Shown here piece after piece: positions 1 through 64,000 of a DNA stretch of 64,000 nucleotides. Position numbers and translations under genes: made by a program. Origin of the DNA: Bacteroidia bacterium (GTDB taxonomy: Bacteria > Bacteroidota > Bacteroidia > Flavobacteriales > Flavobacteriaceae); contig JAUIDI010000002.1 in assembly GCA_030428705.1 (NCBI GenBank), positions 248,001 through 312,000 on the forward strand, in the 5' to 3' direction. A model generated the notes under the pieces. It was not told where the DNA came from and made no database searches. It saw nothing but the letters and a program-made list of their open reading frames with translations. The stretch's first letter is position 1; each line of letters starts with the position of its first letter.

Positions 1-61
1 CAGAATACTTACAAAGGGGTTAGGCTAAAAACGATTTTTATTTCGAATTTGGTCTACGAAT

Positions 62-121
62 AACCAAATTAAAGATTGAAAAATATAGGCCCTCTGCCTG
101 ATCATATGGCCTAATTTGGTT
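62..121. other. Imperfect two-tier inverted repeat downstream of glnN
   Basis: AACCAAATTA (62-71) is the reverse complement of TAATTTGGTT (112-121), with GGCC (88-91) and GGCC (108-111) nested inside; no clear T-tract. Confidence 0.4.
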
Positions 122-150
122 TTCTAACCTCTCTTTGTCAATCAACGGTT

Positions 151-2337
151 TCATTTGATAAACAACAGCTCACGATATTTGGCCAAGGGCCATAGATAAT
201 CATCGACCAAACGTTCGATTCTATCACCATGGAATCGAATTTTATCAAAAAAAGGTTTGACCTGATCGCAATAGGCCATTGCTTTTTTGTCGATATCGGT
301 CATGGCGTTGGCTTTTTTACGGGCAGTGACCATTTCATCGGTTTTTAATTTAAGTCCGGCAAGGTGATCCGATAATTCCTCCAAAAGGTTCATTTGTCCT
401 TTTGCCATTTCTTTATGGGCACTACCATAAATTTCCTTTAGTCCTTTGATATTTTGAATAATACTGTTTTGATATGCAATCGTCGTCGGAATTATGTGGT
501 TGTATACCAGTTCATAGAAAACCCTACCCTCAATCTGTATGTTCATAATATAGGTCTCAAGTTCAACTTTTTTTCGGGCGGCGACCTCTACCTGATTCAT
601 TACGTTCAACTCTTTGAACAGTGCCAAGCATCCTTTTGAGTCGAGCACTTGTAATGCAGATGGTGTATTTTTATTATTGCTCAGTTTTCGTTTCTTAGCT
701 TCCTTTTCCCAGTCGATACTGTAGCCGTCGCCATCAAATCGTATTCTTTTTGAGGTTTTGATATATTCGCGTAATACATTGAAAACGGCCTCGTCTTTTT
801 TAAGGTTTTTCTTATCGATCAATATATCGACCTCTTTTTTGAATTCGATCAGTTGCTTGGCCACGATTGTATTCAATACGGTCATTGGCTTGGCACAATT
901 CGTTTTGGAGCCCACGCCCCGCATTTCGAACTTATTGCCAGTAAAGGCAAAAGGGGATGTTCTATTTCTATCGGTGTTGTCCAATAATATTTCAGGTATC
1001 TTTCCGACAACGTTCAACTTTAGTTCTGTTTTTTCCTCCGGGGATAATTTACCTTGCGAAACCCCTTCCAATTCATCGAGTACACTACTCAATTGATTGC
1101 CTATGAATATCGACATGATTGCCGGGGGCGCCTCGTTGGCTCCCAACCTATGATCGTTACTCGCCGATGCAATCGAAGATCGCAGTAGTTCTTCATAAGT
1201 ATCTACGGCTTTTATGGTGTTGACGAAAAAAGTCAGGAATTGAAGGTTCTTCATTGGGGTGGAACCCGGACTCAAGAGATTTACACCGGTATCGGTAGCC
1301 AATGACCAATTGTTATGTTTACCTGAACCATTGATGCCATCGAACGGTTTTTCATGAAAAAGTACCTTCAAACCATGTCGTTCGGCCACTTTATCCATCA
1401 CGTCCATTAACAAAAGATTATGGTCGACCGCTAGATTGGCCTCTTCAAAAACCGGAGCCAATTCAAACTGGTTCGGAGCTACTTCATTGTGGCGCGTTTT
1501 TACCGGAATGCCCAATTTTGTACATTCCTTTTCAATATCGCTCATATAGCTCAATACCCTATCGGGAATAACACCGAAATAGTGGTCGTCCAATTGTTGG
1601 CCCTTTGCTGCAGGGTGCCCTAGCAATGTCCTCCCCGTCAACATAATATCGGGCCTTGAATCGGCCAAGGCTTTATCGATTAAAAAATATTCCTGCTCCC
1701 ATCCTAACGTAGCATGCACTTTTGACACATTCTTATCAAAATACCTAGCGACCGCAGTAGCAGCCTCGTCAATAGTGTGAAGGGCTCTCAGAAGTGGTGC
1801 TTTGTTATCGAGCGCCTCACCGGTATAGGAAACAAAAATGGTAGGGATACATAGGGTCGTACCATAAATGAACGCAGGAGATGTCGGATCCCAAGCGGTA
1901 TACCCGCGAGCTTCAAAAGTGTTGCGCAGGCCGCCGCTTGGAAAACTCGATGCATCAGGTTCTTGCTGTACCAATTGCCCTCCACCAAATTTCTCTAATG
2001 CCCTACCATCGGGCAGCAAATCGAAAAAAGCATCGTGCTTCTCCGCCGTAGATCCGGTCAATGGCTGAAACCAATGTGTATAATGGGTCGCCCCCATCGA
2101 AATTGCCCAGCCCTTCATTGCCTCGGCCACTTGATCGGCAATTTTGCGATCTATCTTGGTACCGGAAAAAATGGCATTCTCGACACTTTCAAGGGCATCT
2201 TTGGTCAAATATTGCAGCATTCGATTCTTATTAAAAACGTTGACACCGAAAAGTTCCGAACGCCTACCTTTTTCCTCTATTTGAATTCGTGGTTTTCTTT
2301 GACTCTCTGAAATTGCCTCGAACCGTAATTTTGACAT
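151..2337 (-). CDS. glnN: Glutamine synthetase type III
   Basis: 728 aa; GSIII length and motifs (ATLGWEQEYFLID, KTRHNEVAPNQFELAPVFEEANLAVDHN, FHEKPFDGINGSGKHNNWSL, NRTSPFAFTGNKFEMRGVGS). Confidence 0.96.
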   Translation of the reverse strand: MSKLRFEAISESQRKPRIQIEEKGRRSELFGVNVFNKNRMLQYLTKDALESVENAIFSGTKIDRKIADQVAEAMKGWAISMGATHYTHWFQPLTGSTAEKHDAFFDLLPDGRALEKFGGGQLVQQEPDASSFPSGGLRNTFEARGYTAWDPTSPAFIYGTTLCIPTIFVSYTGEALDNKAPLLRALHTIDEAATAVARYFDKNVSKVHATLGWEQEYFLIDKALADSRPDIMLTGRTLLGHPAAKGQQLDDHYFGVIPDRVLSYMSDIEKECTKLGIPVKTRHNEVAPNQFELAPVFEEANLAVDHNLLLMDVMDKVAERHGLKVLFHEKPFDGINGSGKHNNWSLATDTGVNLLSPGSTPMKNLQFLTFFVNTIKAVDTYEELLRSSIASASNDHRLGANEAPPAIMSIFIGNQLSSVLDELEGVSQGKLSPEEKTELKLNVVGKIPEILLDNTDRNRTSPFAFTGNKFEMRGVGSKTNCAKPMTVLNTIVAKQLIEFKKEVDILIDKKNLKKDEAVFNVLREYIKTSKRIRFDGDGYSIDWEKEAKKRKLSNNKNTPSALQVLDSKGCLALFKELNVMNQVEVAARKKVELETYIMNIQIEGRVFYELVYNHIIPTTIAYQNSIIQNIKGLKEIYGSAHKEMAKGQMNLLEELSDHLAGLKLKTDEMVTARKKANAMTDIDKKAMAYCDQVKPFFDKIRFHGDRIERLVDDYLWPLAKYRELLFIK

Positions 2338-2427
2338 AACTCAATTCATTTATTGGAGTCAAAAATACTGATTATCGATTTATTAATTAATTGCACAAAT
2401 AAATATTCTTTTTTAAGAAATACCCTC

Positions 2428-2449
2428 TTATCAACAGGGGTGTTGATAA
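2428..2449. promoter_or_regulatory. Perfect 9-bp dyad in the divergent GSIII/GSII intergenic region
   Basis: TTATCAACA-GGGG-TGTTGATAA, read directly. Confidence 0.55.
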
Positions 2450-2555
2450 TTTTATCATGTTTCAAGACATTTCACCCCCTAAAAATTAGCATTAATCCAC
2501 AAAACGTATATTTTTGTTCATCTGAAAAATTTATTAAAAACCAAGTGCTGATATT

Positions 2556-3572
2556 ATGAGCAAAACAAAACTGGAATATATTTGGTTGGATGGGTATTAT
2601 CCAACGCAAAACATGAGAAGCAAGACCAAGGTCGTCAACAACTTTGGTGGTAAATTAGAAGATTGTCCAATGTGGTCTTTTGACGGAAGTTCAACAAGAC
2701 AGGCCGAAGGCGGTTCTTCGGATTGTTTGTTGAAACCCGTGGCCCTTTTTCCGGATCCAGAAAGGAAGGACGGCTATTTGGTAATGACTGAAGTCCTTAA
2801 TGCCGATGGCACACCACATGTTTCCAACGGCAGGGCAACTATTGATGATGATGACAATGATTTCTGGTTCGGTTTTGAGCAAGAATACTTTATTATGGAT
2901 ACCCACACCCAATTGCCCTTAGGCTTTCCTGTAGGTGGTTACCCTGCCCCTCAAGGAATGTATTATTGTTCGGTCGGCGGGAAAAACACCCATGGCAGGG
3001 AATTGGTTGAAGAACATGCCGACCTGTGCATAGCGGCCGGAATCAATTTTGAGGGTATCAACCAAGAAGTAGCCTGCGGCCAATGGGAGTTTCAATTGTT
3101 CGCAAAGGGTGCTAAATTGGCCGGCGACGAACTTTGGGTAGCACGTTATATGTTGGATAGACTCACGGAAAAATATGGATACTACATTGAATACCACCCT
3201 AAACCACTTGGTAAGGATATGGATTGGAACGGGTCCGGTATGCACGCCAACTTCTCGAACACGACTTTACGAACCGCAGGATCCAAAGAAGTGTATGAAA
3301 AAATCTGTGAAGCTTTCAGGCCGGTCGTAAATGAGCACATAGAAGTTTATGGTGAGTTCAACGACCAACGTTTAACGGGCCTCCATGAAACCGCTGCCAT
3401 TACCGACTTCAGTTATGGCATTTCAGACAGAGGAGCCTCGATCCGTATTCCGATCGCTACGGTAGAAAGTGGATGGAAAGGTTGGTTGGAAGATCGAAGA
3501 CCAGCCTCCAATGGTGATCCGTACAAAATAGCCGGTAGAATCGTCAAGACTGTTAAATCTGCTAAGATTTAG
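2556..3572 (+). CDS. Glutamine synthetase type II (beta-grasp / eukaryote-like)
   Basis: 338 aa; YIWLDGYYPTQNMRSKTKVV, PMWSFDGSSTRQAEGGSSDCLLKPVALFPDP, WFGFEQEYF, NGSGMHANFS. Confidence 0.95.
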   Translation: MSKTKLEYIWLDGYYPTQNMRSKTKVVNNFGGKLEDCPMWSFDGSSTRQAEGGSSDCLLKPVALFPDPERKDGYLVMTEVLNADGTPHVSNGRATIDDDDNDFWFGFEQEYFIMDTHTQLPLGFPVGGYPAPQGMYYCSVGGKNTHGRELVEEHADLCIAAGINFEGINQEVACGQWEFQLFAKGAKLAGDELWVARYMLDRLTEKYGYYIEYHPKPLGKDMDWNGSGMHANFSNTTLRTAGSKEVYEKICEAFRPVVNEHIEVYGEFNDQRLTGLHETAAITDFSYGISDRGASIRIPIATVESGWKGWLEDRRPASNGDPYKIAGRIVKTVKSAKI

Positions 3573-3596
3573 AAAAACGTTCTGAATATTTATTTA

Positions 3597-3627
3597 AAGT
3601 CCGGCTTATTCTAATCCGGACTTTTTT
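3597..3627 (+). terminator. Intrinsic terminator after GSII
   Basis: AAGTCCGG-loop-CCGGACTT followed by TTTTT. Confidence 0.8.
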
Positions 3628-5240
3628 TATTCAAACGATTGAAGCGGGGTGTTCATCCAATAGTCCGAACTCTTACCTTCAACACAAATTGGCTGCCGCC
3701 TGCTATCTAATGGCTCGTCTTTTAACATTAAACTATCTTTGGAAACAGTAACAACAAGGTTAGGTAATGTTTCCTGCATAAAAAATTCTCTGTATTGATG
3801 AAAGTATTCATGTTTTTTCTCATCTAACCTATTGCCTAAGCTATCTCTAATATCACCGTATGAATAGCTCAAATTAGAAACTTCAAGATTTTCATTTTCG
3901 GTAAATAAATATTCTAGTATTGAGCCTGTTTCCTTCCTTTTATAATTAGGAGTTATTTTAAAACATCTTTCACGCTCAAAAAAGCGAACTCTTTTTAAGG
4001 GCAATAACTTCTCTTTAAATTTTATTTTAAAATCATTGGTTTTTACTTTATCAACGTTTTCAGGTATTCTGTTTAATTTTACAACAAACCTTTTTGTTTT
4101 TAAATCAAGTATAAATCTTGATTTAAACTCTGAGGGCCTTTGCAGTAAAATCTTGTTATAGAAAGAGATATAATTTAAAAACATCTTCTCGTCTTCGCCC
4201 GGTACATATTCTGTAATAATATGATAAATCAACTCTTTTTTTGTTTTATTAAATCCGTTAGAATACTTTTCATCTGCATTAATTGCCGTATCAATAATAC
4301 CAGGTTTTTCCCTTTTATAAACCGCATAATCTAATTTAAAAAAAGCAAAATTTTCAGTGCTTATAAATATTTTACCCTCGGAGAAATAATCTTCATTTCG
4401 ATAAAAACATTCAATTTCATAGACCGTGTGTTCTTTAAAATTCGTTTTTCCTTTTAAGCGAAAATGATGACTTTGTAAAAAATCGACAGCCATGTCATTT
4501 ATAAAAGAAAATGTTTTTGTCTGATAGTTACGAATAGCATCATGAATCAATAAAGTAATAAATTCATTGCCTCCCGAATTTTCCATTCTAGCTCCCGGGA
4601 TCACCTTTTGATTCAATTGATAATCATAGGGTTGTTTAGCAAATGAATCTATCTTGAAATCCAAATTTTTTCTATAGGATATAAGTTGATATTCATTTTC
4701 AAAGTTGTTTTTTACATAAAAACCATTGTCGAAAACTTTAAAAACACCCTCGTTTAAATTAAAATACTCAGCATCTTTCACTTGGTAATCCCGATAATAA
4801 CCAATCAGGCCAAAATTATTTTGAGGATAGTTTTGGGGAATACTGTTGATCGCAATTTTTACGATTTGTTGCGCACTCAATCTTTTAATGTTTGCAGACA
4901 CTACTGCTTCTTTTAACTCAAAGGTACTAGGTCTTAAAATGATGATATTGCTCTGACCTTCTAATAAATCTTGAATCAAAATTTCTACACTCTTGTAACC
5001 CATGCAAGAAATCTCTATTACCTCTCCCAGTGTTTTATAACGCAATGGAATTTTAAATGTACCATCAATATTGGATATCACGCCCAATGCAGCACCTTTG
5101 ACCCTAATACTGCCGAAGGATATGGGTTCATTCTGGGTTGCATCTACCAATTGACCAAAAATGTAATCCCTGTTTTGACCAAAACTGAATATTGTAAAAA
5201 AAGTTATGACAAAAAAAACAAGCCTCCTCATACTTTTCAA
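3627..5240 (-). CDS. Secreted CarboxypepD_reg-like domain protein (paralog 1)
   Basis: 537 aa; signal peptide; IFGQLVDATQNEPISFGSIRVKG..GVISNIDGTFKIPL; ends SDYWMNTPLQSFE. Confidence 0.82.
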   Translation of the reverse strand: MKSMRRLVFFVITFFTIFSFGQNRDYIFGQLVDATQNEPISFGSIRVKGAALGVISNIDGTFKIPLRYKTLGEVIEISCMGYKSVEILIQDLLEGQSNIIILRPSTFELKEAVVSANIKRLSAQQIVKIAINSIPQNYPQNNFGLIGYYRDYQVKDAEYFNLNEGVFKVFDNGFYVKNNFENEYQLISYRKNLDFKIDSFAKQPYDYQLNQKVIPGARMENSGGNEFITLLIHDAIRNYQTKTFSFINDMAVDFLQSHHFRLKGKTNFKEHTVYEIECFYRNEDYFSEGKIFISTENFAFFKLDYAVYKREKPGIIDTAINADEKYSNGFNKTKKELIYHIITEYVPGEDEKMFLNYISFYNKILLQRPSEFKSRFILDLKTKRFVVKLNRIPENVDKVKTNDFKIKFKEKLLPLKRVRFFERERCFKITPNYKRKETGSILEYLFTENENLEVSNLSYSYGDIRDSLGNRLDEKKHEYFHQYREFFMQETLPNLVVTVSKDSLMLKDEPLDSRRQPICVEGKSSDYWMNTPLQSFE

Positions 5241-6898
5241 TTTTCATTTAAGCTTTCCCTCAACGGAGTATTCATCCAGTAATCCTTAAAATTAATCGGG
5301 CGTGTAACGGGTTGGTCTTCGAAAATCGGTTTATTCTTATCCATGAAGAAAACATCAGATGGCATTGGCATATTGGGTTTTACTTCTTGAACAAAAAACT
5401 CCCTGAATTGATGATAGTCTTTTGTTTTCCATTCGTTAAATACATTTCCTTCGATATCGCGTAAGTTCTTCAGGTCGAACTCCAACACCTCTTCATTTAA
5501 TTTTTCTTCAACTGCGAATATTTCAATATCTCTAAGTATCTGGCGCTGAATAGGTGACTTTATTTTTGGATATAACCAAACCCTTTTACCAACAACTTGA
5601 ATCGAATCAAAGTGAACATTTTCACCTTGAAACTTAGCCCTATAATTTCGAAGCTTATTGGCATATCTTTCATCAAGTCCATTAGTAAAAGTCAATTCAA
5701 AATGGCTACTTCTAACCTCTTCATTAACATTTATATCAGCCTTACGATCATCCATTCTGTCATAGTGCATTTTAAATGCCACATGGTCTAATTTGAACAC
5801 AGGGGGAATTTTTACGCTGAAATTGTTGTGGAAGGAAATATAATTCAGGAACATCTTGCCATCTTTTTCCCGATACGATGTATTCACCTCAAAAATCACC
5901 TTATTCTTACTCCCGTTTTTGTCCTTAATTCCAGTATCATTCTTCTTGGTGTCATCATAAACGGTATATTCCATTCCATAAATTGAAAAATCGGATTTTG
6001 AAATAAGTAGTCTACCATAAGCCCTATGCATACGAATTTTTTTATAAACCTTTATTGAATAAAGTGTCTCGTCATTCATATATGCATCGTCTTCTCTAAA
6101 AAATTGATGGCCTGCCAGAAAATCGTTTTGCAGTTGGTAAACAAACGAGTACGAATTTTGCCGATAATTACGAATGGCGTTATGAACACTCAGTATGGTA
6201 AATTCGTTTCCACCATATGACCTCAAATATCCTTTATCGATTATTTTTGTTTCGCGTTGGTAACTATAATCATACGGTCTACTTGCCAAAGAATCTCTTC
6301 TGAAATCAAGATTCTCTATTTGGTCATAGATCAATACTCTGGTCGTTGACGAATCGATTGCGTTGAAACCTTGATCAAAGACCTCTAAAACTGCTTCGTT
6401 CAAGTTTACATATTCCTTTTTATCCAATTGATAATCTCTATAATATCCGACCATTGAGTATGGTCTTGTCGGGTAATTTTGCAAAATGGCATCAATGGCC
6501 TTTTGAACAATTTCTTTTGGTCTTAAATTTCGGGCTTTACTTTTGGCCAAGACCGTTGCCCCTGACAATTCAAAAACTGCCGGGTTCAGGCGGATCATAT
6601 TAATTTTATCTGTAGGGAGGTCATAAATCGATAGTTCTTGTTTTTGGTAACCCATTGAAGAAATCACCAAGATATCACCCATCTTTTGGTAGACGATAGG
6701 AATTCGAAAACCACCATCAAGGTTCGATATCACCCCCACGGCCCTATTCTTTAAATAGATACTTGCAAAGACGACCGGCTCACCCGTTTTTGCATCAATA
6801 ATTTGCCCGTTAATGAAGTCCTCTTGCTGAGAAAGAACAGTATGCTGCGCCAAAAACAAAAAGAAGATAAAGAAGAGTTTAGCAAATTCTTTTCCCAT
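5237..6898 (-). CDS. Secreted CarboxypepD_reg-like domain protein (paralog 2)
   Basis: 553 aa; FINGQIIDAKTGEPVVFASIYLKNRAVGVISNLDGGFRIPI; ends KDYWMNTPLRESLNEN; 4-nt overlap with the next gene. Confidence 0.83.
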   Translation of the reverse strand: MGKEFAKLFFIFFLFLAQHTVLSQQEDFINGQIIDAKTGEPVVFASIYLKNRAVGVISNLDGGFRIPIVYQKMGDILVISSMGYQKQELSIYDLPTDKINMIRLNPAVFELSGATVLAKSKARNLRPKEIVQKAIDAILQNYPTRPYSMVGYYRDYQLDKKEYVNLNEAVLEVFDQGFNAIDSSTTRVLIYDQIENLDFRRDSLASRPYDYSYQRETKIIDKGYLRSYGGNEFTILSVHNAIRNYRQNSYSFVYQLQNDFLAGHQFFREDDAYMNDETLYSIKVYKKIRMHRAYGRLLISKSDFSIYGMEYTVYDDTKKNDTGIKDKNGSKNKVIFEVNTSYREKDGKMFLNYISFHNNFSVKIPPVFKLDHVAFKMHYDRMDDRKADINVNEEVRSSHFELTFTNGLDERYANKLRNYRAKFQGENVHFDSIQVVGKRVWLYPKIKSPIQRQILRDIEIFAVEEKLNEEVLEFDLKNLRDIEGNVFNEWKTKDYHQFREFFVQEVKPNMPMPSDVFFMDKNKPIFEDQPVTRPINFKDYWMNTPLRESLNEN

Positions 6899-7229
6899 GA
6901 TTTAAGTTGGTTTTTAAGTTATCGTAAAATAAATGAATACGATGTAAATACCCACAAGAATTATACCAGTCCCATATTCAGGCACAAGGCCGAATCGTCT
7001 CAATTCGTTTAAAGAATCATTATGGAGGCGACAAAAAATAAACGGATATTTCAAATTGGCATAGTACAAATATTCATAACCCGTAGAAAACTTAAAATAT
7101 GAGATTCTTTGGGACTACTCGCATAAATTGTCTTTCCCCCTTGACTATTAAATTAATCGTTCCGATCTATTCTATGAAACTAGAAGTCTTATTCTGTTAG
7201 AAATCCATCAATTCATATTCCGATAGCAA

Positions 7230-7262
7230 CGATAAAAAAACGGACCTGAAGTCTGGTTTTTT
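7230..7262 (-). terminator. Intrinsic terminator downstream of paralog 3
   Basis: On the minus strand, hairpin (CCAGAC..GTCCG with one mismatch/wobble) followed by TTTTTTT. Confidence 0.5.
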
Positions 7263-7279
7263 TGATAATATAGGCTATT

Positions 7280-8875
7280 TTATTCGAAAGATTGAAGTGG
7301 TGTGTTCATCCAGTAATTCTCAAAATTGACCGGGCTTGCAATTGGCTGGGCCTTATATATCGGACGATCTTTTTTCATATAAAGGTAATCGGAAGGTCCA
7401 CTGTTTTTTGGTTTGACCTGTTGGACGAAAAACTCCCTGAACTGTGTTGCACGCCAGTGTCGGCCCTCGTCAAGACGATTGCCATCATTATCTTTTAAAT
7501 TTCTTATTCTAAGCCTAAAATCACTGGGCACATCGATTCCCATCTTCCAATTTGCTTTATTCACAGCAAACCGTACTCCGTCTAACTCGGTAAATAACCG
7601 CACCACTTTGTTATTTACCTCAACCTTACGAATGTTAACTTTTTTTCCTTTAAATCGAAGATTGTATTTCTTTTTATTAATAGCCTCCGACACTTCGGGC
7701 TTAGCGGTAAAATGCACTTCATAACAAAGGTCGTCCCAATTCATGAGCATTTTTTCGACCTTGAATATAGGGTCTCGCTTGACCTGAAAATCATTACTAA
7801 CAGAGATATAGTTCAAATACATATGATCATTAACAGGTTTGTATTCTAATTGTACATCGAAAAATTTGTCTTTGGCAACCTTCGAGTAACCATATAGTTC
7901 GTTTACATTATATTTTTTACCTCCTCGGTAAAGGGCATATTCCAGTTTGTGAATTGCAAAATTGTCTTGCGAGATGAACAATTTTCCCAAAGCCCTATTT
8001 TGTCCGGTAACCTTTTTGGCGGAAACAACAAAAAGTTTCTGATTATCCAAAATTATATCGGCCTCCCTTTTGAACATATGGTTTTCCTCAAAATCGATAT
8101 CCAGTATGTTTATGTAGTCAAAAGAATTGATACTGTGATTTCTTATGGGATCATGTATTCTTAATATCATGAATTCGTTACCCCCAAAGCTATTGATTAT
8201 TGCTCCGTCGATTGTTTTTCTTTCATCTTCATAATCATACGGTCTAGCCGTGGCCGTATCGATTTGAAAGTCATTGTTTCGTCTGTAGTTATAAATCCTG
8301 GTCTTCGTGGTATTGTAATCGTTTGTGCCGAAACCGCTATCAAATACTTCAAAAAGGGCCTCATTGAGGTTTATGTATATCGAATCTTTCAATTGATAAT
8401 CACGATAATAACCAATGTATGAATAGGGCAACCTACTATAGTTAGAAAAAATACCTTTTATCGCCCTGTGAACAATCTCATCCGCCGAGAGGCCAAGAAC
8501 GTCTTCTGTTTTATTCTTTGGATTTCTGGTACCGCTAACAACAACCTCATCAAGAACTTCCAGAGCAGGTTCAAGTCTTATTAGGTTGATTTCATCGAAC
8601 TTTAGTTCTGATATTGGAACCTCTTTGGAAACATATCCCATCGAAGAAATCAGAATGCTATTGGCCGGCGTTTTGAATTCAAGTGGTATTTGAAAACTTC
8701 CATCCATGTTTGAAATGACAGCCAATGTTTGGTCCTTTACGATAATCGTTGCAAAAACTACAGGTTCATCGGTTTTTGTATCAATAAGTCTGGCCTTAAT
8801 GAATTGTTCTTCTTGTGCCGACATAATCGAAACGGAAAAAAACATCAAACACAAAATGTGCAGAACCCTACCCAT
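7280..8875 (-). CDS. Secreted CarboxypepD_reg-like domain protein (paralog 3)
   Basis: 531 aa; FIKARLIDTKTDEPVVFATIIVKDQTLAVISNMDGSFQIPL; ends ENYWMNTPLQSFE. Confidence 0.83.
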   Translation of the reverse strand: MGRVLHILCLMFFSVSIMSAQEEQFIKARLIDTKTDEPVVFATIIVKDQTLAVISNMDGSFQIPLEFKTPANSILISSMGYVSKEVPISELKFDEINLIRLEPALEVLDEVVVSGTRNPKNKTEDVLGLSADEIVHRAIKGIFSNYSRLPYSYIGYYRDYQLKDSIYINLNEALFEVFDSGFGTNDYNTTKTRIYNYRRNNDFQIDTATARPYDYEDERKTIDGAIINSFGGNEFMILRIHDPIRNHSINSFDYINILDIDFEENHMFKREADIILDNQKLFVVSAKKVTGQNRALGKLFISQDNFAIHKLEYALYRGGKKYNVNELYGYSKVAKDKFFDVQLEYKPVNDHMYLNYISVSNDFQVKRDPIFKVEKMLMNWDDLCYEVHFTAKPEVSEAINKKKYNLRFKGKKVNIRKVEVNNKVVRLFTELDGVRFAVNKANWKMGIDVPSDFRLRIRNLKDNDGNRLDEGRHWRATQFREFFVQQVKPKNSGPSDYLYMKKDRPIYKAQPIASPVNFENYWMNTPLQSFE

Positions 8876-8887
8876 ATTTATACTTTT

Positions 8888-9826
8888 CTAAAGTACGGTA
8901 AAGTAAAGAAAAATAATGTAGGCGCCTAGAAGCACCAAGCCGTCCCGCCAGCCTAAGCGGAGTCCTTTAGGTAAAAAGACCAGAGGAAGAATCAAGAAAG
9001 AAATACCCAACATCCAAAATATATCATTGGTCAACAATCCTTGATCAATAACCTTGATCGGAGTTATGATAGAGGTAATGCCCAGTACTGCCAAAAGATT
9101 AAAAATATTGGATCCAATAAGGTTTCCCAGAGAAATTGCCTTTTCCTTTTTTATCACGGCAATAACTGATGCGGCCAATTCAGGAATACTCGTACCTATC
9201 GAAACCACCGTAATACCGATTACCCGCTCACTGACCCCAAATGTCGTGGCCAGATTGACCGCCCCTTTAATCAATAATTCAGAACCACCCCATAGCGCGG
9301 CACCTCCAATCCCTAAAAAGAGAACGGTCTTATACATAGGCAATAATACATCGTCTTCGGGGGGTTCGTCGACCACGGCGGTCTTTTGAAAGCGTAGAAG
9401 GTACACCAGGAACAGAAATAGCACAATAACCATTGTGATTCCTTCATATTGTTGAAGTTCGCTATCAAAATAAATGAATCCGAAAAACAACATTGAAGCT
9501 AACATCATTACGGGCCAATCGGTCGTGTAAAAGCTTTTTCGAACATCTATGCTGCCCAAGAGAATGGTAACGGCCAATACCAATCCCAGGTTAGCGATAT
9601 TCGACCCCACAACATTGCCAAGGGCTAGGTCGGGAAACCCATCTAGTGCCGACTTAATACTGACGATTAATTCCGGTGCCGAGGTCGCAAATGATACTAC
9701 GGTCATTCCTATTACAATTTTGGGAATGTTTAAGCGCATCGAAAGTGCTACAGCAGCCTTGAGCAACCAATTACCACCGCCAATCAGCAAAACTAGACCC
9801 AAAATAATATAAAGCGCGTTCAGCAT
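8888..9826 (-). CDS. Calcium/sodium antiporter, CaCA family (YrbG-like)
   Basis: 312 aa; duplicated alpha motifs VVSFATSAPELIVSIKSAL..GNVVGSNIANL and VVSIGTSIPELAASVIAV..GNLIGSNIFNLL. Confidence 0.94.
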   Translation of the reverse strand: MLNALYIILGLVLLIGGGNWLLKAAVALSMRLNIPKIVIGMTVVSFATSAPELIVSIKSALDGFPDLALGNVVGSNIANLGLVLAVTILLGSIDVRKSFYTTDWPVMMLASMLFFGFIYFDSELQQYEGITMVIVLFLFLVYLLRFQKTAVVDEPPEDDVLLPMYKTVLFLGIGGAALWGGSELLIKGAVNLATTFGVSERVIGITVVSIGTSIPELAASVIAVIKKEKAISLGNLIGSNIFNLLAVLGITSIITPIKVIDQGLLTNDIFWMLGISFLILPLVFLPKGLRLGWRDGLVLLGAYIIFLYFTVL

Positions 9827-9894
9827 ACTTTGATTTTCGGCAAATATAACCCAAGATCATAGTTATTTGGTTTCAAAGATTTGTTTTTGGTTTC

Positions 9895-9970
9895 CACGAC
9901 ATTAAAACTATTTTTATAGTTAAATAACTATTAAAATAGTTGCTTTGTGTCGTGAATAGTAATATGTTTG
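9895..9970 (+). promoter_or_regulatory. Operator/promoter of the blaI-M56 operon: two tandem AACTAT-N4-ATAGTT dyads, outer CACGACA/TGTCGTG arms, TTG-N20-TATGTTTG promoter
   Basis: AACTATTTTTATAGTT (9906-9921) and AACTATTAAAATAGTT (9926-9941); arms 9895-9901 and 9948-9954; TTG 9940-9942; TATGTTTG 9963-9970. Confidence 0.75.
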
Positions 9971-9986
9971 GCTGAAATTAATCAGG

Positions 9987-10346
9987 ATGCTAAAATTGAC
10001 AAACAAAGAAGAAGAGGTAATGATTATACTTTGGCGGCTCAAAAAGGCCTTTGTCAAGGAAATCATGGCCGAAATCGAAGGCGACAAACCACATTACAAC
10101 ACGCTTTCTACCATCGTACGAAACCTTGAGGAAAAAAAGTACGTATCACACGAGGCTTTCGGAAATACGCATCGTTACTTTCCATTGGTAACTTTGGAAG
10201 CCTATCGCAAACGTTTTGTCAATTCTAAATTGGCCGAATACTTTGATAACTCCTATAAAAGCATGGTCTCTTTTTTTGCTAAGGAAGAGAAAATCTCGGT
10301 AGAAGAATTAAAGGAAATTATAGATCTTATCGAAAAAAAGAAATGA
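9987..10346 (+). CDS. BlaI/MecI/CopY family transcriptional repressor
   Basis: 119 aa; LTNKEEEVMIILWRLKKAFVKEIMAEIEGDKPHYNTLSTIVRNLEEKKYVSHE winged helix. Confidence 0.93.
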   Translation: MLKLTNKEEEVMIILWRLKKAFVKEIMAEIEGDKPHYNTLSTIVRNLEEKKYVSHEAFGNTHRYFPLVTLEAYRKRFVNSKLAEYFDNSYKSMVSFFAKEEKISVEELKEIIDLIEKKK

Positions 10347-12073
10347 TGGAAGCATTTTTGATCTACATAGCCAAGGCATCGTGCGTTCTAACAATATTTT
10401 ACCTTACCTATTTTACATTAAAAAGGGAGACCTTTTTTAAGTTCAATCGTTACTTTTTAATCTTTGGTCTTTTGAGCGCACTGATTTTGCCATTGATCGA
10501 GTTGACCCGGTATGTGGCCGTCGCCCCGATTACTAAAAATGTCGTTTATACTGACAATTCGTTAAATTCAACAGTCATAAACCATTCATCGAATCTTATC
10601 GATTGGACCCTTATATTTTTCATGGCCTATTTATTAGGGGTGGCATTTTTTTGCGCAAAGTTTGTTCTTCAGTTGTTGTCACTTAATAAAATGGTCAAGA
10701 CGAACACACCTTATTCTTTTGGTGGTTATAAGTATGTTGAAACTTCGTCGCGCATAGCCCCATTTTCATTTTTCAAATACATTTTTTACAATCCTACTCT
10801 ATATACCGAAAATGAACTGAAGGCCATTCTAAAGCATGAAGTTATACACAGTAGTCAATGGCATTCGGTCGACGTACTTTTGAGCCATACCGTAGCCGTT
10901 GTGACCTGGCCCAACCCTTTTAGTTGGCTGTACCAATCTGCCGTCAAGCAAAATCTGGAATTTATTGCCGACAATGGCGTAGTTCAAAACGCAAATTCTG
11001 TCAAGGGTTATCAATATACCTTGTTGAAAGTTTCTGGAAATCAGCCTTTACCTCCCCTTGTCAATACCTTTTATAATTCATCAATCAAAAAACGAATAGT
11101 CATGTTAAACAAATCAAAGTCGAACAAAATGAACATTTTAAAAGCCGCAGTAGTAATCCCTGTACTTTCCATTTTCTTGGTCAGTTTTAACACCAAAGAA
11201 GTTATTATCCCAACCGGTTACGATTTGGATTCTTCATGGGCTTTGGAAAACCCAAACGAAACGATAGAAATAATAATCAATAAAAACACCACCGACGAGG
11301 CTTTGGAAAAAGTAAAAAAAGATCTGGCCGAAAAAGATGTTGATTTTTCATATACGGTAGTACACAATGATCAAAATGAAATCATCAACATATCCATTCA
11401 AGTAAGCGGGTATGGCAATTCAGGTAGCTATAATTCAGATTCGGGTAATCCAATATCCCCCATAAAAATTGTAATCGACAAAGAAAGGGGCTTATCAATA
11501 GGAAATTCCAATGTTGATTTTGGTGGTGATAATTTTAACTTCACGATACATGAAGACGAGGATGTTTATGAAGATGGCATGCATGAAATTACCATTAAAA
11601 AAAGTAGTCGCAATAAAGGTGATGGTATGGTTTGGGTACAATCTTCGGATAAAGATCATGAAACGGTAATAATCGAAGAGACGAATGGTAAAGAAATCAT
11701 AAAAGTAAATGGTGAAGAGGTAAGCCGAGAAGAATACGAAAAAATGAAAGATGATGGTGAAATACATTCTGTACATGTCAGGAAGGGCAAAAAAGGAAAG
11801 AATGTTTTCATAATCAAGGATTCAGATGATGAACATGATATCGAAGTAATCGACAACGATGATAACAGTTTTTTCTTTATTGATACCGATGGAGATGAAG
11901 AACCTCTTTATGTAATTGACGGCAAAGAAACAAGTGAAAAGAAATTCAAAAAACTATCTCCTTCTGAAGTTGAAAAAATTGAAGTATTAAAAGGAGATGG
12001 GGCCACCAAAAAATATGGTAAAAAGGCGAAAAACGGAGTAGTCGAAATTACCACTAAAAAGAAAAACAACTGA
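10343..12073 (+). CDS. BlaR1-like M56 family metallopeptidase with C-terminal TonB plug-like segment
   Basis: 576 aa; N-terminal TM helices; HExxH (LKHEVIHSSQWHSVD); C-term YVIDGKETSEKKFKKLSPSEVEKIEVLKGDGATKKYGKKAKNGVVEITTK; 4-nt overlap with blaI. Confidence 0.9.
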   Translation: MMEAFLIYIAKASCVLTIFYLTYFTLKRETFFKFNRYFLIFGLLSALILPLIELTRYVAVAPITKNVVYTDNSLNSTVINHSSNLIDWTLIFFMAYLLGVAFFCAKFVLQLLSLNKMVKTNTPYSFGGYKYVETSSRIAPFSFFKYIFYNPTLYTENELKAILKHEVIHSSQWHSVDVLLSHTVAVVTWPNPFSWLYQSAVKQNLEFIADNGVVQNANSVKGYQYTLLKVSGNQPLPPLVNTFYNSSIKKRIVMLNKSKSNKMNILKAAVVIPVLSIFLVSFNTKEVIIPTGYDLDSSWALENPNETIEIIINKNTTDEALEKVKKDLAEKDVDFSYTVVHNDQNEIINISIQVSGYGNSGSYNSDSGNPISPIKIVIDKERGLSIGNSNVDFGGDNFNFTIHEDEDVYEDGMHEITIKKSSRNKGDGMVWVQSSDKDHETVIIEETNGKEIIKVNGEEVSREEYEKMKDDGEIHSVHVRKGKKGKNVFIIKDSDDEHDIEVIDNDDNSFFFIDTDGDEEPLYVIDGKETSEKKFKKLSPSEVEKIEVLKGDGATKKYGKKAKNGVVEITTKKKNN

Positions 12074-12098
12074 TCAACCAGCACTTTTTATACCATTG

Positions 12099-12130
12099 AA
12101 ACCGACCATGAAAAGTGTCGGTTTTTTTCT
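12099..12130 (+). terminator. Intrinsic terminator after the M56 peptidase gene
   Basis: AAACCGAC-loop-GTCGGTTT followed by a T-run. Confidence 0.8.
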
Positions 12131-12438
12131 GTCGTAATAACGGAAAAGCTAAAAAACACCTTTTTTTTAATGAAATGCCCCTTCATTTCAAAAAATGGAC
12201 CATAAAACGCTCTAGAAAAGTTTTAATTTATAATATACTTATCCAATATATGTAACATTATATAACTATGTTAAAGAGGTATTCCATAATACTATAACAA
12301 TTACCGTCTTTTTAATTACAATAGTGTATTCACTTGTATTGATTTAACTAAAAATTCTTTGAAATGAGCATAAAGTTTATTTATCTTATTTAGATAATCG
12401 ATTATCAAAATTAATATTAACCCTTAAAACCCCGAACT

Positions 12439-12501
12439 ATGATTACACTAGCTAAATTGTTGCTGTATCTGTTACTATCACTGATCATGATGTTGGCATG
12501 A
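12439..12501 (+). CDS. Candidate hydrophobic micropeptide (20 aa, MITLAKLLLYLLLSLIMMLA)
   Basis: Direct translation ATG..TGA, followed about 30 nt later by a perfect terminator; no homology known to me. Confidence 0.25.
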   Translation: MITLAKLLLYLLLSLIMMLA

Positions 12502-12530
12502 GTAGTCATATAGGCGTCTATATAATTTGT

Positions 12531-12561
12531 AGTCCTAGCTGGTACCAAGCTAGGACTTTTT
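12531..12561 (+). terminator. Perfect intrinsic terminator
   Basis: AGTCCTAGCT-GGTACCA-AGCTAGGACT-TTTT, 10 bp perfect stem. Confidence 0.85.
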
Positions 12562-12600
12562 CATTTGATTAACTTCCTATATTTGTCTAAACGAAACAGG

Positions 12601-12753
12601 ATGAAAAAGGCATTTTTCAAATTCTTGGCCAAGGTGAACAAATTGATCCTTCCCTCCTATACCAAACAAAGATTGGATTTGGCCAAAGCATCAAAACTAC
12701 AGTTGGCCATTATCGGCTGGCGCTATTTCGTGACGACCAACGCTCTGGGCTAA
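12601..12753 (+). CDS. Small conserved-looking basic protein, 50 aa (homologs sometimes labelled 'SsrA-binding protein')
   Basis: MKKAFFKFLAKVNKLILPSYTKQRLDLAKASKLQLAIIGWRYFVTTNALG; start placed at the internal ATG 12601. Confidence 0.65.
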   Translation: MKKAFFKFLAKVNKLILPSYTKQRLDLAKASKLQLAIIGWRYFVTTNALG

Positions 12754-13262
12754 TAATGCAGTAACGACTTTACAGAATAGTCCTTAAGTTTTTCACTTCC
12801 CTTAAGAAAGTCCAATTCGATCAAGAAATTACATTGCACGATTTCACCACCCAGCCGTTCCACCAATCTGCAAACCGCAGCGGCAGTTCCACCTGTTGCC
12901 AAAACATCGTCGTGCACCAAAACTTTTTCCCCTTTTTGAATACTATCAAAATGTATTTCCAAGGTATCCGTTCCATACTCCAGTGAATATTCTTCTTTGA
13001 TAGTCTTATAAGGTAGTTTACCCGATTTACGAACGGGTACGAATCCGGCCTTCAATTCCGAAGCCAACAATAAGGCAAAGAAAAAACCTCGGCTTTCCAT
13101 TCCTACTACCTTGTTTATCTTTTGATTTTCGACAAGTGCCAACAATGCTTCTGCAGCGAATCTAAGGGCAATTGGATTTTTTAACAGTGGCGTAATATCC
13201 TTGAAAACAACACCTTCACTTGGAAAATCCCTTATATCTCGCACATAGTCCTTAAGATCCAT
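12750..13262 (-). CDS. apt: Adenine phosphoribosyltransferase
   Basis: 170 aa; VVGMESRGFFFALLLASELKAGFVPVRKSGKLP; VLVHDDVLATGGTAAAVCRLVE. Confidence 0.97.
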   Translation of the reverse strand: MDLKDYVRDIRDFPSEGVVFKDITPLLKNPIALRFAAEALLALVENQKINKVVGMESRGFFFALLLASELKAGFVPVRKSGKLPYKTIKEEYSLEYGTDTLEIHFDSIQKGEKVLVHDDVLATGGTAAAVCRLVERLGGEIVQCNFLIELDFLKGSEKLKDYSVKSLLHY

Positions 13263-13282
13263 TTATTTAGACTTCGGTTAGT

Positions 13283-13313
13283 TTGTGGTTAAATTTAAAA
13301 AGAAATATATTTG
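13283..13313 (+). promoter_or_regulatory. Bacteroidota-type promoter of tRNA-Arg
   Basis: TTG (13283-13285)-N20-TATATTTG (13306-13313), 11 nt before the tRNA 5' end. Confidence 0.75.
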
Positions 13314-13324
13314 CACCCCAATTT

Positions 13325-13401
13325 GGCCTCGTGGCGCAACTGAATAGCGCATCTGATTACGGCTCAGAAGGTTGCAGGTTTGAATCCTGCCGAGGTCACC
13401 A
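13325..13401 (+). tRNA. tRNA-Arg(ACG), CCA encoded
   Basis: GGCCTCG..CGAGGTC acceptor, TCTGA-TTACGGC-TCAGA anticodon arm (ACG), GGTTTGAATCC T-arm, ACCA 3' end. Confidence 0.95.
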
Positions 13402-13405
13402 TAAG

Positions 13406-13437
13406 AAAAAGTCCATCGCTACTAGGTGGACTTTTTT
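13406..13437 (+). terminator. Intrinsic terminator after tRNA-Arg
   Basis: AAAAAGTCCA-loop-TGGACTTTTTT. Confidence 0.8.
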
Positions 13438-13573
13438 AATTAGGAAGGGGTATTTTGAATCTAGACGCTTATTTTGATTCAGACAGGATGGCACAATTCC
13501 TTACTAAAACTCATTTCGCGTATTCGACTGGCATTACTACTTACGAAACATTCACTAAAGACAATCTGTATTT

Positions 13574-14737
13574 CTAGTCTTCCTTATCATAACTTATAAA
13601 CTTGCCGTCTTCCCTGACCGATAAGATTTTGCTGGTAAACGGGCTTTCAACATAAATATTCCAACCGGTCTTATGCTTTTCGAAAATCGGAGTAATGGTT
13701 TTACCCGATACTTCAAAAGTCTTTTCCAATTCGCCTTTTTTCGGTCTCGAACTCTGTTCTCTTTCGGCTTGCCATAGTTTTCTGCTCAAACCGTATAAGT
13801 ACCATTTGATTTTTTCATCATTGGCGATTTCAAAATTTCCATTGGCAGAAGTCTCATTTGAAAAGTATACATAGCCCCAATGTTCGGGTTCATGCATATT
13901 AATAACACCTTGCGGCGACCAAACCCAATTGTATTCCGGTAAATACTTTCCTGATTCGTCCTTTTTTCTTGAATACCTTCCGTTTTTGAGGTCGTATTCC
14001 CAGTTGACCCGCGAAAAATTTAAGCGCCAAAATTCATTGACGGGTATTCTTCGTTCTTTGGCCGCCTCTAGGAGTGATTTCCAGGGCATAGCGATTTCAA
14101 CACTCCAGCCTTTATCTTCATCGTTCGGATCGTTCAAAGTCCCATCAATGTGCACCGCGGTTTTTAATCCGTGAATATCCCATCCATCAATCACCTTAGG
14201 ATGATTTCGGTAGGGTTTGGTAAGCCATAAATCCCAGATGGTATTCAATACGTTCATTTCAAATTCCATATAATCATGGGTGTCGCCATCAGGATCTATG
14301 AAAATTTCAAAATCATTGTTATGGAAAATTACCGTATCCCTTTGTTTGAGCGTACCCCAAACGTGAGGTTCTTCCATAGTCGCGAAAAAATACAGATAGT
14401 CTTCGTTCCATAGCATCTTCATTCGGGTTCTGTACAAAGGTGTCTTTCTCCCTTCGATATCGATAAAGTCTTGAGACCAATCTGCACTTTTCCATGAAGC
14501 TTCAAGCGCACGTCCGTCAATTTCGAGTGGCTCATTTGTCTTAAGTACGGTATATGTTCTAGGCGACTGCTGCGCACCTAACAAAAAGCAGTTAATAGAT
14601 AAAACCCACATTAAAAATCTAGCTAGACCTTTCGTACTACCAAAAGACCTCAGGTTACCATGTACACGAACAATTTTCATAATGTTGGTTTTTAAAAATA
14701 TCATACGCTTCAATTGAAAACATCGGTGCTCTTTCAT
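13574..14737 (-). CDS. Carbohydrate-binding family 9-like (CBM9) secreted protein
   Basis: 387 aa ORF (start possibly 14680); LKTNEPLEIDGRALEASWKSADWSQDFIDIEG, NDFEIFIDPDGDTHDYMEFEMNVLNTIWDL, WSVEIAMPWKSL. Confidence 0.85.
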   Translation of the reverse strand: MKEHRCFQLKRMIFLKTNIMKIVRVHGNLRSFGSTKGLARFLMWVLSINCFLLGAQQSPRTYTVLKTNEPLEIDGRALEASWKSADWSQDFIDIEGRKTPLYRTRMKMLWNEDYLYFFATMEEPHVWGTLKQRDTVIFHNNDFEIFIDPDGDTHDYMEFEMNVLNTIWDLWLTKPYRNHPKVIDGWDIHGLKTAVHIDGTLNDPNDEDKGWSVEIAMPWKSLLEAAKERRIPVNEFWRLNFSRVNWEYDLKNGRYSRKKDESGKYLPEYNWVWSPQGVINMHEPEHWGYVYFSNETSANGNFEIANDEKIKWYLYGLSRKLWQAEREQSSRPKKGELEKTFEVSGKTITPIFEKHKTGWNIYVESPFTSKILSVREDGKFISYDKED

Positions 14738-14942
14738 TGGCCAAATACTTTTATGAAAAATATTTACCTTACGCCTATTACTTACAAACTACATTCAATG
14801 TCGTCAGCCTTAAATTTACGAATTGAATTAAAAAATTTGAGAAGTCTTCTTAAATCAAGTATTGTAAGATCGACCCAACGAGTATACTAAGTGTATAGCA
14901 TTATATAAAATCTGGAAATAGTTATTTATTAATCAGTCTGAA

Positions 14943-16025
14943 ATGGGCATCAACAACCAACTTGATGATATATTAAGAGTTGACTCTACAGGTAAATACA
15001 GGGTAACTTATTGGCATCATATAATATTCTGGGTTCTTTACTTTGCATTTAATACGCTACGTTGGCAGAGTATTCATGGTGATTTTATGTATTCGCTCAA
15101 GACCAATCTGATCGGTTTTCCTATTCATATGACCCTATGTTACCTGAATGTCTATGTGTTGATGCCAAGGTTTATATATACAAGAAAATATCTTAGTTAT
15201 ACCCTTTTAATCTTGGGTGCCCTTTTCGTAATGTTGCTCGTCAAATTCAATCTCACCTATTATTTAGTAGGGCCGAACGTAATGCCTGAGGCAGAAGAAG
15301 AAGTTACAAGCATTACATTAAATTACGCCATTGTCACCATGATCGGCGAAGTTTACGTAATCTCATTTTTTACCGCTATCAAGATTACCGTAGATTGGCT
15401 TCGGGAACATAGCAAGTTGCACGATTTGGAAAAAAGACAACTCACCACCGAACTTCGGTTTCTACGGTCACAGGTTTCCCCCCATTTCTTCTTCAATACA
15501 CTCAATAACATCTATTCGCTGACCCTTTCGAAATCAAAAAAAGCACCCGAGGTTGTCCTGAAACTTTCCGAGCTGATGCGGTATCTACTATATGCGACCG
15601 CGCAAAGTAAACAGGATTTAAAAAGCGAAATCGACTGTATTCAAAATTATATCGATTTGGAACGTATTCGTTTTGACGATTCGCTTGAGGTTCAAATGAA
15701 TATTTCGGGTCAACTAGAGGATAAAAAAATCGCCCCGATGTTGCTTATTCCTCTTATCGAAAATTGTTTCAAACATGGTGCCAATAAAAGTATCGACCAT
15801 ATATCGATACTTATTGGTGTCGAGGTCAAAGATGACTTTCTTTTTTTCGACGTGTCGAACACCGTTCCGAAAACGAGAAAGTCGAAAAAAGCCCCTTCCG
15901 AAGGAGGAATCGGGTTATCCAATGTTAAAAAACGTTTGGAACTAGGATATGATGCCGATGATTATGACCTTTCCATCAATGAAAGGGAAGACAAGTTTTA
16001 CGTGAACTTAAAATTGAGAGTGTAA
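14943..16025 (+). CDS. LytS/YehU-type sensor histidine kinase
   Basis: 360 aa; TM N-terminus; LRSQVSPHFFFNTLNNIYSL; IAPMLLIPLIENCFKHG; GGIGLSNVKKRL. Confidence 0.94.
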   Translation: MGINNQLDDILRVDSTGKYRVTYWHHIIFWVLYFAFNTLRWQSIHGDFMYSLKTNLIGFPIHMTLCYLNVYVLMPRFIYTRKYLSYTLLILGALFVMLLVKFNLTYYLVGPNVMPEAEEEVTSITLNYAIVTMIGEVYVISFFTAIKITVDWLREHSKLHDLEKRQLTTELRFLRSQVSPHFFFNTLNNIYSLTLSKSKKAPEVVLKLSELMRYLLYATAQSKQDLKSEIDCIQNYIDLERIRFDDSLEVQMNISGQLEDKKIAPMLLIPLIENCFKHGANKSIDHISILIGVEVKDDFLFFDVSNTVPKTRKSKKAPSEGGIGLSNVKKRLELGYDADDYDLSINEREDKFYVNLKLRV

Positions 16026-16735
16026 TGGAATTAAAAGCCATCGTTATTGATGACGAGCCGTTGGCTGTAAATGTACTCAAGAACTATATCGAACAGATCA
16101 AGGATCTTCACTTGGTAAGGACTTTTTCAAATGCAATTGAGGCATCTACATATGTTCAAGCCAACCAAGTGGACATTATTTTTCTGGATATAGACATGCC
16201 CATACTCGGCGGACTTGATTTTCTCGAAAGTCTTAAGGTAAAACCTATGGTGGTAATCACATCTGCCCATGAAGAATATGCCCTGAAAAGTTATGAACTG
16301 GAGGTAATCGATTATTTGGTAAAACCCATACCTTTTCCGAGATTCTTGAAAGCGATCAATCGTATAATAGGCCTAAAACATCCGAAAGGGGAGCCTAATC
16401 ATGTAAGCTCGGAAAAAGCCTATATTTTTGTAAAAGTGGATAAGAAAAAACTTCAAAAAATCCATTTGAACGACATTTTGGTTATCGAGAGTCTCAAAGA
16501 TTATATTCGTATCAAAACCAAGACCGACAAGTTCATTATTCATAGAACTTTGGGCAGTTTTACCGACGAGCTTCCTTCGGATAGATTTCTAAGAATACAC
16601 AGATCTTTTACGGTTGCCCTCGACAAAGTCGATGCTGTTGAGGGAAACAGTCTTGAAGTCGACGGAATGCGCTATACGATAGGCCGCAGCTATATCGAGG
16701 CCGTCAAAAGCCGAATTCTGGAAGATTTGTTGTAA
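16025..16735 (+). CDS. LytTR family response regulator
   Basis: 236 aa; receiver IVIDDEPLAVNVL..IIFLDIDMPILGGLDFL; LytTR C-term; TAATG overlap with the kinase. Confidence 0.95.
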   Translation: MELKAIVIDDEPLAVNVLKNYIEQIKDLHLVRTFSNAIEASTYVQANQVDIIFLDIDMPILGGLDFLESLKVKPMVVITSAHEEYALKSYELEVIDYLVKPIPFPRFLKAINRIIGLKHPKGEPNHVSSEKAYIFVKVDKKKLQKIHLNDILVIESLKDYIRIKTKTDKFIIHRTLGSFTDELPSDRFLRIHRSFTVALDKVDAVEGNSLEVDGMRYTIGRSYIEAVKSRILEDLL

Positions 16736-16802
16736 TCGACATGGCAATATTCCGACTATGAGTATTAACTTTTCACACCAATAAATTTAGAAAACGATTT
16801 AA

Positions 16803-17360
16803 ATGGAATCCATTTTACAACCTTGGCCATGGTATGTTTCCGGCCCTTTAATAGCTTTGACAATGTTTGCTCTGATCTATCTCGGAAAAACCTTTGGCAT
16901 GTCTTCAAGTCTGAAAACGTTGTGCAGTATCGGCGGTGCCGGCAAATATTCCGATTTTTTCAGATTCGATTGGAAGGCCCAGCGATGGAATTTAATAGTA
17001 GTCTTAGGAGCCATTATCGGAGGTTTTTTTGCCACGAACTTTATGTCGGACGGCGCGACCATTGCACTAAGTTCTGAAACCGTTTCGGACCTTCAAGAAT
17101 TCGGTTTTTCGAATATCGGCGAAACCCTGTTACCACAGGAAATCTATTCTTGGAACAATGTTTTGTCCTTAAAAGGAATGTCGATTCTAGTCGTTGCGGG
17201 TTTTTGCGTTGGATTTGGAACCCGATATGCCGGCGGATGTACTTCGGGCCATGCAATTACCGGTCTGAGCAACCTGCAACTACCCTCTTTGATCGCAGTC
17301 ATCGGATTCTTTATCGGTGGCCTCATTATGACCCATTTTATACTACCGTTAATTTTTTGA
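16803..17360 (+). CDS. YeeE/YedE family sulfur-compound transporter, part 1
   Basis: 185 aa; GTRYAGGCTSGHAITGLSNLQLPSL motif. Confidence 0.9.
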   Translation: MESILQPWPWYVSGPLIALTMFALIYLGKTFGMSSSLKTLCSIGGAGKYSDFFRFDWKAQRWNLIVVLGAIIGGFFATNFMSDGATIALSSETVSDLQEFGFSNIGETLLPQEIYSWNNVLSLKGMSILVVAGFCVGFGTRYAGGCTSGHAITGLSNLQLPSLIAVIGFFIGGLIMTHFILPLIF

Positions 17361-17361
17361 T

Positions 17362-17775
17362 ATGAAATTTTTGAAATTCTTATTTATCGGGATTTTTTTT
17401 GGAATCATACTCGTCAAATCGGAGGCTGTTTCCTGGTATCGCATTTTCGAGATGTTCAAATTCCAGTCTTTTCATATGTACGGTATCATCGGATCCGCCG
17501 TGGGCCTTGGAATCATACTTATTCAGAGTATCAAAAAATTGAAGATGCGAAGTGTCGAAGGAAACGAAATTTACCTGCCTCCTAAAGAAAAAGGGGTTGT
17601 TCGCTATATTTTGGGGGGTGCCATTTTTGGTCTTGGATGGGCCTTGGCCGGTGCTTGTCCCGGGCCGATGTACATTCTATTGGGTACCGGAGTCTTTAGC
17701 ATGTTGATAGTAATTGCTGCCGCAATTTTGGGTACGTTTACCTACGGCATTTTGAAGAATAAATTACCGCATTAA
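17362..17775 (+). CDS. YeeE/YedE family transporter, part 2 (DUF6691-like)
   Basis: 137 aa; ILGGAIFGLGWALAGACPGPMYILLGTG. Confidence 0.9.
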   Translation: MKFLKFLFIGIFFGIILVKSEAVSWYRIFEMFKFQSFHMYGIIGSAVGLGIILIQSIKKLKMRSVEGNEIYLPPKEKGVVRYILGGAIFGLGWALAGACPGPMYILLGTGVFSMLIVIAAAILGTFTYGILKNKLPH

Positions 17776-17781
17776 TACCTT

Positions 17782-18057
17782 TTAGACGATTTCAGCACTC
17801 AAGCCGGCTTGAATCAACCCACTGCAGCGTGGTTCAAGGTCACTATATTCACCTGTCTTAACGGTACATTTGCCCTTGTGATGAACAATCAGTGCACATT
17901 GTTCGGCCTGTATCGGTGAATGTTCACATACCGCGACCAAGGTTTCGATTACATGGTCAAAAGTATTTACCTCATCGTTGAACAGTACAATTTCGTTTTG
18001 TTTGACGGTCTCATCTTCTAAAAGTAATTCTTCGGATATCTGTTCTTTGGTACCCAT
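17782..18057 (-). CDS. clpS: ATP-dependent Clp protease adaptor ClpS
   Basis: 91 aa; EIVLFNDEVNTFDHVIETLVAVCEHSPIQAEQCALIVHHKGKCTVKTG. Confidence 0.95.
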   Translation of the reverse strand: MGTKEQISEELLLEDETVKQNEIVLFNDEVNTFDHVIETLVAVCEHSPIQAEQCALIVHHKGKCTVKTGEYSDLEPRCSGLIQAGLSAEIV

Positions 18058-18088
18058 TGGATCGTTTTTAAATTGTCAAATACCTTAC

Positions 18089-18925
18089 CTAAAATACATA
18101 TTTTACGGCAACCCAATTATTTTTTTCCAACTTTTTTTCAAATACAAGACCGTGTCCGGTACAACTTTCATCGATCAATCGATGATCCTCCTCGTAGAAT
18201 CCGCTTAAAAAAAGTACGCCATTTTTGGCCAAACATGATACATATGAAGGTATATCGTTTAGCAAGATATTACGATTGATATTCGCAATGATGATGTCAT
18301 ATTTTCTTTTTTGCAATAGTTCTGCACCGCCTTCAAGAACACTGATATTCTTGCAGTTGTTGCGTTTGACATTCTCCAAGGCGTTGAGATAACACCAGTT
18401 ATCGATATCAATGGCATCAACGGCCTTGGCTCCCCGCATCGTTGCAAGAATGGCCAATACTCCTGTTCCACTACCCATATCGAGTACTGTCTTGCCCTTA
18501 AAATCGTTATCCAAAATAAATTGCAACATCATATGCGTGGTCTCATGATGACCGGTACCGAAACTCATTTTGGGCTCAATGACGATATCATATTTCACTC
18601 CGGTTTTTTCATGGAAAGGTGCCCGAACCATACATTGGCTTCCTACTTGTATGGGGTTAAAATTAGTTTCCCAGGTGGCATTCCAGTTTTCCTGTTCGAT
18701 TTCCTTGATCTCGTAGTCGATTTTGAAATTGGGATTTTTTAAAACGGTTATCTCATCCAAAATATCCGCCATGTGTTCCTCCTTTTGAACATAAGCTAGA
18801 ACTCCTCCCCTATTTTCGACGAAACTTTCAAAACCCGCTTCTCCCAATTCAGCGATTAAAATATCGGAAGCCGGTTGAAGTGGATCGATCTTGAAGCTGT
18901 ATTCCACATAGACCATATCAGGCAT
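18089..18925 (-). CDS. prmA: Ribosomal protein L11 methyltransferase
   Basis: 278 aa; KMSFGTGHHETTHMMLQ; VLDMGSGTGVLAILATMRGAKAVDAIDID; IIIANINRNIL. Confidence 0.95.
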   Translation of the reverse strand: MPDMVYVEYSFKIDPLQPASDILIAELGEAGFESFVENRGGVLAYVQKEEHMADILDEITVLKNPNFKIDYEIKEIEQENWNATWETNFNPIQVGSQCMVRAPFHEKTGVKYDIVIEPKMSFGTGHHETTHMMLQFILDNDFKGKTVLDMGSGTGVLAILATMRGAKAVDAIDIDNWCYLNALENVKRNNCKNISVLEGGAELLQKRKYDIIIANINRNILLNDIPSYVSCLAKNGVLFLSGFYEEDHRLIDESCTGHGLVFEKKLEKNNWVAVKYVF

Positions 18926-18966
18926 CTTAAGTGTATTGCCGGTTTTAAACGGATAAATCCTGTAAG

Positions 18967-19716
18967 TTAAATTGCGCTTACAATGGCTATGAAATCATCG
19001 GCCTTCAAAGAAGCCCCGCCGATAAGTCCGCCATCGACATCAGGTTTGGAGAAAATCTCCTCGGCATTGTTCGGCTTTACGCTTCCGCCATATAGAATAG
19101 AGACCGACTCTGCTATCGAAGTATCGTAAGCTTCCGAAATAGTTTTTCGAATAAAGGCATGCATTTCCTGTGCTTGCTCTGGCGAAGCAGTTTCACCGGT
19201 TCCGATTGCCCACACGGGTTCGTACGCCAATACGATATGTTCCCAAGCGGAAGCATCCAAAGAAAAAAGCGCATTTTTCAACTGACTTTCAACAATATTA
19301 AAATGATTTCCTGATTTTCTATCGGCCAATTCTTCCCCGAAACAAAACATAACTCGTAAGCCTTTGTTCAAGGCCATGGCCACCTTTTTGGCCAAAATCT
19401 CATCGGTTTCGCCAAAATAGGCACGACGTTCGGAATGACCGATAATCACAGTTTTGATACCGATTTCCGATAACATGTCCGCGGATATTTCCCCTGTGTA
19501 GGCCCCGTTTTCGGCAAAGTGCATATTCTGGGCAATAACTTCGATCACCGAATCGTGTAGGCTACGAATCGCCCCGACCAGATTAACATAGGTGGGCGCC
19601 ACCATAACTTCGGCATCCGTGTCGGGCAACATTGCGGAAAGCTGCGTCACCAAAGCTTCCGTTTCAGATAAGGTTTTGTTCATTTTCCAGTTTCCTGCTA
19701 CTATTTTGTTTCTCAT
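18967..19716 (-). CDS. tpiA: Triosephosphate isomerase
   Basis: MRNKIVAGNWKMNKT start (ATG at 19716), GHSERRAYFGE, AYEPVWAIGTG, LYGGSVKPNNAEE; the listed ORF is over-extended to 19809. Confidence 0.97.
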   Translation of the reverse strand: MRNKIVAGNWKMNKTLSETEALVTQLSAMLPDTDAEVMVAPTYVNLVGAIRSLHDSVIEVIAQNMHFAENGAYTGEISADMLSEIGIKTVIIGHSERRAYFGETDEILAKKVAMALNKGLRVMFCFGEELADRKSGNHFNIVESQLKNALFSLDASAWEHIVLAYEPVWAIGTGETASPEQAQEMHAFIRKTISEAYDTSIAESVSILYGGSVKPNNAEEIFSKPDVDGGLIGGASLKADDFIAIVSAI

Positions 19717-19732
19717 GTAATGGCGTTTAGTA

Positions 19733-21391
19733 TTACTGATTTGCTCTTTTTTCCTGTAATGCTTTAGCTTCTTCAATAGAGAGTACTTTGTACTCAAAAT
19801 CATCGCCAAAAAGTCTCTTGGAATACTCCTCTACCGTATCCTCAAACCCTGCTTTTATTCTTCTATCATTAACGGACTCGGGATTTTCTATTGGCCATAT
19901 ATTCGAAGCTTGTTCAAATGGGCCAACAAAACCCTGAGTACCATATAACTGTGGTTTCTCCTGATGCATTAATTGCCTGTCGAGCATCATAGCGTAGAGC
20001 CGAAAGGGTAACTCATCTTTTTCGGCGGCTTCTCTTATCATGTCGATATACTGGTCGATTTTATTTGAATGCTGAATAACGTACCATGCGGCGGTGTTCG
20101 TCTCATCCCCCACCAAGCTTTTCCCTGGATAACCATACATTGCTATTGCCTTTTCCACAAATTCGATATTAGAACTATCGATAAGCGCCTGTTTCTGCCA
20201 GTCTTCGGGAGTAGGGTTTTCACGATATTTTTGATCCAAGACCATTATGCTGTCCAAGCGTTTCTTCAATTTCAAATCCAGAGCGTTGGGGCGGTCATTT
20301 GTAAACACAAGTTCATCCAAATCATTATGATGTACCTTCTGTTCAATAGTACCCCTATGCAACACCAAGACTCCGGGGTTTGAACGCACAATTGTTTTCA
20401 AGGCGGTTTCATCGGTAAAATAAAACTTAAAATTCAGATTATGATCAGAAACAATCTTGTCGCTTAATTCAGGGCCAGATGCCGACATTCCGATAACCTT
20501 ATAATGGTTTTGGATCGCGAGGTCGGTAGTCTTTTTAATCTCGTCAAAGACCGGATCACTTTTTAAAAGATCATAGGCCACGACCATAACCAATTTAGGT
20601 TCTTGCAAAAGCGATGGTGCGAAATCCTCTCCGTTTTGTTCTATCGTAAAATCGTGTATGGGCGGCTCATAGCCCGCTTGCACTTCCGTGGTCTCGACAT
20701 CGATAAATTCTCCATCCACGCTCGGATAGTCCCCTTGTGTAACCACTATTTTTTCGCCTTCGTTGGTCTTAAATCGCCATGCGTAGTCGTAAACGGTTTG
20801 TGGCGCACCTTCGGGCACGACCATTCCTTCTTCGATATTGGCACCTATTTTATAGGGTCTGAAATCGATTTCCGGTAGATGATTTAATACGTGATAAGCA
20901 TATATACCACTTAGTAACAAAGCTATGGCAACAACAATGGTTTTCATAACAGCTCCTAAAAAAGAGGTAATATGTTTTCTGCCAACAAATAAAATAATGA
21001 TGAGTACGAGTAGAATTAAGTCTTTGGTAAATGATTCCCATGGGGTGAGTTTAATAGCATCCCCAAAACAACCACAATCGGTTACCTTGTTGAAATAAGC
21101 CGAGTAGAATGTCAGAAAAGTAAAAAAGACAATCATCAACAATAAACTCCATACTGTAAATTTTACTCGAAAACCAATAAGGAGCATAACTCCCAAAAGC
21201 ACCTCGAATATGACTACGAATATGGAAATCGCCAGAGCATGTGGCTCAAAAAACGGTAAATCTAAAACGCCTGCACTAAAGTATTCTTCCAACTTAAAAG
21301 AAAAACCCATCGGGTCGTTCAGTTTAATGAGACCACTTATAATAAAAAGTATTCCGACGAGTACTCTACTGATATGTACCAAATATTTCAT
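19733..21391 (-). CDS. DoxX/MauE-like membrane protein with degenerate thioredoxin-like region (BT_3928-type)
   Basis: 552 aa; four TM helices with DCGCFGDA motif, then soluble region LVMVVAYDLLKSDPVFDEIKKTTDLAIQNHYKVIGMSAS. Confidence 0.85.
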   Translation of the reverse strand: MKYLVHISRVLVGILFIISGLIKLNDPMGFSFKLEEYFSAGVLDLPFFEPHALAISIFVVIFEVLLGVMLLIGFRVKFTVWSLLLMIVFFTFLTFYSAYFNKVTDCGCFGDAIKLTPWESFTKDLILLVLIIILFVGRKHITSFLGAVMKTIVVAIALLLSGIYAYHVLNHLPEIDFRPYKIGANIEEGMVVPEGAPQTVYDYAWRFKTNEGEKIVVTQGDYPSVDGEFIDVETTEVQAGYEPPIHDFTIEQNGEDFAPSLLQEPKLVMVVAYDLLKSDPVFDEIKKTTDLAIQNHYKVIGMSASGPELSDKIVSDHNLNFKFYFTDETALKTIVRSNPGVLVLHRGTIEQKVHHNDLDELVFTNDRPNALDLKLKKRLDSIMVLDQKYRENPTPEDWQKQALIDSSNIEFVEKAIAMYGYPGKSLVGDETNTAAWYVIQHSNKIDQYIDMIREAAEKDELPFRLYAMMLDRQLMHQEKPQLYGTQGFVGPFEQASNIWPIENPESVNDRRIKAGFEDTVEEYSKRLFGDDFEYKVLSIEEAKALQEKRANQ

Positions 21392-21933
21392 TCCGTTTCG
21401 GAGTTAATGTGAATTAGTGCGAAAACGGCATAATTGACCATGTCTTGATAGTTGGCATCTATACCTTCGCTAACAAGGGTTTTTCCTTTATTGTCCTCAA
21501 TGGTCTTGACACGCAAAAGTTTTTGAAGGATGAGATCCGTCAACGAACTCACGCGCATATCGCGCCAAGCCTCGCCATAATCATGATTCTTGTTCTCCAT
21601 CAATGACTTAGTGATGGCACTGTGTTTATCGAACAGTTTCAAAGACTGCTTAACGCTCAAATCGGGTTGATCGACCACACCAAGTTCCAATTGGATCAAG
21701 GCCATAATGGCATAGTTGATAATTCCGATAAATTCAGAACGTTCATCTTCATCGATCTTTTGAACCTCATTTTCTTGAATGCCTCTAATACGCTGGGCCT
21801 TGATAAAAATTTGATCCGTCAACGATGGAAGTCTAAGAATACGCCATGCACTGCCATAATCTTTCATTTTCTTTTCGAACAGGTCGCGACATGTTCGCAT
21901 TACCTCATCGTATTGTTCCGAAGTTTTGCCCAT
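21388..21933 (-). CDS. DUF1599 domain protein (two internal repeats)
   Basis: 181 aa; KMKDYGSAWRILRLPSLTDQIFIKAQRIRGIQ and NKNHDYGEAWRDMRVSSLTDLILQKLLRVKTIE. Confidence 0.88.
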   Translation of the reverse strand: MGKTSEQYDEVMRTCRDLFEKKMKDYGSAWRILRLPSLTDQIFIKAQRIRGIQENEVQKIDEDERSEFIGIINYAIMALIQLELGVVDQPDLSVKQSLKLFDKHSAITKSLMENKNHDYGEAWRDMRVSSLTDLILQKLLRVKTIEDNKGKTLVSEGIDANYQDMVNYAVFALIHINSETE

Positions 21934-22037
21934 TAATGCTATCTTAATTGCGTAAATTTCGTCGAAATTTCAAGACGCCCAAAGTTCGTACATTAAACCC
22001 GACCGACAAAATACAATCCCGGTAAACATACAACGCC

Positions 22038-22859
22038 ATGACAATCAACTGCAAAGGAAATTTGGTCGATTTGAGCACCCCGAAGGTCATGGGCATTCTG
22101 AATGTGACCCCGGACTCCTTCTTCGACGGAGGAAGGTATTCGGACATTCGAAAAATGTTATCACAAGTTGAAAAGATGTTAAATGATGGTGCCACCTTCA
22201 TAGATATTGGTGCTTATAGCTCTCGACCCGGAGCAGACCCGGTCACTGAGGAAAATGAATTAAGCAGACTACTTCCCATTATTGAAGCATTGCTCAAGGA
22301 ATTTCCTGAAACACTTCTTTCCATAGATACTTTTCGAAGCAATATTGCCAAACAATGCCTGCAAAGGGGAGCGGCTTTGGTAAATGATATTTCGGCCGGC
22401 AAGCTCGATGAGAAAATGTTCTCGGTAATCGCCCAATTCAAGGTTCCATACATTATGATGCACATGCGAGGAAATCCTCGGACCATGTCAGATCAAACAC
22501 ATTATGACGATTTGATCAAAGATATACTCTTCTATTTTTCGGAACGCCTGACCCTAGCGAGAAAAATGGGACTGAACGATATGATCATTGATCCGGGCTT
22601 CGGTTTTGCCAAAACTTTGGGGCAAAATTATGAGCTTTTGCAGAATCTGGACCTATTTCTATTGTTGGATGTACCCGTATTGGTAGGACTAAGTAGAAAA
22701 TCGATGATTTATAAAACTCTGAATTCAGATCCTGAACATGCATTGAACGGCACAACGGCATTGAACATGTTGGCATTGAGCAAAGGAGCCAAAATTATTA
22801 GGGTGCACGATGTAAAAGAAGCGGTCGAATGTGTTCAACTATACAATCAAATGTCTTAA
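22038..22859 (+). CDS. folP: Dihydropteroate synthase
   Basis: 273 aa; KVMGILNVTPDSFFDGGRY; IDIGAYSSRPGA; MIIDPGFGFAKT; LVGLSRKSMI. Confidence 0.97.
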   Translation: MTINCKGNLVDLSTPKVMGILNVTPDSFFDGGRYSDIRKMLSQVEKMLNDGATFIDIGAYSSRPGADPVTEENELSRLLPIIEALLKEFPETLLSIDTFRSNIAKQCLQRGAALVNDISAGKLDEKMFSVIAQFKVPYIMMHMRGNPRTMSDQTHYDDLIKDILFYFSERLTLARKMGLNDMIIDPGFGFAKTLGQNYELLQNLDLFLLLDVPVLVGLSRKSMIYKTLNSDPEHALNGTTALNMLALSKGAKIIRVHDVKEAVECVQLYNQMS

Positions 22860-22916
22860 TTCAGCGTTCAGTGTTAAGTACTCTTATTTTTTCTAATTTT
22901 ACAAAAACGGCGCAGA

Positions 22917-23702
22917 TTGGATTTTCTGAATTTCATCGACTTTAAGATTACCGACATCATCGATATTATCTTGGTCGCCGTTCTTCTGTACTATATATAC
23001 AAGTTGGTTCGTGGTTCGGTAGCCATCAATATTTTTATCGGTATTGTCATCGTTTGGGCTTTTTGGAAATTGACCGAACTGCTTGACATGAAAATGATCA
23101 GCAGTATGGTCGGTGGCTTTATGCAGGTCGGGTTGATTGCGTTAATCATCGTCTTCCAACAAGAAATCCGTAAATTTCTGTTGATGATCGGGTCTACCAA
23201 TTTTGCCAATAAACGCAATTTTATCAAGCACTTTAAATTTTTGAGGCAAGAAGGTCTCTCGACCGATACGAATATCGATGCGATCGTCAGGGCCTGCGAG
23301 AAAATGGCCTCGACCCGTACCGGTGCCATCATCGTTCTTGAACGAAACAATTCGCTTGATTTTGTAAAATCTTCGGGTGATAGTATGAATGCCGAAGTCA
23401 ATCTTCCCATTCTCGAAAGTATTTTTTACAAGAACAGTCCCTTACATGACGGGGCAACCGTAATCAAGGACAATCATATCGTGGCCACACGGGTTATTTT
23501 ACCGATTACCAATGAGCGTAAGATACCTTTACGGTTCGGATTGCGCCATCGGGCCGCCGTAGGCATTACCGAAAAGACCGATGCGCTGTCGCTGGTGGTC
23601 AGCGAGGAGACCGGCGATATCTCATACATTAAAAACGGGGAATTCGTAATCTACAATGACTTGACTGAACTGGCCGAGACCATAAAACAAGACCTTATCT
23701 GA
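22917..23702 (+). CDS. cdaA: Diadenylate cyclase CdaA (TTG start)
   Basis: 261 aa; TM N-term; SPLHDGATVI and RFGLRHRAAVGITE (DGA/RHR DAC motifs). Confidence 0.96.
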   Translation: MDFLNFIDFKITDIIDIILVAVLLYYIYKLVRGSVAINIFIGIVIVWAFWKLTELLDMKMISSMVGGFMQVGLIALIIVFQQEIRKFLLMIGSTNFANKRNFIKHFKFLRQEGLSTDTNIDAIVRACEKMASTRTGAIIVLERNNSLDFVKSSGDSMNAEVNLPILESIFYKNSPLHDGATVIKDNHIVATRVILPITNERKIPLRFGLRHRAAVGITEKTDALSLVVSEETGDISYIKNGEFVIYNDLTELAETIKQDLI

Positions 23703-25469
23703 TCAGGCCACCTCTTCGGCCAAAAACTGGGCCTCATAGAGATTGCTATAGTACCCGCCTTTCTTCAACAGTTCTTTGTGCGTACCGGTCTCCACAATTT
23801 TACCGGCATCCATTACTAAAATCTTATCGGCCTTTTTCACCGTGTGCAACCGATGTGCTATGACTATAGAAGTGCGCCCCTCGGTTATCTTGTCGGTAGC
23901 GCGTTGTATCAATTGTTCGGAATAGGTATCGACGGAAGAAGTCGCTTCATCCAAAACAAGAATACTCGGATTGCTGACATAGGCCCTCAGGAAAGCTATC
24001 AACTGACGTTGACCGCTCGAGAGCATTGTACCCCGTTCCTTTACATTATACGTGTACCCTCCCGGAAGACTCGAAATAAATTCATGTACCCCGATCTGCT
24101 TTGCCGCATGTTCGATACTTTCCAAAGTTACCGAAGGATCTTTCAATGATATGTTATTGGCAATGGTGTCGGCAAATAAAAAGACATCCTGCAGTACAAC
24201 GGCAATTTGTGCGCGTAACGATGCCAGTTTAAAATCCTTTATATCGACCCCATCTACTAAAATAACTCCCGAATCAATCTCATAAAAACGGTTCAACAAA
24301 TTGATAATGGTTGATTTTCCTGCTCCGGTCGCACCGACGATGGCAATAGTCTCCCCTGCTTTCACATCGAAAGAAATTCCATGAAGTACCTCTTCACCAT
24401 CAACATATGAAAAACGAACATCGGAGAATTTGATATTGCCCTTTACATTGTCTTTTTCTATGGTACCCACATCTTGTATGTTGCTATCGGTATCCAAGAT
24501 CTTGAAGACGCGATTGGCAGCGACCATTCCCATTTGCAATGTATTGAACTTATCGGCAATCTGGCGGAGCGGTCTGAAGAGAATTTCAATATATAGGATA
24601 AAAGCAAAAATCGTCCCGGATATATCTATTGTAATATTCGCGACATTTTGAAGTCCACCGTACCAGACCACCAGGCCGACCGCGACAGAAGTTACTATTT
24701 CAGCGATCGGAAAGAAAATCGAGTTGTACCATACCGTTTTCAACCAAGCATTTTGATGTTTTTCGTTGATCTTCCTAAAATTATCGCTTTCGATTTTCTC
24801 GCGGGTGAACAGTTGTACGATTTTCATTCCAGTGACACGTTCCTGCACAAAGGAATTTAGATTGGCAACTTGGGCCCGCACCTCTATAAACGCAACTTTC
24901 ATCGCCTTTTGAAACAAACGCGTAGCGTAAATTATAATCGGAAGCAACGCGAATACTATCAATGACAATTTCCAGTTCAAGTAGACCATCATAATTGCAG
25001 CGGCCATCATTTTTAAAAGGTCGGCCACAATCATAAAGAAGCCCTGACTGAAAATTTCCCCGATACGCTGCATATCGGCAACCGTACGGGTGACTAAAAC
25101 CCCCAACGAAGAATTATCGAAATACTTCATACGAAAGCCCAACATGTGCTTGAACAAACTGACGCGAACATCTTGGATCACCGATTCGCCCAGCCAATTG
25201 GCGTAGTAGTTGAACAAAAGCTGACATACGACCTGCGCCAACAGTGCACCGAGCATAAGTAAGGACAGCAAAAGCAATTTTTCACCGTTTGGCCTTATTA
25301 TAGCATCATCTACAATTTTTTGCAATATATAAGGGCCAAGTACCGCAAATCCGGACAGAAGAATCGCTGCCAAGGCAACTCCATAAAAAGTCAGCCTATA
25401 TGGCTTGGTATGGGCAAGCAACCTTTTAAAAAGACGCGTATCAAATGCCTTTCCCGTTTCTTTATTCAT
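23703..25469 (-). CDS. ABC exporter, fused permease/ATPase (MsbA-like)
   Basis: 588 aa; GATGAGKST, LSSGQRQLIAFLRA, ILVLDEATSSVD. Confidence 0.96.
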   Translation of the reverse strand: MNKETGKAFDTRLFKRLLAHTKPYRLTFYGVALAAILLSGFAVLGPYILQKIVDDAIIRPNGEKLLLLSLLMLGALLAQVVCQLLFNYYANWLGESVIQDVRVSLFKHMLGFRMKYFDNSSLGVLVTRTVADMQRIGEIFSQGFFMIVADLLKMMAAAIMMVYLNWKLSLIVFALLPIIIYATRLFQKAMKVAFIEVRAQVANLNSFVQERVTGMKIVQLFTREKIESDNFRKINEKHQNAWLKTVWYNSIFFPIAEIVTSVAVGLVVWYGGLQNVANITIDISGTIFAFILYIEILFRPLRQIADKFNTLQMGMVAANRVFKILDTDSNIQDVGTIEKDNVKGNIKFSDVRFSYVDGEEVLHGISFDVKAGETIAIVGATGAGKSTIINLLNRFYEIDSGVILVDGVDIKDFKLASLRAQIAVVLQDVFLFADTIANNISLKDPSVTLESIEHAAKQIGVHEFISSLPGGYTYNVKERGTMLSSGQRQLIAFLRAYVSNPSILVLDEATSSVDTYSEQLIQRATDKITEGRTSIVIAHRLHTVKKADKILVMDAGKIVETGTHKELLKKGGYYSNLYEAQFLAEEVA

Positions 25470-26253
25470 TTATCGCTAAAATACTTGAAGGGTAAATTAC
25501 CTCGGTCAAATATAATCCTTTTGCCGGCACTGAAGGTCCTGCCTGTGCCCTATCCTTACTTTTTAGGATAGTCTTAACATCGGCCACCTCTATTTTGTCA
25601 TGGCCGACCTCGAGCAGGGTACCGACTATGGCCCTGACCATGTTCCGAAGAAAACGATCCGCCGAAATGGTGAAGACCAGCATGTTGTTCTTATTTTCCC
25701 AAAACGCTTTGTTGATATCGCAAAGAAAAGTTTTTACATCGGTGTTCGATTTCGAAAAGCATTCGAAATCTTCATGCTGTAAAAGCAACCCGGCCGCTTC
25801 GTTCATCTTTTCAACATTCAAAGGCTGCTTTATATAGTGCGCCATTTCCATTAAAAAAGGATTTTTATCCTGCACGACCCAATATTCATAGGTACGCTGA
25901 ACGGCATCGAACCTAGCATGTGCGTTTTTGGCTACTTCAAATATTCTTTTGACGGAGACATCATCTTCTAAAAATGCATTCAACCGATACACGAAATCCT
26001 CAAGATCATCGATTTTATCGATATCGTAATGTGCGAACATTTGCCTTGCATGTACCCCGGCATCCGTACGGCCAGCCCCGACAAGCGAAATATCGGTCCT
26101 TAGCAGTTTTGACATGGCTTCTTCGAGCGCCTCCTGCACGGTAATTGCATTGGGTTGTTTCTGCCAGCCATGATATGCCTTCCCGAAATATGAAAACTCG
26201 ATAAAATATCTCAATGTTTGCCTACTTTTGAATTTCAAAGATACTTCATCCAT
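25462..26253 (-). CDS. truA: tRNA pseudouridine(38-40) synthase
   Basis: 263 aa; LVGAGRTDAGVHARQMFAHYD; FLRNMVRAIVGTLLEVG. Confidence 0.96.
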   Translation of the reverse strand: MDEVSLKFKSRQTLRYFIEFSYFGKAYHGWQKQPNAITVQEALEEAMSKLLRTDISLVGAGRTDAGVHARQMFAHYDIDKIDDLEDFVYRLNAFLEDDVSVKRIFEVAKNAHARFDAVQRTYEYWVVQDKNPFLMEMAHYIKQPLNVEKMNEAAGLLLQHEDFECFSKSNTDVKTFLCDINKAFWENKNNMLVFTISADRFLRNMVRAIVGTLLEVGHDKIEVADVKTILKSKDRAQAGPSVPAKGLYLTEVIYPSSILAINE

Positions 26254-26319
26254 AAGGTAAAAATAAAAGTCGCGAGTACATTTCGAAGCGAAATATGACT
26301 TCGCAACGCAATCTGTAAA

Positions 26320-26814
26320 ATGACCAAAATCCTTCTACTATCCGATACGCATTCATATCTCGATGGTACTATAATAAAGTACGCCCGTCAAGCCGACGAG
26401 GTTTGGCATGCGGGCGACATAGGTAGTCTGGAAGTCACCGATACGCTGCGTTCGATAAAACCCGTCAGGGCGGTTTATGGCAACATCGACGATAATATCA
26501 TTCAGAAAGAATTTCCATTAGACAATAGGTTCAAGTGCGAAAAAGTAGATGTATATATGACCCACATAGGAGGCTATCCGCCAAAATACAATCCAAGGAC
26601 AAGAAGGGGGATTAAAGAGAATCCCCCCAAACTATTTATATGCGGGCATTCACATATTTTAAAGGTGATATGGGACAAGGCCTTGAATATATTACACATG
26701 AATCCGGGCGCATGCGGCAAACATGGGTTTCATCAAGTTCGCACCATGTTACGGTTCACAATTGATGGCAATGATATCAAGGACCTTGAAGTCATTGAAC
26801 TTGGAAAACGATGA
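26320..26814 (+). CDS. YfcE/MJ0936-family metallophosphoesterase
   Basis: 164 aa; LLLSDTHSYLD, HAGDIGS, VYGNIDDN, ICGHSH, NPGACG. Confidence 0.95.
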   Translation: MTKILLLSDTHSYLDGTIIKYARQADEVWHAGDIGSLEVTDTLRSIKPVRAVYGNIDDNIIQKEFPLDNRFKCEKVDVYMTHIGGYPPKYNPRTRRGIKENPPKLFICGHSHILKVIWDKALNILHMNPGACGKHGFHQVRTMLRFTIDGNDIKDLEVIELGKR

Positions 26815-26995
26815 CATCGGTTTTAGTCCGAATCTGTTAACACAATTACAAAATCATATTGTTATTCCTATTTTTTCCCGATTTTGTGCTCTTGGCCGAC
26901 CAAAACCATTCGGCCAAAAAGGATGGAATCTAAATAATAGTTTTAAGAATTTTGACTTTTAAGTCAAGAGTGTCAAAAATTCCAGATAAATCTAA

Positions 26996-27565
26996 ATGCG
27001 TAAAAAGGACAGTAGAAAAAGACAGGCAAAAATACTTCGAGTATTTCGCAAAATCCATCGCGTAACAGGGGCAACTTTGTTTATTTTTTTCTTTGTGATA
27101 TCGACAACGGGGTTTTTATTAGGTTGGAAAAAAAACAGTAATGATCTACTTCTATCCAAAACATACGAGGGTTCCTCTATAGAATTAAGCGATTGGTTAT
27201 CGTTGGAAGAATTGCATAAAAAGGCATTTGGATATATGAAAGACTCGCTGCCCGATCAATCCAGTTTAAAACTTGACCGAATAGATGTTAGAAAGAGTAA
27301 AGGCACTGTTAAGTTTGTTTTCGAAAATTATTATGGGGTCCAGCTCGATGGCAAAACCGGCGACCTCTTACATTTTGAACGTAGAAGGGCCGACTTTATC
27401 GAAAACATCCACGATGGCTCGATCTTGGATAATTTTCTAGGTACGAACGGTTATATCAAACTTATATATACCAATGTCATGGGCATTGCACTTTTAACCT
27501 TTACCATAACGGGTTTTTGGCTTTGGTACGGTCCGAAGAGAATGCGTAGAACGGCAAAGACCTAA
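26996..27565 (+). CDS. PepSY domain-containing membrane protein
   Basis: 189 aa; two TM helices; VFRKIHRVTGATLFIFFFVISTTGFLLGWK; YGVQLDGKTGDLLHFERRRADFIENIHDGS. Confidence 0.87.
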   Translation: MRKKDSRKRQAKILRVFRKIHRVTGATLFIFFFVISTTGFLLGWKKNSNDLLLSKTYEGSSIELSDWLSLEELHKKAFGYMKDSLPDQSSLKLDRIDVRKSKGTVKFVFENYYGVQLDGKTGDLLHFERRRADFIENIHDGSILDNFLGTNGYIKLIYTNVMGIALLTFTITGFWLWYGPKRMRRTAKT

Positions 27566-27568
27566 TGC

Positions 27569-27597
27569 AAAACCCCGATGTTTCCATCAGGGTTTTC
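27569..27597 (+). terminator. Intrinsic terminator between convergent PepSY and DUF4293 genes
   Basis: AAAACCCCGATG-TTTC-CATCAGGGTTTT. Confidence 0.65.
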
Positions 27598-27626
27598 TAC
27601 GCACTAATACAACTAAGATGTTAGGT

Positions 27627-28037
27627 TTAACGCAGACGATCCACAGATTTTACAAGATCCTCATCCTTCTTTATGGCCCTATTGGCAAGGACCAAAAAAA
27701 CGATAGAAAATACAGGAATCAGCATCCCAATACCCTTCTCGGAGACCGAAATCTCTCCGGATAGATTTAGCGATCGGTAAACGAAAAATCCCAGTAAAAA
27801 AAGATTCAATATCATGTTCAATCTGTTGACAACAAATTGATTCTGTCGATTTTTAAACAACATTATGGCAACAAGTGCCAAAGCCGCCGAAACATAAAAG
27901 GCACCGGAAATCAATAAATCATTCTTGGCAAAAATCTCAATTCCATCGGCATCGGACCATAGGTTTAGCCAAAAGGGCAGCAAACCGCCCAAAAGGGCCA
28001 CGATCAATAGATATATGGTCTGAATTCGTTGAATCAT
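27627..28037 (-). CDS. DUF4293 family membrane protein
   Basis: 136 aa; MIQRIQTIYLLIVALLGGLLPFWLNLW; four TM segments. Confidence 0.85.
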   Translation of the reverse strand: MIQRIQTIYLLIVALLGGLLPFWLNLWSDADGIEIFAKNDLLISGAFYVSAALALVAIMLFKNRQNQFVVNRLNMILNLFLLGFFVYRSLNLSGEISVSEKGIGMLIPVFSIVFLVLANRAIKKDEDLVKSVDRLR

Positions 28038-28236
28038 TGCATTTATCGACTTCGGAAGGGCAAAAATACGCGTCTTTTTAAAAAATATCCATCTAATCTT
28101 GAAAATATTTTGTAATATTGTTGCGTTATCAGTTGTGACACTTACCGAAAGGGAAATCTTTCCCGAGTAATATCCACTTTAATAGTACACACTTCTTATT
28201 ATTTTTTCTAAAGACGTATAATTTATACCATACTTA

Positions 28237-29826
28237 ATGTTTGAGATTTCAGATTTAAAGTCAAAAAAGCTACCTGAGCTTCAGGAAATTGCTAAAGAAC
28301 TTAACGTACCCAAGTACAAAACCCAAAAAAAATTAGACCTTGTCTATCAAATATTGGACTTGCAGGCAGCCAACCCCAAAGCCGTTGCCGAAGCCACGAC
28401 AGATAGGGCAAGCGACCAACCGAAGGCCAAACCGGAGCGTAAAAGAATAGTACACCAAAAGCCTGACGAAAAGGATACTTCCAAAAACGAAGAAACCAAC
28501 GGTCAAGCCCAAGAAGGCAGGGATCAGAAAAGACCATCGCGACCGAACCCAAGACCGACAAAAAAAGACCACCAAAAAAACGCTCCCCAACGCAACGACC
28601 AAAACAATAACAAAAAACCACACCACCAAAAGAACAATCAGGACAGAAATTATGATAAGAGTAATTTCGATAAAGACCTGAAAAACCGTTATAAAGAACC
28701 GGAGTTCGAATTCGATAGTATCATCGAGAGCGAAGGCGTTTTGGACATTATGCAGGATGGATACGGATTCTTGAGATCTTCCGATTACAACTATCTGTCA
28801 TCGCCCGACGATATCTACGTCTCACAATCGCAGATCCGTCTTTTTGGTCTGAAGACCGGAGATACCGTCTTGGGCAATGTACGCCCTCCCAAAGAAGGTG
28901 AAAAATATTTCCCGTTAATCAAAGTGAACAAAATCAATGGCATCGATCCCCAAATCGTTCGGGATCGGGTATCGTTCGAACATTTGACACCTTTGTTTCC
29001 GAAGGAAAAATTCAATCTAGCGGAACGCCAGGCGACCATCTCGACACGGATCATAGATTTGTTCTCGCCAATCGGAAAAGGACAACGTGGAATGATCGTG
29101 GCGCAGCCTAAAACCGGTAAAACGATGTTATTGAAAGACATCGCCAATGGTATTGCCGCCAATCATCCGGAGGTTTATCAAATCATTCTATTGATCGATG
29201 AACGCCCTGAAGAGGTAACCGATATGCAACGCAATGTTCGCGGTGAAGTCGTGGCATCGACTTTTGACAAAGAAGCTACCGAACATGTACGGGTGGCCAA
29301 CATCGTTCTTGAAAAGGCAAAACGCTTGGTCGAATGCGGCCATGACGTAGTTATTCTATTGGATTCGATCACCCGTTTGGCCAGGGCCTACAACACGGTA
29401 CAACCCGCCTCGGGAAAAGTATTGAGCGGTGGTGTGGATGCGAACGCCTTACACAAACCCAAACGTTTTTTCGGTGCGGCTCGAAAAATCGAGAACGGAG
29501 GATCTTTATCGATTATTGCAACTGCATTGACCGAGACCGGTTCTAAAATGGACGAGGTTATCTTTGAGGAATTCAAGGGAACGGGTAATATGGAACTTCA
29601 ACTCGATCGTAAAATCAGCAATAGAAGAATTTTCCCTGCCATTGACCTTACTTCTTCAAGTACGCGTAGGGATGACCTTTTATTGGACGAAAACACGATC
29701 CAGCGTATGTGGATCATGCGCAAATATTTGGCCGATATGAATCCTGTAGAGGCAATGGAGTTCATTGAGCAGCGATTCAAGCAGACCAAAAACAATGAAG
29801 AGTTCTTGATGACCATGAACCAATAA
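28237..29826 (+). CDS. rho: Transcription termination factor Rho with long N-terminal low-complexity insert
   Basis: 529 aa; Rho_[85 protein letters not shown]. Confidence 0.97.
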
Positions 29827-29858
29827 TATTAGGTAGAGGGACAGATTTTTGTCCATAA

Positions 29859-29907
29859 AAAAATTCCAAATTCCCAAGGCGAGTACCTTTTGGAATTTGG
29901 AATTTTT
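29859..29907. terminator. Strong bidirectional intrinsic terminator (rho / rpsT)
   Basis: AAAAATTCCAAATTCC..GGAATTTGGAATTTTT, 16-bp perfect stem. Confidence 0.85.
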
Positions 29908-29927
29908 ATTTGAGATTATTCGATCGC

Positions 29928-30179
29928 CTAAAGAGACGCGACGTGCTTGGTGAGCTTGCTCTTTAAATTGGCGGCCTTATTGTTATGAATAATGTTGCGC
30001 TTTGCCAATCTATCGATCATGCTGATAACTTCCGGCAATAGTTTTTCTGCATCTTTCTTTTTCTCCTCGGCACGCAATTTCTTGATAGCGTTACGGGTAG
30101 TTTTGTGCTGATAACGGTTACGCAAACGAACTGCTTCGTTTCTTCTGATTCTTTTTAATGCCGACTTGTGATTTGCCAT
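29928..30179 (-). CDS. rpsT: 30S ribosomal protein S20
   Basis: 83 aa; MANHKSALKRIRRNEAVRLRNRYQHKTTRNAIKKL. Confidence 0.97.
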   Translation of the reverse strand: MANHKSALKRIRRNEAVRLRNRYQHKTTRNAIKKLRAEEKKKDAEKLLPEVISMIDRLAKRNIIHNNKAANLKSKLTKHVASL

Positions 30180-30236
30180 CTTTACTTCAATTATATTTTT
30201 TTAAATCTTTCTTCACCGATCCTCTTCGAACTTTTG

Positions 30237-30308
30237 TAGCCCGTAGGGGAATCGAACCCCTGTTACCAGGATGAAAACCTGGCGTCCTAACCCCTAGACG
30301 AACGGGCC
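30237..30308 (-). tRNA. tRNA-Glu(TTC), copy 1
   Basis: GGCCCGTTCGTCTAGGGGTTAGGACGCCAGGTTTTCATCCTGGTAACAGGGGTTCGATTCCCCTACGGGCTA; anticodon TTC. Confidence 0.96.
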
Positions 30309-30399
30309 GTTTTTAAGATTCGAAATACAAAATTCGAAGTGCGAAATCGTTTTTATAAATTTTCACTTCCAACCCCATACCTCCAACTTCGTATTTTAG

Positions 30400-30471
30400 T
30401 AGCCCGTAGGGGAATCGAACCCCTGTTACCAGGATGAAAACCTGGCGTCCTAACCCCTAGACGAACGGGCC
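30400..30471 (-). tRNA. tRNA-Glu(TTC), copy 2
   Basis: Identical 72-nt sequence to copy 1. Confidence 0.96.
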
Positions 30472-30494
30472 ATTGCTTTACACAATTGCGGATG

Positions 30495-30524
30495 CAAAAA
30501 TACAATTATTTTTAACTATAGCAA
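30495..30524 (-). promoter_or_regulatory. Bacteroidota-type promoter of the tRNA-Glu pair
   Basis: Minus strand TTG-N19-TATTTTTG (plus strand CAAAAATA 30495-30502, CAA 30522-30524). Confidence 0.7.
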
Positions 30525-30550
30525 CCCTTACCCATAAATTTTAAAAGCAT

Positions 30551-32029
30551 TTAATATGCCTTTGCAAACAACACCCTATAAGGCGAAGGTTTCCCGGTAA
30601 CCATGCAACTTCCCGGCTCATTTTTAACGTTGATCGGAATACATCGAATCGTGGCCTTGGTTTCTTCCTTTATTCGATTTTCGGTCTCGTTAGTACCATC
30701 CCAATGCGCGGAAATAAAACCGCCTTTTGATTCGATCAGCTTCTTGAATTCATCGTAGCTATTTACTTCGGTAATATGTTCTTCCCTGTATTTATGGGCC
30801 CTATCGAAAATATTCCTTTGAATATCTTCCATCAAAAATTCAATTTTTGACACTACCTCATCTATAGGTACGGTCTCCTTTTCGAACGTATCCCTTCTAG
30901 CCACCTCAAAAGTACCATTGTCCATATCACGTTGGCCTATCGCCAAGCGCACGGGTACTCCTTTCAATTCATATTCGTTGAACTTGAACCCCGGTTTATG
31001 GGTATCCCTGTCATCATATTTGACCGAAATACCCTTTGAGCGAAGTTCTTGCACCAAGGGTTTTACTCTTTCCGAAATGGCGTCCAATTGCTCAAGCCCT
31101 TTATAAATGGGAACTATAACCACCTGAATCGGCGCTAATTTAGGGGGAAGCACCAAACCGTTATCGTCGCTATGGGTCATTACCAACGCTCCCATCAATC
31201 GTGTGGAAACGCCCCATGAAGTGGCCCAAACATGTTCTTGTTTCCCTTCTTTGTTCGCAAATTTGACATCGAAAGCCTTGGCGAAATTCTGCCCTAAAAA
31301 ATGTGAAGTTCCTGCTTGTAGCGCCTTGCCATCCTGCATCAATGCTTCTATGCAATAGGTTTCGACCGCCCCTGCAAAACGTTCACTTTCGGTCTTGACC
31401 CCTTTGATTACAGGTACGGCCATATGCTCTTCTGCAAACTCCGCATAAACGTTCATTATAAGTTCTGCCTCTTCGATCGCCTCTTTTTCCGTTGCGTGGG
31501 CCGTGTGACCTTCCTGCCATAAAAACTCGGCGGTACGTAAAAAAAGGCGGGTACGCATTTCCCACCGGACCACGTTGGCCCATTGATTGATCAGCAAGGG
31601 AAGATCCCTATAGGATTGTATCCATCTCCGATAGGTATCCCATATTATGGTTTCGGAGGTAGGTCTCACGATAAGTTCTTCTTCCAATCTGGCCTCGGGA
31701 TCTACGATGATACCGTTTCCATCCTCATCATTCTTGAGCCTATAATGTGTGACCACCGCACACTCTTTCGCGAATCCTTCCACATGGCTTGCTTCCTTAC
31801 TTAAAAACGATTTTGGAATAAACAATGGAAAATAAGCATTTTCATGCCCCGTATCCTTGAACATTTTGTCCAAACCGGCCTGCATTTTTTCCCAGATCGC
31901 GAATCCATAGGGTTTGATGACCATACATCCCCTGACGCCAGAGTTTTCGGCCAAATCAGCTTTAACAACAAGTTCGTTGTACCATTTGGAATAATCTTCA
32001 CTACGCTTTGTCAAATTTTTACCCATCAT
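30551..32029 (-). CDS. proS: Prolyl-tRNA synthetase (archaeal/eukaryal-type)
   Basis: [21 protein letters not shown] start; [42 protein letters not shown]; the listed ORF is over-extended to 32107. Confidence 0.95.
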
Positions 32030-32122
32030 ATATAGTTTGGCATAGAACTTGTGCCTATGTTGTCGAAATAATTCGGTAAAACTAATTATTTTTAGTATGT
32101 TCAACAATATAAAATCAGACTG

Positions 32123-33445
32123 ATGAATAATTCACTACCCCACCCAAAATTCAGCATCGCTGCCATCTCTGCACTAGTGGGACTTATGTTCATTTCATGT
32201 GGTTCGTACCAACAAGCTTCGTATTACGACAATGACGGTATCTATGCAGACCCGAATGATCGTATCGTGGAAAGACCTACCGAGAACAGATCGGCCCGTC
32301 AAGCCGAGCAAAATACCTATGCGGAATACTTCGGAAACAAAGCCGACCAGTACAATGAAATTTTGGAGAACGAGATTTTTACCGACATCGAATCGTATTC
32401 AAGTGATATAGAAAACGATAGCATCACTGAAGGGCAATTAACCGATTACTACAGTCCTGATAATGACTACCAAGGTTATGCCGGCTGGGGAGATAACGCA
32501 ACCAGTGTGAACATCAATATATACGATAGCGGATGGAACAATTGGGGCTGGGGTGGCTTCGGTTGGGGTTGGAACAGTCCATGGGGATGGAACAACTGGG
32601 GCTGGGGAGGCTACTATGGAGGTTATTACGGCTGGGGCTGGAACAATCCTTGGAGATGGAACCGATGGGGCTGGGGAGGATACTATGGCGGTTGGGGTTA
32701 CGCCGGTTATTATGGCTGGGGCGGATATTACAACAATTGGTATTATCCCGGTTATGGTTATTATGGCCGAAACCCCTATTATTACGGTTATAACAGAAGT
32801 TATGCCTATAATCGAGGTCGTAGAGGATACTACAATACAAATACCGTTGCGGGAATCAACTCACGAACTTCTTTAAGGGGACGATCCAACATTAATACAA
32901 GAGGTACCTCTCCAAGATACAGGTCTACAAGTTCAAGATCTCTAAATAGCCGTTCGACTGGTGTAAGAAGTTCAAGAAGTACCGGCATTGCCTCAAGGAG
33001 AACCGTAGGTGTCGATCAGAACAGAAGTTACAGAACAAGTCGCAGCACACGGGCGGTGCCTAGATATAACAGTTCTTCGAGAAGTCAAACATATAGAAGT
33101 ACCACGCCAAGAACCGGAAGCTATCAAAGCGGACGTTCTTCCTCGAGGGTTAGAACGGCTCCAAGAACTTCAACTTATAGCCGTAGCAGTGGAGCACGTA
33201 CAGGCTCATATAGAAGTTCGGGGCGAAGTACCCGTACCAATCAGTCATATAGAAGCTCTACCCCTAGAAGTGGCAGCTATCGGTCGGGCAGTAGAAGCTC
33301 AAGTACACGAAGTAGTGGCAGCTACCGAAGTTCCGGTAGCAGTTCCCGAAGCTCTGGCGGAAGCTATAGAAGTTCGGGCGGTTCATCTTCGCGATCTTCG
33401 GGTGCTCGATCATCAAGTTCCAGAAGCGGAGGAAGAAGACAATAA
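32123..33445 (+). CDS. Putative lipoprotein with W/G/Y/N-rich then R/S-rich low-complexity tail
   Basis: 440 aa; lipobox-like [21 protein letters not shown].. repeats; RSSSRSS-rich C-term. Confidence 0.8.
32530..32735 (+). repeat. G-run-rich degenerate coding repeats (TGGGGCTGGGG)
   Basis: Multiple GGGG runs separated by short loops, e.g. TTGGGGCTGGGGTGG and ACTGGGGCTGGGGAGG. Confidence 0.7.
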
Positions 33446-33484
33446 GCTTCTTGATATTCACAAACGATATTAAAAACCCAAATA

Positions 33485-34990
33485 ATGAAAAGGTATATCA
33501 CTTTCATAATGCTATCGGCATGCACTTTGGTCAGTGCCCAGAACATCAACGATGTTATGCGCTACGGCAGCGAAAATTTACAAGGTACTGCTCGATTTCA
33601 AGGACTTAGCGGTGCTTTTGGGGCCCTAGGGGGCGATTTATCGGCATTGGGTGTCAATCCGGCCGGATCCGCTGTCTTTAACAACAGTTTGTTCACCGTT
33701 TCCGGAACAAGTTACACACGCGATAATGCGGCACGTTATTTCAACGGAAACGACGGAACTATAAGCAGCAATGTCGATCTCAATCAAATTGGAGGTGTAA
33801 TGGTCTTTAAGACCACCAATCCCGAAGCGGATTGGAAAAAAGTATCATTGGCGATCAACTATGATGTGGTCCAAGACCTGGACGATCGTTTTTTCGTCTC
33901 TGGTAATAGCAATCAGGGTATAGACAACTACTTTTTAAACTTTGCCAATGGTGTTCCATTTGGGTCGATACTACTCCAGGACGGCGAATTAATTGAAAAT
34001 GCCTATTTGGATATTGGTTCGCAGCAGGGTTTTGTAGATCAACAGGCTTTTCTAGGATACTATGGCGGAATCATAGACCCCCAAACGACCGATGATGATA
34101 ATACCGCCTATGTAAGCACCTCAGATTACGGAACCGTCAATCAAGAGTTTTCCCGTACTACAACAGGCTATAATAGCAAGTTTACGGTCAATGCCGCTAC
34201 CCAGTTCAAAAATCGGTTACATCTGGGGGCTTCATTGAATTTTCATAACGTTCAATATACGCAACTGGATAAATTTTACGAGGATGGTTATAATACCGAT
34301 TCTGAAATACAGTTTACTACCTTCGACAATTATCTTCAAACCCAAGGATCTGCATTCTCTTTCGGTTTGGGGGCCATAATGAAGCTTAACGAATTTTTTA
34401 GGATAGGCGGAAGTTATCAATCCCCTACTTGGTACCGTCTCACGGATGATACCTCACAACGAATCAATTCGGATCTCGCCGATGAGGATATCCATTTTAT
34501 CAACTTTGAAATCGTGAACCTCTATGAGGCCTACACTATCAAGATTCCTGAAAAATTGACCGGAAGTTTGGCCGTTATCTTTGGCAAAAACGGACTCTTG
34601 AGTCTTGATTATAGCTATCAAGACATGGCCCGATCAGAATTAAGGCCCAAGAACGATAGCAGCTTTGCCATCGTCAATAATCAAATTGCCAATGAACTGG
34701 GTGCCGTTTCATCGGTACGTGTAGGTGGCGAATACCGTATTGCGCAGATAAGCCTGCGCGGAGGGTTTCGATATGAGCAAAGCCCCTACATCAATGAAAC
34801 CACAATTGGCGACCTTTCAGGGTTTTCCGCTGGTATCGGGTATAATTTTGGCGGTAGCCGCTTGGATTTGGCCTTCAACCGTTCAGAGCAAGACGTTAAC
34901 AAGCAATTGTTCGATACCGGCTTGACAACTCCGGCGTTGATAAACAACATCAACACCAACGTCACTTTGGCCTATACCTTGAATTTTTAG
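33485..34990 (+). CDS. OmpP1/FadL/TodX-family outer membrane protein
   Basis: 501 aa; signal peptide; LQGTARFQGLSGAFGALGGDLSALGVNPAGSAVF; beta-barrel ending in F. Confidence 0.9.
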   Translation: MKRYITFIMLSACTLVSAQNINDVMRYGSENLQGTARFQGLSGAFGALGGDLSALGVNPAGSAVFNNSLFTVSGTSYTRDNAARYFNGNDGTISSNVDLNQIGGVMVFKTTNPEADWKKVSLAINYDVVQDLDDRFFVSGNSNQGIDNYFLNFANGVPFGSILLQDGELIENAYLDIGSQQGFVDQQAFLGYYGGIIDPQTTDDDNTAYVSTSDYGTVNQEFSRTTTGYNSKFTVNAATQFKNRLHLGASLNFHNVQYTQLDKFYEDGYNTDSEIQFTTFDNYLQTQGSAFSFGLGAIMKLNEFFRIGGSYQSPTWYRLTDDTSQRINSDLADEDIHFINFEIVNLYEAYTIKIPEKLTGSLAVIFGKNGLLSLDYSYQDMARSELRPKNDSSFAIVNNQIANELGAVSSVRVGGEYRIAQISLRGGFRYEQSPYINETTIGDLSGFSAGIGYNFGGSRLDLAFNRSEQDVNKQLFDTGLTTPALINNINTNVTLAYTLNF

Positions 34991-35010
34991 GAGGAAAACA
35001 ATCGAATATA

Positions 35011-35045
35011 AAAAAAGACCGGTTTGAACATCGGTCTTTTTATTT
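35011..35045. terminator. Bidirectional intrinsic terminator
   Basis: AAAAAGACCG..CGGTCTTTTT between convergent genes. Confidence 0.8.
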
Positions 35046-35053
35046 TTTATATA

Positions 35054-36496
35054 TCAACGTTTCAGTGTAAAATGCGATTGTCTCGTCTTGGCAACTACAA
35101 CACCATCTTCTTGCTCGGCATAGACCAATTTGAACCAATAATCAGTCGAAGGCATTGGTCGTCCATTGTAAACACCGTCCCATCCAACTGAATTGGAATC
35201 CAATTGTACCAAAAACTTACCGTAGCGATCAAATATGGCGACTACAGGATTGGTCAATGTTTCTACGCCCAAAATGTGCCAAGTATCATTGAATCCGTCA
35301 CTATTGGGCGTAAAGAATTTTGGATAGCCCACAACTAAAAATTCAATGGGTTCGGTGGTTCCACAACCATTTTTATCGTTGATAATCACCGTATTGAGAC
35401 CAGGAGGCACATCATTGAATATGGGATCATCTTGAAATTCACCCCCATTGATGGCAAATTCGTAATCACTGTTGCCCACCACAAAAAACTCGATATTGTT
35501 CTGGTCGGGGTCTTTGGAGAGATTGGTATCCAATATTTCAACGCGATCCAAAACAGGTACACCATGAAAGGTAATCAGTATTCCCCCATCGTCCGCAACG
35601 GTAGGTGGAGTTCCTGATAGGGTGGTAATTTCGGCAAAGTAACGTCCTGAATTCGGGCTTGTCACTACATATTCGGCTCCGAAAGGTCCAGTTCCCGTCA
35701 ATGTAGCATCGATCGTTCCATCATCTTCATAGTCGACCGTCCATTCAACATTGGCAATATCAGGTCCCGCAGGTGAATTCAAGGCACTTAAGGTAATATC
35801 GGGATCCCCCTCACAGGCAACGATATCCAAACCTAGAAACTCGTCCCGCAAGGTACAATCGAGGGCCGTGTTTTGATCGTCCTGAACGGAACTTCCCGTA
35901 AAGGTTAACATAAAAGGTTCTGCATCTCCGTCGAAATTGGTGTTGAAGTTGTTTATAAGGATATAATATATTTCTCCCGGCTGCACATCGAGCCATTCAT
36001 CATAGGTGTTTTGGCTTCCTTTCAAGAACGGTGCACCTTCTTGCCCATTTTCCGGGTTCACCCCTACCCCGGTAAAATTGGTATCGTTCACTTCGTAGTT
36101 ACATCGAATAGGGTCTGCGGTACCATTACTAATATCGGCGCAGTCTACATCCGGACCGTAAACGGCAAAATCCCATTCGGCAGTTGGTGCTCCCGAACCG
36201 CTGACCGGTAATGCCTCGATATCGAATCCGACCTGACCTCCCGTACCTGCCCTAAAGACGAACCAAGAGGTGTTATGCTCAATATTCGCCGAACTTATAC
36301 TTCCTTTTTCCAAACAACCGGAAGTACGCATGGTATCGGGATCAAAATCATCTATATCGCCACTACCATCTGCGAGTCCCATGATGGGCGCATCGGCACA
36401 AACTGGAATGGCACTTCTACAATCAGGAGAATTTTGTGCGGTCGCAACTACTGAAAATAGTAGTAAGCAGCAAACAATACAAAAGCGTGTTCGCAT
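35054..36496 (-). CDS. T9SS type-B sorting domain secreted protein A
   Basis: 480 aa; C-term PKFFTPNSDGFNDTWHILGVETLTNPVVAIFDRYGKFLVQL..WDGVYNGRPMPSTDYWFKLVY..HFTLKR. Confidence 0.92.
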   Translation of the reverse strand: MRTRFCIVCCLLLFSVVATAQNSPDCRSAIPVCADAPIMGLADGSGDIDDFDPDTMRTSGCLEKGSISSANIEHNTSWFVFRAGTGGQVGFDIEALPVSGSGAPTAEWDFAVYGPDVDCADISNGTADPIRCNYEVNDTNFTGVGVNPENGQEGAPFLKGSQNTYDEWLDVQPGEIYYILINNFNTNFDGDAEPFMLTFTGSSVQDDQNTALDCTLRDEFLGLDIVACEGDPDITLSALNSPAGPDIANVEWTVDYEDDGTIDATLTGTGPFGAEYVVTSPNSGRYFAEITTLSGTPPTVADDGGILITFHGVPVLDRVEILDTNLSKDPDQNNIEFFVVGNSDYEFAINGGEFQDDPIFNDVPPGLNTVIINDKNGCGTTEPIEFLVVGYPKFFTPNSDGFNDTWHILGVETLTNPVVAIFDRYGKFLVQLDSNSVGWDGVYNGRPMPSTDYWFKLVYAEQEDGVVVAKTRQSHFTLKR

Positions 36497-36613
36497 AAGA
36501 TAGTGGGGCTAATTGTAAACAATTGATCAATAGTATAACTCCACTACCTTATTTTTAGTATGTTTCAACGGGATTTTATGCACTTAATCGATGAAATGCG
36601 ATTTGAACAAATA

Positions 36614-38458
36614 TCATCTTTTAAGAGCGAAATGATTATTTACGTATTTGGCGGTAATTCGCTGACCATCTACATCGTCGTATGTCAATTTGAACCAATA
36701 ATCCGAAGAAGGCATGGCAATACCGTTGAAAGTACCATCCCAACCACTATCTTCGTCGGTAAGTTGTTTTAGTAATTTTCCATATCGGTCATAGATAAAG
36801 ACCATTGGGTTATCTAAATTGGACAATCCCTGAATGTGCCAATCGGCATTTGAAGTATCTCCGTTCGGAGTAAAATATTTTGGAAAGCCGACCACTACGA
36901 TATTTTCGGTCGCTTCACCACAGCCCTTGGGGTCGTTAACCGTTATTGTATGGGCACCCGGGAGCACATTGTACCAAGTGTTGCCTTCCTGATAAGGTTC
37001 ATTATCGATTCTATATTCAAGGCTTGTATCATTGTTATCGACAAGAACCTTTACCGTATTGTTATTCTGTAAATCATTGATAACAATATCCTCGATTTGC
37101 GGTGGTTTTGATTCGACCACATTTATTAAAGCCACAACGGAACAGTTTAAACCGCCTTGCGAATTGTTTATTGTAAGGGTATAATTTCCCGCCTGCGAAA
37201 CGACAATACTCGATGTGGTCTCTCCCGAATCCCACAAATAACTATAATTCGCGTTAGGTTGTATTTCCCCTATTGTTACGTTTCCATTGTCCGCGCAGAG
37301 GTAAGCCTCCAATGGAAAGTCCACCGATGGTGTTTCCAGTGCCGTTAGTTGAAAGCTTACGGAAGCATCGAAACATTTTGGGTTCATCAAAGAGGTTACC
37401 CGAACATAAATCGTTTTAGACCCAAAGCCTGTTTCGTATTGCAGCGTCAAGGAATTGACACCATTGTTCGCGTCTATTTGCGATTCGTGGTATGATACCA
37501 CGTATTCGATCGCTGATTGACCGCCCAGTGCCTCGACATCTTTTTGCGAAAGATCATAAACAGTACTTTCGGAACATGATGCATCGTCAGATACGGGATT
37601 GGTCACCGGTACTTCGGAAAAAGCTATTTGAACATCGCTGTATATATTTCCTGTCGGGGTCACGACTTCCACCCTATATAAAGCCGAGGAAGTTACATTT
37701 AGGCTGGCCCCGTTTTCCCCAATAATCGGTTCAAAACCATTCCCTGTATCGGAAAACCAATTATAGATGCTTGCATCGGTCGTGGTAGCGTCCAAAGAAA
37801 TTATATCGCCCTCACAGGCTGAAATTGGTGGCCCAAGCAAATTATCGATAATGGAGCAATCAAGGGCAGTATACGGAAAGGCCACAAAAATACTTCCTGA
37901 AAACTGTATGGAAAATCCTGAATTATTGTTGCTAAAATTATTGATGAGCAAGTAATATTCCTCTCCCGGGGTAACATTAAGCCATGCCTCGTACTGTACG
38001 TTTGACATATCACCGGTAGGATCTTGGCCCACCCCGATAAACGTATTTTCATCTTGGTTATCAAAGAAATTGCACCTTATGGGCTCGCCCAAATCGTTGC
38101 AATCGTTCGATTTATAAAGGGCAAAATCCCAATCTTCCGAAGAATCAATACCAATGTTGAACCCTAGTTGCCCACTTTCGCCCGTTTTAAATCGGTACCA
38201 TGCAGAATTTGACTCGATTGCGCCCGAAAGCGTTTCTTCAAGGCAACCAGTCATGGTGCTTCCGTTGAAATCATCAATTCCGAACCCGTTAGTACCTCCG
38301 TTGACCGGTGTATTATTGCAAATAGGAATCGCATTGCTACAGTCTGGCGAAACTTGGGCCAAGGCATGGGCCACACCAAAAAAGAAGTGTACAAGAAGTA
38401 CAGCGACAATGCGTTTCATAAGTAGGTCGAACTTTATCGAATCTAAAATTAACACCAC
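36614..38458 (-). CDS. T9SS type-B sorting domain secreted protein B (paralog)
   Basis: 614 aa; PKYFTPNGDTSNADWHIQGLSNLDNPMVFIYDRYGKLLKQL..WDGTFNGIAMPSSDYWFKLTY..HFALKR; start possibly 38419 (MKRIVAVL). Confidence 0.92.
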   Translation of the reverse strand: MVLILDSIKFDLLMKRIVAVLLVHFFFGVAHALAQVSPDCSNAIPICNNTPVNGGTNGFGIDDFNGSTMTGCLEETLSGAIESNSAWYRFKTGESGQLGFNIGIDSSEDWDFALYKSNDCNDLGEPIRCNFFDNQDENTFIGVGQDPTGDMSNVQYEAWLNVTPGEEYYLLINNFSNNNSGFSIQFSGSIFVAFPYTALDCSIIDNLLGPPISACEGDIISLDATTTDASIYNWFSDTGNGFEPIIGENGASLNVTSSALYRVEVVTPTGNIYSDVQIAFSEVPVTNPVSDDASCSESTVYDLSQKDVEALGGQSAIEYVVSYHESQIDANNGVNSLTLQYETGFGSKTIYVRVTSLMNPKCFDASVSFQLTALETPSVDFPLEAYLCADNGNVTIGEIQPNANYSYLWDSGETTSSIVVSQAGNYTLTINNSQGGLNCSVVALINVVESKPPQIEDIVINDLQNNNTVKVLVDNNDTSLEYRIDNEPYQEGNTWYNVLPGAHTITVNDPKGCGEATENIVVVGFPKYFTPNGDTSNADWHIQGLSNLDNPMVFIYDRYGKLLKQLTDEDSGWDGTFNGIAMPSSDYWFKLTYDDVDGQRITAKYVNNHFALKR

Positions 38459-38546
38459 TTTTACCTTAACGCTAATTTATGTTGTGTATAGGCCCTAATG
38501 TGGTATAAAGTGCCATTTTATGTATATCTTTGCGGTTCTTTAAGCA

Positions 38547-39236
38547 GTGGAAAGCATGAAAATCGATAGGAGTTTAGAAGAGCATTTCGAGGAAATGGGT
38601 AATGAGCATATCTCGTCATCGGAAGACACGCCGATGCGAGACGATGCATTTGTACTGAACGACGATGAAAAAATCGAACGCATTCGTGAGAGTATTAGGG
38701 AAGTAATGCTAACACTCGGCCTGGACCTGGACGACGACAGCTTAAAAGGAACCCCGGACAGGGTGGCCAAAATGTTCGTAAAGGAAATCTTCGGGGGACT
38801 ACATCCTTCACGAAGACCCAAGGCATCCACTTTCGAAAATAAATACAAATATGGTGAAATGTTGGTCGAAAAAAACATTACAGTCTATTCTACCTGTGAG
38901 CACCATTTACTGCCCATTGTCGGAAAAGCCCATGTTGCCTATATTTCAAACGGCAAGGTAGTCGGTCTTTCAAAAATGAACCGCATCGTCGATTATTATG
39001 CAAAACGGCCGCAAGTTCAAGAACGTCTCAACATTCAAATTGTCAGGGAACTGCAAAAAGTTTTGGGTACCGATGATGTTGCCTGTGTTATCGATGCCAA
39101 ACATTTATGTGTCAACTCCAGGGGTATACGCGATATAGAAAGCAGTACGGTCACCGCCGAGTATGGAGGCAAGTTTAAGGATGAAGCCGTTCGACGCGAA
39201 TTTTTGGACTATATTAACCTCGATACCAATTTTTAA
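38547..39236 (+). CDS. folE: GTP cyclohydrolase I
   Basis: 229 aa; [57 protein letters not shown]. Confidence 0.97.
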
Positions 39237-39251
39237 CACTTTCTGTCTCAA

Positions 39252-40733
39252 ATGCAGCTTTACAAAAGCCAGAATTTAAGAGTTTCCAATTCACTTACCG
39301 GTAAAAAAGAGCCTTTCAAGCCTTTGAGCGAAGGCCACGTCGGTATGTACGTTTGCGGGCCCACGGTATATAGTAATGTACATTTGGGAAATTGCAGAAC
39401 GTTCATGTCTTTCGATATGATCTTTCGTTATCTGAGACATTTGGGATATAAGGTACGTTATGTGCGAAATATCACCGATGCCGGACATTTAGAGGATGAT
39501 GCCGATGATGGTGAGGACAAAATTGCAAAAAAAGCACGTCTTGAACAATTGGAACCCATGGAAGTCGTTCAGCGCTATACGGTCGATTTTCATAATATTC
39601 TTGAGAAATTCAATTTTTTACCGCCCAGTATCGAACCTACGGCTACGGGTCATATTATTGAACAAATAGAAATCATCAAGGACATTCTTGAAAAAGGATA
39701 TGCTTATGAAATCAACGGTTCGGTCTATTTTGATGTCAAAAAGTTCAATGAAACCTATGAATATGGAAAGTTGAGCGGCAGAAAGTTGGAAGACATGATC
39801 GCCAATACGCGTGAGTTGACCGCGCAGGACGAGAAAAGAAACCCGCAAGATTTTGCACTTTGGAAAAAAGCCGAACCACAGCATATTATGCGATGGCCTT
39901 CACCATGGGGAGATGGTTTTCCGGGGTGGCACTTGGAATGTACCGCAATGAGTACCAAATACCTCGGTGAGACGTTCGACATACATGGCGGCGGAATGGA
40001 CCTGAAATTCCCGCATCACGAATGCGAAATTGCCCAGGCCGAGGCCAGTAACGGCCATTCTCCCGTAAATTATTGGCTGCATGCCAATATGTTGACCATG
40101 AACGGCAAGAAAATGGCGAAGTCGACCGGGAACAATATTTTGCCCGGTGAGATTTTTTCGGGAGAAAACAATATTCTGAGCAAGCCCTTCTCACCTTCGG
40201 TGGTCCGTTTTTTTATGATGCAGGCACATTATACCAGTATTCTTGATCTCAGCAATGATGCGTTGTTGGCCTCTGAAAAAGGATATAACAGATTGATGGA
40301 GGCCTTGGATACTTTATCGACCTTGGAAACCGGAAAATCATCGGATTTCAATATCGAAGGCTGGAAACAACAGTGCTACGATGCCATGAACGATGATTTT
40401 AACACCCCGATTTTAATCGCACATTTGTTCGATGCCGTCAAGCACATCAATCTTACCAAAGAAGGCAAGGAAAGCATCTCCGATACGAATAAAGAGCTCT
40501 TACAGCAGACCATGAACGCTTTTGTTTTTGATGTACTGGGCTTGGAACGTAAACGTGAATCAGGGGCGGATACCCAAAAGCTGTCAGGGGTGGTCGAATT
40601 ATTGATCGATCTAAGAAAAGAGGCCCGGGCGAACAAAGATTTTGCAACTTCCGACAAAATTCGCGACCAATTGGCCGAATTGGGCATACAGTTAAAAGAT
40701 GGAAAAGAAGGAACTACGTTCAGCGTGAATTAA
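39252..40733 (+). CDS. cysS: Cysteinyl-tRNA synthetase
   Basis: 493 aa; [52 protein letters not shown]. Confidence 0.97.
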
Positions 40734-40805
40734 AATTTGTACAGGCATGCGCTTCCCTTCCGTCCTATACCGATTGACGGGCCATAAAATTCAAATCAAG
40801 CACAA

Positions 40806-41027
40806 ATGAAAAAAATAATGATTGCTCCTTTTGTGCTGTTGGTGAAGTTCTATCAATATGCCATATCGCCCTACACTCCGGCAACCTGTCGGTACTCTCC
40901 CACTTGTTCCCAATATACCCTGGAGGCATTGCAGAAACATGGATTGTTCAAAGGCGGGTGGTTGGCCATAAAAAGGATTTTTAGCTGTCACCCTTGGGGC
41001 GGTTCAGGTTACGATCCTGTACCGTGA
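40806..41027 (+). CDS. yidD: Membrane protein insertion efficiency factor YidD
   Basis: 73 aa; [56 protein letters not shown]. Confidence 0.96.
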
Positions 41028-41110
41028 TGATGGATTACAGGTATCAATTTAAACCCTATTTGACACATACTGCCCACTAATCATTATCTTAGCCCCTCAA
41101 AATATTCTTT

Positions 41111-42052
41111 ATGCACTTTTTAGGAATTATCTGGAATCCGGACGAAACGATTTTCAGCCTTGGACCTTTACAAATCAAATATTATAACCTACTGTGGGTT
41201 GTGTCGTTTGCCCTGGGTTGGTACTTGATGAAAAAGATTTTCCTCAATGAGAAAAAAACGGTCGAGCAGCTTGATTCCCTTTTTATCTATACCCTTATCG
41301 CGACAATGCTCGGTGCACGCCTAGGGCATGTGTTTTTTTATGATTGGGCCTATTATTCCGATCACTTGCTCGAGATTCTGCTTCCTATAAGGGATACCGG
41401 AGACGGTTATGAATTTACCGGCTTTACAGGACTTGCCAGCCATGGTGCGGCCATTGGGGTTATTATTGGCATGTATCTTTTTACACGAAAGTTCAAGGAA
41501 TTCAAAATGCTCTGGGTATTGGACCGTATTGTCGTTCCCTTTGCCATCGGTGCCTTCTGTGTACGCTTGGGCAACTTTTTCAATTCGGAAATCAACGGTA
41601 AGGTGACCGACGAGAATTTTATTTTCGCTACCAAGTTCGTTCGCGATTCGGACGACATGCACCCGTCCAAGGCATTGGGTATAACAAAGGAAAAAACGAT
41701 TAATGCCGCCTATGACGCCCTGGCGACCAAAGCTGAATTTTCAGAATACCTGGCACAGATTCCGTACCGGCACCCTGCCCAATTATATGAAGGGGTGGCC
41801 TATATTTTTGTGTTCCTCATCCTCTATTTTTTGTATTGGAAAACAAACAAAAAGGATAAACCAGGTTACCTGTTCGGACTGTTCTTGGTGCTTTTGTGGA
41901 CCATTAGGTTCTTCGTCGAATACGTCAAAAAAAGCCAAGGCGGTTTTGAGGAATCATTAGGCCTGCTTTCAACCGGTCAATGGCTTAGTATACCGTTCGT
42001 TCTCATCGGGCTCTATTTTATGTTCAGGCCCGTTAAAGGCGTACGTGCCTAG
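41111..42052 (+). CDS. lgt: Prolipoprotein diacylglyceryl transferase
   Basis: 313 aa; GARLGHVFFYDW; FTGLASHGAAIG; RLGNFFNSEINGKVT. Confidence 0.96.
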   Translation: MHFLGIIWNPDETIFSLGPLQIKYYNLLWVVSFALGWYLMKKIFLNEKKTVEQLDSLFIYTLIATMLGARLGHVFFYDWAYYSDHLLEILLPIRDTGDGYEFTGFTGLASHGAAIGVIIGMYLFTRKFKEFKMLWVLDRIVVPFAIGAFCVRLGNFFNSEINGKVTDENFIFATKFVRDSDDMHPSKALGITKEKTINAAYDALATKAEFSEYLAQIPYRHPAQLYEGVAYIFVFLILYFLYWKTNKKDKPGYLFGLFLVLLWTIRFFVEYVKKSQGGFEESLGLLSTGQWLSIPFVLIGLYFMFRPVKGVRA

Positions 42053-42067
42053 AAATATACATGGTCA

Positions 42068-42556
42068 ATGAAAGCTACGTTTTGTTTTAGTGCTTTTGTA
42101 AGCCTGCTTTTACTGTTCGGCTCTTGTAAAAATGAACACAAAAAGGTGGTCAAGACCGAACCCGTTGTTTTTACCAAAGAAGGGGAGCTTACGGTTTTTA
42201 GACAAGAAGCGGATTCGATACTTGCAAAACTCGATATCGAATTTGCCCAAAGCGAATATGAGACCCAGACCGGTCTTATGTATCGTCAATCGATGTTGGA
42301 CGATCAAGGGATGCTTTTTGTTTTTCCTGATGAGGCCATGCATTCGTTCTATATGAAGAACACCGAATTCCCTCTCGATATCATATTCATCGATTCAAAC
42401 CTCAAAATAGCCAGTTTTCAGGAAAATGCACAACCCTTGAGCGAAAAGGGACTTTCTTCAAAGGTACCTGTTCAATACGTACTCGAAGTCAATGCAGGAC
42501 TCGTTGAAAAGTGGTCGTTATCGGAAGGCGATATGATTGAATTCATCAAACTCTGA
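42068..42556 (+). CDS. DUF192 domain lipoprotein
   Basis: 162 aa; lipobox LFGSC; TQTGLMYRQSMLDDQGMLFVFPDEAMHSFYMKNTEFPLDIIFID. Confidence 0.92.
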   Translation: MKATFCFSAFVSLLLLFGSCKNEHKKVVKTEPVVFTKEGELTVFRQEADSILAKLDIEFAQSEYETQTGLMYRQSMLDDQGMLFVFPDEAMHSFYMKNTEFPLDIIFIDSNLKIASFQENAQPLSEKGLSSKVPVQYVLEVNAGLVEKWSLSEGDMIEFIKL

Positions 42557-42560
42557 AACG

Positions 42561-43079
42561 ATGGATTTACTACTCGTAGATCAGGAAACGGAACGGTTGA
42601 AATTTAGAAAAATCAACGTTTCCGATTTCGAAGCTTGGTTACCTTTTTACCAAAACCCTTTAAGTACCCAATATTGGGAAGGGTTGCCTAAAGACCCGAT
42701 AAAAGCCTGTGAAGAACAGTTTCAACGGGTTTTCGAACGGTACGAAAACAATCTTGGAGGAATGAACGCCCTCATCCAAAAAACATCGGACAGATTGATA
42801 GGCATATGCGGATTATTGGTTCAAGTAGTGGATGGAATTCAAGAACTTGAAATCGGGTATTCCATTCTTCCTGAATTCTGGTGCAAGGGTTATGCTACCG
42901 AAGCGGCCAAGAAATGCAAGGAATTTGCCTTTACCAACAAACTTGCCGATTCGCTGATATCGATTATCCATATCGACAATATTCCTTCCCAAAAAGTAGC
43001 GTTGGCCAATGGTATGCAGTTGAAAAAAACGACTACCTATAAAAACAACCCGGTCCATATTTATAGAATCATGGCATGA
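42561..43079 (+). CDS. GNAT family N-acetyltransferase
   Basis: MDLLLVDQETERLKFRKI..; LEIGYSILPEFWCKGYATEAAKKCKEFAF; start chosen at the internal ATG. Confidence 0.92.
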   Translation: MDLLLVDQETERLKFRKINVSDFEAWLPFYQNPLSTQYWEGLPKDPIKACEEQFQRVFERYENNLGGMNALIQKTSDRLIGICGLLVQVVDGIQELEIGYSILPEFWCKGYATEAAKKCKEFAFTNKLADSLISIIHIDNIPSQKVALANGMQLKKTTTYKNNPVHIYRIMA

Positions 43080-44311
43080 GCAATAAACATTGGGCCATAT
43101 TCACGAATAATGCCTCAAAAAAGAACAATTTTATCGCTTCTTTATTGAACGGTAAAGTCAGCTCTGGTTTTCAAGAACTTCGAAATAAAAAAGGAAGCCT
43201 GTTTTCAAAATCGGTCCTAGAGGATTTCATGCGCCAAGAAGAACTGCACGATCTGAAAATAATTACCAAAACTAAGGCACAAAACCTGAAAACGATGTCA
43301 AGTGGCGAACGTCAAAAAGCACTGTTGGCCCATGTTCTCGAAAACAAACCTGATTACCTGATCCTTGATAATCCATTCGACAATCTGGATATCGACACCC
43401 AGGCCGAATTGAAACAGAAACTACACAACATCCGTAACGAAATTTTACTGGTGCAACTTATCAGTAGAAAAAGTGATCTGCTTCCTTTTATCAATACCTT
43501 TTTCAAGCTTGAAGTTAACGATCTGATTGCCGTCGAGAAAATTTCCATTGCAGAACGGCCTCAAAAGAAAGAAGTATTCAGCAAAAAAATACCACCACCT
43601 TTAAAAGCATTTGACTTTGGTGAAAAGGTGCTTATCGAGTTGAAGAATGTCAATGTCAGTTATTCAGGACATCCCATTTTGAAAAATATCAACTGGAAAA
43701 TCGAAAAAGGTAATTTTTGGGAACTCCGTGGAAAAAATGGCAGTGGAAAAACGACCATCCTTTCTATGATTACGGGAGAAAATCCTAAAGGATATGGCCA
43801 AGAGCTTTATATTTTCGGTCAGAAAAAAGGAAGCGGTGAAAGTGTTTGGGATATCAAAAGACGCATCGGGTATTTCACTCCGGCTATGACCGACAAGTTT
43901 ACAGGATACCATACTGTTCAAAACATGATTATATCGGGCTTGATGGACTCTTTAGGCCTTTATATCAGACCAACCGAGTCCCAATTACGGATAGCGAAGG
44001 AATGGCTGCTTTTGTTAGACCTGTTGCACTTAAAGGACAATCTGTATCACGACCTGACCATTGGGCAACGCAGGTTGGTCATGTGCGCCCGCGCCATGAT
44101 AAAGCATCCGATATTACTGATCTTGGATGAACCGACCGCAGGATTAGATGATGCAAGTGCCGAATTATTCGTGGCTTTGGTAAACAAATTTGCTTCGGAG
44201 AGCGAAACCGCTATTGTATTTGTCTCTCATCGCAAAGAACCCAATTTGAATCCCGATTTCATTTATGAACTGAAAATGGGCGACGAAGGCTCGACAGGAA
44301 GCGTTCATTAA
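43076..44311 (+). CDS. Orphan tandem-NBD ABC ATPase (ModF-like), N-terminal NBD degenerate
   Basis: 411 aa; NBD1 MSSGERQKALLAHVLENKPDYLILDNPFDNLD without Walker A; NBD2 GKNGSGKTT, LTIGQRRLVMCARA, ILDEPTAGLD. Confidence 0.9.
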   Translation: MSNKHWAIFTNNASKKNNFIASLLNGKVSSGFQELRNKKGSLFSKSVLEDFMRQEELHDLKIITKTKAQNLKTMSSGERQKALLAHVLENKPDYLILDNPFDNLDIDTQAELKQKLHNIRNEILLVQLISRKSDLLPFINTFFKLEVNDLIAVEKISIAERPQKKEVFSKKIPPPLKAFDFGEKVLIELKNVNVSYSGHPILKNINWKIEKGNFWELRGKNGSGKTTILSMITGENPKGYGQELYIFGQKKGSGESVWDIKRRIGYFTPAMTDKFTGYHTVQNMIISGLMDSLGLYIRPTESQLRIAKEWLLLLDLLHLKDNLYHDLTIGQRRLVMCARAMIKHPILLILDEPTAGLDDASAELFVALVNKFASESETAIVFVSHRKEPNLNPDFIYELKMGDEGSTGSVH

Positions 44312-44372
44312 TAGTTCATCTGAACTGAGACCTTCTTTAAAAGTCAGGGTAATTTGTTCAACACGGAATAAT

Positions 44373-44400
44373 AAAAAAGCCGCTTTTATGCGGCTTTTTT
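44373..44400. terminator. Bidirectional intrinsic terminator
   Basis: AAAAAAGCCGC-TTTTAT-GCGGCTTTTTT. Confidence 0.85.
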
Positions 44401-44419
44401 ATTTAGCTGATATCAACGA

Positions 44420-47386
44420 TTATTTTTCGCTGCCCCCTTTTATTTTTTTGGTAAGCATATCGAACATGACGGGTGTCGCAATGAACAACGAAGAATATGT
44501 ACCTACTATAATACCTACTATCATAGCAAACATAAAGCCTCTTAACGATTCCCCACCAAAAATAAAGATGGCCAATAATACCACCAATGTGGTCATCGAT
44601 GTATTCAATGTTCTGCTCAATGTACTGTTCAATGCTAGATTGACATTCGTTCCGTTACGCCATCCTTTTTCGTTGATAATCTCACGAATACGGTCGAAAA
44701 CGACCACGGTGTCGTTCAACGAGTATCCGATTACCGTCAAGATCGCGGCTATAAAAGCCTGGTCGATTTCCATATTGAAGGGCATTACCTTTCCAAATAG
44801 GGAGAATACGCCCAATACGATCAACACATCGTGGAAAACGGCCACAACAGCCCCTAGGGAGAATTGCCATTTTCTAAACCGTACGAGAATATATAAGAAC
44901 ACTACGGCCAAAGAACCGATTATGGCCAAGAAAGCATTTTTCTTGATATCATCGGCAATGGTCGGACCGACCTTTATGGATTGCATTATACCTATAGACT
45001 TTTCATCACTACCCGTAATAAAATCCGCTTTCGTCATTCCGTCCGGCAAATACTTTTGCAATGCGGTAAAAAGTTTGTCCTGAATTTCGTTGTCTACCTC
45101 GACACCTTCAACATCCACTTTATAAGGTGTGGTCAATTTAATCTGATTGGCATCGCCGAACTCCTTTACATTGGTCCCACTACCAAAAACCGTATTCAAT
45201 TCTGAAGCGATTTCGGATGGATTTACTTCATTTTGAAAACGGATCTGATACGAACGGCCTCCTACAAAATCCACTCCTTGTTGCAAGCTATTTGTTGCCA
45301 ATGAAAATATTCCGATACCTAGAAGGATGGCGGATAAGATATAGGCAATCTTTCGTTTCCCCAAGAAATCGATATTCATGTTTTTGAAAAGGTTCTTGGT
45401 CAATGCCGTCGAGAAATCCAATGTTCTACCCTTGCCACCAATGTACCAGTCAATCAACAATCTGGTGATGAAAATGGCCGTGAACAATGAGGTAACAATA
45501 CCGATCAAAAGGGTCGTTGCAAAACCTTTAATCGGCCCTGAACCGAAAACGAACAAAATCAAAGCCGTAAGCCCCGTAGTAATGTTGGCATCTAAAATCG
45601 AGGACAACGCATTTCCGAAACCATCGGCAACGGCCTGTGCCTTACCTTTTCCTTTGGCAAGCTCTTCTTTGATCCTTTCAAAAATAAGCACGTTGGCGTC
45701 AACCGACATACCAATGGTCAAAACGATACCGGCAATACCGGGCAAGGTCAAGACCGCATTCAAGCTAGTCAATACACCGAAAATCAATAAAATGTTCAAC
45801 AACAAGGCGATATCGGCGAACGCACCGGCCTTGCCGTAGTAAAAAATCATCCAAATCAAGACAATCGCCATAGCGATCATGAACGACATAAAACCACTGT
45901 CGATAGCTTCTTGGCCCAAGGACGGCCCCACGATTTCCGATTGAATGATTTCCGCGGATGCGGGCAATTTACCGGCCCTCAAAACGTTTGCAATATCTTT
46001 TGTCTCGTTGACGGTGAAAGTTCCCGTTATCTCTGACCGGCCACCGGAGATAGGGCCTGAGGATACACCCGGCGCGGTATACACTTTATTATCCAAAACA
46101 ATGGCGATACCCGTTTGATTATTGTAGGCGTCGCCCGTTAGATTTTCCCATTCTTTGGCACCCTTGGTATTCATGGTCATTGAAACGGCCGGTCTTCCGC
46201 TTATATCGAAATCGTCGCGTGCATCGCTCACCACATCACCACTTATCCGTGGGATACCGTCCCTATTCGATTTCAAGGCATAAAGGTCGACCACTTCGGT
46301 CTCCGGTGTCGGTGGTCTTTCCCATACGAATTTCGTAAACTGAATATCGGCCGGAAGCAAACGCCTGATCTCGGGCATTCGAAGATATTCGCCCACTTTC
46401 GCCGTATCTTTAATGGCGGCCCTGAACATAGCATGTGTACCCGGATTGGCCGGAATCAGCAAATCAAACAATGGATTGACTTGATTGACCAAATCCAATG
46501 AATCGGTGGCAACATCGGAAAGTAATGAGTCGATTTCGGATTCTTCTTTTACCGGTTCTTCGATTTCGGTCGTATCGACCATCGTCTTAAGTTTCTCGTT
46601 TGCCGCAACAATGAACTGACTAAAGCTCGGATTGCTTTGACTATGGGTCTCCCAAAACTCAAGCTGGGCGGTACTGGATAGCAAATCCTGCGCACGGGCT
46701 ATATCCCTTGCTCCAGGAAGTTCGACCAAAATACGTCCCGAATTACCTTCTCGCTGAATATTCGGTTGGGTCACTCCAAAACCATCGATACGTTCACGAA
46801 GTACTTCAAAAGCCGAAACAATGGACTCATCGATCTTTCTTCGGATAATCGGTTTCACCTCGTCATCGCTCATCTGAAAATTGATTTCCTCGCTCAAGCT
46901 TTTGTTGGCGAAAATATCGGGGGAAGCCAATTTTGTATCACCTTTTATATTATCAAAGGCATCGAAGAACAGATCAATGTAAGTATCGTCACTGCTTTTT
47001 GAAGCCGTATCGGCATCGGCCAAAGCCTTATTGAAGACCGGGTTTTTCGTGTAATTGGCCAAACCTTTCAAAATATCCTTGATAGATATCTGAAGGGTTA
47101 CATTGATCCCACCTTTTAAGTCAAGACCTTTGTTCAGTTCTTTCTTTTTGGCCTCATTGTAATCTGTAAACCCTAAAATGGGATTGCTTCCTATGGAATC
47201 AAGATAACTGGCCTCAAGAGCTTCTCGCTTTGAAACATAGTCTTCCTCACTTTCCGAAATTCTACTTTTGGCAAAGACCTCGGCTTCCTTTTCAATTTTA
47301 CCGGTTATAAAAGTGTATGATAACTGATAGATACTTACTAATCCGAATAGGAGCGCAAAAAGCTTTATAAGTCCTTTATTCTGCAT
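44420..47386 (-). CDS. secDF: Fused protein translocase SecDF
   Basis: 988 aa; GLDLKGGINVTLQ; LSSTAQLEFWETH; VLTIGMSVDANVLIFERIKEEL; VIGYSLNDTVVVFDRIRE. Confidence 0.97.
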   Translation of the reverse strand: MQNKGLIKLFALLFGLVSIYQLSYTFITGKIEKEAEVFAKSRISESEEDYVSKREALEASYLDSIGSNPILGFTDYNEAKKKELNKGLDLKGGINVTLQISIKDILKGLANYTKNPVFNKALADADTASKSSDDTYIDLFFDAFDNIKGDTKLASPDIFANKSLSEEINFQMSDDEVKPIIRRKIDESIVSAFEVLRERIDGFGVTQPNIQREGNSGRILVELPGARDIARAQDLLSSTAQLEFWETHSQSNPSFSQFIVAANEKLKTMVDTTEIEEPVKEESEIDSLLSDVATDSLDLVNQVNPLFDLLIPANPGTHAMFRAAIKDTAKVGEYLRMPEIRRLLPADIQFTKFVWERPPTPETEVVDLYALKSNRDGIPRISGDVVSDARDDFDISGRPAVSMTMNTKGAKEWENLTGDAYNNQTGIAIVLDNKVYTAPGVSSGPISGGRSEITGTFTVNETKDIANVLRAGKLPASAEIIQSEIVGPSLGQEAIDSGFMSFMIAMAIVLIWMIFYYGKAGAFADIALLLNILLIFGVLTSLNAVLTLPGIAGIVLTIGMSVDANVLIFERIKEELAKGKGKAQAVADGFGNALSSILDANITTGLTALILFVFGSGPIKGFATTLLIGIVTSLFTAIFITRLLIDWYIGGKGRTLDFSTALTKNLFKNMNIDFLGKRKIAYILSAILLGIGIFSLATNSLQQGVDFVGGRSYQIRFQNEVNPSEIASELNTVFGSGTNVKEFGDANQIKLTTPYKVDVEGVEVDNEIQDKLFTALQKYLPDGMTKADFITGSDEKSIGIMQSIKVGPTIADDIKKNAFLAIIGSLAVVFLYILVRFRKWQFSLGAVVAVFHDVLIVLGVFSLFGKVMPFNMEIDQAFIAAILTVIGYSLNDTVVVFDRIREIINEKGWRNGTNVNLALNSTLSRTLNTSMTTLVVLLAIFIFGGESLRGFMFAMIVGIIVGTYSSLFIATPVMFDMLTKKIKGGSEK

Positions 47387-47426
47387 GGGTTGCGTTTATG
47401 TTTGAGCTATTTTGATTAACAGCGTG

Positions 47427-47457
47427 CAAATATATGATTTCGGCTACATATTGACAA
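47427..47457 (-). promoter_or_regulatory. Bacteroidota-type promoter of secDF
   Basis: Minus strand TTG-N20-TATATTTG (plus CAAATATA 47427-47434, CAA 47455-47457). Confidence 0.7.
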
Positions 47458-47490
47458 TGAACTCGTTCATAATATTTGGCGAGGCCCGAT

Positions 47491-47533
47491 AAAGAAAAAC
47501 GCCTTGCCCAATATTACATGGCAAGACGTTTCC
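47491..47533 (-). terminator. Intrinsic terminator of mdh
   Basis: Minus strand GAAACGTCTTGCC-loop-GGCAAGGCGTTTTTC. Confidence 0.65.
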
Positions 47534-47552
47534 TATTCTTAAGCTAAATCGA

Positions 47553-48479
47553 TTACAGTTCCAAAAGGCCATTTGTTTTAGTAACACCGGCCGCACTCTC
47601 CTGCATTTTTGCCTTTTCGGCATCACTCAAGGGGATATCAACGATTTTCTCGATTCCGTCCTTGCCCAAAATAACGGGAACGCCGATACATATATCCTCA
47701 AGGTCATATTCCCCGTTCAAAAAAGTAGAACATGGAAATATTTTCTTCTGGTCACAGGCAATCGATTGCACCAATGCCGAAACTGCTGCTCCTGGCGCAT
47801 ACCAGGCGCTAGTACCCAATAATTTGGTCAAGGTCGCCCCGCCAACTTTAGTGTCTTCGGCAACCTGGGCCAACCTGTCGGCAGACAGAAATTCGGATAC
47901 CTTAATACTGTTACGCGTGGCATGCGATGTTAAAGGAACCATTCCGGTATCGCTATGACCCCCGATTACCATACCATCAACATCGGAAATAGGTGCTTCC
48001 AAGGCCTCCGCTAAACGGTATTTAAAACGGGCACTGTCAAGCGCACCGCCCATACCAATGATTTTGTTCTTCGGTAAATTGGTCGTTTTGTGCACCAAAT
48101 AGGTCATGGTATCCATAGGATTACTGACTACTATCAATGTAACATTGCGCGAATGTTCGATCAAGCTTGAAGATACGGCCTTCACAATCCCGGCATTGAT
48201 TCCGATGAGCTCTTCGCGTGTCATTCCTGGTTTTCTAGGAATTCCCGACGTAATAACGGCGATATCACTTCCCGCAGTTTTCGAATAGTCGCTCGTTACC
48301 CCGGTAATCCTGGTGTCGAAACCGTTCAACGAGGCCGTCTGCATCAAATCCATAGCCTTGCCCTCTGCATATCCTTCCTTAATATCCAACAAAACTACCT
48401 CCGATGCAAAATTCTTGATCGCAATATACTCGGCACAACTGGCGCCTACGGCTCCCGCCCCAACAACTGTTACTTTCAT
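47553..48479 (-). CDS. mdh: Malate dehydrogenase
   Basis: 308 aa; MKVTVVGAGAVGASCAEYIA; GIPRKPGMTREELIGINAGIVK; VVSNPMDTMTYL; GGHSDTGMVPL. Confidence 0.97.
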   Translation of the reverse strand: MKVTVVGAGAVGASCAEYIAIKNFASEVVLLDIKEGYAEGKAMDLMQTASLNGFDTRITGVTSDYSKTAGSDIAVITSGIPRKPGMTREELIGINAGIVKAVSSSLIEHSRNVTLIVVSNPMDTMTYLVHKTTNLPKNKIIGMGGALDSARFKYRLAEALEAPISDVDGMVIGGHSDTGMVPLTSHATRNSIKVSEFLSADRLAQVAEDTKVGGATLTKLLGTSAWYAPGAAVSALVQSIACDQKKIFPCSTFLNGEYDLEDICIGVPVILGKDGIEKIVDIPLSDAEKAKMQESAAGVTKTNGLLEL

Positions 48480-48782
48480 CTAATTCTGATTTATTATTAA
48501 TTTATTCGGTTACATTACCTATTGGGCATGATACCCATAGACTTGAATCTCAACGCTTCAAAAATACTGAAATTAACATTTAAAAGAAGTCGTAGAATAG
48601 TATAATTCTGTTCGAAACGTGGTATTTCAACGATCGATGAAATGCAATGATGTTAAAAAAAAGAGCTTTTCAACGAAGAAAATCGGATTATGGTGTCGTA
48701 CATCGAATTCTGACAATACCGATTCTCAATGAGCCGTTCTATAAGATATCGAACCCCGAATCGAAAAACGCCTACAAACCAA

Positions 48783-49151
48783 ATGAAAAAGATTTTTTCA
48801 TTCTTAGCCATAATCGGAATCATTTTCGCAAGCAATTGTACGCGAATTCCGGAAAACAACGATCCCATCATTGGTATTTGGGATCGCGTAGAAGTCGAAA
48901 CTAGTTTAAGTGGCAAGCAGACCATTCGAACGGAATGGATTTTCAATGATGCCTATCTTGGCAGGTATCACCGTATTGAAAATGGCAGCATCACTGTAAA
49001 GTCGGATTTTAAATGGAAACACGAGGATGATGTTTACACAATCTCCTATCCCGGTCTAGAAAGAGACGATGACAAGGTTGTTCTAAAGCAATCGGTTAAC
49101 GGCTCGCAACTTGAAAGAAACGACGGATTCATGCTGGCGACAAGAGATTGA
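48783..49151 (+). CDS. Hypothetical lipocalin-like lipoprotein
   Basis: MKKIFSFLAIIGIIFASNCTRIPENNDPIIGIWDRVEVET; lipobox ASNC; WIFNDAYLGRY. Confidence 0.65.
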   Translation: MKKIFSFLAIIGIIFASNCTRIPENNDPIIGIWDRVEVETSLSGKQTIRTEWIFNDAYLGRYHRIENGSITVKSDFKWKHEDDVYTISYPGLERDDDKVVLKQSVNGSQLERNDGFMLATRD

Positions 49152-49232
49152 TAGGACATTGTTATTGAAGTTAGATTCAGCACTTTTTGATAATATAATA
49201 TTCCAGTAGTACGTTTAGTTATAACCCTTTTT

Positions 49233-49267
49233 AAAAAAGCGCCCCACCCCCGAGAGGCGCTTTTTTT
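49233..49267 (+). terminator. Intrinsic terminator
   Basis: AAAAAAGCGCC-loop-GGCGCTTTTTTT. Confidence 0.8.
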
Positions 49268-49740
49268 GTTTTGCTTTTGTAACCTACTCAAAGGCAAAAC
49301 CAGTAGAAATCCTCCACGCAAAAGCGTAGAGCACAAAGAAATAGCTAATCACAAAGTATAAAGAAAATATCCTAGTATGAAGTCTTATGAATCTTAACCC
49401 GGATTGTTTTAGTGCCCCAATGTTGTTCCGTTTGATTATTGATATATTTTTCATAATGAAGTAGGATTATAAATAACAGCTCTTTATATTAATTCACATC
49501 TTCATAAAATAGATTTAAAAGATTGTTTTTTATTTCTTACCATTAGAAAGAATATTCCTACTTTTTATTTTATTTTTTCGATTAAATGTATTATTTATCG
49601 GATGAAATACATTTTATTCTTAAAATTCACTCGATAAAAAGCAGATTTTATAGATTAAAAGCATTCGCTTTTAAAATAGTAGATAGGAATAAAGATACTC
49701 AAACCCACTGTGCTCTACCTTGATACATTGCCAACGAGAG

Positions 49741-49772
49741 AAGCCCGGATTACCAAAAGGAAATCCGGGCTT
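49741..49772 (-). terminator. Hairpin downstream of the DUF6588-like gene
   Basis: AAGCCCGGAT..ATCCGGGCTT stem; weak T-tract. Confidence 0.55.
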
Positions 49773-49799
49773 AATATTTTAAAAGGGATTTAGATCTAT

Positions 49800-50813
49800 T
49801 TACCTGAAGCCAAAATTAATACCTACCGAAAGACTATTGAAATCCGCCAAGGTATAATCGGCGTGCAACCTAAAAAAGCCCAATTTCAATTTCGCGCCTA
49901 CATTGGCACGAACTCCTTTGCTATCCTTATTTAAGGAAAACGGATCGGTATAGGTCTCTTGAAAAGGACCGGACTGTACCGTATAGGTCCCGAGAATATC
50001 CGTTGTGGATTTACCGCTTAGATAACCTAGGCCTCCATAAAAGTTGATTATTGGGAGTTTGGTCGATACAACGGCTTGAAAAACCCAAGTATTCATCTTC
50101 ATGTCTATTCGTTGGTCCTCACCGGCAATAATATTGGTATCGGTAAAATCGTAAGTGCCATCAAGGTGGGTATACCCGATTACACCCGAAATGGCTACCG
50201 GAAACAATTTCTCCGCAGGCAGGTGTTGCGTAAACTCGTGCTGAATGCCCACACCATATAAGCCTATCGCCGCTTCTTCTGTATTAATCTTTGGTAAAAA
50301 TCTGGCTTTAAGCTCGGTTCCCTTAAAAAGCCCGACACTGGCCTGTATGAATGCGGAAGGAAGAAAATTGATGTCCTCCGAAGCCAAACCTGAAGGCAAT
50401 TCGAAGTCTTCCCGAGAAGTTACACCCGGTGCGATTTCTCCCTCGACATAAACCATTACTCCCTCTATATCGCCCAGTGCCGTAGACACCATCTTGGTAG
50501 TGCTACCGTCGTCGAACTGTAGGTTCTCATAATCGGCAGTGTTCAACTCAAAAGCTTTTTTATCGCTCTTGTTCTTGAAGTTGGCCATGTTTCCGATTAT
50601 TGAGATTTCGAAACCGCCCAATGGTTTTGCTTCACCGTGGTTATACCACCCGTTCGAGATACTCTGCATGGCACCCTCGGACACTGGTGCCAGATAATCG
50701 TTCGTGAACCGCTCCGCATCGTCCAGACCGGCCGCCAAAATTTCATTGATGTTAGACTGACCATGGGCACTAAGGCCAATTATTGCTAGAAGTAGGAAAA
50801 TTACCTTTTTCAT
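49800..50813 (-). CDS. DUF6588-like outer-membrane beta-barrel protein
   Basis: MKKVIFLLLAIIGLSAHGQSNINEILAAGLDDAERFTNDYLAPVSEG..; ends SLSVGINFGFR. Confidence 0.82.
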   Translation of the reverse strand: MKKVIFLLLAIIGLSAHGQSNINEILAAGLDDAERFTNDYLAPVSEGAMQSISNGWYNHGEAKPLGGFEISIIGNMANFKNKSDKKAFELNTADYENLQFDDGSTTKMVSTALGDIEGVMVYVEGEIAPGVTSREDFELPSGLASEDINFLPSAFIQASVGLFKGTELKARFLPKINTEEAAIGLYGVGIQHEFTQHLPAEKLFPVAISGVIGYTHLDGTYDFTDTNIIAGEDQRIDMKMNTWVFQAVVSTKLPIINFYGGLGYLSGKSTTDILGTYTVQSGPFQETYTDPFSLNKDSKGVRANVGAKLKLGFFRLHADYTLADFNSLSVGINFGFR

Positions 50814-50838
50814 AATGTAAGTTTTTCCCAAAATAAAA

Positions 50839-50870
50839 TGTCCGCCAGTTGGCGGACAAGTTTTTGTTGT
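50839..50870 (-). terminator. gyrB intrinsic terminator (TGTCCGCCA palindrome)
   Basis: TGTCCGCCA-GT-TGGCGGACA; on the minus strand followed by TTTTATTTT. Confidence 0.7.
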
Positions 50871-50884
50871 GTAAGTACCTATTT

Positions 50885-52855
<1,971 letters not shown>

Positions 52856-53042
52856 TCAACTTCAAATTCAGCAATCTTACAAATATACGCAATACCCTAT
52901 GAAATATAGGGTTTTGGCATTTTTTTAACCTCTAAGTTATTAACAAAATTTGTGGAAAATTTGAGGCCGAAATTCATTGCAATCCCGCTCAAAAATCTTT
53001 CACTATTTCGCTCTCAAAAAAAGTTAAAAAGTATGACCAAAA

Positions 53043-53066
53043 GACCCTAACGGTACCGTTAGGGTC
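53043..53066 (-). terminator. Perfect 24-bp palindrome, probable asnB terminator
   Basis: GACCCTAACGGTACCGTTAGGGTC; followed on the minus strand by TTTTGG. Confidence 0.65.
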
Positions 53067-53131
53067 GATTAACCAATTAAAATAAAACGGGAGGCCCATT
53101 TGGGCGTTAAAACAGAATTATCGTTTAACCA

Positions 53132-54802
53132 TTATTGCACATATGCGTCATCGTGAACGTTCGCAACGGCCCTACCGGAAGGATCGTTCATATTCTTGAA
53201 CGCCTCGTCCCATTCTAAGGCAATTTTCGTACTACACGCTACCGATGGCTCTTGTGGAACACATAAAGCCGCAGCATCGCTCGGAAAATGTGATTCGAAT
53301 ATCGAACGGTAGTAAAACTCTTCCTTTGTTGTCGGGGTCTGTGACGGAAACCTGAACTTCGCATTTGCCAATTGCTCATCGGTAACCTCATCGCTTACCA
53401 GTTCTTTTAACGTATCGATCCAACTATAACCCACTCCGTCTGAAAACTGTTCTTTCTGTCGCCACGCCACGCTTTCGGGCAGCATATCTTCAAAGGCTTT
53501 TCTGACTACCCATTTTTCCATTCGCTCACCGTTGATCATTTTGTCCTGTGGATTGATTCGCATGGCCACATCCATAAACTCTTTATCCAAAAACGGAACG
53601 CGCCCCTCGATTCCCCATGCCGCCAAGGATTTGTTGGCCCGCAAACAATCGTACATATGCAATTTGCTCAACTTTCGAACAGTTTCTTCATGAAATTCCT
53701 GCGCATTCGGAGCTTTGTGGAAATATAGATAGCCCCCGAACAATTCATCAGCTCCTTCGCCCGAAAGCACCATTTTTATACCCATTGACTTAATGACCCT
53801 TGCCATCAGATACATCGGTGTCGAAGCTCTAATGGTCGTAATGTCGTAGGTTTCTAGGTTATAAATGACATCCTTTATGGCATCAAGGCCTTCTTGAATG
53901 GTAAACTTGATCTCATGATGTACCGTACCGATATGATCGGCCACTTTTTGTGCCGCTGCCAGATCTGGAGATCCTTCCAAGCCTACCGAAAACGAATGTA
54001 GTTGCGGCCACCAGGCATCCGTGGTATCATCTGACTCGATACGTTTTTGGGCATATTTCTTGGCAATGGCCGAAGTGACCGAAGAATCCAATCCCCCCGA
54101 AAGTAAAACACCATAAGGGACATCCGACATTAACTGACGGTGCACGGCAGCTTCAAGCGCTTCTTTGATAGCCTGAATACTGGTTTCGTTATCCTTTACG
54201 GCTTCATATTCCATCCAATCACGCGAATACCATTGCTTTAGCTCCCCATCCGAGCTGTGCAAGTAATGACCGGGAGGAAACAATTCGATTTTTGTACAGG
54301 TTCCTTCCAAAGCTTTCAACTCGGAAGCTACATAGAATGTCCCGTGTTTATCCCACCCAATGTAGAGCGGTATGATTCCCATATGATCACGGGCCACAAA
54401 ATATTCGTCTTTTTCAACATCGTAAATAGCGAAACCGAAGATTCCGTTCATCTCATCGATAAATTCGACTCCCTTTTCTTGGTATAGGGCAAGTATGACC
54501 TCGCAGTCGGATTGCGTTTGAAAATTGTATCTACCTTCAAATTGTTTGCGAAGCTCGCGATGATTATAAATTTCGCCGTTGGCCGCCAAAACCAATTTTT
54601 TATCTTCGCTGAACAAAGGTTGTTTACCCGAAGCCGGATCCACTATTGCCAAACGTTCATGGGCCAAAATGGCCTTATCATCCGAATAGATTCCGCTCCA
54701 ATCCGGGCCCCGATGCCTTACTTTTTTTGACATTTCAAGTAGTTGTGGCCGCAAAAGCTCCGTAGATTGCTTAACATCGAACGCACATACAATTCCACAC
54801 AT
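53132..54802 (-). CDS. asnB: Asparagine synthase B (glutamine-hydrolysing)
   Basis: 556 aa; MCGIVCAFDVKQ; RHRGPDWSG; LLSGGLDSSVTSAIA; VLSGEGADELFGGYLYF. Confidence 0.97.
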   Translation of the reverse strand: MCGIVCAFDVKQSTELLRPQLLEMSKKVRHRGPDWSGIYSDDKAILAHERLAIVDPASGKQPLFSEDKKLVLAANGEIYNHRELRKQFEGRYNFQTQSDCEVILALYQEKGVEFIDEMNGIFGFAIYDVEKDEYFVARDHMGIIPLYIGWDKHGTFYVASELKALEGTCTKIELFPPGHYLHSSDGELKQWYSRDWMEYEAVKDNETSIQAIKEALEAAVHRQLMSDVPYGVLLSGGLDSSVTSAIAKKYAQKRIESDDTTDAWWPQLHSFSVGLEGSPDLAAAQKVADHIGTVHHEIKFTIQEGLDAIKDVIYNLETYDITTIRASTPMYLMARVIKSMGIKMVLSGEGADELFGGYLYFHKAPNAQEFHEETVRKLSKLHMYDCLRANKSLAAWGIEGRVPFLDKEFMDVAMRINPQDKMINGERMEKWVVRKAFEDMLPESVAWRQKEQFSDGVGYSWIDTLKELVSDEVTDEQLANAKFRFPSQTPTTKEEFYYRSIFESHFPSDAAALCVPQEPSVACSTKIALEWDEAFKNMNDPSGRAVANVHDDAYVQ

Positions 54803-55067
54803 ATCATTAGTTTTTAATAATTATAAAGCAAAGATGTGCCTATTATTAATAATATGAAATACTATATTGATATTTTATATCATATTTAAACATAAAAATT
54901 TATTATTTGATTATTATGTAATCAATAGATATATTTTAGGCAAAAAATCGAGTCTTTTGTAAGCTGTTAAAATTTTAACGACTTTTTAGCAGAGATTATA
55001 CTTGATTCGCATTAGTTTTAACGCAATAGCCCTGAAAAAGGTTCGGGGCCTAAAAACAAACACACTT

Positions 55068-55607
55068 ATGAAAAATTTACTTGCACTTATGACCTTGATC
55101 GTTGCTTTTGTCTTTACCACGGATGCAACTGCACAAAAGTTTTCGGGCCTTGACAAAAGCCCGGCCGATATCGCTTCTTACCCACCTGGTGGAAACAACC
55201 CCGACAAATCGGTAAAAATCATCTATAGTCGACCACAATTAAAGGGAAGATCTTTGGCTGAACTTGCTCCCGCGGGAAAAGTATGGAGAACCGGGGCCAA
55301 CGAGGCTACCGAAATCACCTTTTACAAGGATGTAAATTTCGGCGGTAAGGATGTTGCCGCAGGCACTTATTCCCTATTTACGATACCCGGAGAAAAAGAA
55401 TGGACCGTTGTTTTGAACAAGAACCTGAACCAGTGGGGCGCTTATAGTTATGACGAATCGGCCGATGTTGTAAGGGTGACCGCCCCTAAAAATTCGGACG
55501 GTTCTTCTTTGGAGGAATTCTCGATAGCCTACAAGGAAATTGATGGTGGTGTCGACATGGTTATGGGATGGGGTAAAACCCGAGTTGCGGTACCGATAAA
55601 AATATGA
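55068..55607 (+). CDS. DUF2911 domain-containing secreted protein
   Basis: MKNLLALMTLIVAFVFTTDATAQ; IIYSRPQLKGRSLAELAPAGKVWRTGANEATEITFYKDV; internal ATG start. Confidence 0.92.
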   Translation: MKNLLALMTLIVAFVFTTDATAQKFSGLDKSPADIASYPPGGNNPDKSVKIIYSRPQLKGRSLAELAPAGKVWRTGANEATEITFYKDVNFGGKDVAAGTYSLFTIPGEKEWTVVLNKNLNQWGAYSYDESADVVRVTAPKNSDGSSLEEFSIAYKEIDGGVDMVMGWGKTRVAVPIKI

Positions 55608-55631
55608 TGAACTATTATCGAAAGATTCAAG

Positions 55632-55660
55632 ACCCAAGGCCAAACAGTCTTGGGTTTTTT
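55632..55660 (+). terminator. Intrinsic terminator
   Basis: ACCCAAG-loop-CTTGGGTTTTTT. Confidence 0.75.
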
Positions 55661-57338
55661 ATTCCGCAACTGTGCCGGCAATGAAGGTTTGCTGTGCCTG
55701 TATAGTTGGAATCTGCCCAACGGGAACCTGTATTAGATCATCGCTATAAATCGTAAAATCGGCAAATTTGCCCACTTCAATGCTCCCTTTTTCGTTTTCC
55801 TCGAAATTCGAATAGGCCGCCCAAATGGTCATTCCCTTCAAAGCTTCTTCCCTTGATAATGCCTGATCGGACTGGAATCCCCCTTCGGGGTACCCGTCGA
55901 TATCCTGACGTGTAACGGCAGCATAAAATGTCAAAAACGGACTTACCTGTTCCACAGGGAAATCCGTACCTAAAGCTACCATTCCGGCCGCGTCCAATAA
56001 CTTTTTAAAGGCATAGGCACCTTTGATCCGCTCTTCGCCCAAACGTTCCTCAGCCCAATACATATCACTTGTGGCATGCGTTGGTTGAACGGATGGAATA
56101 ATACCGTCTTTAAAGTAACTAAAATCCTCAGGCGCGATTACTTGCGCATGTTCTATCTTCCAGCGCCTATCTTGCTGCCCGTTCAACGCGTTTTTATAGG
56201 CACGTAATACGACAACATTTGCCGAATCACCGATTGCATGGGTATTCATTTGATACTCCGAAATCGCCAAACGATTTGCAAGGTCCCCAATCTCAGAAAC
56301 GGGTGTGACCATGGCACCATAGTGTCCCAATTTATCGGAATAAGGTTCTTTCAAAGCGGCACCCCTTGAACCCAGGGCCCCATCACCATACACTTTTACC
56401 GAACGTACATTCAACCGGTCGGTCTTGTATGGTCCCTGATAAATATAATGTTCCAAATTTTCAGGGGTATTGCTGAGCATCGCATAGACCCTGATCGATA
56501 ATTCGCCCGTCTGCTGTAGGCTATCGATCAACTCAATGGTCGAACGATCTATCCCGGCATCGTTCACCGTGGTCAAACCGTGGTTCAAACAAATACGCTC
56601 GGCATCCTTTAGAGCCTGAACCTTCGTTTGCAAGTCTGGGGGCGGAATGAGCGAAGTAACCAAACCCATAGGATTATCGATCAACACTCCGGTAATTCCT
56701 GAATAGCCATCAGTCCATTTTTTGACGATTTCCCCGCCTTCCACTTTAGTGTCCCACCTGATTCCAGCCATATCCAATGCCTTTTGGTTCACCAAGAGTG
56801 CATGGCCGTCGATTCTTCGCAGAGCCACAGGCGTATCGGGATATAGCTCGTCAAGTTCTTTTTTGGTAGGAAGTTCCTTAACCTCCCAATCATTTTGATC
56901 CCAACCCCGACCCAATATGAAATTTTTAGGGTTTTGATTTTGGAATTCCTGTACCCGTTCCAATACTTCTGCATAACTTTTGGTACCCGTCAAATCCGCC
57001 ACTTGCAGGCTCATACCCATACCAAAAAAATGACAATGCGCATCGATCAATCCAGGGGTTATCGTCCTCCCATCGGCATCAATTATCTGATCCGAGGTAT
57101 ACGTTTTTCTTATCTCATCGGAAGTACCGACGGCAATGAACTTGCCCTTGTCGACAGCAAAGGCCTCCGCTTTTGAAAAAGCATCATCGACCGTATAGAC
57201 ATTGGCATTGATAATTACAAGATCTACCTTTTCCTTGAACAGTTCACAACTACACAAAAAAAGAAATAAGAGAGGAAGAATTTTCCGCATTGCCCCCAGA
57301 TTGAATTCCCTAAAATAACTAAATATTTGATAAACCAT
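55659..57338 (-). CDS. Amidohydrolase (YtcJ-like), lipoprotein
   Basis: 559 aa; LLFLFLCSCELF lipobox; GRTITPGLIDAHCHFFGMGMSL; MNTHAIGDSAN; VALGTDFPVE; start possibly 57290 (MRKILPLL). Confidence 0.93.
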   Translation of the reverse strand: MVYQIFSYFREFNLGAMRKILPLLFLFLCSCELFKEKVDLVIINANVYTVDDAFSKAEAFAVDKGKFIAVGTSDEIRKTYTSDQIIDADGRTITPGLIDAHCHFFGMGMSLQVADLTGTKSYAEVLERVQEFQNQNPKNFILGRGWDQNDWEVKELPTKKELDELYPDTPVALRRIDGHALLVNQKALDMAGIRWDTKVEGGEIVKKWTDGYSGITGVLIDNPMGLVTSLIPPPDLQTKVQALKDAERICLNHGLTTVNDAGIDRSTIELIDSLQQTGELSIRVYAMLSNTPENLEHYIYQGPYKTDRLNVRSVKVYGDGALGSRGAALKEPYSDKLGHYGAMVTPVSEIGDLANRLAISEYQMNTHAIGDSANVVVLRAYKNALNGQQDRRWKIEHAQVIAPEDFSYFKDGIIPSVQPTHATSDMYWAEERLGEERIKGAYAFKKLLDAAGMVALGTDFPVEQVSPFLTFYAAVTRQDIDGYPEGGFQSDQALSREEALKGMTIWAAYSNFEENEKGSIEVGKFADFTIYSDDLIQVPVGQIPTIQAQQTFIAGTVAE

Positions 57339-57346
57339 TTCACAAA

Positions 57347-57378
57347 CAAAAAACCCGCTGGTAAAGCGGGGGTTTTTG
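57347..57378 (-). terminator. Intrinsic terminator
   Basis: Minus strand AAAAACCCCCGC-loop-GCGGGTTTTTT. Confidence 0.75.
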
Positions 57379-57406
57379 AATATATTTTTTAGTGTGACGC
57401 CTTTAA

Positions 57407-57811
57407 CTATTTTGGTTCGGGGATTCTTTTACCCGAAAGTGTAAACGGGCCTGAGGAGGATGACCCATCGCCAGAGAACGAATCTCCATCAAAGTTGAGC
57501 GTAACCGATACACGATCGCCTTCCACATAGACCACGAATTTCACTTCATTGCCATCAACACTGAGCTCTTCAGTGGGAATCATGGTTCCTTCGGCACCTT
57601 GAATATTAAGAACATATTTACCTTTTTCCTTTTCAATATGCAAAATTCCCTTAGCATATTGTGGGTCAACATTCTGCACATCATAGGCCCATGAACCCAC
57701 AATATCCTCCACGGAGTGATTCAAAACATACAAAGTAGGGGTATCGGCCGTTATCGGCTGAAAGTACAGTGATAATATGCATACTAGTAGAAGTAATCTT
57801 ATTTTTCCCAT
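57407..57811 (-). CDS. Hypothetical secreted protein
   Basis: MGKIRLLLLVCILSLYFQPITADT..VEDIVGSWAYDVQNVDPQYAKGILHIEKEKGKYVLNIQG; start chosen at the signal peptide. Confidence 0.7.
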   Translation of the reverse strand: MGKIRLLLLVCILSLYFQPITADTPTLYVLNHSVEDIVGSWAYDVQNVDPQYAKGILHIEKEKGKYVLNIQGAEGTMIPTEELSVDGNEVKFVVYVEGDRVSVTLNFDGDSFSGDGSSSSGPFTLSGKRIPEPK

Positions 57812-57974
57812 GATTTTAGTTTTGAGTAATACCGAATTATATAATTCAAGGTTAAAAATACGTAATAAAAATTGTTTATCCGGCTTTTTCGATAAAGTGA
57901 CCATACATACAATAAATTGAAGGGTCGCTAATGGATTTCTATCAGATGAGCCTGAACTTACGTTAAGTTGCTTG

Positions 57975-58736
57975 TCATTTTCTTGAACGTAACCGTTTCC
58001 TCTCTTTAATCTTTACGTAGATCAACTTTTTACGGCCCCGCGAATCTTCCCTTCGTTCAATTTCAAATTGTGGAATCGAACTGATTAAAGGAGTCAGTTT
58101 TTGAAAACCATAATTACGGGAATCAAAATTCGGCTGCTTTTTTTGGAGTAGACTACCCACATCGCCTAAAAAGGCCCAACCATCATCATCGGCCAAGTCT
58201 TCGATCGTCGTGGCAATTAACCTGATATCTTTTGAAGTAATCTTGTCAATATCGCTTTTTGAAGTCTTTTTTTCAGGAGAGCCATCGTTTTCATCACTAT
58301 CGGATTGGTTCTTTAGTATTTCAAGATAAATGAACTTATCACAGGCAACGATAAACGGGTTCGGCGTTTTCTTTTCCCCAATGCCGATAACTTGAATACC
58401 AGCTTCTCGAAGTCGGGTCGCAAGACGTGTAAAATCACTGTCGCTACTGACGATACAAAAGCCGTTGACCTTGCCGGAATAGAGAATATCCATGGCATCG
58501 ATGATCATTGCAGAATCGGTTGCGTTTTTCCCTTGGGTATACCCATATTGCTGTACCGGGGTAATGGCATTTTCGAGCAATACATGTTTCCATTTCCCAA
58601 GACGCGGATTCGTCCAGTCGCCATAAATTCGTTTGATGGTCGGATTGCCGTATTTGGCGATTTCTTCCATCATTTCCTTGACATAGGCCGAAGGTATATT
58701 ATCCCCATCGATAAGAACTGCAATATTTAAATCCAT
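57975..58736 (-). CDS. NYN domain (LabA-like) protein with C-terminal OST-HTH/LOTUS-like domain
   Basis: 253 aa; NIAVLIDGDNIPSAYVKEMMEEIAKYGNPTIKRIYGDWT; FCIVSSDSDFTRLATRLRE; DDDGWAFLGDVGSLLQKKQPNFDSRNYGFQKLTPLISSIPQFEIERR. Confidence 0.9.
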   Translation of the reverse strand: MDLNIAVLIDGDNIPSAYVKEMMEEIAKYGNPTIKRIYGDWTNPRLGKWKHVLLENAITPVQQYGYTQGKNATDSAMIIDAMDILYSGKVNGFCIVSSDSDFTRLATRLREAGIQVIGIGEKKTPNPFIVACDKFIYLEILKNQSDSDENDGSPEKKTSKSDIDKITSKDIRLIATTIEDLADDDGWAFLGDVGSLLQKKQPNFDSRNYGFQKLTPLISSIPQFEIERREDSRGRKKLIYVKIKERKRLRSRK

Positions 58737-58797
58737 AGAGTTGGTTTTGATTTATCGCAAGTTACAGGGTTTTACCCTTAAAAACAGGTATACACAC

Positions 58798-59913
58798 CTA
58801 ATCTTTAGTGATTACAAATTCGACTCTCCGATTTCGCTGTCGCCCCATGTCGGAATTGTTTTCAGTTATCGGTTTTGATCCTCCGAACCCATTCCAATTA
58901 ATCTTTTCACCTTCAAACCCCAATTGTACCAAATAATCGGCAACGGCCTTGGCCCTTTTGTTGGATAACACAAGGTTATAATCCTGAGAACCGATGTTGT
59001 CGGTATGTCCGTTTATTTCAATGGTCAGTGTTGTATCTTTTTTTAAATAATCGAAGACGAGGGCCACTTCTTTTTTTGCGGAATCAAGCAAGACAAACTC
59101 ATCAAAATCGAACAACACATCATCGAAAACATGGGTCTTGTCCAATTCAAAATCATGCTTACCTAGCTTATTCGATACAAAGTCGATATCATTATCTTTT
59201 TCGGTCGCACGTTCTACCGAAACCATATCAATATAGTAATAGGCTCCCTGCTTGGCGTATTTTTTGGTTTTGAACATACGTGTGCGTGCATTCGTCTTGA
59301 AATTGCCCAAGGTCATAAAACGTTCTCCTCCTTTGGCCACGAATTCGGTATGTACCAAAATCCAGTCTTTGGTGTCACGATAGAAATTGGAATATCCTAT
59401 TTCCATAGCGTTGTACACATTGTTCTTTTGTTGGTACAAGAGTCGCTTCGCGAGTTCTTTTTTGGTAGATATTTGCAAAGGAGCATTTGAAAACAACACC
59501 CCAAATTCCTTAATGGCAAAATCCGATCGTTCAGCTAAACTCACGTAAAATGAAATCGTGTACTTTTCTCCTTCAACCAAGGGTTTGGATAGTTCTGCCT
59601 GTAAATATTCACGATAGTCTTCCGGCGCATACAGGTAAAGCCCCGCATAGCCCTGCCCAAAATCGGCAGGTTGCGTTCCATTAAAATTTTTGGGCGTACC
59701 CATGGCCTTACTACAACCATTAAAATAATCGGTAGAACCCTCTGTGGGTGTTGACCAATCGATTACATCCGCGTTAAAGTTCCCTAGTTTTTTAGGACAA
59801 TCGGCGTATTGCTCAAAACTCGGGTTTTTGACCAGATTTTGTGCCAAAACCGAAGATACCGTTAAAAGGCACAAAATCGTAACGATATGTTCCGCAACCT
59901 TGAAAAGTGTCAT
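58798..59913 (-). CDS. OmpA family protein
   Basis: 371 aa; NLVKNPSFEQYADCP; DVLFDFDEFVLLDSAKKEV; IEINGHTDNIGSQDYNLVLSNKRAKAVADYL. Confidence 0.93.
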   Translation of the reverse strand: MTLFKVAEHIVTILCLLTVSSVLAQNLVKNPSFEQYADCPKKLGNFNADVIDWSTPTEGSTDYFNGCSKAMGTPKNFNGTQPADFGQGYAGLYLYAPEDYREYLQAELSKPLVEGEKYTISFYVSLAERSDFAIKEFGVLFSNAPLQISTKKELAKRLLYQQKNNVYNAMEIGYSNFYRDTKDWILVHTEFVAKGGERFMTLGNFKTNARTRMFKTKKYAKQGAYYYIDMVSVERATEKDNDIDFVSNKLGKHDFELDKTHVFDDVLFDFDEFVLLDSAKKEVALVFDYLKKDTTLTIEINGHTDNIGSQDYNLVLSNKRAKAVADYLVQLGFEGEKINWNGFGGSKPITENNSDMGRQRNRRVEFVITKD

Positions 59914-60018
59914 TTAGGGCATTTAACTACCTCTAAAATAGAAAATTACGGAAAAGCAACGGTTACTATACCGACTTTCTTCGGCCAACGGCACGAATCA
60001 TAGGTCGACCCAATCGCT

Positions 60019-61794
60019 CTAAAAGTCGAATTTATACGTTGCCCCGCCCAAGACCTGAAATCCCTGAACCGGATAGTTCGCCCATCTCAGGTAATTGTTA
60101 TTGGCAATATTGGCCGCTTTGACAAAAATAGAGAGTTGGTCATTAAGGCGATGACCAATATGGGCATTCGCATCAAAATACCCATCAAGTTTTATCAATG
60201 TCGCCGGAAATTCCGAAGGTTGTACATTTTGGACCACTTCCGAAGAAAAGTCCTCACGTTCACCGACATAGAACAGGTTAGCCCCCATATACCATTTCTC
60301 CCCAATTTGATAATCCATAAAAAGCGAACCTGTCAAATTCGGAAGGTTCCAGGCCGGGTTGCCGGTCTCCGTGCTATAATCATAGACTTCGGCATTGATT
60401 CCCAAGGTAAAATTTCGGTTGACATCGACGTTCAATTCACCAAAAATCCCCAAGGTTTTTACATCATCCCCCAAGGTGACACCATCGATAGTAAAAACTT
60501 CGAAGGAATTACCGTGGTAATATCCTTTTTCATCGTTCCTAAAACTATTTCGGGGATTCAACTTAAAAAGTGCTTTTCCGTTTTCCGCGGTGTACGAACC
60601 TTTGACGTTGTAACTCAAATTCGGCAATAGTTGTCCTCTCAAACCAATATAAGCATCATATTGTTTATCGGTAGGTGCAATCGTGAGGGTCGGAGAAACA
60701 TACGGATTCTCCTCAACGAAATCGTAATATGAATTCTGCTGTAGTTCACCTTCGATACCCCCATATACTATGGCAAATTCATCCAACAGGCGATATGAAG
60801 CCGTCACCGTCGGATAGATAAAAAACCTACTGTCGCTGTTTTCGCTATCGAGACCATAAACGAAGTTGACACCAAGGTTCAGTGACAAATCATCGCGTAG
60901 CAAAGTCAAACTCGGATTGACCCCTACCTGTAAATGACCGTATTTGATACCCGCTGTATTCTCGGGATTGTTCACGCTGGCATTCGCGAAACTTCCGTTT
61001 ACATAATCTGCTTTGGCCTTGATGCCAAAAACTTCCTCACCTACTGGAAATTCGAATCCGGTACTGAAAATAGCACGGTTCTCACCTGATTTTACGGCAT
61101 CCCAAAACCTTCGGTACTTTAAGGAAGCATTGGTAAAATAGGCGTCCTCAACATCGATGTGCGCACCGGCCTCGCCCATATAATAATTTTGACGTTCCTC
61201 GATACCGGCAACGGTTACCGGGTCGGTTCCTTCAGGAAGTCCGTACCAATTGTACAATTGATGTTTCACACCTATATCGGCACCCCAACGAAAATCACGG
61301 TCACGCTTGGCATACGAGGCATCAAGTGTACTTTTCGAATAGATATTATCGAGCACGATTCCGCTGATATCGCCCCGCGACGAATTATGGTCAAGACCCA
61401 ACGTAAAGCTTGATTCACGATCAATGGTACGACTCGTATGGAATTTGGCCATAATATTAGCGGGATTCCCTCCTCCTGCCGAAGCGTATGAATTGTACAA
61501 TATCGGTGGTGGGGTCTTTTTAACGGCAGAAGCCTTCCCCTTTGCGGGGGTAAAGGTAGAGGCTACGGGAACCGAAAAAATACTGTAGTCTATCTTTTTC
61601 TTCTGGAGCACGATGGAGTCGTTCAGATTCGGTATCGACTTGATTTTGAAAGCATCGGAAATTGTCGGTGTATAGGCCTTCGTAACGGTTACCGTTTCGG
61701 TTCCTATACCATTTTCATCCTCATCATCCTGGGCTTGGGCCAACTGAAAGATTCCTAGAAATGCGAATAGGGTTATTTTGATGTATTTGTGCAT
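60019..61794 (-). CDS. TonB-dependent-receptor-like outer-membrane beta-barrel protein, no obvious plug domain
   Basis: 591 aa; signal peptide; barrel repeats; C-term WANYPVQGFQVLGGATYKFDF. Confidence 0.82.
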   Translation of the reverse strand: MHKYIKITLFAFLGIFQLAQAQDDEDENGIGTETVTVTKAYTPTISDAFKIKSIPNLNDSIVLQKKKIDYSIFSVPVASTFTPAKGKASAVKKTPPPILYNSYASAGGGNPANIMAKFHTSRTIDRESSFTLGLDHNSSRGDISGIVLDNIYSKSTLDASYAKRDRDFRWGADIGVKHQLYNWYGLPEGTDPVTVAGIEERQNYYMGEAGAHIDVEDAYFTNASLKYRRFWDAVKSGENRAIFSTGFEFPVGEEVFGIKAKADYVNGSFANASVNNPENTAGIKYGHLQVGVNPSLTLLRDDLSLNLGVNFVYGLDSENSDSRFFIYPTVTASYRLLDEFAIVYGGIEGELQQNSYYDFVEENPYVSPTLTIAPTDKQYDAYIGLRGQLLPNLSYNVKGSYTAENGKALFKLNPRNSFRNDEKGYYHGNSFEVFTIDGVTLGDDVKTLGIFGELNVDVNRNFTLGINAEVYDYSTETGNPAWNLPNLTGSLFMDYQIGEKWYMGANLFYVGEREDFSSEVVQNVQPSEFPATLIKLDGYFDANAHIGHRLNDQLSIFVKAANIANNNYLRWANYPVQGFQVLGGATYKFDF

Positions 61795-61818
61795 AGGTGT
61801 TCTTTTTTCTCGCGTATT

Positions 61819-64000
61819 TTAATTTCCTCCTGGATCCACTGAAGAATTGCGCTGCGCTTCCTTGGCCTTGATGATGGAAAGTTCGCCCCTTGCCTCGGCC
61901 ACGATATCTGGGTATTGGCTGAAATTGGTGATTACATTATCTAAAATATAGGTCGCCTGATAGGCATCATCAAGGGCATAAAAGTTTTTTGCCATTATGA
62001 TCAAGCCCCTTCCTCCCCATTCTTTGTAGGCTGAATAATCCTTGGCTAGTTTTTGTACCGAATTGTTCGAGGTTTCGTACTGTGACGACTTGTTCTTAAA
62101 ATAAGCGTCGTAATAAAGGGCCTCGGCCGCGGTTTCGCCCGAAGCGATCTGTAATACTTCGGCATAGGCCGATTCCGCTTTTGACTCATCCCCCGTGGCG
62201 ATCGCCGATCGGGCTATCATGATCTTGGCATCGCTTTTAATACGATTGTCGATGCTCGGGGTAGCTAGCACTTTTTCCGCATACTCCAACGTACGATCGT
62301 AATTCTTTTGCTGGTAATAGCCTTTCATAAGATTTGATTGGGCAAAGGTGCGGTTTTGTTGTATATCGGCCGTTGCCTCCAATCGCTCCAAATAGGGCAG
62401 TGCGGAAGTATAATCCTTGTTACCGATATATATTTCACAAGTGCGTGTCAACGCCTGTTCCGTATATTCGCTCGCGCCCTTATCGGCGACAAATTTGTAA
62501 TAGATCTGTGCTTTTTCCTTATCGCCCTTGGCAAAATACAACTGTGCCAAATTGAAGTTCGCCTTTATGGCATGTAGCCCGTTCGGGAATTGCTTGACGT
62601 AGCTCTCATATCCACGAATGGCAGCCTCTTTTTGACCTTCCATATTTTTCTTCTCGGCCGATTCATAAGTAGCGTTGTCAAGCTCGGTATCCGTCACCTC
62701 GACGAAATCCAAATCCCGCACCCAAGCCGCATATTCATCTACACGTCCCATATCAACATAGACCAGTTTGGCCGTAGCAACTGCCTGTACCGCTTCTTGT
62801 GTATTTGGAAAATCACGGACCACCGTTTTGAACTTGGCCAAGGCCTGTTCGTTTCGGCTCGCATTGTAATGCACCAACCCTTGTCGCATAATGGCCTGGG
62901 CGACCAGTGGACTCGCCCTATACTCGCTAATCAGACGGTCATAGGCCTGAAGACCTCTATTTTCTTGTCCCGAAGTTATATACGAGTTGCCGAGCTCGAA
63001 AAGGGCATCATCCTTCAAAGTGGATTTCGGGTACTTGGACGTGAAACTTTCCAATTCCTCGATTTTCGTACTCGCCCGATCTACAAAACCATAACTTAAG
63101 GCTTTATGATAAGCCGCATAGTCTTTTTCAGGTCCGGTCAGGGCCAACGCCTTGTTATACGTTTCTATGGCCGACCAATATTTACTGGTCACGAAATAGC
63201 TATCGCCCAATCGCAAATAGGCATCGTACAATTTTTGTGTGTCAGATGGCGAGGAAGATGTAAAACTTCCAAAATATGAAATGGCCTGTCCGTAATTCTT
63301 CAATTTAAAATTGGCATAGGCTAGATTGTAGTCGAGATCTTTATATTCTTCGGTCAGGCGTGCACTCGAATTTTGTTGAAAGCGTTTGTAACTGGCCAAC
63401 GCCTCATCGAACCTGTTCAACATGTATTCCGATTCGGCCTTCCAATAAGCCGCGCGTGCCTCGAACAACGCATCGGCGGCACTATCCAAAGACTTGGCAA
63501 AAGCATCGGCTGCCCCTGCGTAATCGGCATCAATAAAAAGTTCAACACCCCTATAAAAAGCCACTTTTTGATAGGTAGCCTTACTGGCAAAATTTCTGTT
63601 TTTTTCGAGCAATTCCATAGCCCCTGCAAAGTTCTTGGAAGTGATATACGAGTCGACCAAAAGCTCTTGCATAGCCTGTGCATTCGAATCGTTCGGATAT
63701 TTATCGAGATAGTCGGAGATTACCTGTGGCACCGGCTCGTACGGATTGCCGATCTCGTAGCTCAACCGTGCGTAGTTCAAACTTGCGTCTTTTTGGATCT
63801 CGGCCGAGAAATCCATTTGGGAGGCATTTCGAAAAGCGTTCAGGGCTTCCTGTTTTTTGTCGAGCTTCAGATAACATTCCGCCAAATGGTAATAGGCGTT
63901 CTGGGAAACACTGTTCGTGCCGCCAATAATTTTATTGAACTGTTGAACAGCGTTTGCAAAATCACCTTGTTTATAATAACTATATCCCAAGAGATAATAG
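61819..64000 (-). CDS. Tetratricopeptide-repeat protein (partial; frame open at window edge)
   Basis: LGYSYYKQGDFANAVQQFNKI and repeated TPRs; the ORF 'M' at 63990 is TTG, upstream codons TAT-TAT-CTC stay open. Confidence 0.9.
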   Translation of the reverse strand, partial: YYLLGYSYYKQGDFANAVQQFNKIIGGTNSVSQNAYYHLAECYLKLDKKQEALNAFRNASQMDFSAEIQKDASLNYARLSYEIGNPYEPVPQVISDYLDKYPNDSNAQAMQELLVDSYITSKNFAGAMELLEKNRNFASKATYQKVAFYRGVELFIDADYAGAADAFAKSLDSAADALFEARAAYWKAESEYMLNRFDEALASYKRFQQNSSARLTEEYKDLDYNLAYANFKLKNYGQAISYFGSFTSSSPSDTQKLYDAYLRLGDSYFVTSKYWSAIETYNKALALTGPEKDYAAYHKALSYGFVDRASTKIEELESFTSKYPKSTLKDDALFELGNSYITSGQENRGLQAYDRLISEYRASPLVAQAIMRQGLVHYNASRNEQALAKFKTVVRDFPNTQEAVQAVATAKLVYVDMGRVDEYAAWVRDLDFVEVTDTELDNATYESAEKKNMEGQKEAAIRGYESYVKQFPNGLHAIKANFNLAQLYFAKGDKEKAQIYYKFVADKGASEYTEQALTRTCEIYIGNKDYTSALPYLERLEATADIQQNRTFAQSNLMKGYYQQKNYDRTLEYAEKVLATPSIDNRIKSDAKIMIARSAIATGDESKAESAYAEVLQIASGETAAEALYYDAYFKNKSSQYETSNNSVQKLAKDYSAYKEWGGRGLIIMAKNFYALDDAYQATYILDNVITNFSQYPDIVAEARGELSIIKAKEAQRNSSVDPGGN

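Follow-up and report, generated by a model that had tools for sequence, protein, structure and literature searches.

The blaI-M56 gene pair of a Flavobacteriaceae genome studied here raises the question of what reads the inverted repeats (dyads) in front of it and what these repeats control. The window, i.e., the whole stretch of DNA that was analysed, comprises 64,000 nucleotides. In our opinion, it is very likely that the repeats represent the auto-operator of a BlaI-type repressor, which shuts off blaI-M56 by occlusion and is relieved by the M56 protein, and that a third dyad of this array, D3, has eroded in the Maribacter clade. In the literature searched, the coverage of which was incomplete, neither a report of such a three-site architecture nor a paper combining BlaI, Bacteroidetes, M56 and operator was found.

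This family of repressors is common in Bacteroidota and little studied. The data provide a testable operator code for it, with two operator classes and with residues 37 and 46 as candidates. They also define a fixed architecture of three sites, and since versions with two and with three sites occur naturally, occupancy and cooperativity can be measured.

Dyads and Promoter in the Window

A first-pass annotation of this DNA had described two dyads 20 bp apart, the second of them overlapping the TTG of a TTG-N20-TATGTTTG promoter of the blaI/M56 operon. Direct reading of the window confirmed both the dyads, with a pitch of 20 bp from D1 to D2, and the promoter (Table 1). The consensus TAnnTTTG of sigma-A in Bacteroidota is located at positions -12 to -5 (PMC9723704), and the position of this box in the window suggests that the transcription of blaI-M56 starts near 9975, with a leader of about 12 nt. 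Scans for sigma-70-type promoters and intrinsic terminators gave no excess over shuffled sequences.

The dyad pair is far beyond chance, because none of 14,000 Markov-shuffled upstream regions contained two dyads scoring 9/10 or better and spaced 20 bp apart. The exact sequence AACTATN4ATAGTT occurs twice in the 4.16-Mb genome, as D1 and D2 only, and a search for the tandem pair with up to three mismatches in its 20 specified bases gave one place, versus none for the reversed control.

Table 1. Location of the operator, promoter and gene features in the window.
Feature	Sequence	Position	Strand	Remarks
Divergent Ca2+/Na+ antiporter		8888-9826	-	PF01699 and TIGR00367 above cut-off
Antiporter's own box	TATATTTG	9848-9841	-	
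Left outer arm	CACGACA	9895-9901	+	Judged incidental
Dyad D1	AACTATTTTTATAGTT	9906-9921		Predicted distal operator; centre about -61 from the inferred start site; read from sequence
Dyad D2	AACTATTAAAATAGTT	9926-9941		Ends on TT of the -33 TTG; centre about -41; read from sequence
-33 element of blaI promoter	TTG	9940-9942	+	Read from sequence; TTG/TTTG at the same place in relatives
Eroded D3 slot	TGTGTCGTGAATAGTA	9946-9961		4/10; between -33 and -7
Right outer arm	TGTCGTG	9948-9954	+	Judged incidental; in the left half of eroded D3
-7 box of blaI promoter	TATGTTTG	9963-9970	+	Bacteroidota sigma-A type TAnnTTTG; N20 after TTG
blaI		9987-10346	+	BlaI/MecI-family repressor, 119 aa; ATG at 9987; PF03965 (Penicillinase_R) 102 bits, cut-off 22.6
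M56 metalloprotease		10343-12073	+	576 aa; HEVIH at 10835-10849; PF05569 44 bits

A Three-Dyad Array in Relatives and Its Erosion

Conservation was studied in 81 blaI sequences, namely that of the window and those of 80 relatives, with the register of the array anchored on the promoter. The array was found directly at blaI in 70 of them, and the conservation of the dyads upstream of orthologous blaI genes, which the annotation had proposed to check, was thereby established in a fixed promoter register. In these 70 promoter-proximal arrays (L027 re-registered), D1, D2 and D3 reach at least 8/10 in 67, 70 and 60 cases, respectively, and D2 is perfect (10/10) in 58. The end of D2 carries TTG or TTTG in 64 arrays, and in all 70 a sequence matching at least 5 of 6 positions of TAnnTTTG follows the start of D1 at a distance of 57 or 56 bp. 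In ten of the other 11 loci, the array, complete or partial, is found 1.1-2.8 kb upstream, where it precedes an additional first gene or a further blaI-M56 pair; for the remaining one (L030), upstream DNA is limited to 554 bp. Since D3 is kept in most relatives, the typical promoter has three dyads, with D3 filling the spacer between -33 and -7. Judging from these loci, the usual array across Flavobacteriaceae is one of three dyads at a 20-bp pitch, and the two dyads of the window, described earlier as a doubled operator, are indeed present but constitute a reduced form of this conserved triple array.

Blind genome searches led to the same loci. A 56-bp triple pattern (two mismatches) matched in 67 of 151 Flavobacteriaceae genera, at one place in each, versus no matches for the reversed pattern in these 151 genera. 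Forty places were inspected, and blaI was located within 500 bp in 37 of them, of which 32 had TAnnTTTG at exactly +57 and 31 a divergent antiporter gene. At the other three, TAnnTTTG at +57 faces one intervening gene, encoding a lipoprotein-like protein (L222, the only one with blaI seen behind it), a serine-hydrolase-like protein or a protein without a name. With the pair pattern (two mismatches), 34 of the 61 genomes searched gave matches, most of them in front of blaI. No match to the triple pattern was found in the window's own genome. As a separate observation, a near-identical two-mismatch match (AACTGGACAAATAGTTGAATGACTA...) is repeated in several genomes (G014:C1:88249 and 2202827, G030:C49:41).

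In the window, the left half of the D3 slot is gone, and the right half is mostly kept (TAGTA for TAGTT). In the BlaI tree, which has few columns and many open forks, the window belongs to a clade of seven rows with an SH-aLRT value of 97. The D3 scores in this clade are 4, 3, 3, 6, 4, 8 and 2 of 10, and D3 is still 10/10 in a neighbouring Maribacter group. Parsimony, with scores of 6 or less called lost, gave three changes overall, one of them in Croceitalea, and the loss is heaviest in the window's Maribacter clade. Based on these scores, D3 is considered to be eroded in the Maribacter clade holding this genome, where two good dyads are left.

BlaI, Its M56 Partner and Neighbouring Genes

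The BlaI protein matches the MecI/BlaI structures 1sd6, 1okr/1sax and 1sd4 along nearly its full length. Its recognition-helix region is PHYNTLSTIVRNLEEK (about 10089-10136), and P35-T42 is invariant in an alignment of 20 sequences. The features of a BlaI/MecI autoregulatory operator were found together, i.e., a PF03965 gene directly downstream, an adjoining M56 gene with HExxH, and conserved inverted repeats overlapping the promoter. Assignment of the protein to CopY/TcrY was rejected, as the equivalog gave 40.8 bits versus 121.95 and the protein contains no cysteine, hence no CXC motif.

The start of the M56 gene overlaps the stop of blaI by 4 bp, and all 81 loci have an ORF with HExxH downstream of blaI. 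No penicillin-binding sensor domain was matched in the M56 protein by Pfam at E<=0.001, and PF07715 at its C-terminus was just under the cut-off. With a model of the C-terminus (mean pLDDT 70, pTM 0.38), no match in the fold search reached E 0.001, and a plug match alone made sense: the segment of about 11864-12040 was aligned with the plug of RagA over 52 columns (46% identical, rmsd 1.6, probability 0.98, E 0.39). In the model, the M56 tail resembles a TonB-receptor plug, located where BlaR1 has its penicillin-binding domain. The window does not fit the class of BlaR1 beta-lactam sensors, its operon consisting of blaI-M56 only, with no matched sensor domain and no beta-lactamase or PBP gene. 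With no penicillin-binding domain matched in the M56 protein, beta-lactams should not be taken for granted as its signal, and the signal of BlaR1 is not transferable to this system.

Beyond the antiporter gene, the minus strand of the window carries two adjoining ORFs (5237-6898 and 7280-8875; 553 and 531 aa), which are paralogue-like and have a similar N-terminal domain.

Operator Classes and the Recognition Helix

Many PF03965 genes of Bacteroidota have ACTA-N6-TAGT dyads. Their tandem pitch is 20 in three families of the window's class, its own included; in two more families it is 21 or 22, and pairs spaced by 17, 18 or 34 also occur. In the same scan, a second set of genes was found to have a CTACA-N2-TGTAG operator, and many genes had neither class. 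The canonical TACA-N2-TGTA core is absent from the operator of the window, whose half-site is AACTA-N6-TAGTT, and the TACA class is present in other BlaI paralogues of Bacteroidota, including paralogue 4 of the same genome.

When the proteins were grouped according to the operator detected, Y37 occurred in 25 of 28 ACTA-class versus 0 of 9 CTACAnnTGTAG-class proteins, and R46, present also in MecI, in 1 of 28 versus 9 of 9, a covariation that is confounded with ancestry. This comparison suggests that the operator class goes with residues of the BlaI helix, positions 37 and 46 being candidate specificity residues. As predicted, paralogue 4 (L019), which has the second helix type, carries CTACATTTGTAG at -62, shortly before a TATGTTTG box. 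For two other proteins with this helix (L184 and L188), neither operator class gave a good match.

Proposed Mechanism and Alternative Explanations

It is very probable that BlaI binds the dyads. According to the proposed mechanism, a BlaI homodimer would occupy each AACTA-N6-TAGTT dyad, and the 20-bp pitch would put the dimers on about the same face of DNA. They would shield the -33 element and the DNA upstream of it and, where D3 is intact, the -33/-7 spacer, so that RNA polymerase would have no access to the blaI-M56 promoter. On sensing a signal, the M56 membrane metalloprotease would then inactivate BlaI in the manner of BlaR1 and raise the expression of the operon itself. The geometry alone favours occlusion, because D2 is placed on -33 and D3 in the spacer. 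This placement, typical of repressors and seen for D3 in most relatives, as well as the repression exerted by known BlaI, MecI and CopY proteins (PMC3305447, PMC7253601), makes it very improbable that the dyads serve activation by an upstream-bound activator, although D1 does lie upstream of -33.

It may also be supposed that the array is a shared operator, through which BlaI coordinates the divergent antiporter as much as blaI. The antiporter gene is indeed near blaI in 51 of 81 loci, and it is divergent in 31 of the 37 blaI-linked loci found blindly. However, the register of the array is fixed to the -7 box of blaI, the array persists in Flavobacterium species, at whose blaI loci no antiporter was detected, and the TATATTTG box of the antiporter is about 57 bp from D1, beyond simple occlusion; we regard this explanation as unlikely. 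Much smaller still is the chance that a different regulator reads the dyads and controls blaI. Since related ACTA-N6-TAGT dyads are also present at BlaI paralogues of this genome, cross-binding is conceivable, but the array accompanies blaI also where the operon begins with another gene, and the class of the operator correlates with the helix of BlaI. As for the outer arms, previously noted without an explanation of their role, their exact 7-bp copies do bracket both dyads. Nevertheless, neither arm was found within 300 bp upstream of blaI in any of 80 relatives or in the two congeners looked at, an exact 7-bp inverted repeat with a gap of 30-70 bp arises in 47% of cases when this intergenic region is shuffled, and the centre of the arms (9924.5) is 1 bp off that of the two dyads (9923.5). 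The arms were therefore rejected as a functional element, and a second functional inverted repeat at this place has a negligible probability.

Comparison with Known Systems

The auto-operator reading has its closest parallel in Clostridium thermocellum, where EMSA showed the binding of BlaI proteins to GACTAT/GTCTAT half-sites and the operons of these proteins carry paired dyads (PMC8457756). BlaI_1845 and BlaI_0696 of this bacterium share with the system proposed for the window the autoregulation of the BlaI family, near-identical half-sites, ordered dyad pairs before a BlaI/BlaR1 operon and a small regulon (PMC8457756). In contrast, their operators have two dyads rather than the three conserved at a strict 20-bp pitch in relatives of the window, they belong to another phylum with another promoter type, and the authors tie the system to beta-lactam sensing (PMC8457756).

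The bla-mec systems of Bacillus licheniformis and Staphylococcus likewise contain a dimeric BlaI/MecI repressor with an M56-type partner, and BlaI of B. licheniformis has three operators, OP1-OP3, but these systems differ in a TACATATGTA-type core, a divergon with blaP and a BlaR1 having a penicillin-binding sensor domain (PMC3305447). Multiple BlaI dyads being already known from B. licheniformis and C. thermocellum, it is the strict three-site array that is the variant. CopY/CopR belong to a homologous repressor family, often with two operators near one promoter, such as the two 21-base repeats of the S. pneumoniae cop operators, and no cooperative binding of CopY was seen at two close operators (PMC7253601). 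For BlaI of the window, cooperativity between the dimers, as inferred in the first-pass annotation, is hypothetical. The CopY/CopR systems differ in having two operators instead of the three usual in relatives of the window, as well as a KACANNTGTA core and a copper-binding CXC motif, both absent here.

A broader idea, which we consider speculative and rather improbable as a whole, is that three helically phased dyads, normally forming one array per genome throughout the family, act as an all-or-none switch with a steep response and control a closed loop of their own. The main output of this loop would be its own M56 protease, sensing an envelope signal via the plug-like tail; lineages would tune the switch through gain and loss of dyads, as in the loss of D3 by Maribacter, and a serine hydrolase or other envelope genes would sometimes be recruited.

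Regulon and Recruited Genes

The genome-wide search proposed in the first-pass annotation revealed no regulon beyond the operon in this genome. The single-site pattern was not enriched there (26 versus 42 matches for the reversed control), and among the 24 further places with one mismatch, none was conspicuous as a promoter site.

In another genome, G060, three further double dyads (L259, L260 and L261) are located just upstream of TATATTT-like boxes, and the genes behind them encode an esterase (PF00756), a CarboxypepD_reg-like protein and a DUF6624 protein. These extra dyads indicate that the recruitment of other genes can happen, and a possible expanded regulon may exist in this one genome. 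Of eight loci scanned in relatives, six have a gene for a beta-lactamase-family serine hydrolase (PF00144) as the extra first gene at the array; in other cases the array faces another hydrolase or a redox protein. Operons with PF00144 first at the array were found in L020, L026, L033, L040, L049 and L117, some of them with TPR repeats.
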